In this document: positions 1 through 45,046 of the stretch, in pieces
How the letters are laid out: each line of letters begins with the position of its first letter
Position numbering within the stretch: position 1 is the stretch's first letter
DNA from: an uncultured beta proteobacterium
Lineage (GTDB): Bacteria; Pseudomonadota; Gammaproteobacteria; Burkholderiales; Burkholderiaceae
Direction of reading: 5' to 3'
Assembly (NCBI GenBank): GCA_903909925.1
Contig: CAIVXR010000224.1
Location: 1-45,046, forward strand
DNA: 45,046 nucleotides
Notes under the pieces: model-generated
What the model saw: the letters and a program-made list of their open reading frames with translations, nothing else
Told to the model about the DNA's origin: nothing
The model's database searches: none
Translations under genes and position numbers: made by a program

Positions 1-450
1 GGTGTCGGCAACCTCAAATCCTCAACCCTGCTTAAACGGGTTAATGCAGGTGACTTTGACGCAGTGCCGACCGAGCTGATGAAGTGGACTAAGGCTAAGG
101 GCAAGGAATTGCCGGGGCTAGTTCGTCGCCGCAGGGCAGAATCCGAATGGTGGCGTGATCTGGCCAATAAGCCCGTGGTTGAGGAAGACCAAAGGGTCGA
201 GCCAGATACCGTTCCTGTAAAGACCATTACTGAGAGCAAGCAGGCCAATGGAGCCGTTGTCCTTGGAGCTTTGGGGTCTGTAGGGGCCGCCAAGGAAGTC
301 ATGACGCAGGTTCAGGAGGCTAATGGCTTGTTTGGGTCAGCTATCGCCATGGCTCAGGACATGAATTTCCTCATCATGGTGGCTGTGGTCGGCATCGGGG
401 CTGCTATCTGGTACTGGCGCAAACAAAACTTAGAGAAGCACGGGATATGA
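1..450 (+). CDS. C-terminal part of a GH24-type (R-type lysozyme) endolysin with a C-terminal transmembrane segment; 5' end lies outside the window
   Basis: Open frame from base 1: GVGNLKSSTLLKRVNAGDFDAVPTELMKWTKAKGKELPGLVRRRRAESEWW matches the GH24 C-terminal pattern (STLL.KLNAG...F..W.KA.GK.LPGL..RR..E). Ends with the TM stretch MNFLIMVAVVGIGAAIWYW. Confidence 0.8.
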   Translation, partial: GVGNLKSSTLLKRVNAGDFDAVPTELMKWTKAKGKELPGLVRRRRAESEWWRDLANKPVVEEDQRVEPDTVPVKTITESKQANGAVVLGALGSVGAAKEVMTQVQEANGLFGSAIAMAQDMNFLIMVAVVGIGAAIWYWRKQNLEKHGI

Positions 451-677
451 TAGCCTTTCTATTCACCCCCGTAGGTCGGTATGTCGCCATAGGAATCATT
501 GTTTTTATGGCGGCGGCTGGCGCTTATTGGAAGATTAGGGCTGATGCGGTGGCTGAGATTGAAGCGGCGGCGCAAGCTGACGTTCTTAGGAGAACACAAA
601 ATGCGCTTACTGCTGGTGATGCTATTGGTACTTCCCCTGACAAATTGCGCGAGCCTGACGGCAACGCCCGTGACTAA
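447..677 (+). CDS. inner-membrane spanin-like (Rz-like) protein
   Basis: 76 aa, N-terminal TM followed by an Ala-rich helix; directly after the endolysin with ATGA overlap; contains an overlapping lipoprotein ORF. Confidence 0.55.
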   Translation: MIAFLFTPVGRYVAIGIIVFMAAAGAYWKIRADAVAEIEAAAQADVLRRTQNALTAGDAIGTSPDKLREPDGNARD

Positions 678-798
678 TGGGGCCGTCTGTGGCGTATGGA
701 AACCTATCTCCTGGTCTAAAAAAGACACCGATCTGACCATTACAGAAATAAAAGTTAGCAATGCCCGCCGAGAGGGGTGGTGCGAAGGCCAGAAATAA
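601..798 (+). CDS. outer-membrane spanin-like (Rz1-like) lipoprotein, overlapping the Rz-like gene in another frame
   Basis: Internal ATG at 601 in the 499-798 ORF: MRLLLVMLLVLPLTNC (lipobox), then CGVWKPISWSKKDTDLTITEIKVSNARREGWC, a pattern seen in small phage Rz1-like proteins. Confidence 0.6.
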   Translation: MRLLLVMLLVLPLTNCASLTATPVTNGAVCGVWKPISWSKKDTDLTITEIKVSNARREGWCEGQK

Positions 799-816
799 GT
801 GCTATAATAAGCACTT
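797..816 (+). promoter_or_regulatory. perfect 7-bp hairpin AAGTGCT-ATAATA-AGCACTT between the lysis genes and the adaptor gene; contains TATAAT
   Basis: Direct reading of 797-816; TATAAT at 803-808. Confidence 0.5.
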
Positions 817-830
817 AAAGGAGCCGTAAC

Positions 831-1568
831 ATGACTACGGGATTGTCGTATAACGGGACTGTATCTGGGACCAACAGCTACATTGACCAGATTGCCACTT
901 TGGCAGTGGTTGATGTGACTGATCCTGCCTACCAGATTATCCTACCCCAGATGATAACTTATGCGGAAAACCGCATGTATCGTGATCTGGATTTTATGTA
1001 CACATCAACATCCATTTCAGGGTATGCAGTCTCTGGTGGAACCCGCAGCATTACAATTCCAGAAGGAACAATTGTTGTTCTTGAGCAGATCAATTTGATC
1101 ACGCCTCCAGGGCAGCAAAATCCTAATGCAGGAACACGCACACCGCTTCTCCCAACCACCAAAGAATTCTTAGATGCTGTCTATGGTTCATCAACCTATA
1201 CTGCCGTCCCGCAATATTTTTGCCCGTTTGATGACAACGTGTTTTTGGTTGGCCCGTTTGCTGATCAAACTTACTTCGTCGAAATTGTAGGAACTTATCG
1301 TCCTGCCAGCTTGTCGGCGACCAACACAACAACATTCATCAGTCTTTACTTGCCTGATGTATTTATCATGGCCTCCATGATTTACATTTCAGCTTATCAG
1401 CGCAACTTTGGCCGGATGTCGGATGATCCGCAAATGGCTCAGAGCTATGAAGCTCAGTATCAAGCATTGCTAAAAGGCGCGGCTGTTGAAGAAGCCCGCA
1501 AGAAATTTGAATCTTCCGGCTGGACTTCACAATCTCCGTCACCTGTCGCTACTCCAAGCAGAGGGTGA
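831..1568 (+). CDS. phage head-tail adaptor protein (P22 gp4/SU10 adaptor-like)
   Basis: 245 aa; helical protein with ...DPAYQIILPQMITYAENRMYRDLDF... and C-terminal QSYEAQYQALLKGAAVEEARKK; position upstream of a nozzle-like protein. Confidence 0.6.
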   Translation: MTTGLSYNGTVSGTNSYIDQIATLAVVDVTDPAYQIILPQMITYAENRMYRDLDFMYTSTSISGYAVSGGTRSITIPEGTIVVLEQINLITPPGQQNPNAGTRTPLLPTTKEFLDAVYGSSTYTAVPQYFCPFDDNVFLVGPFADQTYFVEIVGTYRPASLSATNTTTFISLYLPDVFIMASMIYISAYQRNFGRMSDDPQMAQSYEAQYQALLKGAAVEEARKKFESSGWTSQSPSPVATPSRG

Positions 1569-1571
1569 TAA

Positions 1572-3653
1572 ATGCCCCATTCCTCGCTTAAGCTTATACC
1601 AGGCGTTGATGTTAACCGCACTCCTGCACTCAACGAAGCTGCCATATCGTTCTCAAATCTAATTAGATTTGTTCCAGATCGGCAGGGGCTTGGTCTTGTT
1701 CAAAAGCTGGGTGGATGGACACGCTACTATCAGAACGCGATTGAATCTATTATCCGCTGCCTTTGGGCATGGGAAGATACTAACGCTAACTCGTATTTAG
1801 CTGTTGGTGCTGAAGCGTCCCTATCTGTTATTAGCGGTACAACAACTAAAAACAGACGGATCATTACGCCTAGAAAGCGCATAGATAATGTTGCTGTGGA
1901 TGTAAATACAGTATCTGGGACAAATGTTGTTACGATCAACGACACTGGCTCAAACATCACTAACTATGATTTTGTGTATATTTCTACGCAAATCAGTGTA
2001 GGCGGCCTTATCTTGTTTGGCATTTACCAATGTTTTTCAATTGGTGCTAATAGCTTCAACATTTACACGTATGACGTGCTAGGCAACCCTGTATTAGCAA
2101 CGGCTACAGTTACAAACGGCGGCGATGTTGCTGTCTTTGATACAGTGCTTGATAGCCCGTTTGTTACTGCAACATTGGCTAACCATGGATATGTAGTCGG
2201 GGATACATTTCCCGTGCTTGTTTCAACAACTGTGGGCGGCATCCCAATATTTGGAAACTATATTGTTCAGACGGTTCCAACAGTAGATACGTTTACGTTT
2301 GCAACCAACTACCTAGCAACATCTAACGATACTGGAGCAATGAACGGCGGCGATGCTCGATACGAGTTTTATGCTGGCGTTGGACCAGTACCCGCAGGTA
2401 GCGGCTATGGTGTTGGTGGCTATGGCGTTGGCGGTTATGGGTCAGGCTCTGGTATTGCGCCTAATATTAACACAATTACAGCATCAGATTGGACGCTAGA
2501 TAATTGGGGTGAAATACTTATTGCTTGCCCCCTTGGCGGCGGTATTTTCCAATGGTCGCCAACAGCAGGTAACAGCGTTTTAACGCTAATCCCACAAGCA
2601 CCTATTGTTAATCAGGGTATTGTGGTTGCGATGCCTCAACGGCAGATCATTGCGTGGGGCAGTACATTTACAGGCATCCCAGATCCGCTTTTGATCCGTT
2701 GGTGTGATGTTAATAACTTCAATGTCTGGCTTGGTACTGTAACTAACCAAGCAGGTTCGTACCGTATTCCTAAAGGCTCACGCATCGTTGAGTGCATACA
2801 AGGCCCGCAACAAACTTTGGTTTGGACGGATCTTGGCCTTTGGGCTATGCAATATATCGGTTTCCCTGACGTTTATGGGTTCAGTGAGATCGGCACGGGC
2901 TGCGGTCTGATTGGAAGAAAAGCAGCTACATCCCTTGGCGGCGCTGTCTATTGGATGGGTCAAAGCCAGTTCTACAGACTAGCAAATGGCGGCGTAGAAC
3001 CTGTATCTTGCCCAATTTGGGATGTTGTTTTCCAGGACTTGGACACCGATAACCTCGATAGAATTCGTGTCGCACCAAATTCACGGTTTGGTGAAATTGC
3101 TTGGTACTTCCCTACCAAAGGCAATGGCGGCGAACCAAGCCATTACATCAAGTACAATATCTTTTTGAACCAGTGGGATTACGGTACTTTGAGCCGTACA
3201 GCATGGATTAATGAATCTGTTCTTGGGCCGCCGATTGGTGCAGGTAAGCTGCCTGGAAGCGCATTGGATTATGTTATTCAACATGAAACATCTCCAGATG
3301 CTGTAAATGCAGACGGCAATCCAGTAGCTATCAATGCTTCGTTCGAAACAGGTTATTTTGTTATCAGTGAAGCCGATCTGAAGATGTTTGTGGACCAAGT
3401 ATGGCCTGATATGAAATGGGGCTATTACGGCGGTACACAGAACGCTAACGTAAATCTTACGTTCTATGTGGCTGACTATCCGGGGCAAACACCATTGACG
3501 TATGGCCCGTATGTAATGACGCAAAACACCACATTCATAACACCGCGTTTTCGTGGCCGCTTGGTGTCTATCAAGATGGATAGCAATGACATCGGGACGT
3601 TCTGGCGTATTGGTAATATGCGCTATCGTTCACAGCCGGATGGGAAATTCTGA
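1572..3653 (+). CDS. tail nozzle / packaged-DNA-stabilisation-like virion protein
   Basis: 693 aa beta-rich protein, [39 protein letters not shown]...; overlaps the next ORF start and follows the adaptor. Confidence 0.6.
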
Positions 3654-3928
3654 TGGCTAGTTTAACAGACATCCTCACAGTCCAGAAAAACGCTGTTGTT
3701 GCGATTAACAATCTCAATCAAACCATGCAGCAAATTCTTGGTCAAATTACAATCCTAACCGGGAATGTGACTGCTGTTGTGGGGCCTACCGGGCCTACAG
3801 GTTTTGGCGGACCAACGGGTCCTACCGGACCCACTGGACCTACCGGAACAAGTGGCGGGCCTCCTGGTCCAACAGGACCCACCGGGGCTAGAGGTCCTAC
3901 TGGGCCGACTGGTCCTACAGGACCATGA
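3653..3928 (+). CDS. short collagen-like virion protein (G-P-T repeats)
   Basis: 91 aa; C-terminal half [48 protein letters not shown]. Confidence 0.75.
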
Positions 3929-3938
3929 TGAGGATGCT

Positions 3939-4715
3939 ATGCCGTTAAAAAAAGGTTCATCGCAAAAAACAACCAGCTACAATATCCGCGAGATGATCAA
4001 ATCGGGTCATCCGCAAAAACAAGCTATTGCGGCTGCGTTAAATGTAGCTAGGCGGTCAAAACGAGCTGACGGCGGCGATATTAAAAGCTTACCGCACATA
4101 AATGATACGCCCCAAGCTGTAAAAGATTTGCTTAATCTTAATGGGCCGCGTCTTCCAAATATTAAAGACACGCCGGAAAACGTAAAGATCAAATTAAACA
4201 TGCAAGATACCAAAGCTGGTGGCGGTAAAATCAAACCACCGCCGCCAAAAATAACAACCAACAAAATGCACACCGGACCGATTCGTAGCCTTGTTGCCGG
4301 CCGGACTGATCATTTGCCCATGCACGTTCCGTCTGGTTCTTATGTTATCCCCGCAGATATTATTTCGGCTATGGGAGAAGGGAACACCGAGGCTGGGTTT
4401 CGTGTGGCTAAAAACATCTTTAGCAAACCTAAAATGCCTTTAACGGGTATGCCTTATAAGGCTAGTGGCCTACCATATGGAGCAAAAGGTGCGCCTTTTT
4501 CTGGCAGTTTTAAGGCTAATGGAGGCGCTACCGTTGCTCCGCCAGTACCTATTGTGGCGGCTGGAGGAGAATACGTCATCCACCCGGATGATATTAAATA
4601 TCTTTCTGGCGGCGATTTAGATGAGGGGCATAAGGGTTTGGATGATTTTGTGGTCAAAATGAGAGCTAAGACCGTAAAAACACTTCGAAAATTGCCGGGT
4701 CCAAAGAAAGATTGA
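3939..4715 (+). CDS. late phage protein with KKGSSQKT N-terminus and repeated YVIPAD/YVIHPDD modules
   Basis: Start ATG at 3939 inside ORF 3777-4715; MPLKKGSSQKTTSYNIREMIKSGHPQKQAIAAALNVARR; PSGSYVIPADI and AGGEYVIHPDDI repeats. Confidence 0.7.
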   Translation: MPLKKGSSQKTTSYNIREMIKSGHPQKQAIAAALNVARRSKRADGGDIKSLPHINDTPQAVKDLLNLNGPRLPNIKDTPENVKIKLNMQDTKAGGGKIKPPPPKITTNKMHTGPIRSLVAGRTDHLPMHVPSGSYVIPADIISAMGEGNTEAGFRVAKNIFSKPKMPLTGMPYKASGLPYGAKGAPFSGSFKANGGATVAPPVPIVAAGGEYVIHPDDIKYLSGGDLDEGHKGLDDFVVKMRAKTVKTLRKLPGPKKD

Positions 4716-4738
4716 TTGGCATAAACAAGGGGGACTAA

Positions 4739-5254
4739 ATGAATTATGATGAAGATAAAGCTGGTGATCGAAAAGATAACTTAATTGTTCGGCTGGGTAC
4801 GCCAGCAGATCTAGATTTAGTAATGAAGTATGCTGTTGAAGCTATTGAAGAAATTGGGTTAGTAGATCCTGACGCAGAGCGTCTTTTGGGGGATATTTGG
4901 CCCGCATTAAATCAAGACCGTGGTTTAATCGGAATTATTTGCAAGCCAAATGGAGAACCTGAGGGTGGAGTCCTTCTACGTATAGGAAAAATGTGGTATT
5001 CAAATCAGGACGTTCTGGAGGAAAGGGTAATTTTTGTATTACCTGAGTTCAGGGCGTCAAAGCCGAGCCGAGCAATAGAGCTGTTAAAGTTTAGTAAAAA
5101 GGCCGCTGAAAACTTAGGGTTGCCGCTTCTGATAGGAGTGATGTCAACCGTAAGGACTGAGGCAAAAGTGAGAATGTACGAGCGTCAATTAGGAAAACCT
5201 ATGGGGGCAGTTTTCCTTTACAACGCTGGGCCTGATACCCTGAAAGGGATTTAA
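4739..5254 (+). CDS. GNAT-fold acetyltransferase-like phage protein
   Basis: 171 aa; IVRLGTPADLDLVMKYA... and RVIFVLPEFRASKPSRAIELLKFSKKAAENLGLPLLIGV fit a GNAT-like layout. Confidence 0.55.
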   Translation: MNYDEDKAGDRKDNLIVRLGTPADLDLVMKYAVEAIEEIGLVDPDAERLLGDIWPALNQDRGLIGIICKPNGEPEGGVLLRIGKMWYSNQDVLEERVIFVLPEFRASKPSRAIELLKFSKKAAENLGLPLLIGVMSTVRTEAKVRMYERQLGKPMGAVFLYNAGPDTLKGI

Positions 5255-5255
5255 T

Positions 5256-8200
5256 ATGTGTGGTGGCGGTGGAACTTCATCCGTATCATCGGTCAACATC
5301 CCCCCCGAGGTACTACAGAACTATAAAGATGTCTTTGAGCGGGCCAAAGGGGTCGCTGCACAGCCATTTGTTCCGTACTCACAGGACCCAAATGCCTTTG
5401 TCGCGGGGATGACGCCGACGCAACAAGCCGCCATTGCAAATACTAATGCCGCTCAAGGCATGGCTAATCCTGATGTCCAAGCTGGCCAGGCCATGATTGG
5501 TCGCGGTATGCAGCAGGCATCTCCCTATATGAACCAAGCTGGTGGCTTGACCAATAGAGGGCTTGGAGCTGGCCAACAGTACGCCAATATGGCTAACCGA
5601 TACCTTGGCGCTGGTACACAGAACGTAAATCCCGGCAATTTAAACACTCAACAATATATGTCGCCATATACCGAATCAGTTGTGCAAACGACTCAACGGG
5701 CTATGAACCAGCAACAAGCCCAACAGCTTGCTCAGCAGCAGGCAGATCAAATCCGTTCGGGTGCGTTCGGTGGTGATCGTGGCGGTATTTCACGCGCTAA
5801 CTTGATGGGACAGCAGAGCCTTGCCCAAGCTCAAGCTATAGCTCCGCTTTATCAACAGGGTTATCAAAATGCCCAACAGACCGCAGCGCAACAACAGGCT
5901 CAAGCCCTGGCGGCTGCTCAGGCTAACAGAGCTGCTCAACAGTATGGCGCACAGCAGGCTGCTGCATTAGGCCAGCAACAGTTTGGCCAGAACCTTTCCG
6001 CAGCCCAGCAACAGATGGGTCTTGGGCAGGCTCTATATGGTCAAAATCTTGGGCAAGGTCAGGCTTACGCTGGTCTTGGCCTCCAGAACCAAGCCGCCCA
6101 ATTGGCAGCAGCTCAACAACAGATGCAAGCTGGTCAAACTCAACAACAGACCGATCAGGCCGCCAAAACGGCTATGTATAATCAGTTTCAACAGCAGCAG
6201 GGCTTCCCCTATCAACAAGCTCAGTTCCTTGGGAACTTGGCTATGGGTACGGGTGCTTTGTCTGGATCGACAACGACAACCAATTCTTCTAGCAGCGGGT
6301 TGTTCTCCGACAAGCGCCTAAAGGAAGGTGCTGAACAGGTCGGTAAGACTAACGATGGTCTGCCAATATATCGGTATCGGTATAAAGGTGACGATAGAAC
6401 GCAGATCGGCCTCATGGCTCAGGACGTTGAGAAAGAACATCCTGACGCTGTTGGATCGTCTCATGGATACAAGACCGTTGATTATAAGAAAGCTACTGAC
6501 GGCGCTGTTCGCGCAAGTAGAGCTTACGGCGGCGGGCTAGATCCCAATTCCATGGGCGGATCTGTCTATGAGCCAGGTGCATATGCTGATGGCGGCTTAC
6601 TTCCCCGTGGCGGCTATGCGGACGGCGGTACACCATATGATCTGTCTTCTACTGGGTATCAGTTCAATCCAGAGACAGGCATGTACCAAAGAGATCTGGG
6701 CGACGGCGAAAGCGCGTCTATGACCCCTGCTGAATTGCAACAATATGATGTTAGTTCATATTTGCCGTCAACGATTGGCAGTCAAACAGCGGATGCAAAC
6801 GCTCAGCAAATTGCTCAAATTTATAGAGACCAGCTTGGTCGTTCACCTAGCAGCTCTGCTGAAACTTACTATTGGCAAAATGAACTTGCCAGTGGCAAAA
6901 CTATTGACCAAGTAAAAGCTGAGATTGCGGGTTCTCCAGAATCTGTTGGTTATCACCAACTACCCGGCACTAAAGTTGTTGATCCAGTCACCAAAGTTGT
7001 TGATCCAGTCACCAAAGTTGTCGATCCGGGAACTAAAGTTGTTGATCCAAGCACCAAGGTTGTCACACCTATAAAGACACCTACCACTACAGCAGCGGCT
7101 GGGGCGGCCAACCCTAATATTCAGACCCCTTTGACTTATGACGCATCCAAGTTTGCACCATCTATGGCTCCTATGCGTAACCGTTATGGTTCTTATGTTG
7201 CGCCTTTGTGGAATACTGCATCCTCGTTTGACATGACTGCGCCGATTCAGAGCATGTACCAGGGTGTTCTTGGGCGTGAGGCAGACGAACAGGGCATGAA
7301 CTACTGGAAAAATGATTTAGCCAATGGCGGCCAAAACCTTCAAGATATGTACTTCAATTTCCTAAAGTCTAATGAGTACCAAAATCAATCTCAGGCTGGT
7401 CTCGGCAATACATATGGTGGGTATGGTGGGCCATTAGGCGGCTATGGAGATTCTTCTGGGTCGCTTGGCGGTTTTGGTGGTTACGGAAACCAGTTTGGCG
7501 GCATGGGCGGCTACGGCTCTAACTTTGGCGGTTATGGCAACCAAGGATTTGGTGGCTACGGCGGCGGTTACGGCGGCATGGGTGGTTATCAATCCATGGG
7601 TGGCTATGGCGGTGGCCTAGGCGGTTTTGGCAACATGGGAAGCTATGGCGGCTATGACAGCAGCGGTTGGGGCGGCCAACCTTCCTTTGGCGGCTTTGGA
7701 AACAGCGGTGGTTATGGTGGTGGCTATGGCGGGATGAGCCAGGGCTTCTCCCCCATGGGCGGTTATGGCGGTTATCAGGCTCTTGGCGGCTACGGAAACC
7801 TTGGCGGTTATGGTGGCGGTTATGGTGGCCTTATGCCTCCACAGCAGACACAACAAGCTTCCCCAAGCTCGTCTACTTCTTCATCAACAGCACCGACATC
7901 GGGACCTGCCGCATTTAACCGTGGTGGCAGAACTGGATATGCTTATGGCAGCGTAGTAGATGCAAATGATGCAGCGGCACTTCAGGCACAAATTGCGGCG
8001 GGTATTCCCGGCCAAACAATGCCAGGCGCGCAATCCGCTATTCCGAACAAGCTCCTGCATGTTCCTAAGCTGATTGTATCCGACTATCGCCCACCAGCTC
8101 AAAAAACTCCATTTGAACACGCTCAAGAAATGGTTGCTTTTAGTAGGGGAGTAAATGAATTAGCAGGTAAAGATACCTTAACCCGCAACCTTTTTGACTG

Positions 8201-10742
8201 GGGTAAAGAAAAAATAACTGGAAAGTCAGCAGATACCTCCCCAAGCAGCGGCGTTACTCCGCAAAAACCAGCAGCGGCGCCTACAACAACACCAGCTCCG
8301 GCTGCTGTTAAAGCAGATTTGAACGATGATGGGCTTGGTGCGGGTCAAAAAGTTGCGGCTACATCACCTCCTGTAATGGAAGATGATCTGCCTATAGATT
8401 TTGCAAACCGTGGTGGCCGTATGGGCTACGCATTAGGTAGCAGTATCCCTTACGGCGGATCTCAAGGTTACATCCCAGAAGAAGCTTATGAGATGCAACC
8501 TCCGCAAAAATTGCCAAGCAATGACGCTGAAATGAAAGCTGCGGCTCAAAGAGCTACATCGCAATCTAGCGGTTTAGGCACGGCTCTTAAAGGAGCAGCG
8601 GGCCTTAACTCAGCCTATAAATTGGGTAGCAAATACGCTCCTGAAACTATGGGTGCAATCAAGAGTGGCCTTTCCACCCTAACTGGAATTGGTGGCTCTG
8701 GTGCTGCCGCTGCTGGAACAGGTACTGCCGCCACGGAAGCCGCTGCTGCGGGCTTGGGTGCTGCTGCGCCGACCGCTGAAGCTGCATTAGGTGCTGCTGG
8801 AGCTACAGAAGCCGCTGGCGGCCTTGGTGCGTTAGCGTCAGGTGCTGGCAGCTTATTAGCTGATCTTGGACCGTTAGCTTTCCTTTTTGCTCTCAAGGAT
8901 GGTGGTCGTGCAGGCCATTACTCTGGCGGCATTGTCCCCCAACGCAAAGGCTATGACGGAGAAAATGGTAGCGCTGTCAAATCTGCATATGATCCCACTG
9001 AAATATTAACTCAAGCAGCAACCAATGCTGGCATTGATCCTGAGGAAATTAAATCTATTGGCAACGCCGAGAGCAGATTGAAGCCTCTCGGACCTGGAAC
9101 AATTGGCGATGATGGATCATCGGCTGGTTGGCTGCAAATGCACGTTGGTAATGTATCTCCCAAGTTTCCTAATCCAGGATTGGGTGATGACGCAATTAAA
9201 GCCATTCGGCCAGACCTTCATACAACTCTTTCACCTCAAGAAAAAGTTAATTGGCTTAATCAACCAGAAAACCAACTAGATATTGCTAAATTTGCTGCTA
9301 ATCATGCCTCCAAAAATGGGTGGGGTGCATGGTCTACTGCGAAAGGTCTTGGCCTTATGCCGGGCGGAGGAGAGTCCGCAGCAAGTTCAGGTCTTGGTAA
9401 AGCCTTAGATACAGGCACATTCCCAATCAGGCCCCCAGCTAACACTAAAGGCGATAAACAGGATTGGTCTGACTTCCTTACCAGCCGTCAGTTCATCATT
9501 CCAGCCCTGACAGCTATTGGGACAATGGGATCAACACCTACCCGTAACTTTGGCACAGCCCTTTCTGCTGGCCTGTTAGCTGGCGCACAAGCGTATCAGC
9601 CAACAGAAACATCAGCTATTGAACAAGAAAAGAAGCGTGCTGAAGCCGAAGAAAAAGGCGTTGATGTACAGATTAAGAAAGCTGCTCTCTATCAACGTAG
9701 ATTTGTTCAAGGTTATGGTTGGGAAGTTCTCGACCTCACTAAGCCTTATGCTGGATACGTTCCGATCACGGATGCAAAGGGGCAGCCTTTGCCCGGTATT
9801 GATCCTGTATTTGGTAAACAAATTCCAGTTGCTAAAGACAGCCAAGAAGGCCCGGAGATTAGTTCTCAATCCGCCGCTCAGACTAACATTCAAACTGGTA
9901 AGACTGAAACTCCAAACACAACAAAAACATCAACAATAGAGCCTTCAAAAGTCGAGGGTGTTGATCAAACTGTTGGATGGAAGGCAAGTACAAACATTCC
10001 CCAAAATTATCTGCCGCAAAACCAGTATGAAATTGCCAATGTTCCAGAGCAAGCAGCATCCATGCGGGATATTGGCAAGACAACTGTTGGCGAACAAAAT
10101 AAAAAAGCAAATGCTGCTTATGATCAGCTTACTCAGTTGAAAGCGATGGAAGCTGATTTTGAAGCTATACCGAAGACTGGCTTCAATACATTGGGGGCAT
10201 ACGCACCAGAAAAAACAAACATTGCTCGTAAAATCAATGATGTTTTGGCTACATTTGGGGCTGAACCGATGTTTGACAGCAGTGTTTTGGCAAATATTGA
10301 GCAGATTCATAAAGGCAGTACGCGCCTTGGATATGCTACATCATCTGCCATCAATAGCCGTGAGCCGGGATACATCATCACTGGCGCTATCAGAGCAAAC
10401 CCGAACATTGAGAATACGCCAGAAGGCTTTAAGCGCCTTACTAATGCGTTGCAGCAAGAGGCTCAAATCCAGCGAGATAAAGGCCAATTCTACAGCAATT
10501 ATATGGCTCGTTTCGGTCACTTAGATGGAGCTGAGGATATGTTCTTTAAGTTGAATCCACCTGAGAGATATATTGCTAGGGCAGTTGCTGCATCGGTCGA
10601 TCCTGTATGGATACAAAATTTGCGCGAACATAGCCCAGACACAAAAGAGAACAAGAATGGTCCGACATTGCGTGAATTGATTGATGAAAAGTACGGCAAA
10701 GGTACAACCAATATCTTGATGGGCGGAGGTCCACGTGGCTGA
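5256..10742 (+). CDS. 1828-aa multidomain virion protein: Q/A-rich N-terminus, internal peptidase S74-like chaperone domain, two DUF4214-like modules, KVVDP repeats, Gly/Tyr-rich low-complexity segment, GGR motifs, lysozyme/transglycosylase-like domain
   Basis: Single long ORF. SDKRLKEGAEQVGKTNDGLPIYRYRYKGDDRTQIGLMAQDVEKEHPDAVG...YKTVDY (S74); IYRDQLGRSPSSSAETYYWQNELASG and MYQGVLGREADEQGMNYWKNDLANG (DUF4214); IGNAESRLKPLGPGTIGDDGSSAGWLQMHVG (lysozyme-like). Confidence 0.8.
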   Translation: MCGGGGTSSVSSVNIPPEVLQNYKDVFERAKGVAAQPFVPYSQDPNAFVAGMTPTQQAAIANTNAAQGMANPDVQAGQAMIGRGMQQASPYMNQAGGLTNRGLGAGQQYANMANRYLGAGTQNVNPGNLNTQQYMSPYTESVVQTTQRAMNQQQAQQLAQQQADQIRSGAFGGDRGGISRANLMGQQSLAQAQAIAPLYQQGYQNAQQTAAQQQAQALAAAQANRAAQQYGAQQAAALGQQQFGQNLSAAQQQMGLGQALYGQNLGQGQAYAGLGLQNQAAQLAAAQQQMQAGQTQQQTDQAAKTAMYNQFQQQQGFPYQQAQFLGNLAMGTGALSGSTTTTNSSSSGLFSDKRLKEGAEQVGKTNDGLPIYRYRYKGDDRTQIGLMAQDVEKEHPDAVGSSHGYKTVDYKKATDGAVRASRAYGGGLDPNSMGGSVYEPGAYADGGLLPRGGYADGGTPYDLSSTGYQFNPETGMYQRDLGDGESASMTPAELQQYDVSSYLPSTIGSQTADANAQQIAQIYRDQLGRSPSSSAETYYWQNELASGKTIDQVKAEIAGSPESVGYHQLPGTKVVDPVTKVVDPVTKVVDPGTKVVDPSTKVVTPIKTPTTTAAAGAANPNIQTPLTYDASKFAPSMAPMRNRYGSYVAPLWNTASSFDMTAPIQSMYQGVLGREADEQGMNYWKNDLANGGQNLQDMYFNFLKSNEYQNQSQAGLGNTYGGYGGPLGGYGDSSGSLGGFGGYGNQFGGMGGYGSNFGGYGNQGFGGYGGGYGGMGGYQSMGGYGGGLGGFGNMGSYGGYDSSGWGGQPSFGGFGNSGGYGGGYGGMSQGFSPMGGYGGYQALGGYGNLGGYGGGYGGLMPPQQTQQASPSSSTSSSTAPTSGPAAFNRGGRTGYAYGSVVDANDAAALQAQIAAGIPGQTMPGAQSAIPNKLLHVPKLIVSDYRPPAQKTPFEHAQEMVAFSRGVNELAGKDTLTRNLFDWGKEKITGKSADTSPSSGVTPQKPAAAPTTTPAPAAVKADLNDDGLGAGQKVAATSPPVMEDDLPIDFANRGGRMGYALGSSIPYGGSQGYIPEEAYEMQPPQKLPSNDAEMKAAAQRATSQSSGLGTALKGAAGLNSAYKLGSKYAPETMGAIKSGLSTLTGIGGSGAAAAGTGTAATEAAAAGLGAAAPTAEAALGAAGATEAAGGLGALASGAGSLLADLGPLAFLFALKDGGRAGHYSGGIVPQRKGYDGENGSAVKSAYDPTEILTQAATNAGIDPEEIKSIGNAESRLKPLGPGTIGDDGSSAGWLQMHVGNVSPKFPNPGLGDDAIKAIRPDLHTTLSPQEKVNWLNQPENQLDIAKFAANHASKNGWGAWSTAKGLGLMPGGGESAASSGLGKALDTGTFPIRPPANTKGDKQDWSDFLTSRQFIIPALTAIGTMGSTPTRNFGTALSAGLLAGAQAYQPTETSAIEQEKKRAEAEEKGVDVQIKKAALYQRRFVQGYGWEVLDLTKPYAGYVPITDAKGQPLPGIDPVFGKQIPVAKDSQEGPEISSQSAAQTNIQTGKTETPNTTKTSTIEPSKVEGVDQTVGWKASTNIPQNYLPQNQYEIANVPEQAASMRDIGKTTVGEQNKKANAAYDQLTQLKAMEADFEAIPKTGFNTLGAYAPEKTNIARKINDVLATFGAEPMFDSSVLANIEQIHKGSTRLGYATSSAINSREPGYIITGAIRANPNIENTPEGFKRLTNALQQEAQIQRDKGQFYSNYMARFGHLDGAEDMFFKLNPPERYIARAVAASVDPVWIQNLREHSPDTKENKNGPTLRELIDEKYGKGTTNILMGGGPRG
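6969..7073 (+). repeat. five tandem 21-bp units encoding TKVVDPx
   Basis: TKVVDPV TKVVDPV TKVVDPG TKVVDPS TKVVTPI read directly. Confidence 0.9.
7417..7833 (+). repeat. Gly/Tyr/Phe-rich low-complexity coding repeat (GGYGG/GGFGG)
   Basis: About 140 residues of GGY/GGF/GGM repeats inside the 1828-aa ORF. Confidence 0.9.
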
Positions 10743-13425
10743 TAATCTTCCCGAAGGCACTTTTTTTGCCCGCCCAAAGTCTGACGAAGAGAAGCAGCGT
10801 GAAGCAAGTGCTGGGGTGGAGCCTTTGGCTCAGGGCGTTAAATTCAAGCGTCCTGCGGGAGAAGAAGAGCCTGTTGGCCAATTAAAAGACGTCGGCATGG
10901 GGGCTGCGTCTGGCTTAACAAAGGGTGTTATTGGATTGCCCGGAATGGTGGGCGGAATTGGTCAAATTTATGATATGGCCGGAGCAAAAAAAGACGAGCT
11001 AATAGCATCTGCTGCGGAAAACTTGGGATTGCTCCCTAAAGGGAAAACTGCTGAAGATTTATTAAAAAGCACAAGAAAATTAGAATCTTCTTTTCAAACT
11101 CCCGCAGAACAAGCCGGATACGTTAATAAAATATACGGGATTCCCTTTCCTACCCCATCTGGATCAATTAAAGCAGCAGAAGATATTGTTGCTAAAACTG
11201 GTGCAAACATATCCCCCCTTACTCAATATGAAGCTAAAACAGGTCCGGGGCGTATTGCGCAAGGCACGACGGAATTTATACCATCAGCTTTAGCTGGCCC
11301 TGGCGGCATATTATCAAAATTAGCAACTGGATCTGTTGGCGGATTGACAGGACAGACAGCAAAAGAAATTGCGCGCCAATCTAATATGTCCCCTGGATAC
11401 CAAACTTTTTGGGAAACTCTTGGAACAGTTTTAGGAAGCGGTGCTATTAGCGCGGGACTATCTAGGTATGCCGCAAAGGACCCTGCAAAGCAACTTGAAA
11501 TGGCTCAAAGGTTTGCTGGTCAGGGTCTCAGAGAAAGTGTTAAAAACCCTTCTCAGATCCAAACTGATTTACAACGTCGATCAGCATTAGCTGCCAGGCC
11601 GGGTGCTTTGCCGACTGATGTTCAATTAACGCCAGCGCAATTGTTGAAAAGCGGTGAACTGCAAAATCTTCAACAGCGCCTTATGGGACTTGCGCCAAAT
11701 AGCCCTGAGGCAAACGCATTACAGCAGCAAATCATTGCATCAAAAAATGCCATGCAGTCGTCTGCTGAACAGGTTAAAGGAATTGTTGAGCCGACAATTC
11801 CAACAACCAATATGTCATCTGCAATTGGTTTATCTGGAGATAATCCCCAAAATTTATCTTCAATTGCAGCCAGGGGTGCGTTTGACGCGCTACATACGGC
11901 CAAAAAATCTGCTTCAGATTTGGCGTGGGAAAATCCATTGCTCAAGCAGACTAATGTTTATAAAGACAGAGCATTAAATTTAATTAAAGAGCATTTAGAC
12001 GACATTGGGTTAACTGATAGATCTAGAATTGACCCAGAGGTTACCAACTTAATAAATACGTTTGAAAAATCAAAAGGTTCAACAATACCACTAATGGACG
12101 TTCAAAATTTGCGCGCTATGGTCGGTGATAAAAGCCGAAGGGCATATGCATCTAATGAACCCGCCCTTGGAAAAATACATAAAGATTTAGCAACTAAACT
12201 CCATGACATTTTAGCCGATAGCCCTAACATGCAATTTGGTGATACGGCTGGTGCAAAGTTTGCTGCTTGGGACCAAGCTAGAGCTGCTACAAAAGATTAT
12301 TATGATACTTTTCGGCCCGATTTTATGGGCAAATTAGCGGCTAAAAACGCGGGTGCGCCAGTAATATCTTCGGAAGCGGTTTTTGATAATATGTTTTCTG
12401 GCAGAAATGCTGCTAGAAACCTTCAAGAAACAAGATCAGCGCTTGGTACATCAATTGATCCCCATGTCTCAGATTGGATCATGGGCGATCTTACTAAAAA
12501 CGGAACAAAACTTGATATTAAGCAAAGCGATGTCAGCAGGTATCTTGCTGACCCAAAGAACGCAGCAATTGTTGATCAGGTTCCCGGATTGCGCGATAGG
12601 CTTACTAACCTTGCGCAGAAGGCTGGAGAGTCAGAACAGCAAGCTCTTGTTAGGAATGCGAAGGATGCTTTTGGCAGGATTGCTGAATCTGGCAACCCTC
12701 AAAGAATTTCCGATTTTTTAAGTACGCATGGGGACCTTCTAAAAAGCACCCTTACTAATCCCAATGAGCGGCAATTCATTGACTCCATCCAGCGCGCAGC
12801 GAACCTAATGGCTCCTGCTCAGGCTGGTATTTCGTCATACAGTAAAACACTCAATGCCCTTGAAAATGGCAGAATGATTGATGTCATTCTTGGCAATAAA
12901 ATTGGCATATTATCTGATTATGCTGCTGGTGAAATTTTATCACAACTTTTCTCCGTTGCGTCTGGAGTCCAGACCGGAATTGGAACTGGTGCTGGATTTA
13001 TAGCGGCTGGTAAAACGCTACTCGGCGGAGGCCAAGCATCCAATTTAGCTGATGCAGTAAGCAAAGTCATTTTGGGTGATGTAAAGGGATTGACAGTTCA
13101 GCAGCTCCAAAAAGCTGCCGCCGATCCAGAACTAATGCGCCTGCTGATGAGCAAACCATCATCAGAAGTAGCAATGAATCTTCATAAACGCCTAATGGCT
13201 ATGGGACTTGGTATTGAACAAGTTCATGCGGTTGAGAATAAGCCTGATCAAAACCGCCGTGTCCGTGCTTCTGGTGGCCGTATCTCAACGTCATCATTAG
13301 GCGATAAGCTTGTCTTGGCGGCAGAAAGAGCTAAAAAGGAAAACAGCAAGGCTACTGAGCCGCTGTTGAATGTCAATGATGAGAGCATCGCCAAAGCTCT
13401 GGAAATCGCCAATAGGAACCTCTGA
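10735..13425 (+). CDS. internal virion / DNA-ejection-like protein, C-terminal GGR motif
   Basis: 896 aa, helical with Gly/Ala hydrophobic stretches near both ends (GMGAASGLTKGVIGLPGMVGGIGQ; GIGTGAGFIAAGKTLLGGG); follows the 1828-aa protein with 8-bp overlap. Confidence 0.55.
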   Translation: MADNLPEGTFFARPKSDEEKQREASAGVEPLAQGVKFKRPAGEEEPVGQLKDVGMGAASGLTKGVIGLPGMVGGIGQIYDMAGAKKDELIASAAENLGLLPKGKTAEDLLKSTRKLESSFQTPAEQAGYVNKIYGIPFPTPSGSIKAAEDIVAKTGANISPLTQYEAKTGPGRIAQGTTEFIPSALAGPGGILSKLATGSVGGLTGQTAKEIARQSNMSPGYQTFWETLGTVLGSGAISAGLSRYAAKDPAKQLEMAQRFAGQGLRESVKNPSQIQTDLQRRSALAARPGALPTDVQLTPAQLLKSGELQNLQQRLMGLAPNSPEANALQQQIIASKNAMQSSAEQVKGIVEPTIPTTNMSSAIGLSGDNPQNLSSIAARGAFDALHTAKKSASDLAWENPLLKQTNVYKDRALNLIKEHLDDIGLTDRSRIDPEVTNLINTFEKSKGSTIPLMDVQNLRAMVGDKSRRAYASNEPALGKIHKDLATKLHDILADSPNMQFGDTAGAKFAAWDQARAATKDYYDTFRPDFMGKLAAKNAGAPVISSEAVFDNMFSGRNAARNLQETRSALGTSIDPHVSDWIMGDLTKNGTKLDIKQSDVSRYLADPKNAAIVDQVPGLRDRLTNLAQKAGESEQQALVRNAKDAFGRIAESGNPQRISDFLSTHGDLLKSTLTNPNERQFIDSIQRAANLMAPAQAGISSYSKTLNALENGRMIDVILGNKIGILSDYAAGEILSQLFSVASGVQTGIGTGAGFIAAGKTLLGGGQASNLADAVSKVILGDVKGLTVQQLQKAAADPELMRLLMSKPSSEVAMNLHKRLMAMGLGIEQVHAVENKPDQNRRVRASGGRISTSSLGDKLVLAAERAKKENSKATEPLLNVNDESIAKALEIANRNL

Positions 13426-13433
13426 GGGTAAAA

Positions 13434-14117
13434 ATGGTTGACTATACGCTCACTACGAACAAGGCGATCATCAAGCCTAATTTCAACACCTATATTGATG
13501 ACTGGAACACCCCGGTAAATACCGACTGGGACATCATTGATAAGGCGTTTGGCGGTACGTACACAGTCTCGCTTTCAAGCAGCGATGTGACGCTTTCACA
13601 GGCTAATTGCCAGAACGTGCATATCCTATTGACTGGGGCATTGTCAGCAAATGTGACGGTTAAGTTCCCATCTGGTGTGTCTGGCTTCTTCATCGTCGAT
13701 AACACCACCACAGGGGCTTATAACATTACCCTGTCATCTAATGCTGGTGGCCCCTATTCGGTCTTGGCAGTCAAAGACGCTAATACCTTGATCTGGACAG
13801 ACGGCAGCAGCGTTTATCTAGCTGACAACTCACCTGTCACTGGCGGCGCTGGCATTGATGTCACAGGCACGGTGATCTCGCTTCAGGTTCCTGTAGCGGT
13901 TGCTAATGGCGGTACAGGCCAAACAGCCTTCACTAATGGCCAACTGCTGATCGGTAATACTGGCACTGGCGGCCTTTCATCAGCAACTCTGACTGCTGGT
14001 TCCAATATCACCATAACCAATGGGCCTGGCACGATTACCATTGCCTCCAGTGGAGGGGGTGGGGGTGGCGGTCTGCCAAACCCCTTTGCTGTCAGCTATC
14101 TTATTGCTGGGATCTGA
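13434..14117 (+). CDS. tail fibre / receptor-binding-like protein
   Basis: 227 aa; VANGGTGQTAFTNGQLLIGNTGTGGLSSATLTAGSNITITNGPGTITIASSGGGGGGG is a common tail-fibre repeat pattern. Confidence 0.7.
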   Translation: MVDYTLTTNKAIIKPNFNTYIDDWNTPVNTDWDIIDKAFGGTYTVSLSSSDVTLSQANCQNVHILLTGALSANVTVKFPSGVSGFFIVDNTTTGAYNITLSSNAGGPYSVLAVKDANTLIWTDGSSVYLADNSPVTGGAGIDVTGTVISLQVPVAVANGGTGQTAFTNGQLLIGNTGTGGLSSATLTAGSNITITNGPGTITIASSGGGGGGGLPNPFAVSYLIAGI

Positions 14118-14868
14118 TAATATCGCCAAGCAAAAGCGATAATATGCTATTGTATTTGACCATGTAGGCATCGTCTATGTGGTCAAACTGCCCTCTAAAG
14201 TACGTCTCATAGGCATGAACAGCGTAGCAGTTAAATAGCTTCTTAAACTCCACAATATGCTCCCTAGGATCAAGCAAAAGGTAGTTCTGCTTTAGATCGA
14301 GCGGGAAGAACAGCTCTTGAGGGGCAATCTTGCATAGATCGGGGTACATTAGCGCCAGGTCGTGAGGCAGGTTAACAGCATGGCTGGCCCACTTGCCGCT
14401 TGCCATGTACTCAGGGATTTTATCCCGCCACATCTTCAAGAACTCAGATCCGGGCTTAGCGATGATCGGAGCCATAGCAACGGAGTCAGGGCTTTCTCGG
14501 CCTAGGGTCAGGTCAGCGTTCTGGAACGGGGACAATCCACGGAGGACTAATGTGTCTGTATCGAGATAATACCCACCATATTCGATCATAATATCGAGGC
14601 GCAAAGTGTCTGCTTGATATTGGACATATTCCAGCACAACCCTGCCAATGCAGTCTGGCGGTGTGATAGGAACAATCTCAAATAGCTTTGAGGCACGATC
14701 CCAATGAATACTCCCCTCTGGCGGCTTGTTATTGTGCATGAGGATCTTATCAAACTTGCCATAGGTCTTTGCCGCCATGATAGCCAGCATGTTTAGATAG
14801 CTGAACGGTCTGGATTTTGGACCAGTGATCCATATGAAATGGGCAATATTGGGTACAGGATCAGTCAT
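14101..14868 (-). CDS. GT32-type (DXD) glycosyltransferase
   Basis: IAHFIWITG...; QADTLRLDIMIEYGGYYLDTDTLVLRGLSPF contains the DXD motif in the expected GT32 context. Confidence 0.8.
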   Translation of the reverse strand: MTDPVPNIAHFIWITGPKSRPFSYLNMLAIMAAKTYGKFDKILMHNNKPPEGSIHWDRASKLFEIVPITPPDCIGRVVLEYVQYQADTLRLDIMIEYGGYYLDTDTLVLRGLSPFQNADLTLGRESPDSVAMAPIIAKPGSEFLKMWRDKIPEYMASGKWASHAVNLPHDLALMYPDLCKIAPQELFFPLDLKQNYLLLDPREHIVEFKKLFNCYAVHAYETYFRGQFDHIDDAYMVKYNSILSLLLGDIIRSQQ

Positions 14869-14869
14869 T

Positions 14870-15214
14870 TCACTTCTCCAAATACTCTGATGTTAACACA
14901 ATAAATCCATCTTGCGGTTGATCAGTGTCAAAATATCGAACTACCCCTGTAGTAGGATTATATTGCGTATGCTTTAGCGTGAATGTATGGCCATTCAATC
15001 GCGTCAGTGTTTGACCGTAGTAAGGTGGTTTCATATCGAAGCTAGGATCTGGATATTTGGTAGAATCTCTAAGCCTACCAAGGCCCATAATAGTGAAGGC
15101 ATTGTCTACAAGTTCATGATCTTTTTTATTTTGGTGATTAAATTTCCATTCATTCTTGAATGATTGCCAAGAAGATTTAAATCGCAGCCATTGTCGTTTG
15201 ATGTAGTTAAGCAT
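14870..15214 (-). CDS. hypothetical phage protein
   Basis: 114 aa; contiguous with the leftward gene block. Confidence 0.5.
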   Translation of the reverse strand: MLNYIKRQWLRFKSSWQSFKNEWKFNHQNKKDHELVDNAFTIMGLGRLRDSTKYPDPSFDMKPPYYGQTLTRLNGHTFTLKHTQYNPTTGVVRYFDTDQPQDGFIVLTSEYLEK

Positions 15215-15217
15215 TTT

Positions 15218-15511
15218 TCATTCCCCCTTAGGTGCAGCTGGCAAAGGCATCCATTGTTTCATCCAATCTTCGTTAATCACGGGGGGAGCATAAGCGCTTA
15301 ACCACCACCCCTCGTTAGTATAAATAACTATTTCAATGTCACCACTGCCCATATGCGCTAAAAATGGCTTTCCGTCTTTGGGTGCTGTACGGATAGGTTT
15401 CCATTTAATTTTATCCAGTTTTTTTGTGATCAATCTTCCCATATCAATGCAAAGATCTAGTTGTTCTCTCAACAATTTGTTTTCTTTTTTGCAATCCTCC
15501 AGCTCATCCAT
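15218..15511 (-). CDS. DUF551-like phage protein
   Basis: MDELEDCKKEN... KWKPIRTAPKDGKPFLAH ... WMKQWMPLPAAP, the W-P-x-x-TAPKDG / WMPLPxxP pattern. Confidence 0.65.
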   Translation of the reverse strand: MDELEDCKKENKLLREQLDLCIDMGRLITKKLDKIKWKPIRTAPKDGKPFLAHMGSGDIEIVIYTNEGWWLSAYAPPVINEDWMKQWMPLPAAPKGE

Positions 15512-15758
15512 TTGTTTTCTCCTTAGGTGGCTCCGACAAAGGCATCCAATGTGTCGGAATGACGGCTCCAGATGAAGCCGAATTTCTCCAAAACCCACCA
15601 TCTCTTGTTTGGTGAAAATACATGAGTTTGTGCTTTAGTTTTGTAGCTTTTGGATCATAACCCAAGACAATCCTGCCATCTTTAGGTGCGGTGTCCATCG
15701 GTTGCCAATTAAGAACATTAAATTGGCTGTAATGATCGGTGGTTGTGTAGTCAGTCAT
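15504..15758 (-). CDS. second DUF551-like phage protein
   Basis: MTDYTTTDHYSQFNVLNWQPMDTAPKDGRIVLGY ... THWMPLSEPPKEK; overlaps the next gene's start. Confidence 0.65.
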   Translation of the reverse strand: MTDYTTTDHYSQFNVLNWQPMDTAPKDGRIVLGYDPKATKLKHKLMYFHQTRDGGFWRNSASSGAVIPTHWMPLSEPPKEKTNG

Positions 15759-15783
15759 ATTGCCCCCTAATGTTTCTATGTCG

Positions 15784-16011
15784 TTATCCATTGCTCGTAA
15801 CAAAATGGGATAGATTTACTTCTCTTTCGAGTAACCCAATGATGTCGCCCAAGACATCCAGTTTTGTGATCCCATCCATCCCCAAAAACTCTAATGTTAA
15901 CGTAACATCACCTTCAACCACATTTTCTTTCAGCCATAATGTTCCAATTCTTGTCCCTTTTGTCCGTTCTCCTTCATAGGATTCACCAGCAAATCTTTCA
16001 GGATTCCTCAT
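15784..16011 (-). CDS. small phage protein
   Basis: MRNPERFAGESYEGERTKGTRIGTLWLKENVVEGDVTLTLEF...; Shine-Dalgarno GGAGGGG is encoded in the preceding ORF's ALEGK C-terminus. Confidence 0.6.
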   Translation of the reverse strand: MRNPERFAGESYEGERTKGTRIGTLWLKENVVEGDVTLTLEFLGMDGITKLDVLGDIIGLLEREVNLSHFVTSNG

Positions 16012-16216
16012 GTTCTTTCCCCTCCAATGCTTTTCTGGCGCGTTCAAGGTCTTGATGCGACACCATGCCATAATCAATCAAACGCCGCAGCGCCGCCTCC
16101 AGCTTTTCGATACGATTCGCTCGTTTTGTCAGTTCTTTGTTGTAATGAACTAAGCAATCTTGCCACATATGCAGTGTCATTTCCCCAAGCTCTGGTAACT
16201 TGATATTGTCACTCAT
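15998..16216 (-). CDS. small coiled-coil protein, ALEGK family (copy A)
   Basis: MSDNIKLPELGEMTL...RIEKLEAALRRLIDYGMVSHQDLERARKALEGKEHEES. Confidence 0.65.
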   Translation of the reverse strand: MSDNIKLPELGEMTLHMWQDCLVHYNKELTKRANRIEKLEAALRRLIDYGMVSHQDLERARKALEGKEHEES

Positions 16217-16454
16217 CTTTCCCCTCCAGTGCTTTACGGGCGATTCGTCCGGGCCAATATTTGTCTTCAGGCTCCGTGTAAGCGATTTCCCGCAGCGCCG
16301 CTTGTAGTTCTTCAACACGGTGAAAACAGTGATGTAAATCATCCTCCAGCGTCTCGATGCGGTCGGCGGATTCTACGCACACTGGATTGCCACATAGACA
16401 GTTAATGTCAGATGCTCCCCTATCGCGCAGCCGCTTCACAAGATCGTCGGTCAT
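16209..16454 (-). CDS. small coiled-coil protein, ALEGK family (copy B)
   Basis: MTDDLVKRLRDRGASDIN...RVEELQAALREIAYTEPEDKYWPGRIARKALEGKDE. Confidence 0.65.
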   Translation of the reverse strand: MTDDLVKRLRDRGASDINCLCGNPVCVESADRIETLEDDLHHCFHRVEELQAALREIAYTEPEDKYWPGRIARKALEGKDE

Positions 16455-16555
16455 GGCGCGTTCCTTAGAACGTTAACTATCACCCAAGCTACAATTCCGA
16501 TGAAAACAATATCGGTTAAAGGGTCCATAAATGCCTTTATAATTTCAGTTGTCAC
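16451..16555 (-). CDS. 34-aa single-TM micro-protein with GTG start, missing from the supplied ORF track
   Basis: Reverse complement of 16451-16555 translates to MTTEIIKAFMDPLTDIVFIGIVAWVIVNVLRNAP*; starts right after GGAGGGGAAAA and stops overlapping the ATG at 16454. Confidence 0.6.
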   Translation of the reverse strand: MTTEIIKAFMDPLTDIVFIGIVAWVIVNVLRNAP

Positions 16556-16760
16556 TTTTCCCCTCCATTGCTTTGCGGACGATGTTCATAACGTCACCCA
16601 AAAATGGCCCATCCTCAACTACAAGCGTGCTGTCCCAATCAATCACCGCCCGCAGCGCCGCCTCCAGCTTCTCGATGCGGACTTCTAATTTTGCAACGTG
16701 TCCGGCGCGACGCATTGCCTCAAGCGTGTCAGGGTTGATAACTTTATAACGATCACTCAT
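16545..16760 (-). CDS. small coiled-coil protein, ALEGK family (copy C)
   Basis: MSDRYKVINPDTLEAMRRAGHVAKLEVRIEKLEAALRAVIDWDS...IVRKAMEGKSDN. Confidence 0.65.
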   Translation of the reverse strand: MSDRYKVINPDTLEAMRRAGHVAKLEVRIEKLEAALRAVIDWDSTLVVEDGPFLGDVMNIVRKAMEGKSDN

Positions 16761-16995
16761 CTTTCCCCTCCAGTGCTTCACGAGCGAAACGTTGCATTGC
16801 TTCCAACACAGTGCAGCATTCCCACTTATCGCACAGATCCCGCAGCGCCGCCTCCAACTGTTCGATGCGCCTACCATCCTCCATCATATTATTGAAGGAT
16901 CGAACAAGCGCGGCGTCCAGCTCCTCAATGCGTTCGGCGGCCTCATCGTATCTCCCTGCAAGCTCACGCAGCCGCTTCACAAGATCGTCAGTCAC
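16753..16995 (-). CDS. small coiled-coil protein, ALEGK family (copy D)
   Basis: MTDDLVKRLRELAGRYDEAAERIEELDAAL...RIEQLEAALRDLCDKW...FAREALEGKDE. Confidence 0.65.
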   Translation of the reverse strand: MTDDLVKRLRELAGRYDEAAERIEELDAALVRSFNNMMEDGRRIEQLEAALRDLCDKWECCTVLEAMQRFAREALEGKDE

Positions 16996-17372
16996 AGCCC
17001 TTCCCCCTCTTCACAATCAATCTCAACTTGCACACACCCGATGCGATGCGGCATAGCTTGGTCGTCAGCTTGTCTCTTCATAGCTTGGTCGTCAGCTTGT
17101 CTCTTCTCGTGATAAGCGCCTAAGCACTGATCGGGATAAACATTGATCCAGACCCGTTGCTTGATGCGCGGTTTGACTTCGATTAGGTCTTCATCTCGTT
17201 CGTATCCATAGCCAGAAAGCCCATCTTCTGACCAACTATAAACGTACCAGATACCTTCTTTTGTTTTGATTGCGCCATGAACCGATGCAACGCCGAAACC
17301 TTTATCAGTCGCATAGATACGAACTTCACGGCCATTGCGGGTGCGGTACTTTTTTTTAATATCAATTGTCAT
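16992..17372 (-). CDS. hypothetical protein, paralogue of 17369-17737
   Basis: MTIDIKKKYRTRNGREVRIYATDKG...; C-terminus EEGEGL overlaps the next gene's start. Confidence 0.6.
   Translation of the reverse strand: MTIDIKKKYRTRNGREVRIYATDKGFGVASVHGAIKTKEGIWYVYSWSEDGLSGYGYERDEDLIEVKPRIKQRVWINVYPDQCLGAYHEKRQADDQAMKRQADDQAMPHRIGCVQVEIDCEEGEGL
17053..17106 (-). repeat. perfect tandem duplication of a 27-bp coding unit (KRQADDQAM x2)
   Basis: atagcttggtcgtcagcttgtctcttc occurs twice, at 17053-17079 and 17080-17106. Confidence 0.95.
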
Positions 17373-17737
17373 AAGCCATCCCCCTCTTCAAAATCCAACT
17401 CGACCTTGATGCAAGCGATGCGGTCAAAAGAAGCCCTATTTGCCCGTGCATCAGCGTGTTCTTTGTTGTCCCAGTTGCTGATAGATTTTTCATACACATT
17501 CAACCACACCGTCCGCTTGTGGCGGGGGCGAACTTCAATTAAATCAATTTTCGATATTGCTGCTGAGTTTGCGTAGTTTTTCCCGGTTTCTGCATTCCAG
17601 ATAGCAAATACCCAATTATTGCCATTCAATACTGCCCCATGAATGGTTTGCCCTTCAACAAGATCGCCCCCATCAGTCGCATAGATGCGGACTTCGCGAC
17701 CATCGCGTGTGCGATACTTTTTGGTGATGTCGATCAT
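17369..17737 (-). CDS. hypothetical protein, paralogue of 16992-17372
   Basis: MIDITKKYRTRDGREVRIYATDGGD... EEGDGL. Confidence 0.6.
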   Translation of the reverse strand: MIDITKKYRTRDGREVRIYATDGGDLVEGQTIHGAVLNGNNWVFAIWNAETGKNYANSAAISKIDLIEVRPRHKRTVWLNVYEKSISNWDNKEHADARANRASFDRIACIKVELDFEEGDGL

Positions 17738-18063
17738 GAGAATAATCCTTTGCGCTGCGGTGTGAACATTATGTCCAATGTGCGTTTATCAATATCAATT
17801 GGATTGTTTTCTAATGCCTCCATGACAATTTGCCTGAACAAATCCATATTGTTTTGCGGTGCTATATTGTCAAAAGCAGTTTGACCGCCTTCTGTTTTAA
17901 TCGGGGCAAGACCAAAAAAACGCATTTCAGCTCCAACCAAACTTTCAGGCTGGAAAATTGTCTTCACCTGCATCAACTGATCAACTTTAATGACTGCTGG
18001 GGCAGCAATTACGCCAGTCAGTACTTTCAGGAATGATCTTCGTGGAAGGAGGATGTCGATCAT
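17734..18063 (-). CDS. phage protein with Tat-like signal
   Basis: MIDILLPRRSFLKVLTGVIAAPAVIKVDQLM: RRxFLK followed by a hydrophobic segment. Confidence 0.6.
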   Translation of the reverse strand: MIDILLPRRSFLKVLTGVIAAPAVIKVDQLMQVKTIFQPESLVGAEMRFFGLAPIKTEGGQTAFDNIAPQNNMDLFRQIVMEALENNPIDIDKRTLDIMFTPQRKGLFS

Positions 18064-18221
18064 TACCAGTCCCCTTTGTAAATTTCGCGTAAAACTTGCC
18101 ACATACAGGCTGTCATAATAATCATTGCTCCGATAAGTAGGGCTATTAGCCAAACTGAAATAACTAATAGCCCGATAAAAGAAATCAACTCCACGATGTA
18201 TGTTAAAAATTCGTACATCAT
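18063..18221 (-). CDS. 52-aa membrane micro-protein, missing from the supplied ORF track
   Basis: Reverse complement translates to MMYEFLTYIVELISFIGLLVISVWLIALLIGAMIIMTACMWQVLREIYKGDW*; ATGA overlap with the upstream stop and TAATG overlap with the downstream start. Confidence 0.6.
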   Translation of the reverse strand: MMYEFLTYIVELISFIGLLVISVWLIALLIGAMIIMTACMWQVLREIYKGDW

Positions 18222-18559
18222 TTCACCTTAAGAGCCGCTTCGATTTGGTCCATGAGAGACAACACTGCTTCTTCATTTGGAAGCTCATCGTGGCCTTCTA
18301 CAATGTGTGTGTATTGAGTTAATAGATCGTGGGATTCCTGTAATAGACCCTCTAGCCGTTTGATCCTACCAAAACTGGCTATCTGCTGGCGGTAAAAATA
18401 TCCCGATATGTATTCACAAACCTCATGCAAAGTATGGTTCCGTAATCGGTCCACAAATAGACGCATAATTTCATGCCCATATATTCCAGTGCGTATATTG
18501 TCTACTGATTTAGGGAGTTTACCGTATCTATTCAATTTGACTTTGTTAATGTCCGGCAT
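18218..18559 (-). CDS. hypothetical phage protein
   Basis: 113 aa in the leftward overlapping gene chain. Confidence 0.5.
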   Translation of the reverse strand: MPDINKVKLNRYGKLPKSVDNIRTGIYGHEIMRLFVDRLRNHTLHEVCEYISGYFYRQQIASFGRIKRLEGLLQESHDLLTQYTHIVEGHDELPNEEAVLSLMDQIEAALKVK

Positions 18560-18585
18560 AGATCACCTTTAAAATTAAGATTGTT

Positions 18586-19068
18586 TTACCAACCGCCAGT
18601 AACAGGGCGTATCTTCTTGGGCTTCAGGATTTCCTTTGCCCGCTTTAAAGCAGAATCTGGATGCGCACGAGCTATGTGCAGCAGGTTCTTCAATTGCAAA
18701 ATAAGCGGATATATTTCCCTGGAGACTATGGAAATAGCTGCGTTTAAATCATCAATATGCCTACGCACGAAAGCTGCACAATTTATTAGTTTATTGTGGA
18801 GCATATCCAAATCATCTAATGATGCATATTTGTCTAGATCATTTACGAAATTAGCAATTACGTGAGTACGTGGCACAAATCCGTTCTCATCTTCAATATG
18901 CTCCGAAGCCGGATCTTTTACTTCTGTCTCCTCTTCGCCTTCAGCTTTCTTTTTCTTTTTATTTGACTTTTTAGGCCGTGTCAGTTCATCAATCCTACGA
19001 ATTCCAGCAGCAATTACTTTGCTTAAGGAGACTTCGACTTCAATCAAAACCAGTTGGTATTTATCCAT
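18586..19068 (-). CDS. hypothetical phage protein with Lys-rich central linker
   Basis: 160 aa, KKSNKKKKKAEGEEETEVKD linker. Confidence 0.55.
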   Translation of the reverse strand: MDKYQLVLIEVEVSLSKVIAAGIRRIDELTRPKKSNKKKKKAEGEEETEVKDPASEHIEDENGFVPRTHVIANFVNDLDKYASLDDLDMLHNKLINCAAFVRRHIDDLNAAISIVSREIYPLILQLKNLLHIARAHPDSALKRAKEILKPKKIRPVTGGW

Positions 19069-19213
19069 TGTTATGCCCCCATGTTGCTATGTATTTTCCG
19101 TTAAGGGTAAGTATTGTTATATGCCTTTTGTTGCTCGCCAATTTGATACGGTACAAACGCGGCTTTGTGTAGAAATGGAACATTGCAGTGAAAGCTTCAA
19201 AGCAACGCTCCAT
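19061..19213 (-). CDS. possible 50-aa small protein
   Basis: Reverse complement translates to MERCFEAFTAMFHFYTKPRLYRIKLASNKRHITILTLNGKYIATWGHNNG*; overlaps the next gene's ATG. Fills a gap in the leftward gene chain. Confidence 0.4.
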   Translation of the reverse strand: MERCFEAFTAMFHFYTKPRLYRIKLASNKRHITILTLNGKYIATWGHNNG

Positions 19214-19224
19214 TTCAATAACCC

Positions 19225-19569
19225 TCAATACTGTGCGGGATCTGGTCTAGGTGCATACTTCTTGGCAAACTCAGCAATATCATCTTCTATGGTGGCATTG
19301 TCTGGCTTGGCGCTAATGAACTGTGCTGCAAATGCCAAGTAGTTAATGGAATCTATGTAGTTATCTTGCAGATCCCTAGCGTTCTGCAATCGACCCAATT
19401 TTACAGCTACTTCAATCATAGCCACTTCATAAGGCGTTACAGTGCGGTTTAGCATGACGCTGGCAATAGAGCAGACGCGATCAAAGCACTCTTCGACCGG
19501 GCCGTACTGGTCGCCCCTTTCCCTCAAAGTCATTACGGCTGAACTTAGGATTTCCGTGTGAGTTGTCAT
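19225..19569 (-). CDS. DUF6378-like phage protein
   Basis: MTTHTEILSSAVMTLRERGDQYGPVEECFDRVCSIASVMLNRTVTPYEVAMIEVAVKLGRLQNARDLQDNYIDSINYLAF. Confidence 0.65.
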   Translation of the reverse strand: MTTHTEILSSAVMTLRERGDQYGPVEECFDRVCSIASVMLNRTVTPYEVAMIEVAVKLGRLQNARDLQDNYIDSINYLAFAAQFISAKPDNATIEDDIAEFAKKYAPRPDPAQY

Positions 19570-19825
19570 AGCTTTGTTTATCTCCGTGTATTTGAATTTT
19601 ACCAATTTTGTCTGTGTTTACGCCGATATCACCCTTATCAATCCAGATAATTTCACCTTTTTCAGATAAAGAATCACCCTTATAGAGTTGATTAACCGCG
19701 ATGAATGTTAATTTGTTTAATTCTTCGCATAGCTCTCTAACTGAATTGGCTGAATGTTCTATCGTGACTTGGTGAACCAGTGATCCTTGGGAAGATGGCA
19801 TATCCAATGTAAGTACAAATTTCAT
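19481..19825 (-). CDS. hypothetical protein overlapping the DUF6378-like gene
   Basis: 114 aa, MKFVLTLDMPSSQGSLVHQVTIEHSANSVRELCEELN...; about 89 bp overlap. Confidence 0.45.
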   Translation of the reverse strand: MKFVLTLDMPSSQGSLVHQVTIEHSANSVRELCEELNKLTFIAVNQLYKGDSLSEKGEIIWIDKGDIGVNTDKIGKIQIHGDKQSYDNSHGNPKFSRNDFEGKGRPVRPGRRVL

Positions 19826-20169
19826 CCATTCCTCCTAACTACTGTTCCATCCATCTTACGTTTCCATTTTGAGTTTTTGCTTCCGGGCATTGTACCCTTC
19901 GGTCTTGTTGCTCCTATATGCTTTTGGTGTACTCGTTTCACTTTTGCGATGAGCGGCATGTCAACTTTTGCAGTATGCTGTCTATGGCAACTACGATGAG
20001 CAACAAACCAATTGCTATCGTCATCCTTGCCGCCTGCCTCCAGGGGTATCTCATGGCTTACATCCCAATCTTGCCCTGGCGTAACCTTCATGCTGCACAT
20101 ATGGCAAACACCACCATGCCTCAAGAAAATATCGGCCCGCATCTTTGCGGTTATACGAACACGTTTCAT
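19822..20169 (-). CDS. HNH endonuclease-like protein
   Basis: AKMRADIFLRHGGVCHMCSMKVTPGQDWDVSHEIPLEAGGKDDDSNWFVAHRSCHRQHT. Confidence 0.8.
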   Translation of the reverse strand: MKRVRITAKMRADIFLRHGGVCHMCSMKVTPGQDWDVSHEIPLEAGGKDDDSNWFVAHRSCHRQHTAKVDMPLIAKVKRVHQKHIGATRPKGTMPGSKNSKWKRKMDGTVVRRNG

Positions 20170-20426
20170 TATTGAACTGTCTCGCCATCATCCATTTCTT
20201 CAATCTTATCTATAGCATCCACAAAAAGGTCGATATACCATGCAATACTTTCCTCCAAGTCTACGGCGGTATCGACTAACACATTGGCGGCAACTACCGA
20301 GGTTGCAAATAAAACAACCGCTACAGATTTGCCTTCTATAAGTTTGTGCATTTGCGTTAACAGAGCTACAGTTTCTTTTGCTGCACGAGTAGCCTCTACA
20401 ACAATCGGGTTTTCTTCTATTTCCAT
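20169..20426 (-). CDS. hypothetical protein
   Basis: 85 aa, helical, end-to-end with neighbours. Confidence 0.45.
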   Translation of the reverse strand: MEIEENPIVVEATRAAKETVALLTQMHKLIEGKSVAVVLFATSVVAANVLVDTAVDLEESIAWYIDLFVDAIDKIEEMDDGETVQ

Positions 20427-20884
20427 TGGCGTAAATCCTGTTGTTCTATGGCGTAGGTTTCCCCATGGCCTAAGTTTGTTAATTTGCTTTCATCGTAGAG
20501 TTCAGATGCCAGCGCATATCCTGGAAACGTAACTTGGTTTCCTTCTAATATAGCTAAGACAAATATATCTACATCAGGGTTTTTCTTGGTTGTTGCTATC
20601 AATCTTCCGTTAGTTACTCTGGTTGTTTTTATGTCTATTCGTTTCCCTTTATACATACAGTCATAACTGCCTGACCTTGGGCTTAAAGAAACATCCAAGA
20701 AGATATTGTAATGTTTGCAGAACGCATATTCTCCAATCATTCCATCTTCATCTGTCTCATACGCTTCTTGTTTGCCCATCTGCCGATCTTTGACATTTTG
20801 TGTACGGCTGGAAATGGTTTTCATATTCCCAATCAAGCGGCATGACAAAGCTTCTAAATCGGTCAGATGGACAACAATACTCAT
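20417..20884 (-). CDS. possible PD-(D/E)XK-like nuclease
   Basis: GMIGEYAFCKHYNIF ... GSYDCMYKGKRIDIKTTRVTNGRLIATTKK: E...D...DIK layout. Confidence 0.45.
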   Translation of the reverse strand: MSIVVHLTDLEALSCRLIGNMKTISSRTQNVKDRQMGKQEAYETDEDGMIGEYAFCKHYNIFLDVSLSPRSGSYDCMYKGKRIDIKTTRVTNGRLIATTKKNPDVDIFVLAILEGNQVTFPGYALASELYDESKLTNLGHGETYAIEQQDLRQWK

Positions 20885-21198
20885 AGTTTCATCTCTGCTC
20901 TTTTGGTTGCTTCATAGGATTGCCATTCGTGGAATCGCATCCTGATATATTCAAGCTGTACTTTAAGAAGCGCAGCACTTTTCCGCGCCTCTACCATTTG
21001 GGTTACGTAGGTTGTCCATTTCTCAGATGCTTTTACAGACATCTCAGCTTTAGACACAGGCATATCGCCCATGGAGGCCATTAACTGCGAGAGGAAAGCG
21101 GACTTGCTCTCCTCAAGCAGGCTGGCAGCAGCATCCGCATCAACCCAACGCTTTGCAATGATGCGAAATTGCTCGGAAAGTGGTGCGTTCTGTTCCAC
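20881..21198 (-). CDS. hypothetical helical protein
   Basis: 105 aa; ATGA-type overlaps both sides. Confidence 0.5.
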   Translation of the reverse strand: MEQNAPLSEQFRIIAKRWVDADAAASLLEESKSAFLSQLMASMGDMPVSKAEMSVKASEKWTTYVTQMVEARKSAALLKVQLEYIRMRFHEWQSYEATKRAEMKL

Positions 21199-21461
21199 TA
21201 GAAAGGCACCTCGTCATCTACAGCCTGACTGATGTTCTTAACTGGAACCTCATCGTGTGTTGTTATGTTTTGACGCGGGCCTTTTTCTCTTATGGTAATG
21301 CCAAAATATGTATTCCCTGTCTTGCTGCTTATATTTTCATATAAGTCGATCCAATACTCTTTGTTATTATCCATCTTGATAGTTCCGCTCCATGCTGATT
21401 TGCCCCTACCTGAATCATTTTTAAACACAGATCCCGACATTGGTTTTGTTTCATACGCCAT
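21198..21461 (-). CDS. candidate ssDNA-binding-like protein with SSB-type C-terminal tip DDEVPF
   Basis: MAYETKPMSGSVFKNDSGRGKSAWSGTIKMDNNKEYWIDLYEN...QAVDDEVPF; adjacent to YqaJ exonuclease and ERF. Confidence 0.5.
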   Translation of the reverse strand: MAYETKPMSGSVFKNDSGRGKSAWSGTIKMDNNKEYWIDLYENISSKTGNTYFGITIREKGPRQNITTHDEVPVKNISQAVDDEVPF

Positions 21462-21462
21462 A

Positions 21463-22080
21463 TCAAACCTCATACTTTTGTTTAAGTTGCGCTATCTTTT
21501 CATCAAGCTCACCCAAGAACTTGATAACTTCTTGTTCCATATCCGCTATCAACTTGTCATCACGGTTAATGCGTTGGATGAATAGTTGCATGTTCTCAGG
21601 CAAGCGCGGATCATAAGATACGAAGTCGCACCACTGGCGGCCCGTACATGCCATCTGCCATTGCATCTGAGAGACGTACTTTGATGGGGCTTCTTGCCCT
21701 AGCAGCGTATCGACATGCGTGGCTGTGTTGGGGCATTTGATCTCAACTAAACCATCCTCGCCAATCAAGCCGTCTGGACTAGCCCCAGACATCTCAATGA
21801 TGGAATGGGGAACAAAGCCAGTTTCAACAACGATAGAGCCAGTCTCGACTTCATATGCGGCTCTAGCATTAGGTTCTTGCTCTGTCCCCCACTGCATAGC
21901 GGCGTTCTGGTAGTAGTCCCCCTGCCTACCGCTCAGCCGCTCCACCAACAGGTCAGCCATATAGTTTGCTCGGCTGGCCCCGTATCCTGTCTTGGTCTTA
22001 GCCATCACATCCGCAACGCGGGAAGCTGTCACCTTCCCAAGCCGCGCCTGATGCCATTCATCAGTTCCCTGATCCATCAC
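21463..22080 (-). CDS. YqaJ-type viral recombinase exonuclease (lambda exo-like)
   Basis: GTDEWHQARLGKVTASRVADVMAKTKTGYGASRANYMADL...GASPDGLIGEDGLVEIKCPNTATH...YVSQMQWQMACTGRQWCDFVSYDPRLP. Confidence 0.9.
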   Translation of the reverse strand: MMDQGTDEWHQARLGKVTASRVADVMAKTKTGYGASRANYMADLLVERLSGRQGDYYQNAAMQWGTEQEPNARAAYEVETGSIVVETGFVPHSIIEMSGASPDGLIGEDGLVEIKCPNTATHVDTLLGQEAPSKYVSQMQWQMACTGRQWCDFVSYDPRLPENMQLFIQRINRDDKLIADMEQEVIKFLGELDEKIAQLKQKYEV

Positions 22081-22646
22081 TTGTCATCCTTCTTGGAAAC
22101 CGCATCAGCAACCTTCTTCAGTTCAGCAATCTCTTCATTGGAAAAAGCCTTACGGGCATCGGAGGACATGGACTTCCAGTATTCGGTCAAAGCAACCGTA
22201 CCTTGGGCGGCAATCTCTTTGGCAGCGTCAAACTGATCGTTCTTCTTCTTCGCTGCGGAAGCTGTAGCGGCATTGCCATCATCATCATCAGCCGCCAGAT
22301 TAAGGATGCTGCTCAAGCTGTAGCGGCGGCAATAGGACAATGCAGACCCGATAGCTTGGGGAGTGTTCTGTCCATAAGGCATACGCAACACCTCGGAAAT
22401 GTATTCACCCGACTTATGTATCAGCATGGTTTCAACTTCGACATTGCTGCCGTCAACACGAGGCAGCTGAACGATAGATAAATCGTTAACAGCAAGCGGT
22501 TCACGGATAGCTTCCCGCAAAGAGTTAAGATCCGCATAGCGACTTTTGAAATGCGGGTTTAAGGAACTCTTGGTAGCAGCATCGATCTGGCCCTGTGCTT
22601 TAGACAAAGCTGTGGCGATCTCTGCAATGGTGTCAGACATTTTCAT
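22077..22646 (-). CDS. ERF-family single-strand annealing protein
   Basis: TIAEIATALSKAQGQIDAATKSSLNPHFKSRYADLNSLREAIREPLAVNDLSIVQ...TPQAIGSALSYCRRYSLSSILNLAADDDDGNAA. Confidence 0.9.
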   Translation of the reverse strand: MKMSDTIAEIATALSKAQGQIDAATKSSLNPHFKSRYADLNSLREAIREPLAVNDLSIVQLPRVDGSNVEVETMLIHKSGEYISEVLRMPYGQNTPQAIGSALSYCRRYSLSSILNLAADDDDGNAATASAAKKKNDQFDAAKEIAAQGTVALTEYWKSMSSDARKAFSNEEIAELKKVADAVSKKDDK

Positions 22647-22656
22647 TGGATTATCC

Positions 22657-22929
22657 TTAGATGTTGTTAATAAATTCTTCGTGAGCGGCTTCGTAAAGCA
22701 GCGTCATCATTTTGTGATCGGAATGAATTGACAGGATCAAAGCCTTAATAAAGGCATTAGGGATTAGATCTGTCTCGCTTGGCTGGTCAGGGAAAAATAT
22801 TTCGGACACATATATTTCACTATATGAGACGCCGACTTCCAGCTCTGCCCCGTATATTACGATGCCTGCCATTCCGAATGGTGCGTATTCGTCTAATGTA
22901 TATCGTGTTGGACTAAGTTCTTGCTTCAT
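22657..22929 (-). CDS. hypothetical first gene of the leftward operon
   Basis: 90 aa; preceded by the divergent control region. Confidence 0.5.
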   Translation of the reverse strand: MKQELSPTRYTLDEYAPFGMAGIVIYGAELEVGVSYSEIYVSEIFFPDQPSETDLIPNAFIKALILSIHSDHKMMTLLYEAAHEEFINNI

Positions 22930-22960
22930 TGCTTCGCTCCGTAAACCGGATGTGAATGGT

Positions 22961-23028
22961 TTAGTATATCAGCCAAAACTTGTCAAGCCTGTGTTGACAT
23001 TGCAGGAATGTTTTTATAAGTTGCTGAA
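22961..23028. promoter_or_regulatory. divergent control region with TGTCAA-N7-TTGACA inverted repeat
   Basis: TGTCAA 22981-22986 and TTGACA 22994-22999 between a leftward operon and a rightward HTH gene. Confidence 0.6.
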
Positions 23029-23220
23029 ATGAAAACCAGAGATCCAATTCTAGACAAGATACTGGCTCAGCGCGGTTCAGTTTCTGCGCTGTCCCGCCAG
23101 TTAGGAATCACCCGCCAAGCTATATCCTTCTGGCGGCAAGTCCCCTTGCATCATATAAAACTCATTTCCAAGATCACAGGCATACCACGTGAAAAACTGA
23201 GGCCAGATTTATATGACTAA
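23029..23220 (+). CDS. Cro/YdaS-like HTH regulator
   Basis: DPILDKILAQRGSVSALSRQLGITRQAISFWRQVPLHHIKLISKITGIPREKLRPDLY. Confidence 0.8.
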   Translation: MKTRDPILDKILAQRGSVSALSRQLGITRQAISFWRQVPLHHIKLISKITGIPREKLRPDLYD

Positions 23221-23446
23221 TTTTGTCACCCCTGAAAAGGTTTTAAAGAACTTCAAGGCTGGAATGAATACGCAGGAAATGGCTGTTGTGTTTAATATAC
23301 CGGAATACACAGTTTACTGGCTGCTGAATAATGCGAGGGAGCAAGAGCGTGAAAATTCAAATAATTCTGCCCTTGCCGCCAAGCGTAAACAGGCTGTGGA
23401 GATCGGGGAAGGGCGGGAAAGTCTATCGCTCCCCGAAATACACTGA
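23213..23446 (+). CDS. small HTH-like protein
   Basis: MTNFVTPEKVLKNFKAGMNTQEMAVVFNIPEYTVYWLLNNAREQE...; 3' end overlaps the RusA gene by about 98 bp in another frame. Confidence 0.5.
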   Translation: MTNFVTPEKVLKNFKAGMNTQEMAVVFNIPEYTVYWLLNNAREQERENSNNSALAAKRKQAVEIGEGRESLSLPEIH

Positions 23447-23723
23447 ATGGCGTAACCCAGCTTTATGGTCGGCAGCCATCCAGGCCAAAAAGCAAACCAT
23501 CGAAGGTCCTTACAAATTGACCTTGTTGGCAGTCAAGCCAGACAAGCGCCATAGAGATTTAGACAACCTATTCAAAGCCGCTAGTGACGTTTTGGAAGGC
23601 GCAGGGGTAGTTAGCAACGATGCTAACTGTATGTGGATCGAAGCGAGATGGGTTCCCTCTGGGCCGCAATGCACTTTAATCGTTGAATCATTAGAGGGTG
23701 AATCTAATGGGGAAGAGAAGTGA
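23349..23723 (+). CDS. RusA-family Holliday junction resolvase (GTG start)
   Basis: VKIQIILPLPPSVNRLWRSGKGGKVYRSPKYTEWRN...KPDKRHRDLDNLFKAASDVLEGAGVVSNDANC. Confidence 0.85.
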   Translation: MKIQIILPLPPSVNRLWRSGKGGKVYRSPKYTEWRNPALWSAAIQAKKQTIEGPYKLTLLAVKPDKRHRDLDNLFKAASDVLEGAGVVSNDANCMWIEARWVPSGPQCTLIVESLEGESNGEEK

Positions 23724-24234
23724 TTTTGAGCGGAAAGGCATGGATTTCTATCCAACCCCCATGGATGCCGTCAAGCCTTTGATCAATCGGTTAAGGCGGA
23801 ACGCAACCTTCTGTGAGCCGTGTGCGGGTGAGGGGCATCTGGTCCGCCATCTGGAGGCATTAGGCCATCAATGCGTGTCTAAGTTTGACGCCCAGCCTAG
23901 ATCTCCTGATATACGCCAGCAAGATGCTTCATGGATAACAAGTAAAGATATTAACAAGGCGGATTTAATCATTACCAACCCGCCATGGGATCGACCACCG
24001 CTCCATCAGATCATCGAAAGATGTGCAACTTTAGCACCGACATGGCTGCTCTTTGATGCCGATTGGATGCATACCCGACAGGCCGCTCCGTTCCTGCTGA
24101 TGTGCGAGGAAATCGTGTCTGTAGGCAGGGTGAAGTGGATCGAAGGGTCCAGCATGGCTGGAAAAGACAATTGCTGTTGGTATCTTTTTGATGCCAGCTT
24201 TCACGGGTTTCCAAAGTTTTACGGTAAACAATGA
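23707..24234 (+). CDS. SAM-dependent DNA adenine methyltransferase-like protein (NPPW)
   Basis: MGKRSDFERKGMDFYPTPMDAVKPL...FCEPCAGEGHLV...DLIITNPPWDRPPLHQII. Confidence 0.75.
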   Translation: MGKRSDFERKGMDFYPTPMDAVKPLINRLRRNATFCEPCAGEGHLVRHLEALGHQCVSKFDAQPRSPDIRQQDASWITSKDINKADLIITNPPWDRPPLHQIIERCATLAPTWLLFDADWMHTRQAAPFLLMCEEIVSVGRVKWIEGSSMAGKDNCCWYLFDASFHGFPKFYGKQ

Positions 24235-24452
24235 GCAAGATAACCTTAGACCAGCAGATAGCCGCCATGGAATTGGAGTGTGTCAACACTCGCGGTTCAT
24301 TAGCTATTTTTAAAGATAATATTGCCAAAAAGCGGGCTGACCCAATTCTATTAAATCATAAACAACAGCATTTAGAAGAATTATATGCAGTGTTAAAAAC
24401 ATTAAAATGGCTGCTACAAAATGAACAAAAGATTAAATCAACATTAACGTAA
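24231..24452 (+). CDS. hypothetical small protein
   Basis: 73 aa, ATGA overlap with the methyltransferase. Confidence 0.5.
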   Translation: MSKITLDQQIAAMELECVNTRGSLAIFKDNIAKKRADPILLNHKQQHLEELYAVLKTLKWLLQNEQKIKSTLT

Positions 24453-24495
24453 GTTGCGGATTTTATTAAACAAATAATTATTATTAAATGACTAT

Positions 24496-24535
24496 TTGAC
24501 AGTGACAATTCTTCATGCAATATATGATATATAGG
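24496..24535 (+). promoter_or_regulatory. candidate promoter (TTGACA and downstream AT-rich -10 region)
   Basis: ttgacagtgacaattcttcatgcaatatatgatatatagg in an AT-rich gap upstream of an HTH ORF. Confidence 0.4.
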
Positions 24536-24543
24536 AGAAGCAC

Positions 24544-24717
24544 ATGAAGAAAACTGACAATGATAAACTGCGTGATTTATTATCTAATTTAGATATTACC
24601 AACGAGACAGCGGCAGCGTTCCTGGGCGTCTCGATCAGGACGATGTACCGCTACCTGTCGGGTGAGGTTCGTATCCCTAAAATGGTGTTCTTGGCTCTCT
24701 CAATCTACAAGGATTGA
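24544..24717 (+). CDS. 57-aa HTH protein, missing from the supplied ORF track
   Basis: MKKTDNDKLRDLLSNLDITNETAAAFLGVSIRTMYRYLSGEVRIPKMVFLALSIYKD*; RBS aggag upstream. Confidence 0.7.
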   Translation: MKKTDNDKLRDLLSNLDITNETAAAFLGVSIRTMYRYLSGEVRIPKMVFLALSIYKD

Positions 24718-24721
24718 GCCA

Positions 24722-25084
24722 ATGGGAAGGTGGTTCAAGTTCTACGAAGATTGCGTAGATGACCCGCAAATACAAAAGCTTAGCCCTGAACTGTTCAAGT
24801 CTTGGGTGAACTTGCTTTGCCTTACCGCAAAGTACGATGGCTTTTTGCCGGACCTTTCCGACATCTCTTTTGCCCTCAGGATGCCGCCAGAGCAAGCCGA
24901 GAAGGCTGTCATGGCGCTGGTCAAAGAGGGTCTATTGGTGATCGAAAACTCCGTTTTAGTCCCCGATGACTGGGCTGGAAGGGTTGGCCCTAATGTAAAC
25001 AACGCTAAACGCCAAAAACGCTTTAGAGACAATAAGAAAGCTAAACTTCTTAATGCAAAACATGAAGAACAGGCAAAACCGTAA
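24722..25084 (+). CDS. phage DnaD-like / winged-helix replication protein
   Basis: MGRWFKFYEDCVDDPQIQKLSPELFKSWVNLLCLTAKYDGFLPDLSDISFALRMPPEQAEKAVMALVKEGLLV. Confidence 0.65.
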   Translation: MGRWFKFYEDCVDDPQIQKLSPELFKSWVNLLCLTAKYDGFLPDLSDISFALRMPPEQAEKAVMALVKEGLLVIENSVLVPDDWAGRVGPNVNNAKRQKRFRDNKKAKLLNAKHEEQAKP

Positions 25085-25240
25085 CGTAACGCGTAACGTC
25101 TGCGTAACTCTCTAGAGAAGAGAAGAAGGTTACTTATAGGTAAGAGGTTACTTAGAGGTAAGAGGTTACTTCTACCCTTGTTACTTAAACCTAACAGCCA
25201 CCAGAAGAAGAAACCTAAGAAGGTTACTTAGAGGTTAGAA
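25080..25240 (+). repeat. iteron-like array: CGTAAC x4, then 18-bp units AGGTTACTTA(G/T)AGGTAAG
   Basis: AGGTTACTT at 25127, 25145, 25163 (18-bp spacing) and 25221; CGTAAC at 25080, 25085, 25092, 25103. Confidence 0.75.
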
Positions 25241-25294
25241 GAAGAGGAACTAGAGCTTGAGCATGGGCTTGAGCTTAACCGTAGGAATAGAACC

Positions 25295-26773
25295 GTGGAA
25301 CTGAGAACATACCAAAACGATGCAATAGCCAAGCTAAGATCTTCCTTGGCGGCTGGACACAAGCGGCCTGTGATCCAAGCACCCACCGGATCGGGTAAGA
25401 CCGTGATTGCCGCTGCGCTGGTCCAGATGGCCCGTGCCAAAGGGAACCGAGTGCTGTTCTGCGTCCCAGCCATCGAGCTGATCGACCAGACTGTCGAGCG
25501 GTTTGCCAGAAACGGGATACACGAGGTTGGGGTCATCCAAGCCAACCACGAGATGACCGACTACCGCCAGCCAGTCCAAGTCTGCTCGGTCCAGACCCTG
25601 AGCCGCCGTGACATCCCGATGGCTGACATGGTGATCCTCGATGAGGCCCATGTGCGGTTCAAGCTGTACGAGCGTTGGGTTGATCTGCCTCAGTGGCAGA
25701 AGATCCCGTTTGTTGGTCTGACGGCTACCCCGTGGTCCAAGGGCATGGGCAAGATCTTCGACGATCTGATCATTGGCGTCACCATGCAGGAATTGATCGA
25801 CCAAGGCCACCTATCGGATTTCAGGGTTTACGCTCCAGCGCATCCTGACCTGAGCGGGGTCAAGACGGTTTTGGGCGATTACGAGATCAAGGGCCTTGGC
25901 AGCGCCATGAACAAAAACGCTTTGGTGGCCGACATCGTCTCGACTTGGCTGGAGCGGGGCGAGAACAGGCCAACCCTGTGCTTTGCGGTCAATCGGCTTC
26001 ACGCCAAAAACATCCAGATGCGTTTCGAGGAGGCTGGCGTTTCCACGGGATACGTCGATGCCTACACCGAGCGGGAAGAACGCAAGGAGCTGGCTGACAA
26101 GTTCGCACGGGGCGAGATCAAGGTTGTCTGCAACGTGGGCGTCCTGACCACAGGCGTTGATTGGGATGTTCGTTGCCTGATCTTGGCGCGGCCAACCAGA
26201 TCAGAAATACTGTACTGCCAGATTATCGGGCGGGCATTGCGTCCGGCTGATGGCAAGGATCACGCCCTGATCCTCGATCACAGCGACACCACGCTGCGGT
26301 TGGGATTTGTCACGGACATTTCCCACGACAAGCTCGATGACGGCTACACGAGCAAGGGCAAAATCGAGAAGGTTGTGCCGCTGCCCAAAGAGTGTCCCAA
26401 GTGCGCGTTCCTCAAGCCGCCCAAAACACGCCAGTGTCCAGCTTGCGGGTTTTTGGCTGAACCCGTGAACAAGATCGAGAACGATGCGGGTGAGCTGCTG
26501 GAGCTGACACGGGACAAAAAACAGAAATCCCAGAAATTCACCATGATCGAGAAAATCAGTTTTTATTCCGAGTTGCTGTGCTATGCGCGGTCCAAGGGCT
26601 ACGCCGACGGTTGGGCCTATTGGTCCTACAAGGATAAATTCGGGGTTGCCCCGTCGATCAAACCCATGGCGGCCCTCGAATGCTCGCCAGCGACGATCTC
26701 GTGGATCAAACACCGCAACATCGCTAAGGCCAAGGCTCGTGAGAAAGCGGGACTGTCGAGGCAACGTGCATGA
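25295..26773 (+). CDS. SF2 DEAD/DEAH-box helicase
   Basis: APTGSGKT, DEAH (ILDEAHV), GLTATPWS, IIGRALRPADGK. Confidence 0.9.
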   Translation: MELRTYQNDAIAKLRSSLAAGHKRPVIQAPTGSGKTVIAAALVQMARAKGNRVLFCVPAIELIDQTVERFARNGIHEVGVIQANHEMTDYRQPVQVCSVQTLSRRDIPMADMVILDEAHVRFKLYERWVDLPQWQKIPFVGLTATPWSKGMGKIFDDLIIGVTMQELIDQGHLSDFRVYAPAHPDLSGVKTVLGDYEIKGLGSAMNKNALVADIVSTWLERGENRPTLCFAVNRLHAKNIQMRFEEAGVSTGYVDAYTEREERKELADKFARGEIKVVCNVGVLTTGVDWDVRCLILARPTRSEILYCQIIGRALRPADGKDHALILDHSDTTLRLGFVTDISHDKLDDGYTSKGKIEKVVPLPKECPKCAFLKPPKTRQCPACGFLAEPVNKIENDAGELLELTRDKKQKSQKFTMIEKISFYSELLCYARSKGYADGWAYWSYKDKFGVAPSIKPMAALECSPATISWIKHRNIAKAKAREKAGLSRQRA

Positions 26774-27696
26774 AGATCACCGACGCAGCCAATGGCAAGT
26801 GGCGTGAACTCCTGCCAAACTTCGGCTATCACCCCCCGTCCAACCCAAAGCTCCACGGTCCATGCCCTTTTTGTGGCGGCAAGGATCGGTTCCGGTTTGA
26901 TGATCGGGATGGGACAGGCTCGTGGTTCTGCAACCAATGCGGCAGCGGGGATGGGATCGACATGGTTCGGAACCTGACAGGCAGGACCTTCACCGAGGTC
27001 CGGCTCGAATTGTTCAAAATCCTCAAGATTGACCCCGGCCCACCATCCAATGGACCATCAGACCTCGATACCAAGTTTAAAATAGCTCTAGAAAGAGTTT
27101 GGAGTGGGGCTACATTCGCGGAAGCGACCAGTCCGCTGGGTATGTACCTGAAGAAAAGAACTGGCATCAGTGAGCCTCCTAAAGGCCTGCGCTATCACGC
27201 TGGGTTATTCAACCCCTCGGTCCAGTCCAGACTGCCAGCCATGGTTGCCAAAGTTGCCAGTGCGGAAGGGAGGGCTGTTAACCTGCATTGCACGTTCCTC
27301 ACCCATGGTGGCGAGAAGGCAGACGTCAGTCCAGCCAAGCGGGTTATGCGCGGTCCATTGCCGGATGGGTGTGCTATCCGCCTCGGTCCAGCTGCCCGTG
27401 TTATGGGAATAGCTGAAGGGATCGAGACAGCATTGAGTGCCTCGGTCCTTCATAGGATGCCAGTCTGGGCAGCGGTCAATGGGAGCCTGTTGGCCAAATG
27501 GACGCCACCGGATACTGCCAAAGAGATTTATGTTTTTGCCGACAATGATCAGAATTACACAGGCCAGTCCAAGGCTTATGCACTAGCTAACAGGCTGTCA
27601 GTCCAACACAAGCTATCAGTCCACGTTATGTTGCCGCCAATGCAGGGACATGACTGGAACGATCACCACAGGGTTATTCTGGAGGCAATGCCTTGA
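26770..27696 (+). CDS. phage primase with zinc ribbon and TOPRIM-like domain
   Basis: CPFCGGKDRFRFDDRDGTGSWFCNQCGSGDGIDMV; GIAEGIETALSASVL; VFADNDQNYTGQ; HDWNDHHR. Confidence 0.85.
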   Translation: MKITDAANGKWRELLPNFGYHPPSNPKLHGPCPFCGGKDRFRFDDRDGTGSWFCNQCGSGDGIDMVRNLTGRTFTEVRLELFKILKIDPGPPSNGPSDLDTKFKIALERVWSGATFAEATSPLGMYLKKRTGISEPPKGLRYHAGLFNPSVQSRLPAMVAKVASAEGRAVNLHCTFLTHGGEKADVSPAKRVMRGPLPDGCAIRLGPAARVMGIAEGIETALSASVLHRMPVWAAVNGSLLAKWTPPDTAKEIYVFADNDQNYTGQSKAYALANRLSVQHKLSVHVMLPPMQGHDWNDHHRVILEAMP

Positions 27697-27700
27697 CCTT

Positions 27701-27862
27701 GGTCCACCCTTGGTCCATTGTGATCAAGCCGTAATTCGTTTGCGGCAAACCCGAAACTGACTAGGGGGCAGCAATGCCCTCTTTTTTTTGTCCTCGGTCC
27801 ACCAGTCCATCAGTCCATCAGTCCAACGGTCCACCCTCGGTCCAACGGTCCAACGGTCCAAC
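27701..27862 (+). repeat. short-period direct repeats of (G/A)GTCCA downstream of the primase gene, mostly 8-bp spacing
   Basis: (G/A)GTCCA at 27796, 27804, 27812, 27820, 27828, 27839, 27847, 27855, plus GGTCCA at 27701 and 27712. Confidence 0.85.
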
Positions 27863-27941
27863 GCCAATGGAATTAGCCAAAGCGATTGCTGCCGATCGGC
27901 AACGCCTGGTCAGAACACAACAAAATTGCAGACAAAAAAAA

Positions 27942-27966
27942 AGCGGCATTGCTGCCGCTCTTTTCA
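27942..27966 (+). terminator. rho-independent, potentially bidirectional terminator
   Basis: AAAAAAAAA-AGCGGCA-TTGC-TGCCGCT-CTTTT. Confidence 0.8.
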
Positions 27967-28128
27967 GTGGTGTCCTTTGCTTTTAGGTAATGTTGCCATG
28001 CTTTTTAAGATAAGCAATAGAATCAGGCCTAAAAATAAGATAGCTTTAAGAAAAGCCCATAAATACTGCTTTATTGTGCCATGGGATTGGTTCCTTCTAT
28101 TAGGGGATTGCGGGCTATATATGACAAT

Positions 28129-28195
28129 TTGACACCTGACAAGCTGGCATGATAGGATTCCCGTATGGTCAAGACTTAGCTATAGCTTGGCCATA
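28129..28195 (+). promoter_or_regulatory. candidate promoter TTGACA-N18-TAGGAT followed by imperfect palindrome TATGGTCAAG-N12-CTTGGCCATA
   Basis: TTGACA 28129-28134, TAGGAT 28153-28158, palindrome arms 28164-28173 and 28186-28195 (9/10 match). Confidence 0.5.
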
Positions 28196-28219
28196 TAAAG
28201 CAATCGAAAGGAATCTATC

Positions 28220-29629
28220 ATGTTTAATGTTATAGACTTAGAATCCGCGCAGATTGTCGGAGTCAATTTCGAGACTGGCGAACAAGCTGCTAGCTTTGCG
28301 CGTCAGTATTTTGAAAGCACTGGCAAAAAGGCACAAGTGCGAGTCATGATAAATGATGACTGGCAAAAGCGCGAGCAATTGAGATTCGAGTCTGGTGATT
28401 ACTTGCCCGTAGCATGGCACAAATCATCATTCTGGCTCGATAATCAAGAGATTCACAAATTGCACTTTGCGCACAGATCGAAAATAAAGGACTCCTGCAT
28501 TGCTTACACTGAATCGCCAGAGAAAGGGACACAGGACAGACAGACTCGCATAAAAGCTGGCGCTTATCTCACGAAATATTTCAGTCACATTCTAAACGAG
28601 TCGCAAATAAATTATTATGCACGACTCCACACCGCAATATCAGGTGATCTAGAGTCGACAATTAAAATAGCAATAACAGCGAACGAAATTGAGCAGGTTT
28701 ATATAAACGGACCTGAATCGTGCATGGCTTACAGTGCTAGCGACTTTGAAGGTCACTGTCACCCCGTTAGAGTCTATGGGGATTCAGACTTACAGCTTGC
28801 TTACGTAGAAAGGCAATCTGACTATCATGACAAGCCTATTGCGGCGCGTGCCTTGATCTGGCCGGATCGGAAAATTTACGGGAGAGTCTATCCGACTCCT
28901 GAGCGTTATAGTGATGACAAGCGCACAATCGCAAGAGCCGAATATTCGGCACTGATCACAGCTCTGGAGTCGCTTGGTTATACGTCTGGCAGATTTGACG
29001 GCGCAAAGATTCAAAAGATTGAAAATAACAATCGTCGCGGCGGATATATTATGCCTTATCTGGACGGGACTCAAGGCATTGATGATATTGGCAGCTATTT
29101 TCTGATCACATCAAATGGCGATTATAGCGCCACAGAAACAAGCGGACTCGTTTCAGAAAGAAGCGCTTTCACGTGTGAGCATTGTGGCGATGATTGCAGC
29201 GAAGAGGATTCTTCAATTGTAAACGTAACAGCGAGTCGTAGCACTGAGTCATGGTGTGAGCATTGCGCCAGCAGCCATACTTTCCATTGCAATGGTTATG
29301 ACGAAATTTTCTCTGAGTATGTGGATTCAATTGTCGCGGATGATGACTGCATTTACTCATCGCGCTACGCTGAACGAAATTTGGAATTCTGCGCGAGAAC
29401 CGAGTCTTTTATCGTCACCGAATCTGTGGATCAAGTAAACACTGCAAACGGAACCGAACAATGGTGCGATTCTGCAATTTCGGACCATGCTTTCTGGTGC
29501 AATCGCAACGACTCGTACTATTGCAGTGATGATTTCGAATCCGTCGAAATTGATGGTTTGAGATATGAAAAGCAAAGCGCAATCAACGCTGGCCTATTAG
29601 TCGAAGAGTCCGAATCTGAATCAGTCTAA
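28220..29629 (+). CDS. uncharacterised 469-aa protein with Cys-rich, probably metal-binding C-terminal half
   Basis: CEHCGDDC...WCEHCASSHTFHCNGYDEIFSEYV...FCARTESFIVTESV...WCDSAISDHAFWCNRNDSYYCSDDFESVEI. Confidence 0.75.
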   Translation: MFNVIDLESAQIVGVNFETGEQAASFARQYFESTGKKAQVRVMINDDWQKREQLRFESGDYLPVAWHKSSFWLDNQEIHKLHFAHRSKIKDSCIAYTESPEKGTQDRQTRIKAGAYLTKYFSHILNESQINYYARLHTAISGDLESTIKIAITANEIEQVYINGPESCMAYSASDFEGHCHPVRVYGDSDLQLAYVERQSDYHDKPIAARALIWPDRKIYGRVYPTPERYSDDKRTIARAEYSALITALESLGYTSGRFDGAKIQKIENNNRRGGYIMPYLDGTQGIDDIGSYFLITSNGDYSATETSGLVSERSAFTCEHCGDDCSEEDSSIVNVTASRSTESWCEHCASSHTFHCNGYDEIFSEYVDSIVADDDCIYSSRYAERNLEFCARTESFIVTESVDQVNTANGTEQWCDSAISDHAFWCNRNDSYYCSDDFESVEIDGLRYEKQSAINAGLLVEESESESV

Positions 29630-29644
29630 TTTGGGGGATTTATC

Positions 29645-30604
29645 ATGTCTTATGCAAACACAACGAAAACACAGCCTGACACGCAAACACTATGGGACAT
29701 GCTGCAAACAATGCGACCTGCTGGCAGCAACGCAGAGAAAGCATTCATAAAAAAGCATATAGATTCGATCAAAGGTATAAAGCACGACTCTTATGGGAAT
29801 CGTTATATTCGCATCGGCAAAGCGCCAGTCGCTTGGTCATGTCACACTGATACAGTTCACAAGCAATCGGGCAATCAGCGGATAGTATACAATAAAAATA
29901 AAGGCCTTATTGCCCTATCTCAATTTGAGAAACAGGCCAATTGCCTTGGTTCGGACGACACTGCTGGAGTCTGGCTCATGCTTGAGCTGATTAAACACAA
30001 AAAAGAAGGGCTTTATATATTTCATCGCGCTGAGGAGATTGGCGGATTAGGTTCGGACTATATCTCAAAAAAGACTCCTGAGCTTGTCGACGGAATCCAG
30101 ATCATGATTGCTCTTGATCGCAAAGGCACGGACTCGATCATAACGCATCAAATGGGTGGCCGCTGCGCCAGTGATGCTTTTGCCGCGAGTCTGGCAAATC
30201 AGCTGCAAGGTTATCGGGCGGATTCTACTGGCTCATTCACGGACTCTGCAAATTATACAGGCCTGATTCCAGAATGCACTAATCTAAGTGTAGGTTATGA
30301 ATCAGCACACAGCTCGCAGGAGTCTTTAGACTATTTTCATCTGATAGGCCTCAGGGATTCATTGCTGGCGCTGGATTACAGCAAATTGATAATTGAGCGG
30401 ACTCCTGCGATTGATGATTATGACGACTCTTATTGGCGAGCTGGCGCGTATAGCGCAAAATGGACCGATACGCCCGTCGCTGGCAGAGATTGCCGCTCGA
30501 TTTATGACTTCTGTGAATCCTATCCTGATATTGTGGCTGATTTGCTTGAACAATATGGGATCACTTTGCAGGATTTATACGACTCCGCGCCATACGTTAA
30601 CTGA
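29645..30604 (+). CDS. M20/M28/M42-like zinc metallopeptidase
   Basis: SCHTDTVH, CLGSDDTAGVWLMLELI, FHRAEEIGGLGSDY, ALDRKGTD, YESAHSSQESLDY: metal ligand and catalytic pattern of this superfamily. Confidence 0.75.
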   Translation: MSYANTTKTQPDTQTLWDMLQTMRPAGSNAEKAFIKKHIDSIKGIKHDSYGNRYIRIGKAPVAWSCHTDTVHKQSGNQRIVYNKNKGLIALSQFEKQANCLGSDDTAGVWLMLELIKHKKEGLYIFHRAEEIGGLGSDYISKKTPELVDGIQIMIALDRKGTDSIITHQMGGRCASDAFAASLANQLQGYRADSTGSFTDSANYTGLIPECTNLSVGYESAHSSQESLDYFHLIGLRDSLLALDYSKLIIERTPAIDDYDDSYWRAGAYSAKWTDTPVAGRDCRSIYDFCESYPDIVADLLEQYGITLQDLYDSAPYVN

Positions 30605-30656
30605 GCGAGAATTGATGAAACAGCGATAAAATCGGATAAATTCACTTCCGAATAAC

Positions 30657-30687
30657 AGGCTGGGGAGCAATCTCCAGCCTTTTTTTG
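30657..30687 (+). terminator. rho-independent terminator with GCAA tetraloop
   Basis: AGGCTGGGGA-GCAA-TCTCCAGCCT-TTTTTT. Confidence 0.9.
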
Positions 30688-30804
30688 TGTCTTAAAGCAC
30701 TGTATTATTTGGATATTGAGATAAAAAGACCAGGCGATTCATGGTGCAAAGTAAACGGATTAAATCAGGCAAATTGAGCGATTCTATAAATCAGGGACAA
30801 GGCA

Positions 30805-31536
30805 ATGAACAAGGCAAGAGCTGTGCCAGATCATACGCTGGCAGCAAATGAGACTGAGCAAGGCAAAGCGCAAGGCAAGCCAGCTAAGGTCAAAAAGCCT
30901 ATTGAGCAACGAGTCAGGTTCTCAGGCGCAGAGTTAAGACAAGAGCTGCAAAAGAGACTGCCAGAAGTGAAGGCTAAACGTGTCCCTGCTAGTGAAGTGC
31001 TTATGGGAAGGCCAAGCACATACGATCCTGCAATAGGCGAGACAATACTAAACCTTATGAGTGAAGGTATGACTCTCACAGAGGCTTGTGATCATTTAAA
31101 GATTAAACGTAGCACTGTGTATAGTTGGGCAGAAAAGAGACAAGACTTCTCGGCAATTCTCGCACGCGCCAAGCTCGCTCTTGCGGAGCATGCTTTCACG
31201 CAAGCTCACCTAATCCCTAAAAAGCTTTATGAATCAGCGCTAAACGGGGAAGAGCTATCTGGCCCAATGGTAGCAGCCGCTAGACTCTACACTGACTCTC
31301 TCAAATGGTATGCCGAACGGTTGAACCCGCGAGACTATGCTCAGCAATCAAAGCAAAGCATTGAATTGACAGGCAAGAATGGCGGTCCGATCCAAACAAC
31401 GGCGCTTGTGTTTGACTCGCGTGACCTATCGCCGGAGGCAAGAGACGCTTTGCGCCTTGCTCTCATGTCCGCAAAGCCCAATGAAATCAATGACTTAGAG
31501 GCTATTGACGTGACGCCTGAAGCTGAGGAAGACTAA
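30805..31536 (+). CDS. terS: terminase small subunit-like
   Basis: GRPSTYDPAIGETILNLMSEGMTLTEACDHLKIKRSTVYSWAEKRQDFSAILARAKLALAEHAF...DSLKWYAERLNPRDYAQQ. Confidence 0.75.
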   Translation: MNKARAVPDHTLAANETEQGKAQGKPAKVKKPIEQRVRFSGAELRQELQKRLPEVKAKRVPASEVLMGRPSTYDPAIGETILNLMSEGMTLTEACDHLKIKRSTVYSWAEKRQDFSAILARAKLALAEHAFTQAHLIPKKLYESALNGEELSGPMVAAARLYTDSLKWYAERLNPRDYAQQSKQSIELTGKNGGPIQTTALVFDSRDLSPEARDALRLALMSAKPNEINDLEAIDVTPEAEED

Positions 31537-31803
31537 GTACCTAAGCAAATAGGGTACCTCGATATGGGATAGGGGGGAGGGGCTAATAGGATTTCCCTAA
31601 CAAAGTCTTAGGCTTCCACCTCCCCTTAATTACCTACAAAAACTCAAAATCCCTTTAAAAATGCCCTTTTTACCCCCCTGCAAGTTTGCCTTGACAAAAT
31701 CCCGCAACCTAATAGGTTCCATTTTGGGTCCCAGATGGGTCCCCCTTCCTTGGCGGCCAATCCTTGCTGAGGCCTACATAACTAGTTGATACATGGGGGT
31801 TAT

Positions 31804-32019
31804 ATGGTTGATGGTATTGTGAAGAGCATTGATGTGGCTCCTAATTGGGTCCCCCTAGCGCCTCATGAGGTAGCTTGGTTGCGGGATCAGGCTGCTCTGG
31901 CGGCTGTTAAGGGTATGGCTGGTAGTCTGGAATTGTCCGAACAATGGATAGCCAAGCGGGCGTATGCGATTGCGGATGCCCTGTTGGATCAGCGGGAATA
32001 CCACCCGGATCAGGATTAA
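31804..32019 (+). CDS. hypothetical small phage protein
   Basis: MVDGIVKSIDVAPNWVPLAPHEVAWLRDQAALAAVKGM...; packaging-gene neighbourhood. Confidence 0.6.
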   Translation: MVDGIVKSIDVAPNWVPLAPHEVAWLRDQAALAAVKGMAGSLELSEQWIAKRAYAIADALLDQREYHPDQD

Positions 32020-32028
32020 GGAGCTACC

Positions 32029-32328
32029 ATGAGGGGGAATTTTACGAACCATAAGTGGCTTATCCATGAGCTGACAAAAGCTTTGAATGGTTCCGTCAGG
32101 CAGGAGGAGTATGTTTCTGTCCTGGCGGCCCTGTCCAGATGCCGTGATTTGCTGGAGAAGGTGTCACCAAAGATTAAAGATGCCGAACTTAAGGATGAGG
32201 TTGACCTTTACCTCAACGTCCTGAGCGGGATTGTTGAGGATATTAAAGATTATCCAACTTCTTACATTACAGATGATGATTGGAAGGGTGCTGAAAATCA
32301 TTTGAGGAAGAAGGGTGTCATCAAGTGA
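32029..32328 (+). CDS. hypothetical phage protein
   Basis: 99 aa, RBS aaggag upstream. Confidence 0.55.
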   Translation: MRGNFTNHKWLIHELTKALNGSVRQEEYVSVLAALSRCRDLLEKVSPKIKDAELKDEVDLYLNVLSGIVEDIKDYPTSYITDDDWKGAENHLRKKGVIK

Positions 32329-32513
32329 TGCTCCAGCTTGATCCGCCCCTGCCTGTAGTTACTCCGGCAGGAAAAGCCCTAGCCCATGTATTGATTGATT
32401 ACGGAGCCGAGCATGACCTGCTCTGGGTTTGCTTTCAGGATAACGGGGAGTGCTGGACATGGAAGAACCAGGATATCAAAGCTGAGAAGAATATTACCTT
32501 TGGGAGAAAATGA
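32325..32513 (+). CDS. small phage protein
   Basis: MLQLDPPLPVVTPAGKALAHVLIDYGAEHDLLWVCFQDNGECWTWKNQDIK pattern seen near phage terminases; ATGA overlap. Confidence 0.65.
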   Translation: MMLQLDPPLPVVTPAGKALAHVLIDYGAEHDLLWVCFQDNGECWTWKNQDIKAEKNITFGRK

Positions 32514-33022
32514 TGTACTCCACTGAGTTAATTCAACATTATAGGGAAGTAAGAAAACGCCTGCATGGGTCCCCTGTTAAGGTCGCACCTCCTGTTAAAC
32601 AGGTTGAGCTGGTTGTTATATTGAATGAGCCACCACCTCCCCCTCCTGTAGTACCGGAACCCTCACCCATTGAGCTACAACCCATGTTTGTTCCGATCAT
32701 TACCCGTAAGAACCGGATGATGGAAGTGATTAAACAAATGATTGAAGCTGAAGGCATGGTTTGGGAAAAGGTGTTTTCTTATAACAGGATCCAGAAGTAC
32801 GTCATCGTACGCCGCAAAATCTGGGCATGGCTCCATAGTTGTAAGATGACCGTTATGCAGATTGCCAAGTTTTGTCGGCCTGAGAAGCCCTATGATCATA
32901 CGACAGTTATTCATGGGCTAAGGAAATTTGCTGAAAACCCAGTTCAGTTGCCACCTCCCATTCTATGTGGGACAATCCCTCCCCATCAAGACAAGAACCA
33001 GATGGAGACTGCCGCACTCTGA
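32510..33022 (+). CDS. protein with DnaA C-terminal (domain IV)-like DNA-binding domain
   Basis: VRRKIWAWLHSCKMTVMQIAKFCRPEKPYDHTTVIHGLRKF matches the DnaA domain IV DHTTV signature. Confidence 0.65.
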   Translation: MMYSTELIQHYREVRKRLHGSPVKVAPPVKQVELVVILNEPPPPPPVVPEPSPIELQPMFVPIITRKNRMMEVIKQMIEAEGMVWEKVFSYNRIQKYVIVRRKIWAWLHSCKMTVMQIAKFCRPEKPYDHTTVIHGLRKFAENPVQLPPPILCGTIPPHQDKNQMETAAL

Positions 33023-33040
33023 CGAAGTGCAAACAGAAAG

Positions 33041-33054
33041 GTTTCACGTGAAAC
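33041..33054. promoter_or_regulatory. perfect parS core palindrome GTTTCACGTGAAAC
   Basis: gGTTTCACGTGAAACa at 33040-33055 matches 15/16 of the universal ParB site TGTTTCACGTGAAACA. Confidence 0.7.
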
Positions 33055-33650
33055 AAGCAATTATTCCTGCCCTGGCGGCCATGGCCTGTATGTCGATCGG
33101 TACTTGGGCCTTCGAGGGAGATGACAATCCCGCAATCTTTGCACAACGAGACAAAATGGGATGGGGCAAGCAATCTGAAAACTTTGCCGGATATGGCTGG
33201 GTGGATTCTATGACCAAGAACCGCCAACAGGTTGCTCAGGAAATTGCCACCAAGGTACGATCCCGCATGGGAGCTGAATGGGTAGAACCAGCACTGAAGA
33301 TTGCTAAAATAGAAAGCGGATACAGCTGTGACGTAAAAGGTCCCAAGACTGCTCATGGTAGAGCTGTCGGGCCTCTACAGGTCTTGGTCGGTAGTGCTGA
33401 AAGTCTGGGTATTAGTGCATATGAGTTGAATTCATCTTGCACAGCCCAGATCGAAGCTGGCGTCCGGCATATGGAACGGTGCGTTAAACTGGGAGCTAAA
33501 ACAGCCGCCCAGATGGCATCATGCCATGTGTCAGGCAATCCGTTCAATAAGAAGCTGACCCGTAAAGCAGAACGCTATCGCCAGAAATACATCAAGATGG
33601 CAATGGCAGCAAAAGTGCCTACATGGGTAGGAACGCTCTATTACTGGTAG
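33048..33650 (+). CDS. SLT-type lytic transglycosylase with N-terminal signal
   Basis: GTG start: MKQAIIPALAAMACMSIGTWAFEGDD...EPALKIAKIESGYSCDVKGPKTAHGRAVGPLQVLVGSAESLG. Confidence 0.7.
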   Translation: MKQAIIPALAAMACMSIGTWAFEGDDNPAIFAQRDKMGWGKQSENFAGYGWVDSMTKNRQQVAQEIATKVRSRMGAEWVEPALKIAKIESGYSCDVKGPKTAHGRAVGPLQVLVGSAESLGISAYELNSSCTAQIEAGVRHMERCVKLGAKTAAQMASCHVSGNPFNKKLTRKAERYRQKYIKMAMAAKVPTWVGTLYYW

Positions 33651-33655
33651 GCACA

Positions 33656-35425
33656 ATGGGTATCGTTACAATAGATGGGGTGGATGTGGATCTGGATCGG
33701 CAACTTGCTGATTTGGACCGCGCCGACTGTGAAGACAGCCTGTATAAGTTCCTGCAATACGCTTGGAAATATATAGACTCTAGCACCTTTACCAACGGCT
33801 GGCCCATTGAAGCTGTAGCTGAACACCTTCAAGCGGTAACAGACGGGGATATTAAAAAGCTTATTATTAACATCCCGCCGCGTTGCGCCAAATCATCTCT
33901 GGTGTCTGTAGCCTTTCCTGCATGGGTTTGGGGTCAGCCCCGTATCTGGGACAGCCCGACTTCAGGGCCAGGTGTGCAGTTCCTTCATGCGTCTTATGCT
34001 CAGCAGCTTTCTCTCAGAGACAGCACCAAATGCCGCCGCCTGATTGAAAGCCCGTGGTATCAGCAGCTATGGGGTGATCGGTTCAAGCTCAGCTCGGATC
34101 AAAATACCAAAACCAGATTTGATAATGACCAATCAGGGTCCCGCCTGGCAACCTCCGTAGGGTCCGCCCTGACGGGTGAAGGTGGTAATATCATTGTTGT
34201 TGACGATCCCAACGCCGCCCAGGAAGCTTTCTCCGAAGCAACCATTCATTCAACTATTGAATGGTGGGATACAGCCCTGTCTACCCGTCTTAACGATCCC
34301 AAGACAGGCGCGTTTATTGTTATTCAACAAAGGCTGTCAGAAGAAGACCTGACTGGTCATATCCTATCCAAGAACAGTGATGACTGGGTGCATCTCTGCT
34401 TGCCTATGCGTTACGAATGGAAAAGACATAGTTACACTTCTATTGATTGGAACGACCCAAGAGGCATGGATACCCAAGGTAATCCCCTGGTGGCCATTGA
34501 CCCTGACGGCAATCGTATACCTGTCAGCATGGAAGCCGAGAAAGAACTGGAGCGTAGGGAAGGAACCCTGCTTTGGCCTGAGCGTTTTGATGCCCGTGTG
34601 GTTGATAGTCTGGAGAAAGAACAGGGTCCTTGGACCTTTGCAGGGCAGTTCCAGCAACGCCCGGAACCAAAAGGCGGCGGTATCATCAAATCCGACTGGT
34701 GGCAGCCATGGCAAAACGAAGAATATCCGCCTATGGACCTGATTATTGCCACGCTAGATACAGCCTATACAGCCAAAACCCAGAATGATCCCTCCGCCAT
34801 GACGGTATGGGGAGTGTTTACGGGTGCAAAAGCCGAAATGTCCAATAGATATATCAACAAGAACAATAAAAACCGCGATAGTGAAACCCAATCTGCCTTG
34901 TTTGATGATGCAGTAGGGACAAAGTTTGGTCGCAGATACACCGAAAACTCAGCCCCCAAAGTTATGATGATGAATGCCTGGGAGGGTCGGTACGAGCTGC
35001 ACCAGCTTGTGCTGAAAGTTGCCCAGACATGCCGTGCCATGAAGGTAGATCGGCTCCTGATCGAGAATAAAGCTGCCGGACATAGCGTGGCACAAGAGAT
35101 ACAGCGCCTATACGGTTATGAAAACTTTGCCGTCCAGCTCTATGATCCTAAATCTCAGGACAAATTAGCCAGATTGCACTCTGTAGAGCATCTGTTTGCT
35201 GAAGGAATGATCTTCGCACCCAATAAACAATGGGCCGAGATGGTCATCAATCAGGTCTCCCAGTTCCCTAAAGGCAAACATGATGACTTGGTAGATACCG
35301 TCTCCATGGCATTAAGGCATTTACGCGAGAGCGGGGTATTGGTAAGGCAGGTTGAATGGACATCAGACATGGAGTCATCCATGATGTTCAAAGGCAACAC
35401 TACTGTCCCTCTATATCCGGTTTGA
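33656..35425 (+). CDS. terL: terminase large subunit
   Basis: LIINIPPRCAKSSLVSVAFPAWVWG; GEGGNIIVVDDPNAAQEA; RLNDPKTGAFIVIQQRLSEEDLTGHIL; C-terminal nuclease-like DTAYTAKTQNDPSAMTVWG, GKHDDLVDTVSMALRHLR. Confidence 0.95.
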   Translation: MGIVTIDGVDVDLDRQLADLDRADCEDSLYKFLQYAWKYIDSSTFTNGWPIEAVAEHLQAVTDGDIKKLIINIPPRCAKSSLVSVAFPAWVWGQPRIWDSPTSGPGVQFLHASYAQQLSLRDSTKCRRLIESPWYQQLWGDRFKLSSDQNTKTRFDNDQSGSRLATSVGSALTGEGGNIIVVDDPNAAQEAFSEATIHSTIEWWDTALSTRLNDPKTGAFIVIQQRLSEEDLTGHILSKNSDDWVHLCLPMRYEWKRHSYTSIDWNDPRGMDTQGNPLVAIDPDGNRIPVSMEAEKELERREGTLLWPERFDARVVDSLEKEQGPWTFAGQFQQRPEPKGGGIIKSDWWQPWQNEEYPPMDLIIATLDTAYTAKTQNDPSAMTVWGVFTGAKAEMSNRYINKNNKNRDSETQSALFDDAVGTKFGRRYTENSAPKVMMMNAWEGRYELHQLVLKVAQTCRAMKVDRLLIENKAAGHSVAQEIQRLYGYENFAVQLYDPKSQDKLARLHSVEHLFAEGMIFAPNKQWAEMVINQVSQFPKGKHDDLVDTVSMALRHLRESGVLVRQVEWTSDMESSMMFKGNTTVPLYPV

Positions 35426-35427
35426 AA

Positions 35428-35640
35428 ATGCAAAGAGTTCTAGCAAATGCCATAGTTGACGTCCTTCAGGAGCCTACTCCCTTCACAATGGGTAAGTTCG
35501 AGATCAAAGTCTGGGGTAAAGAACCCTATGATTATGTTCGGCACTATGAAATCTCAGCAAAAACAGATACAGTTGCTGCTCAAGAAGGTCTTCGACGGTT
35601 TGTTGAAGAGATGGAGCAGCTTGACCCTGCAAAGGACTGA
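35428..35640 (+). CDS. hypothetical small protein
   Basis: MQRVLANAIVDVLQEPTPFTMGKFEIKVWGKEPYDYVRHYEISAKTDTVAAQEGLRRFVEEMEQL; between terminase and portal genes. Confidence 0.6.
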   Translation: MQRVLANAIVDVLQEPTPFTMGKFEIKVWGKEPYDYVRHYEISAKTDTVAAQEGLRRFVEEMEQLDPAKD

Positions 35641-35643
35641 CCC

Positions 35644-37905
35644 ATGCCCATGGTTCCGGGGCTTATGCCCAATATTCGCCAGCCCCAACCCGACGCTGAC
35701 CCTTCTCTTGATCCCTCTGAAATCATTATAGAAATGGTTGACGATCAGGCAGACAAGCCTGAGCTGGATATGAATGGTAATGTACTCAAGATTGAACATG
35801 CTGACGGGTCTGTCAGTGTTTCTCTTGATGGGAAGCCAATCCAGGAAGCTGAAAGCGAGTATAACGAAGAGTTCTTTGAGAACCTCGTTGATAAAATTGA
35901 AGATTCCGAGCTAAGCCGCATTGCGGACGAACTGATTCGAGGCGTCAGTGATGACATTGAAAGCCGTAGAGAGTGGATCGAGGACCGTGCGCTTGGTATC
36001 AAGCTGCTTGGTTTGAAGATCGAGATCCCGAACTTGCAGGGTGCAGCCGATGGTGCGCCTGTCGAGGGCATGAGCAAGGTTCGCCACCCCCTTCTTCTGG
36101 AGGCCGTACTTCGCTTTCAAGCTAACGCACGTTCCGAGCTGCTTCCTACCGATGGCCCAGTCAAAATCAGGGATGATGGCAACAATACGGACCTGCAAAA
36201 AGACCAACTAGCCAATTTCCTAGAGCGTGATCTGAACCATTATCTTACAACGACCGCATCTGAATATTATCCCGACACGGATCGTATGCTGCTCATGCTT
36301 GGTTTTGGCGGAACGTCTTTTAAGAAGGTGTATTTTTGTCCGTTACGAAATCGCCCCATCTCCGAAAGCGTTGATGCGGATGATTTGGTGGTTAATAATG
36401 CCGCCACGGACTTGGAAAACGCCCGCCGCGTCACCCACCGCACGTTTATGAAGCCATCCACGGTTAAAAGGCTTCAGATCCTTGGTGTTTACCGCGATGT
36501 AGACCTTTCAACGCCGTCTTCTCCGCAGTTAGACAGCGTCCAGCGGGAAAAGAACTCCGTACAAGGCATTGTAGCTGAATCCTTGCGTCCCGAAGATCGT
36601 GATCGTGAGATTTATGAGTGCTATTGCGAATTAAACATCAAAGGCTTCGAGCATAAATGGAAAGGCAAGGAGACGGGGTTAGAAATCCCGTACCGTGTGA
36701 CCATTGATGTCTCGTCCAAAGAAATTTTGTCTATTGTTCGCAATTATGACGAGGAAGATGATGAGCTTCCCACCTCAAGGCGCAATTTTGTCAAATATAC
36801 GTTTGTTCCGGGCATGGGTTTCTATGACATTGGCCTCCTGCACATACTGGGCAATACGACTAATGCTATTACTGCTGCGTGGCGTGAGCTTCTTGATGCT
36901 GGCATGTATGCAAACTTCCCTGGCTTCCTCATGGCCGATACTGGTGCGCGCCAGAATACAAATATCTTTCGCGTTCCTCCTGGCGGAGGCGCACTTGTTA
37001 AAACGGGTGGTATGCCCCTAAGCGAAGCCATCATGCCATTGCCATACAAGGAGCCATCAGGAGCCTTGATGACGCTGGTAGACAACATCGCCCAGACGGG
37101 TATGCGTATTGGCGGCGTATCCGAGCAGCAGGTTGGCGAAGGCAAGAGCGAAATGCCTGTTGGCACAACGCTGGCAATGCTTGAGCAGGCCGCCAAGGTA
37201 TTAAATGCCGTTCACAAAAGGCTTCATTCTGCTCAGTCAGAAGAGTTCGAGCTTATTGTACGTACATTTAAAGAACACCCAAGCGCTTTCTGGCAACGGA
37301 ACAAGAAGCCTGCCTATCAGTGGGACGAAGAAACATTCCTGGCGGCCATTAACAACTGCGATTTTGTTCCTCAAGCTGATCCAAACACAGCCTCTCAAGC
37401 CCAGCGCCTTGTTAAGATCAGCGCCTTAAAGCAACTTCAACAAGCCAATCCGGGATTGTATGATGCGGTAGCTGTTGAGACAGCTTCCTTGCAGGCGCTT
37501 GGATGGAACAACCCGCAACAGTTCCTTGCCCCGCCTGATCAGCGTAACAAGCCCTCGCCAGAACAACAGAAGGCTATGTCTGACGCCCAGAACGATGCCA
37601 AGAACTCTGATGCCCGTATGTTGGATAGCCAGACACGCGCCAAGGAGTCTGAAGCCAAGATTGTTCTGGATCAGCAACGCGCACAAATGGATGCCGCCAA
37701 GACCCAAGGCAACATTATGCGTAATTCTCAAACTTCAGATGACAAAGAAAAAGATCGGCAATCCAACGAGCGTATTCAATTGCTCGACTTTGCCCAGGAT
37801 CTTGTCAAAAACCCAGAGGCTCTTCCAATGATTGAGCCAATTATTGCACCAGCCCTTCAGCAATTGGGCGTTGGCGGTCTTAAGCCGCCAGGCATGGGAG
37901 GTTAA
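35644..37905 (+). CDS. portal protein
   Basis: 753 aa; RREWIEDRALGIKLLGLKIE...GMSKVRHPLLLEAVLRFQANARSELLPTDGPVKI..., C-terminal helical Q-rich region; follows terL. Confidence 0.85.
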   Translation: MPMVPGLMPNIRQPQPDADPSLDPSEIIIEMVDDQADKPELDMNGNVLKIEHADGSVSVSLDGKPIQEAESEYNEEFFENLVDKIEDSELSRIADELIRGVSDDIESRREWIEDRALGIKLLGLKIEIPNLQGAADGAPVEGMSKVRHPLLLEAVLRFQANARSELLPTDGPVKIRDDGNNTDLQKDQLANFLERDLNHYLTTTASEYYPDTDRMLLMLGFGGTSFKKVYFCPLRNRPISESVDADDLVVNNAATDLENARRVTHRTFMKPSTVKRLQILGVYRDVDLSTPSSPQLDSVQREKNSVQGIVAESLRPEDRDREIYECYCELNIKGFEHKWKGKETGLEIPYRVTIDVSSKEILSIVRNYDEEDDELPTSRRNFVKYTFVPGMGFYDIGLLHILGNTTNAITAAWRELLDAGMYANFPGFLMADTGARQNTNIFRVPPGGGALVKTGGMPLSEAIMPLPYKEPSGALMTLVDNIAQTGMRIGGVSEQQVGEGKSEMPVGTTLAMLEQAAKVLNAVHKRLHSAQSEEFELIVRTFKEHPSAFWQRNKKPAYQWDEETFLAAINNCDFVPQADPNTASQAQRLVKISALKQLQQANPGLYDAVAVETASLQALGWNNPQQFLAPPDQRNKPSPEQQKAMSDAQNDAKNSDARMLDSQTRAKESEAKIVLDQQRAQMDAAKTQGNIMRNSQTSDDKEKDRQSNERIQLLDFAQDLVKNPEALPMIEPIIAPALQQLGVGGLKPPGMGG

Positions 37906-37907
37906 CT

Positions 37908-39362
37908 ATGGCTGATCGCAAAGCAGTAACGCCTCGCTCCATGGCGGCCCAGATCCAAGGCCCGGAAAGTCGTCCTGGCTATCAGGAATATGTGTCCGAT
38001 CCCCGCAATCAAGATGCAGCAATAGAAGCTGCATTAAATATTGCAGGATTATTTCCGATGCTGAGCGGATTGAGGCTTCCGGGAATCTTGCAAGCCGCCA
38101 AGAGATCGTCAGATCTAGTTCGCGCTGCTAATAAAGCGGATCAGTATTTCCGGCCAGATACACCGCGTCCTAACTCGATGCAGCCTGAAGAAATGCTGCG
38201 TACAGAGCAGATTCCTACGGTTCGCCCCAAAGAACTTACGTATGATGCAAATTATCGCGATCCTGCTTACTTTGGAAAACGCACCGAGCCAGACCCTCGC
38301 CTAGTTGCTGGCGATGAAGGGTTTGGTTCAAGCGCCGCCAATCTTGGCAAAAATCAAAACATGTCCCGTCAAGCTGAACAAGATTTTGTTCGAGATCAGC
38401 TCGCCCGTATGGGGGATGAAGGCAATGTAGGGCCTTTAAATGAGCTTTTGCGCCGACAAATCAATGAGGCGGCGGATCGAAACTATTCTCAAAATCAATT
38501 GTCTACTCTTGAAGGCGAAGGCGGTGTTACTGCTGATGCCATTCAAGCAGCAAAGGACTTGCACAATAACCGCATAGCTAAAGAGCAAGCCATTAGAGAA
38601 GCTGAAGTAGCTCGGTGGGAAGACGAAGGCGGTGGCATGGCCCACAGCCGCGTTCCTCCTGTATTCACCCGTGATTTTACCATGGGCGAAACAGTTCCAA
38701 TGACGCATGGTATCCTGCAAGGAAAACCCTATTATGGGCCGCTTGCTACCCGCTCATCAACCGAAATGGTAGGCACTCTTGGACCAGAAATTACACCTGA
38801 AATTGCCGCAGCTCTCAATGCTGCAAAAGGCGCGGGTAATGCTAATCTTCCTTTACTTGCTGCCCTCGGACTTGGCGGTTTTGGTGGCGGTTACGCTCTT
38901 AGCCAGCTTTACGGTGGCCAACCTGGCGCAGCAGTACCTCCCTCTGGTGGCCCAATCCCTCAAGAAACTAACGCATCGCAGCCTCAAGGCCGCAGCGTAG
39001 CACCATCAGCTCGTCAGCCACTTAATTTACCGCCAGACGCTCCTGACGGGTTTGTATTAACGCGTGACGCAGAAGGAAAACGGGCTAGTCCTGTAATCCA
39101 ACAAGCTATAGAAGCAGCTTTTCAAAGCGCGGCCAATCGACAAGAAGCACCTAAGGCCCCAGAACGCACTACTATTGACTGGGGCGATCCTAATCGTGCA
39201 TCCGACTTCTTCCGTGCATCAAAGCAAATGCAAGAAGCCATCAATGCAGGTAAAGATGTCGGGTACTACGGACAAAAAGAAAAACGTGGCGGATCTGTAG
39301 AAAAGAAGCCTGATTCGGTTCACAAAGCTCTTGAGATTATTCACCACCTTATTACTCGGTGA
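37908..39362 (+). CDS. hypothetical late protein with C-terminal RGGSVEKKPDSVHKALEIIHHLITR
   Basis: 484 aa, between portal and scaffold-like genes. Confidence 0.65.
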   Translation: MADRKAVTPRSMAAQIQGPESRPGYQEYVSDPRNQDAAIEAALNIAGLFPMLSGLRLPGILQAAKRSSDLVRAANKADQYFRPDTPRPNSMQPEEMLRTEQIPTVRPKELTYDANYRDPAYFGKRTEPDPRLVAGDEGFGSSAANLGKNQNMSRQAEQDFVRDQLARMGDEGNVGPLNELLRRQINEAADRNYSQNQLSTLEGEGGVTADAIQAAKDLHNNRIAKEQAIREAEVARWEDEGGGMAHSRVPPVFTRDFTMGETVPMTHGILQGKPYYGPLATRSSTEMVGTLGPEITPEIAAALNAAKGAGNANLPLLAALGLGGFGGGYALSQLYGGQPGAAVPPSGGPIPQETNASQPQGRSVAPSARQPLNLPPDAPDGFVLTRDAEGKRASPVIQQAIEAAFQSAANRQEAPKAPERTTIDWGDPNRASDFFRASKQMQEAINAGKDVGYYGQKEKRGGSVEKKPDSVHKALEIIHHLITR

Positions 39363-39366
39363 CATC

Positions 39367-40767
39367 ATGCGGGACAAAAGCAAGGTTGTAAGAACTGCCC
39401 TGCGAGCTGCCAAGCGCCGCCGCTATGATATTGGCGGTATTGCTGACCCATATGGAATGATGGAAACAGAAGAAGAACTGCGTAAGAAAAACCCGCTGTA
39501 TCAAAATACGGGTGACTTAGGATTTTTAAATCCGCATCCTTATGATCCAGCCACAGATCCAACAACACTTGGCACAAATACCAACGCTGGACAGCTTGGT
39601 ACTGGCCTCCCTAACGGCTTTGGCGGCGCGCTTACACCGACAGGTCCGAAAGGAAACGATCTAGTTCCTTACGATAATTCAAACTACCAGCCAGGAGCGG
39701 TACAAACATTTGGTCTTCCGACCAATGATTTTGTTGCATACAATAATGCAAATTATCAGCCCGGAGCTGTTCAATCATTTTCCCTTGCGCCTCCCTCGTC
39801 CACGGCATTAACCTCTACCCCAGCCCAAGTAGCAGCGTTAAATGTCGCAACAAATCCAAATCAAATGTTTACGGATAGCGGCAAAATTACAAGTCATTTT
39901 AACGAACCGTTGCCCGGCTATCTGGGGCCTCTACAACAGGCTTTTGTTGACGAATCAAAAGCAGCGATGGCCGCATATGGTAATTTGGCAGATACTTTTG
40001 CTGCAAACCAAACAGCAACACCTACTGCTGCAGAAGTAGATCAAAGTTTGCCCGGTGCTGTTGCAGGGGCAAATTTAGCTGGAACATTTGATCCTATGGC
40101 ATCTCAAGATGTTTTGGGCGATGTTTCACATGGAGCATTTGGTTTATCAGGCCCGATGGGTCTTTCAAATGCCATGCAAGAAACCAACGAACAGGTTGAT
40201 GCACAAGAAGCTGAACAAGCAGCAGCAGAGCAAGCAGCAGCAGAGCAAGCAGCAGCGGAACAGGCTGCCGCAGCAGAAACAGAAAATGCCGGATCTGAAA
40301 CTGAAAACGGTGGCCCTGAAGAAGGTGGCGGCGCGCCTGAAGGTGGCGGTGGTGGTGCGCCTGAAGGTGGGGGCGGCGGGCCAGATGAAAAGCGCGGCGG
40401 GCGTATTCACATGCGCCATAAATATGATGTTGACTATCCTTTGGACAAGGACAGAGATAACAAACTTACATACATGAAGCCCAAAGAGTTCTTAAAGAAA
40501 GCCCGTCCACTTAATATGGACAAGGATGACAAGAAGGACATTAAGGGTTTCAAGCACTCAATAGAAAATGGCCACAAGCTCGATCCTCTGGCGCTTTACC
40601 CTCATAACAGGGAAAACGGCAGGCACAGGGCGGTTGCTGCTAAAGAATTGGGAATTAAAGAAGTTCCGGTTCACAATTATCGGAAAGAAGCCCATGGTGG
40701 CTCTATTGTGGACAAGGCACTTATGTTAACTTCGCGTAGGCTTTCTGCTGCCAAAGCCCCCAAATAG
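39367..40767 (+). CDS. late protein with low-complexity EQAAA/GGGAPE region and C-terminal ParB/Srx-like domain
   Basis: KLTYMKPKEFLKKARPLN...FKHSIENGHKLDPLALYPHNRENGRHRAVAAKELGIKEVPVHNYR; KRGGRI and HGGSIVDKAL motifs. Confidence 0.7.
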   Translation: MRDKSKVVRTALRAAKRRRYDIGGIADPYGMMETEEELRKKNPLYQNTGDLGFLNPHPYDPATDPTTLGTNTNAGQLGTGLPNGFGGALTPTGPKGNDLVPYDNSNYQPGAVQTFGLPTNDFVAYNNANYQPGAVQSFSLAPPSSTALTSTPAQVAALNVATNPNQMFTDSGKITSHFNEPLPGYLGPLQQAFVDESKAAMAAYGNLADTFAANQTATPTAAEVDQSLPGAVAGANLAGTFDPMASQDVLGDVSHGAFGLSGPMGLSNAMQETNEQVDAQEAEQAAAEQAAAEQAAAEQAAAAETENAGSETENGGPEEGGGAPEGGGGGAPEGGGGGPDEKRGGRIHMRHKYDVDYPLDKDRDNKLTYMKPKEFLKKARPLNMDKDDKKDIKGFKHSIENGHKLDPLALYPHNRENGRHRAVAAKELGIKEVPVHNYRKEAHGGSIVDKALMLTSRRLSAAKAPK

Positions 40768-40774
40768 GGCAGCG

Positions 40775-40802
40775 CCGGGGACGCCCGGAAACTCCTTGGA
40801 GT
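40775..40802 (+). promoter_or_regulatory. leader hairpins CCGGG-GACG-CCCGG and ACTC-CTTG-GAGT, the latter covering the Shine-Dalgarno GGAG
   Basis: Read directly at 40775-40788 and 40791-40802, upstream of ATG 40808. Confidence 0.45.
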
Positions 40803-40807
40803 ACATT

Positions 40808-42616
40808 ATGTCTGAGATGGCAAAAAAGGCCCGTGCGGCCATGAAGGCGAAAGCCAAAAGCATAACCACTGATCCACACCAGAAAGTTGATTCCTCAACT
40901 TGGACACCCCCTGAGCCTTTGGAGACAACGGCTAAAACTGGGATGCGTCCTGTCAGCCGCCGTGCCTACAAGAAGGGCGGCAAGGTTGAAGGTGCTAATG
41001 CTAAGGCTAACATGGGCAAAAAGGCTCGTGCCTCTGGCGGCCAAACCATGGCTAATGATTGGATCAATCGTAATGCCAAAGAAGCCAATGAGCTTCGCCC
41101 TGGCATCAAGCACGTTGGCGGCATGAAGAAGGGTGGCCGAGCTGCCCATGCAACAAAAGGCTTTGTCCCACCCAAGAACCCGCCTCTTCCTCCCGTTCGC
41201 CCAAAGGATCTAGACGATGGTCCTGTTGATGCCAATATGCTCAACAAGCTGACCACACCTGAGTACCGCAATGCTTTGGAAAACAAATCACCTCAGCCTA
41301 CCGATCTGTATGATGCCGATCAGGTAAAAGCTTTGGAGCGTGGCACTAACAAGCGCGGTGGCCGCACAGGAAAGGTCCGTGGAGGCGAACTTAATTATGC
41401 GCAAAAACGATTACTTACAGGTAGCGACAAATCTAAAAAACGATTGGAACGCATTTTTAGGGCAAGCGATTACGCAACAAAAAATGCCACTAATGACATG
41501 TATCCAGGTGGATGGAAAAACCCTAAATACCGGGATCCAGTTTCAAACTTTCTAGATACTTCCAAATTTGATGATATTGCTTCCCAGACCGACCAAGCCC
41601 GCAAAAACTATAAAACTGATTCAGCAACGGTGGACCCGACATTTAAAGATTGGTCCGGCAAAATGAAGGACGAGATGGGGGCAAAAAAAGGTGGCCGTAT
41701 TAGACGCATGGATGGCGGCATGATGCCTCCTCCCGGCATGGCTCAACCCATGGACCCTCGCCTTGGGATTGTAAAACCAAAGGCCATGAATTTCACCAAT
41801 AACCCTGTTGTTCCCGGCCAGAAAAAAGGCGGCAAAGTCGAGAAGCATGAGGATGTGAAGGAAGACAAAGCCCTCATCCGCAAGATGGTAAAGCCTTCTG
41901 CCCGCACAGGCAAATTGGGCGGCGGTTTGTTGTCCGATCCAGCTTTCATGCAAGGTATGACTGCAATGCGCGCACATGCAGCTAACCGAAAAGATGGCGG
42001 TGACGCTGAGAAAAAGGAAAAAAAGTCAGAGAAGCGTGAGAAACGCGCTAATGGCGGCGGCATCTTCTCTGGACCTAGTTATCCTGGCAAGGTTCCTGGC
42101 GTAACTGGTGGTCGCATTGCCCGTGCTTCTGGCGGCAAGACAAAAGGCAAGACCGACATTAACATCATCATCAATGGTGGCGGCAAAGATCAGGGGCAAA
42201 TGGGCGGTATGCCTGGTATGCCTCGTCCGATTGGTATGGCTGGCGGTATGCCTCCGCCTCCACCTCCCGGACCAATGCCTCCTCCCGGCATGATGGCTGG
42301 CGCACCTCCTATGCCTCCAATGCCCGCTGGTGGTCCTCCCGGCTTGCCTCCGGGCATGATGCCTCCAGGTATGCCTCCAAGTGGACCTCCATTGCAGCGT
42401 AAGTCAGGTGGCCGCGCTTACCATTCAGCTAAAGACATGGATGCAGGTGCTGCTTCTGGCGAAGGGCGTTTGGAAAAGACAGAAATTGCCAAGTTCCAGC
42501 GCAACAAACGCAAGGCTGGTGGCCGCACGTATCGGTCCTACAAAGACATGGATGCCGGCGCTGCATCAGGCCTCGGTCGATTAGAAAAGACTGAGATAGC
42601 TGCACACAAAGGATAA
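40808..42616 (+). CDS. 606-aa basic late protein with many GGR/GGK motifs and duplicated C-terminal module
   Basis: Repeated KKGGR/KRGGR/KSGGR; duplicated GGRxYxSxKDMDAGAASGxGRLEKTEIA; Pro/Met/Gly-rich segment. Confidence 0.7.
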   Translation: MSEMAKKARAAMKAKAKSITTDPHQKVDSSTWTPPEPLETTAKTGMRPVSRRAYKKGGKVEGANAKANMGKKARASGGQTMANDWINRNAKEANELRPGIKHVGGMKKGGRAAHATKGFVPPKNPPLPPVRPKDLDDGPVDANMLNKLTTPEYRNALENKSPQPTDLYDADQVKALERGTNKRGGRTGKVRGGELNYAQKRLLTGSDKSKKRLERIFRASDYATKNATNDMYPGGWKNPKYRDPVSNFLDTSKFDDIASQTDQARKNYKTDSATVDPTFKDWSGKMKDEMGAKKGGRIRRMDGGMMPPPGMAQPMDPRLGIVKPKAMNFTNNPVVPGQKKGGKVEKHEDVKEDKALIRKMVKPSARTGKLGGGLLSDPAFMQGMTAMRAHAANRKDGGDAEKKEKKSEKREKRANGGGIFSGPSYPGKVPGVTGGRIARASGGKTKGKTDINIIINGGGKDQGQMGGMPGMPRPIGMAGGMPPPPPPGPMPPPGMMAGAPPMPPMPAGGPPGLPPGMMPPGMPPSGPPLQRKSGGRAYHSAKDMDAGAASGEGRLEKTEIAKFQRNKRKAGGRTYRSYKDMDAGAASGLGRLEKTEIAAHKG

Positions 42617-42715
42617 CTTACGGAAGTTGCTCATCCGTAAGCTAGGGGTGGGAATGTGGTCCCCCTGCATTTCCACCCCGTTACTAATTGGGGGATAGCG
42701 TCTAAGGGGGACGGT

Positions 42716-42928
42716 ATGTTGACGCACCAAGCATTTTACGATGCAGAGCTTAGAAAGCTTATTTCTGATGAAATCGAGAGACGGAAAAACAACCTCGTGG
42801 CCGGACATCAGGCTAAGGGGTTTGATTTTCCTATGTTCAAACACCATGTTGGTATTATCGAAGGACTTCAGGTAGCCCTAGGGCTATGTGACGAGGCCGA
42901 AAAGAAGGTCAACCAAACGTACAGATAA
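42716..42928 (+). CDS. hypothetical small phage protein
   Basis: MLTHQAFYDAELRKLISDEIERRKNNLVAGHQAKGFDFPMFKHHVGIIEGLQVALGLCDEAEKKV; precedes the GroES-like gene. Confidence 0.65.
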   Translation: MLTHQAFYDAELRKLISDEIERRKNNLVAGHQAKGFDFPMFKHHVGIIEGLQVALGLCDEAEKKVNQTYR

Positions 42929-42938
42929 GGGGGATATA

Positions 42939-43331
42939 ATGCCGTATATGCGAATGACACATGATGTAGATCCAGCAAAAAAGCTAGTTGAAGAACTGGG
43001 TGATATATCTGAAATTGAAATCTTTAATAATCACATTCTGGTGGCAGTGTATCTAAGGCCAGAAAAGACCCAATCAGGCATTTTCATGCCGGATAAGCAT
43101 CGAGAAGAAGATAAGTACCAGTCAAAAGTAGGTCTTGTTGTCAAGAAAGGCCCATCTGCCTTTGTTGATGCCGGAGAAAACTGGTTTAAGGACGTAAATA
43201 TAAGTCTTAATGATTGGATCATGTACCGCGCTACAGATGGGTGGAGCATTACGGTTAATAATGTCTTGTGCCGTGTGTTGGAAGATACGTCTGTAAAGGG
43301 CCGTATCCCGCACCCAGATTCCGTTTGGTAA
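42939..43331 (+). CDS. GroES-like co-chaperonin-fold phage protein
   Basis: HILVAVYLRPEKTQSGIFMPDKHREEDKYQSKVGLVVKKGPSAFVDAGENWFKDVNISLNDWIMYRATDGWSITVNNVLCRVLED. Confidence 0.7.
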   Translation: MPYMRMTHDVDPAKKLVEELGDISEIEIFNNHILVAVYLRPEKTQSGIFMPDKHREEDKYQSKVGLVVKKGPSAFVDAGENWFKDVNISLNDWIMYRATDGWSITVNNVLCRVLEDTSVKGRIPHPDSVW

Positions 43332-43341
43332 GGAGAACACA

Positions 43342-44256
43342 ATGTCTGGAATAGATGGCGATATTGAAATTGAAATTGAAAATACTCCAACAAAGCCTGA
43401 TGAAATTAAGGTTGTTCATGCTGAAGATCTTTCTGTTGCTGTTGAAAGTGATGACAGTGAAGGGGAAACTGATGTAGAAAAAGCCCTTAAAAAAATGGAC
43501 AAAAAGCTAAAACGCGAGCGTAAGGCTCGTGAAGAAGCTGAAAAATATGCCCAATATGTTGCTCAACAGGCAAATCAGGCATTTGCGGAAGTGGGGGACA
43601 CCCAGCTTCATTTAGTTTCCAATGCTTTAGACACAGTAAAACAGGAAAATAACATCCTAAAAGCCCATTTGGCTGATGCTACAGCGTCTGGTGACTATGC
43701 CCGTATGGCAGAAATTCAAGAAGCCATGAGCATGAACGCTGTTAAGCTCAATCAACTTGAGCAAGGCAAGCGGGAAATGGAGTCCCGGCCTAAGCAGCAG
43801 AACTATGTGCCGCCACCACCATCCCGTCCGAAGTCAGCTGATCCTTTAGATGATATTATTGCAGCTGTAACCCCAGCTTCTGCCAAGTGGCTGGAGAGAA
43901 ACCGCGATAATATTAAAGACCAGAATGACATTAACGACATGTTTAACGCCCATAATTCGGCTGTTAACCGTGGAATTAAGCCGGACACGGAAGCCTATTT
44001 CCGATTTGTTGAAAATCGGCTTGGGATTACCGGATATGAAGGAGAATCTTCAGTGCCATCAACCCCAACACCGCAAAAGAAGTCTGCGCCACCCTCTGCA
44101 CCTGTTACCCGCAGTGGAAATGGTACAGGAACGCGGCCTAATGTTGTCCGTTTATCCAGCGATGAGCGGGAAATAGCCTCCACGATGGGGATGACTGAAC
44201 AAGAATACGCTCTTAACAAGTTTGCTTTGCAAAAAGCAGGCAAATTACCAAATTGA
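43342..44256 (+). CDS. scaffold-like head assembly protein
   Basis: 304 aa, acidic N-terminus, long charged coiled coil, Pro-rich segment, position before the likely capsid gene. Confidence 0.6.
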   Translation: MSGIDGDIEIEIENTPTKPDEIKVVHAEDLSVAVESDDSEGETDVEKALKKMDKKLKRERKAREEAEKYAQYVAQQANQAFAEVGDTQLHLVSNALDTVKQENNILKAHLADATASGDYARMAEIQEAMSMNAVKLNQLEQGKREMESRPKQQNYVPPPPSRPKSADPLDDIIAAVTPASAKWLERNRDNIKDQNDINDMFNAHNSAVNRGIKPDTEAYFRFVENRLGITGYEGESSVPSTPTPQKKSAPPSAPVTRSGNGTGTRPNVVRLSSDEREIASTMGMTEQEYALNKFALQKAGKLPN

Positions 44257-44266
44257 GGAGGCTTAA

Positions 44267-44869
44267 ATGGCTGAAGTAAAAGCAGGTGCGCGCCGTAGAG
44301 GGCGTCCAGTCCGTACACTGGCGGCAAAAGGCCCTGAAATAGTAGAGATTGCAGTTGAACCTGTGTCAGAGCGTCCTTCTATGCGGGCTAAAATGAGAGA
44401 AGATGACCCAAGAGCTGCCGCAACACGCCGTGCAGCCGAAATTATGGGCAATCTAGGCAATCTAGACACTGGATCTGATGAATTTTACGTAGATCCAAAC
44501 AGCGTCCCCGATGGTTGGACATATGAATGGAAGCGCAAAACTGTGATGGGTCAGGAAGATCCTGCCTATCAGGTTTCGCTTGCAAGAACTGGCTGGGAAC
44601 CTGTTCCGACCAAGGCTCACCCTGAGATGATGCCCGGAAATGGTAATCATCCGATCATTGAGCGTAAGGGTCAGATCCTGATGATGCGTCCTCAGGAAAT
44701 TACGGATCAGGTACGTTATATTGATTCGCAACGGGCTAAGGGGCAGGTTCAAGTTAAGATTGAGCAGCTTGCCGGAACACCAGAAGGTGGCTTGGGGCAT
44801 CGAAATCACCCTAGCGTTAAGCCAAAAATCAGTAAATCATACGAAGCTATCCCTGTTCCAAAAGATTAA
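44267..44869 (+). CDS. hypothetical late structural protein
   Basis: 200 aa; RRRGRPVRTLAAKGPEIVEIAVEPVSERPSMRAKMREDDPRAAATRRAAEI...; immediately upstream of the window-end leader. Confidence 0.65.
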   Translation: MAEVKAGARRRGRPVRTLAAKGPEIVEIAVEPVSERPSMRAKMREDDPRAAATRRAAEIMGNLGNLDTGSDEFYVDPNSVPDGWTYEWKRKTVMGQEDPAYQVSLARTGWEPVPTKAHPEMMPGNGNHPIIERKGQILMMRPQEITDQVRYIDSQRAKGQVQVKIEQLAGTPEGGLGHRNHPSVKPKISKSYEAIPVPKD

Positions 44870-44892
44870 ATGGAATAAATAGAGTTAGTTGA

Positions 44893-44917
44893 GGGGTCGC
44901 TTATAGGCGGCCCCTTT
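44893..44917 (+). terminator. hairpin, possible weak terminator or attenuator
   Basis: GGGGTCGC-TTATAG-GCGGCCCC-TTT. Confidence 0.5.
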
Positions 44918-44965
44918 ACATTTGAAATTTAATTGTAGATATTTGTTGCGGACCCGTATGGGGCT

Positions 44966-45020
44966 GCCTCCCCCGGCGTGGAGGCTCAAACTTCCTGTTC
45001 CTAGCTACCCCGGCGTGTAG
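44966..45020 (+). promoter_or_regulatory. two leader hairpins with identical 8-nt loop CCCGGCGT
   Basis: GCCTCC-CCCGGCGT-GGAGGC (44966-44985) and CTAC-CCCGGCGT-GTAG (45005-45020). Confidence 0.65.
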
Positions 45021-45036
45021 TGATGGGACTTCTTGT

Positions 45037-45046
45037 AAAAAGGAGA
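45037..45046 (+). promoter_or_regulatory. Shine-Dalgarno of a gene starting just beyond the window
   Basis: Sequence ends with taaaaaggaga. Confidence 0.6.

Follow-up and report, generated by a model that had tools for sequence, protein, structure and literature searches.

Clusters of GATC at E. coli oriC are read by SeqA, and GANTC controls replication in alphaproteobacteria. The pac site of phage P1 is a 161-bp element with seven GATC hexamers that needs Dam methylation, and a methyltransferase, Dmt, is encoded by the phage itself (PMC10028697, PMC12707154). Many phages encode GANTC methyltransferases, whose part in the viral cycle is an open question (PMC5537653, PMC7139368). Published work has described the enzymes and speculated on control of replication; small phage methyltransferases with an NPPW/F/Y motif, encoded upstream of replication genes, are reported to protect DNA from HinfI, which makes them GANTC-specific (PMC5537653). 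Our literature search found GANTC depletion in phages as well as GANTC methyltransferases, and no report of islands such as those described here.

The locus under study lies in the window, the whole 45,046-nt stretch of DNA that was analyzed. It resembles the P1 pac/Dam pair in that a cluster of adenine-methylation sites sits beside packaging genes, partly in coding sequence, and in that the phage, as P1 does with Dmt, encodes a methyltransferase whose specificity, judged by its sequence family, probably matches the sites. Unlike P1 pac, the cluster spans kilobases and holds tens of sites, its gene content varies, the sites have no hexamer context and are scarce in the rest of the genome, and phages can lose the zone yet retain the terminase. 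The locus shares with E. coli oriC a dense set of adenine-methylation sites by iteron-like repeats at a possible origin. In contrast to oriC, the sites extend through 1.5–4 kb of cassette genes, and the origin role is putative. The methyltransferase itself matches phiLM21 p027 and the 179-aa Paracoccus enzymes in size, NPPW motif, place by replication genes and probable host range (PMC5537653). A dense matching target zone, as found here, was not found reported for the published phage GANTC methyltransferases. Pelagiphages are likewise alphaproteobacterial phages that avoid GANTC; the accessible part of that report describes depletion only (PMC9516812), whereas we find local enrichment.

The GANTC island of the window

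The window contains 117 GANTC sites, of which 55 are spread over the 41.7 kb outside the island (Table 1). The original prediction had placed an extreme island on a two-gene unit, and its counts for the two genes (33 and 18) were exact; 52 sites lie in 28211–30585 (GAATC, 12; GACTC, 14; GAGTC, 15; GATTC, 11). The location was real and drawn too narrowly, since the island reaches into the small terminase (TerS) gene and noncoding DNA, the latter with 5 sites. The sharp contrast with the flanks was reproduced (no site in 25262–27720 and two in 33656–35640), and avoidance elsewhere in the genome, also predicted, was borne out: outside the island, 55 sites were observed where composition predicts 161, approximately one third. 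For genes A and B together, the zero-order expectation is 9.1 against 51 observed. Positions that could encode GANTC were used in 33 of 46 cases in gene A, as opposed to 0/43, 2/48, 8/150, 4/64 and 7/91 in other genes.

The enrichment obeys the GANTC rule, as had been proposed. The four variants are about equally frequent, and all three reading frames contribute sites. Among palindromes with half-sites of 2–3 bp and gaps of 0–8 bp, GANTC was the sole strong outlier (z 27, next 8), and it ranked first of 256 xyNzw patterns under codon shuffling (z 9.4, next 5.3). In the synonymous codon shuffles that had been suggested as a check, the observed counts were never reached, either for gene A (33 versus a mean of 16.6 and a maximum of 24 in 1000) or for gene B (18 versus a mean of 9.8 and a maximum of 14 in 1000). 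With the junction dinucleotides also fixed, gene A remained above all 1000 shuffles (maximum 31); gene B fell within the shuffled range (maximum 19) because its codon choice already bears the GANTC bias. Gene A is rich in Asp-Ser and Glu-Ser dipeptides, which could suggest a by-product of codon or amino-acid composition. The codon shuffles rule this out, frames 1 and 2 are also used, noncoding DNA is enriched too and island-free homologues have few of these dipeptides, so that we give the idea virtually no credence. Across the islands, no consistent spacing periodicity or helical phasing, common flank preference or GcrA-type consensus was seen, and use of the GcrA-type motif YGAKTCG was inconsistent.

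An AlphaFold model of the gene A product (pLDDT 81) had no PDB match at E ≤ 0.001, and its top matches in a viral fold library were uncharacterized phage proteins only. Conservation in the divergent gene A alignment was too low for a profile search. A terminal repeat was looked for in the window and none was found. Direct repeats border the island in the window, L017, L016, L018, Roseobacter phage CRP-6 and L009 (L numbers denote our loci), and few are present at the islands of L050, L088 and L119. Near the island, the relatives L017, L016 and L018 carry CCCATAATGG-type repeats spaced by 19 bp. These and the GGTCCA repeats of the window are candidate iterons of a phage origin.

Table 1. Features of the window (coordinates in nt)
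Feature	Coordinates	Strand	GANTC sites	Remarks
RusA-like Holliday junction resolvase	23331..23723	+		adjoins methyltransferase gene
DNA methyltransferase	23698..24234	+		178 aa; phrog_799; NPPW motif; candidate GANTC writer
DNA helicase	25295..26773	+	0	
Primase	26770..27696	+	0	
Iteron-like direct repeats	27701..27868	.		GGTCCA units, 8-bp spacing; candidate origin/operator; left island border
GANTC island	28020..31414	.	62	3.4 kb (18/kb); coding and noncoding
Gene A	28220..29629	+	33	469 aa; phrog_6980-like
Gene B	29645..30604	+	18	319 aa; zinc peptidase-like; phrog_4191
Small terminase, TerS	30805..31536	+	6	Sf6-like; PF20901
Large terminase, TerL	33623..35425	+		

Place, gene content and turnover of islands in related phages

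Homologues of genes A and B are adjacent, as a two-gene module, in other phages, including Drulisvirus, Phimunavirus, Rhizobium phage Pasto and Bradyrhizobium phage BDU-MI-1. In five genomes of cultured phages that were examined, the module is not enriched in GANTC. When 80 IMG/VR loci picked by the peptidase were scanned, strong islands were found in L014–L018, L050/L051 and L088; another lies in L095, from a pond alphaproteobacterial MAG, and in L007/L009 a strong island covers gene A and the intergenic region. In an unbiased palindrome scan of the module, GANTC ranked first in the window, L017, L009, L016, L018, L050, L088, L015 and L014. Many phages have gene A and peptidase homologues that lack the enrichment (Pasto, BDU-MI-1, Drulisvirus, Phimunavirus and phages of the CRP-6 type without the methyltransferase). 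Because such homologues exist and islands also lie on unrelated genes 5′ of TerS, the original view of the island as a property of the two-gene unit does not hold, and we rejected both the peptidase and gene A as its determinant.

Islands are found 5′ of the TerS gene across at least three types of terminase and with differing cassette genes: gene A plus peptidase, MoxR plus a VWA metallopeptidase, or GP88/DUF7227. Two occupy the interval from primase to TerS, like that of the window, one on MoxR and DUF2201/VWA genes (L127) and one on a GP88-like gene (L119). Others cover a GP88-like gene in L155 and DUF7227 in L163, and there is a further island in L180. In CRP-6, a cultured Roseobacter phage, the density reaches 25 sites per 1.5 kb at 43.2 kb, adjoining the terminase, over a GP88-like gene and noncoding DNA. 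In islands of the CRP-6 type, noncoding DNA is at least as dense in sites as coding DNA (13.2 versus 9.8/kb). A single dominant GANTC peak was present in 7/7 contigs (L017, L016, L009, L180, L198, L018 and L163), and in the six that reach the terminase it starts within ~4 kb 5′ of TerS. The site cluster thus adjoins or overlaps the small terminase gene, as a P1-type pac site does.

Loci were also gathered by TerL alone, blind to islands; these contigs were not dereplicated. At 67 loci with a CRP-6-type TerL, GANTC reached 7.5–14.2/kb at −3500 to −500 of TerL and was mostly 0.2–2/kb beyond the peak, while seven control palindromes were flat at 4–6/kb. The 30 loci with a window-type TerL gave a weaker peak, 4–7/kb at −5000 to −2500, over ~1–3/kb in most other bins. 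Pooling 16 islands gave 14.0 versus 1.42 GANTC per kb, a 9.9-fold enrichment, and the next of 256 patterns reached 2.1-fold. Some islands share a minor enrichment of CGCG/GCGC. GANNTC is depleted inside the pooled islands (1.40 versus 3.44/kb).

The individual sites turn over. Relatives at 41–44% identity share 7–9 of the 33 gene A sites at homologous positions, and L050/L088 share 3–4. Nine aligned gene A homologues have 121 distinct GANTC positions, 76 of them in a single genome only. Gene A homologues with an island have 11–21 Asp/Glu-Ser dipeptides, where 7–9 are expected; island-free homologues have 1–4, where 3.4–6.3 are expected. The DNA motif has therefore pulled the protein sequence along. 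Selection raised and kept the GANTC density of the zone, whatever genes lie inside, and selection for a 5-bp DNA motif was strong enough to reshape a protein.

The phage methyltransferase and loss of the island

The window methyltransferase bears EPCAGEG and NPPW motifs and fits phrog_799, whose members combine NPPW/F/Y with a SAM-binding motif in ~180–220 aa. Its gene occupies the expected place upstream of the replication cluster, in the order RusA, methyltransferase, helicase, primase. Nearly all of the 48 phage records that match it have alphaproteobacterial hosts. It is 47% identical to DSS3P8 AMO44073, which appears in an alignment of putative or confirmed GANTC members (PMC5537653). With the phiLM21 enzyme, which has been assayed, it shares 24% identity (E 0.017), a weak match, and it is because of this distance that we call GANTC specificity no more than likely. 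The link to alphaproteobacterial GANTC methylation made in the original prediction is likewise probable, given the ties of this enzyme family to GANTC (PMC5537653). No CcrM-like (PF01555) methyltransferase was found in the island phages.

Binning had placed the contig in a 1.8-Mb genome from a genus mostly without a CcrM signature. Relatives of its TerL, methyltransferase and module point to alphaproteobacterial hosts, from which we infer that the host of the window phage is probably alphaproteobacterial; the contig may be in the wrong bin. It has no tyrosine integrase. A temperate versus virulent life style was rejected as a predictor of islands, since this integrase is absent from the island contigs tested and from nearly all island-free contigs with the methyltransferase.

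The island and the methyltransferase gene co-occur. Wherever a contig with a strong island extends to the methyltransferase position, the gene is there, and both are present in the window, L016, L018, L050, L009, CRP-6, L198, L316, L231, L234, L236 and L237. In the island-free L292 and L291, gp23 runs straight to MazG, a clean absence of the methyltransferase gene from its usual position between the two; island-free L320 also lacks it. The co-occurrence gave 4/4 versus 2/39 in a Fisher test (p 1.2e-4), a value that, we stress, overstates independence because the phages are related and the metagenome contigs were not dereplicated. L027, with a weaker GANTC enrichment and no methyltransferase detected, may be an exception. 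L017 had been considered as another and was rejected: the contig begins at the island and has no helicase, primase or methyltransferase match, and without a replication module it is uninformative on this point. The L286 contig stops just short of the methyltransferase position. The methyltransferase alone is not sufficient for an island. GB2A, LagS-V1, RHph_N3_2 and Mel-JY03 carry the gene without one, as do most methyltransferase loci sampled, and phiLM21, whose enzyme is distant, has no island either. In Caulobacter phage GB2A (L338, 56743–60070), the methyltransferase gene, gp095c, is flanked by two genes that both carry a large-terminase annotation, and TerS is adjacent; the 48 kb of GB2A examined contained no GANTC island.

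Members of the CRP-6 clade that have gene A and the peptidase in the zone (L274, L291, L292, L295, L304, L305, L318, L320, L325 and L327) have no island. L291, L292 and L295 nest among island phages in the TerS and TerL trees, with ~90–95% identity to them in flanking DNA, and L286 and L292 are ~88–92% identical on either side of the swapped cassette. The island has been swapped out with the cassette inside one terminase clade and is therefore dispensable. A P1-type pac site goes with its terminase, whereas here closely related TerS and TerL proteins occur with and without the island.

Candidate roles of the zone and minor observations

We favor, tentatively and with slightly less than even confidence, a reading in which the island is a cis-acting, methylation-addressed control zone set where the replication/early genes give way to the terminase genes, with methyltransferase and zone as writer and target. 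The zone would be the target of the phage's own GANTC-type methyltransferase, helped by host CcrM, and its sites would be methylated in the cell. Freshly replicated DNA would pass through a hemi- or unmethylated state. A reader of this state, for which the terminase, a replication initiator at the bordering repeats and host GcrA are candidates, could then use the zone to choose between continued replication with early expression and late expression with packaging. The logic would be that of P1 Dam/pac at kilobase scale, and the reader need not be the terminase. Of the roles offered in the original prediction, a methylation-sensitive switch, a sink for GANTC-binding factors and a replication-timing cluster are still candidates. 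The constraints are that GANTC density alone is kept, that there is no rule of spacing or flank, that genes and their orientation are irrelevant and that loss of the cassette can take the zone with it. That the pair acts as a kilobase "replication-age" sensor, a gene-independent, optional module that is swapped among phages and reads the number of methylated sites, is a specific proposal that we regard as somewhat unlikely. That related phages with a probable GANTC methyltransferase bear the island even on different genes suggests an epigenetic control region, written by the virus, of a kind not described before. A dense zone that co-occurs with a probable GANTC methyltransferase offers a concrete cis target for the question of what these enzymes do, and a cultured phage, CRP-6, carries both. 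For phages known from metagenomes, such islands also offer an easy way to spot methylation-addressed regions from sequence.

The strongest rival is that bulk GANTC titrates host GcrA or CcrM and upsets the host cell-cycle programme, with the sites gathered where essential phage genes are undisturbed. The irrelevance of gene, orientation, spacing and flank, the avoidance of GANTC in the rest of the genome and the co-occurring methyltransferase would all suit such a sponge, as GcrA binding is methylation-dependent (PMC3667746). A sponge could lie anywhere in the genome, however, the window's other accessory regions are practically without sites and YGAKTCG is not consistently used, and we consider this reading unlikely. 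We doubt still more a strict P1-like pac, in which TerS would bind methylated GANTC to start packaging and the zone would be the packaging initiation region. It would account for islands adjoining TerS in several terminase types, one of them (in the window) Sf6-like; P1 pac, with its required Dam methylation, is a precedent, and the GB2A methyltransferase gene sits within terminase genes. Yet P1 pac does not extend over kilobases, GB2A is island-free, and the exchange of the island along with its cassette, beside an unchanged terminase type, weakens the reading, as L291, L292 and L295 illustrate.

A restriction decoy, luring GANTC nucleases to expendable DNA at the leading end of the injected genome, is improbable. 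Half of the pelagiphages are GANTC-depleted, which suggests past restriction (PMC9516812), and the junction of replication and terminase genes is plausibly near a genome end. A cut in the zone would still break the genome, though, GANTC avoidance persists in phages that bear the methyltransferase, and a GANTC nuclease was not identified. The original prediction had also offered a module evolved in another genome. Derivation of the zone from a GANTC-rich gene pool, or from mutational bias, fits the travel of the island with its cassette and the minor CGCG/GCGC enrichment common to some islands. We disfavor it as very improbable: only GANTC is strongly common to the unrelated cassettes, homologues of the same genes elsewhere are not enriched, individual sites come and go at a maintained density, and no source genome rich in GANTC was seen. 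The Asp/Glu-Ser dipeptides gained by the proteins also speak against it. The preferred reading remains a control zone written by the phage's methyltransferase.

In phages free of GANTC islands, no other palindrome served as a module motif in a general pattern. ATAT/TATA is enriched in the module region of L020/L021, and L010 has short tandem repeats with GAATAT-type units at 1–300. In Rhizobium phage Pasto (L001, 1450–4557), an ArdA-like antirestriction gene precedes the gene A/peptidase pair close to the left end of the genome, a neighborhood hinting at an early counter-defense role for the pair. Around the peptidase module of L087, CGNCG (45 versus 8 expected), GCGC (43 versus 9.8) and CGCG (46 versus 11.4) are enriched, and this motif set may form a comparable island, addressed by a methyltransferase that acts on cytosine or in some other way.
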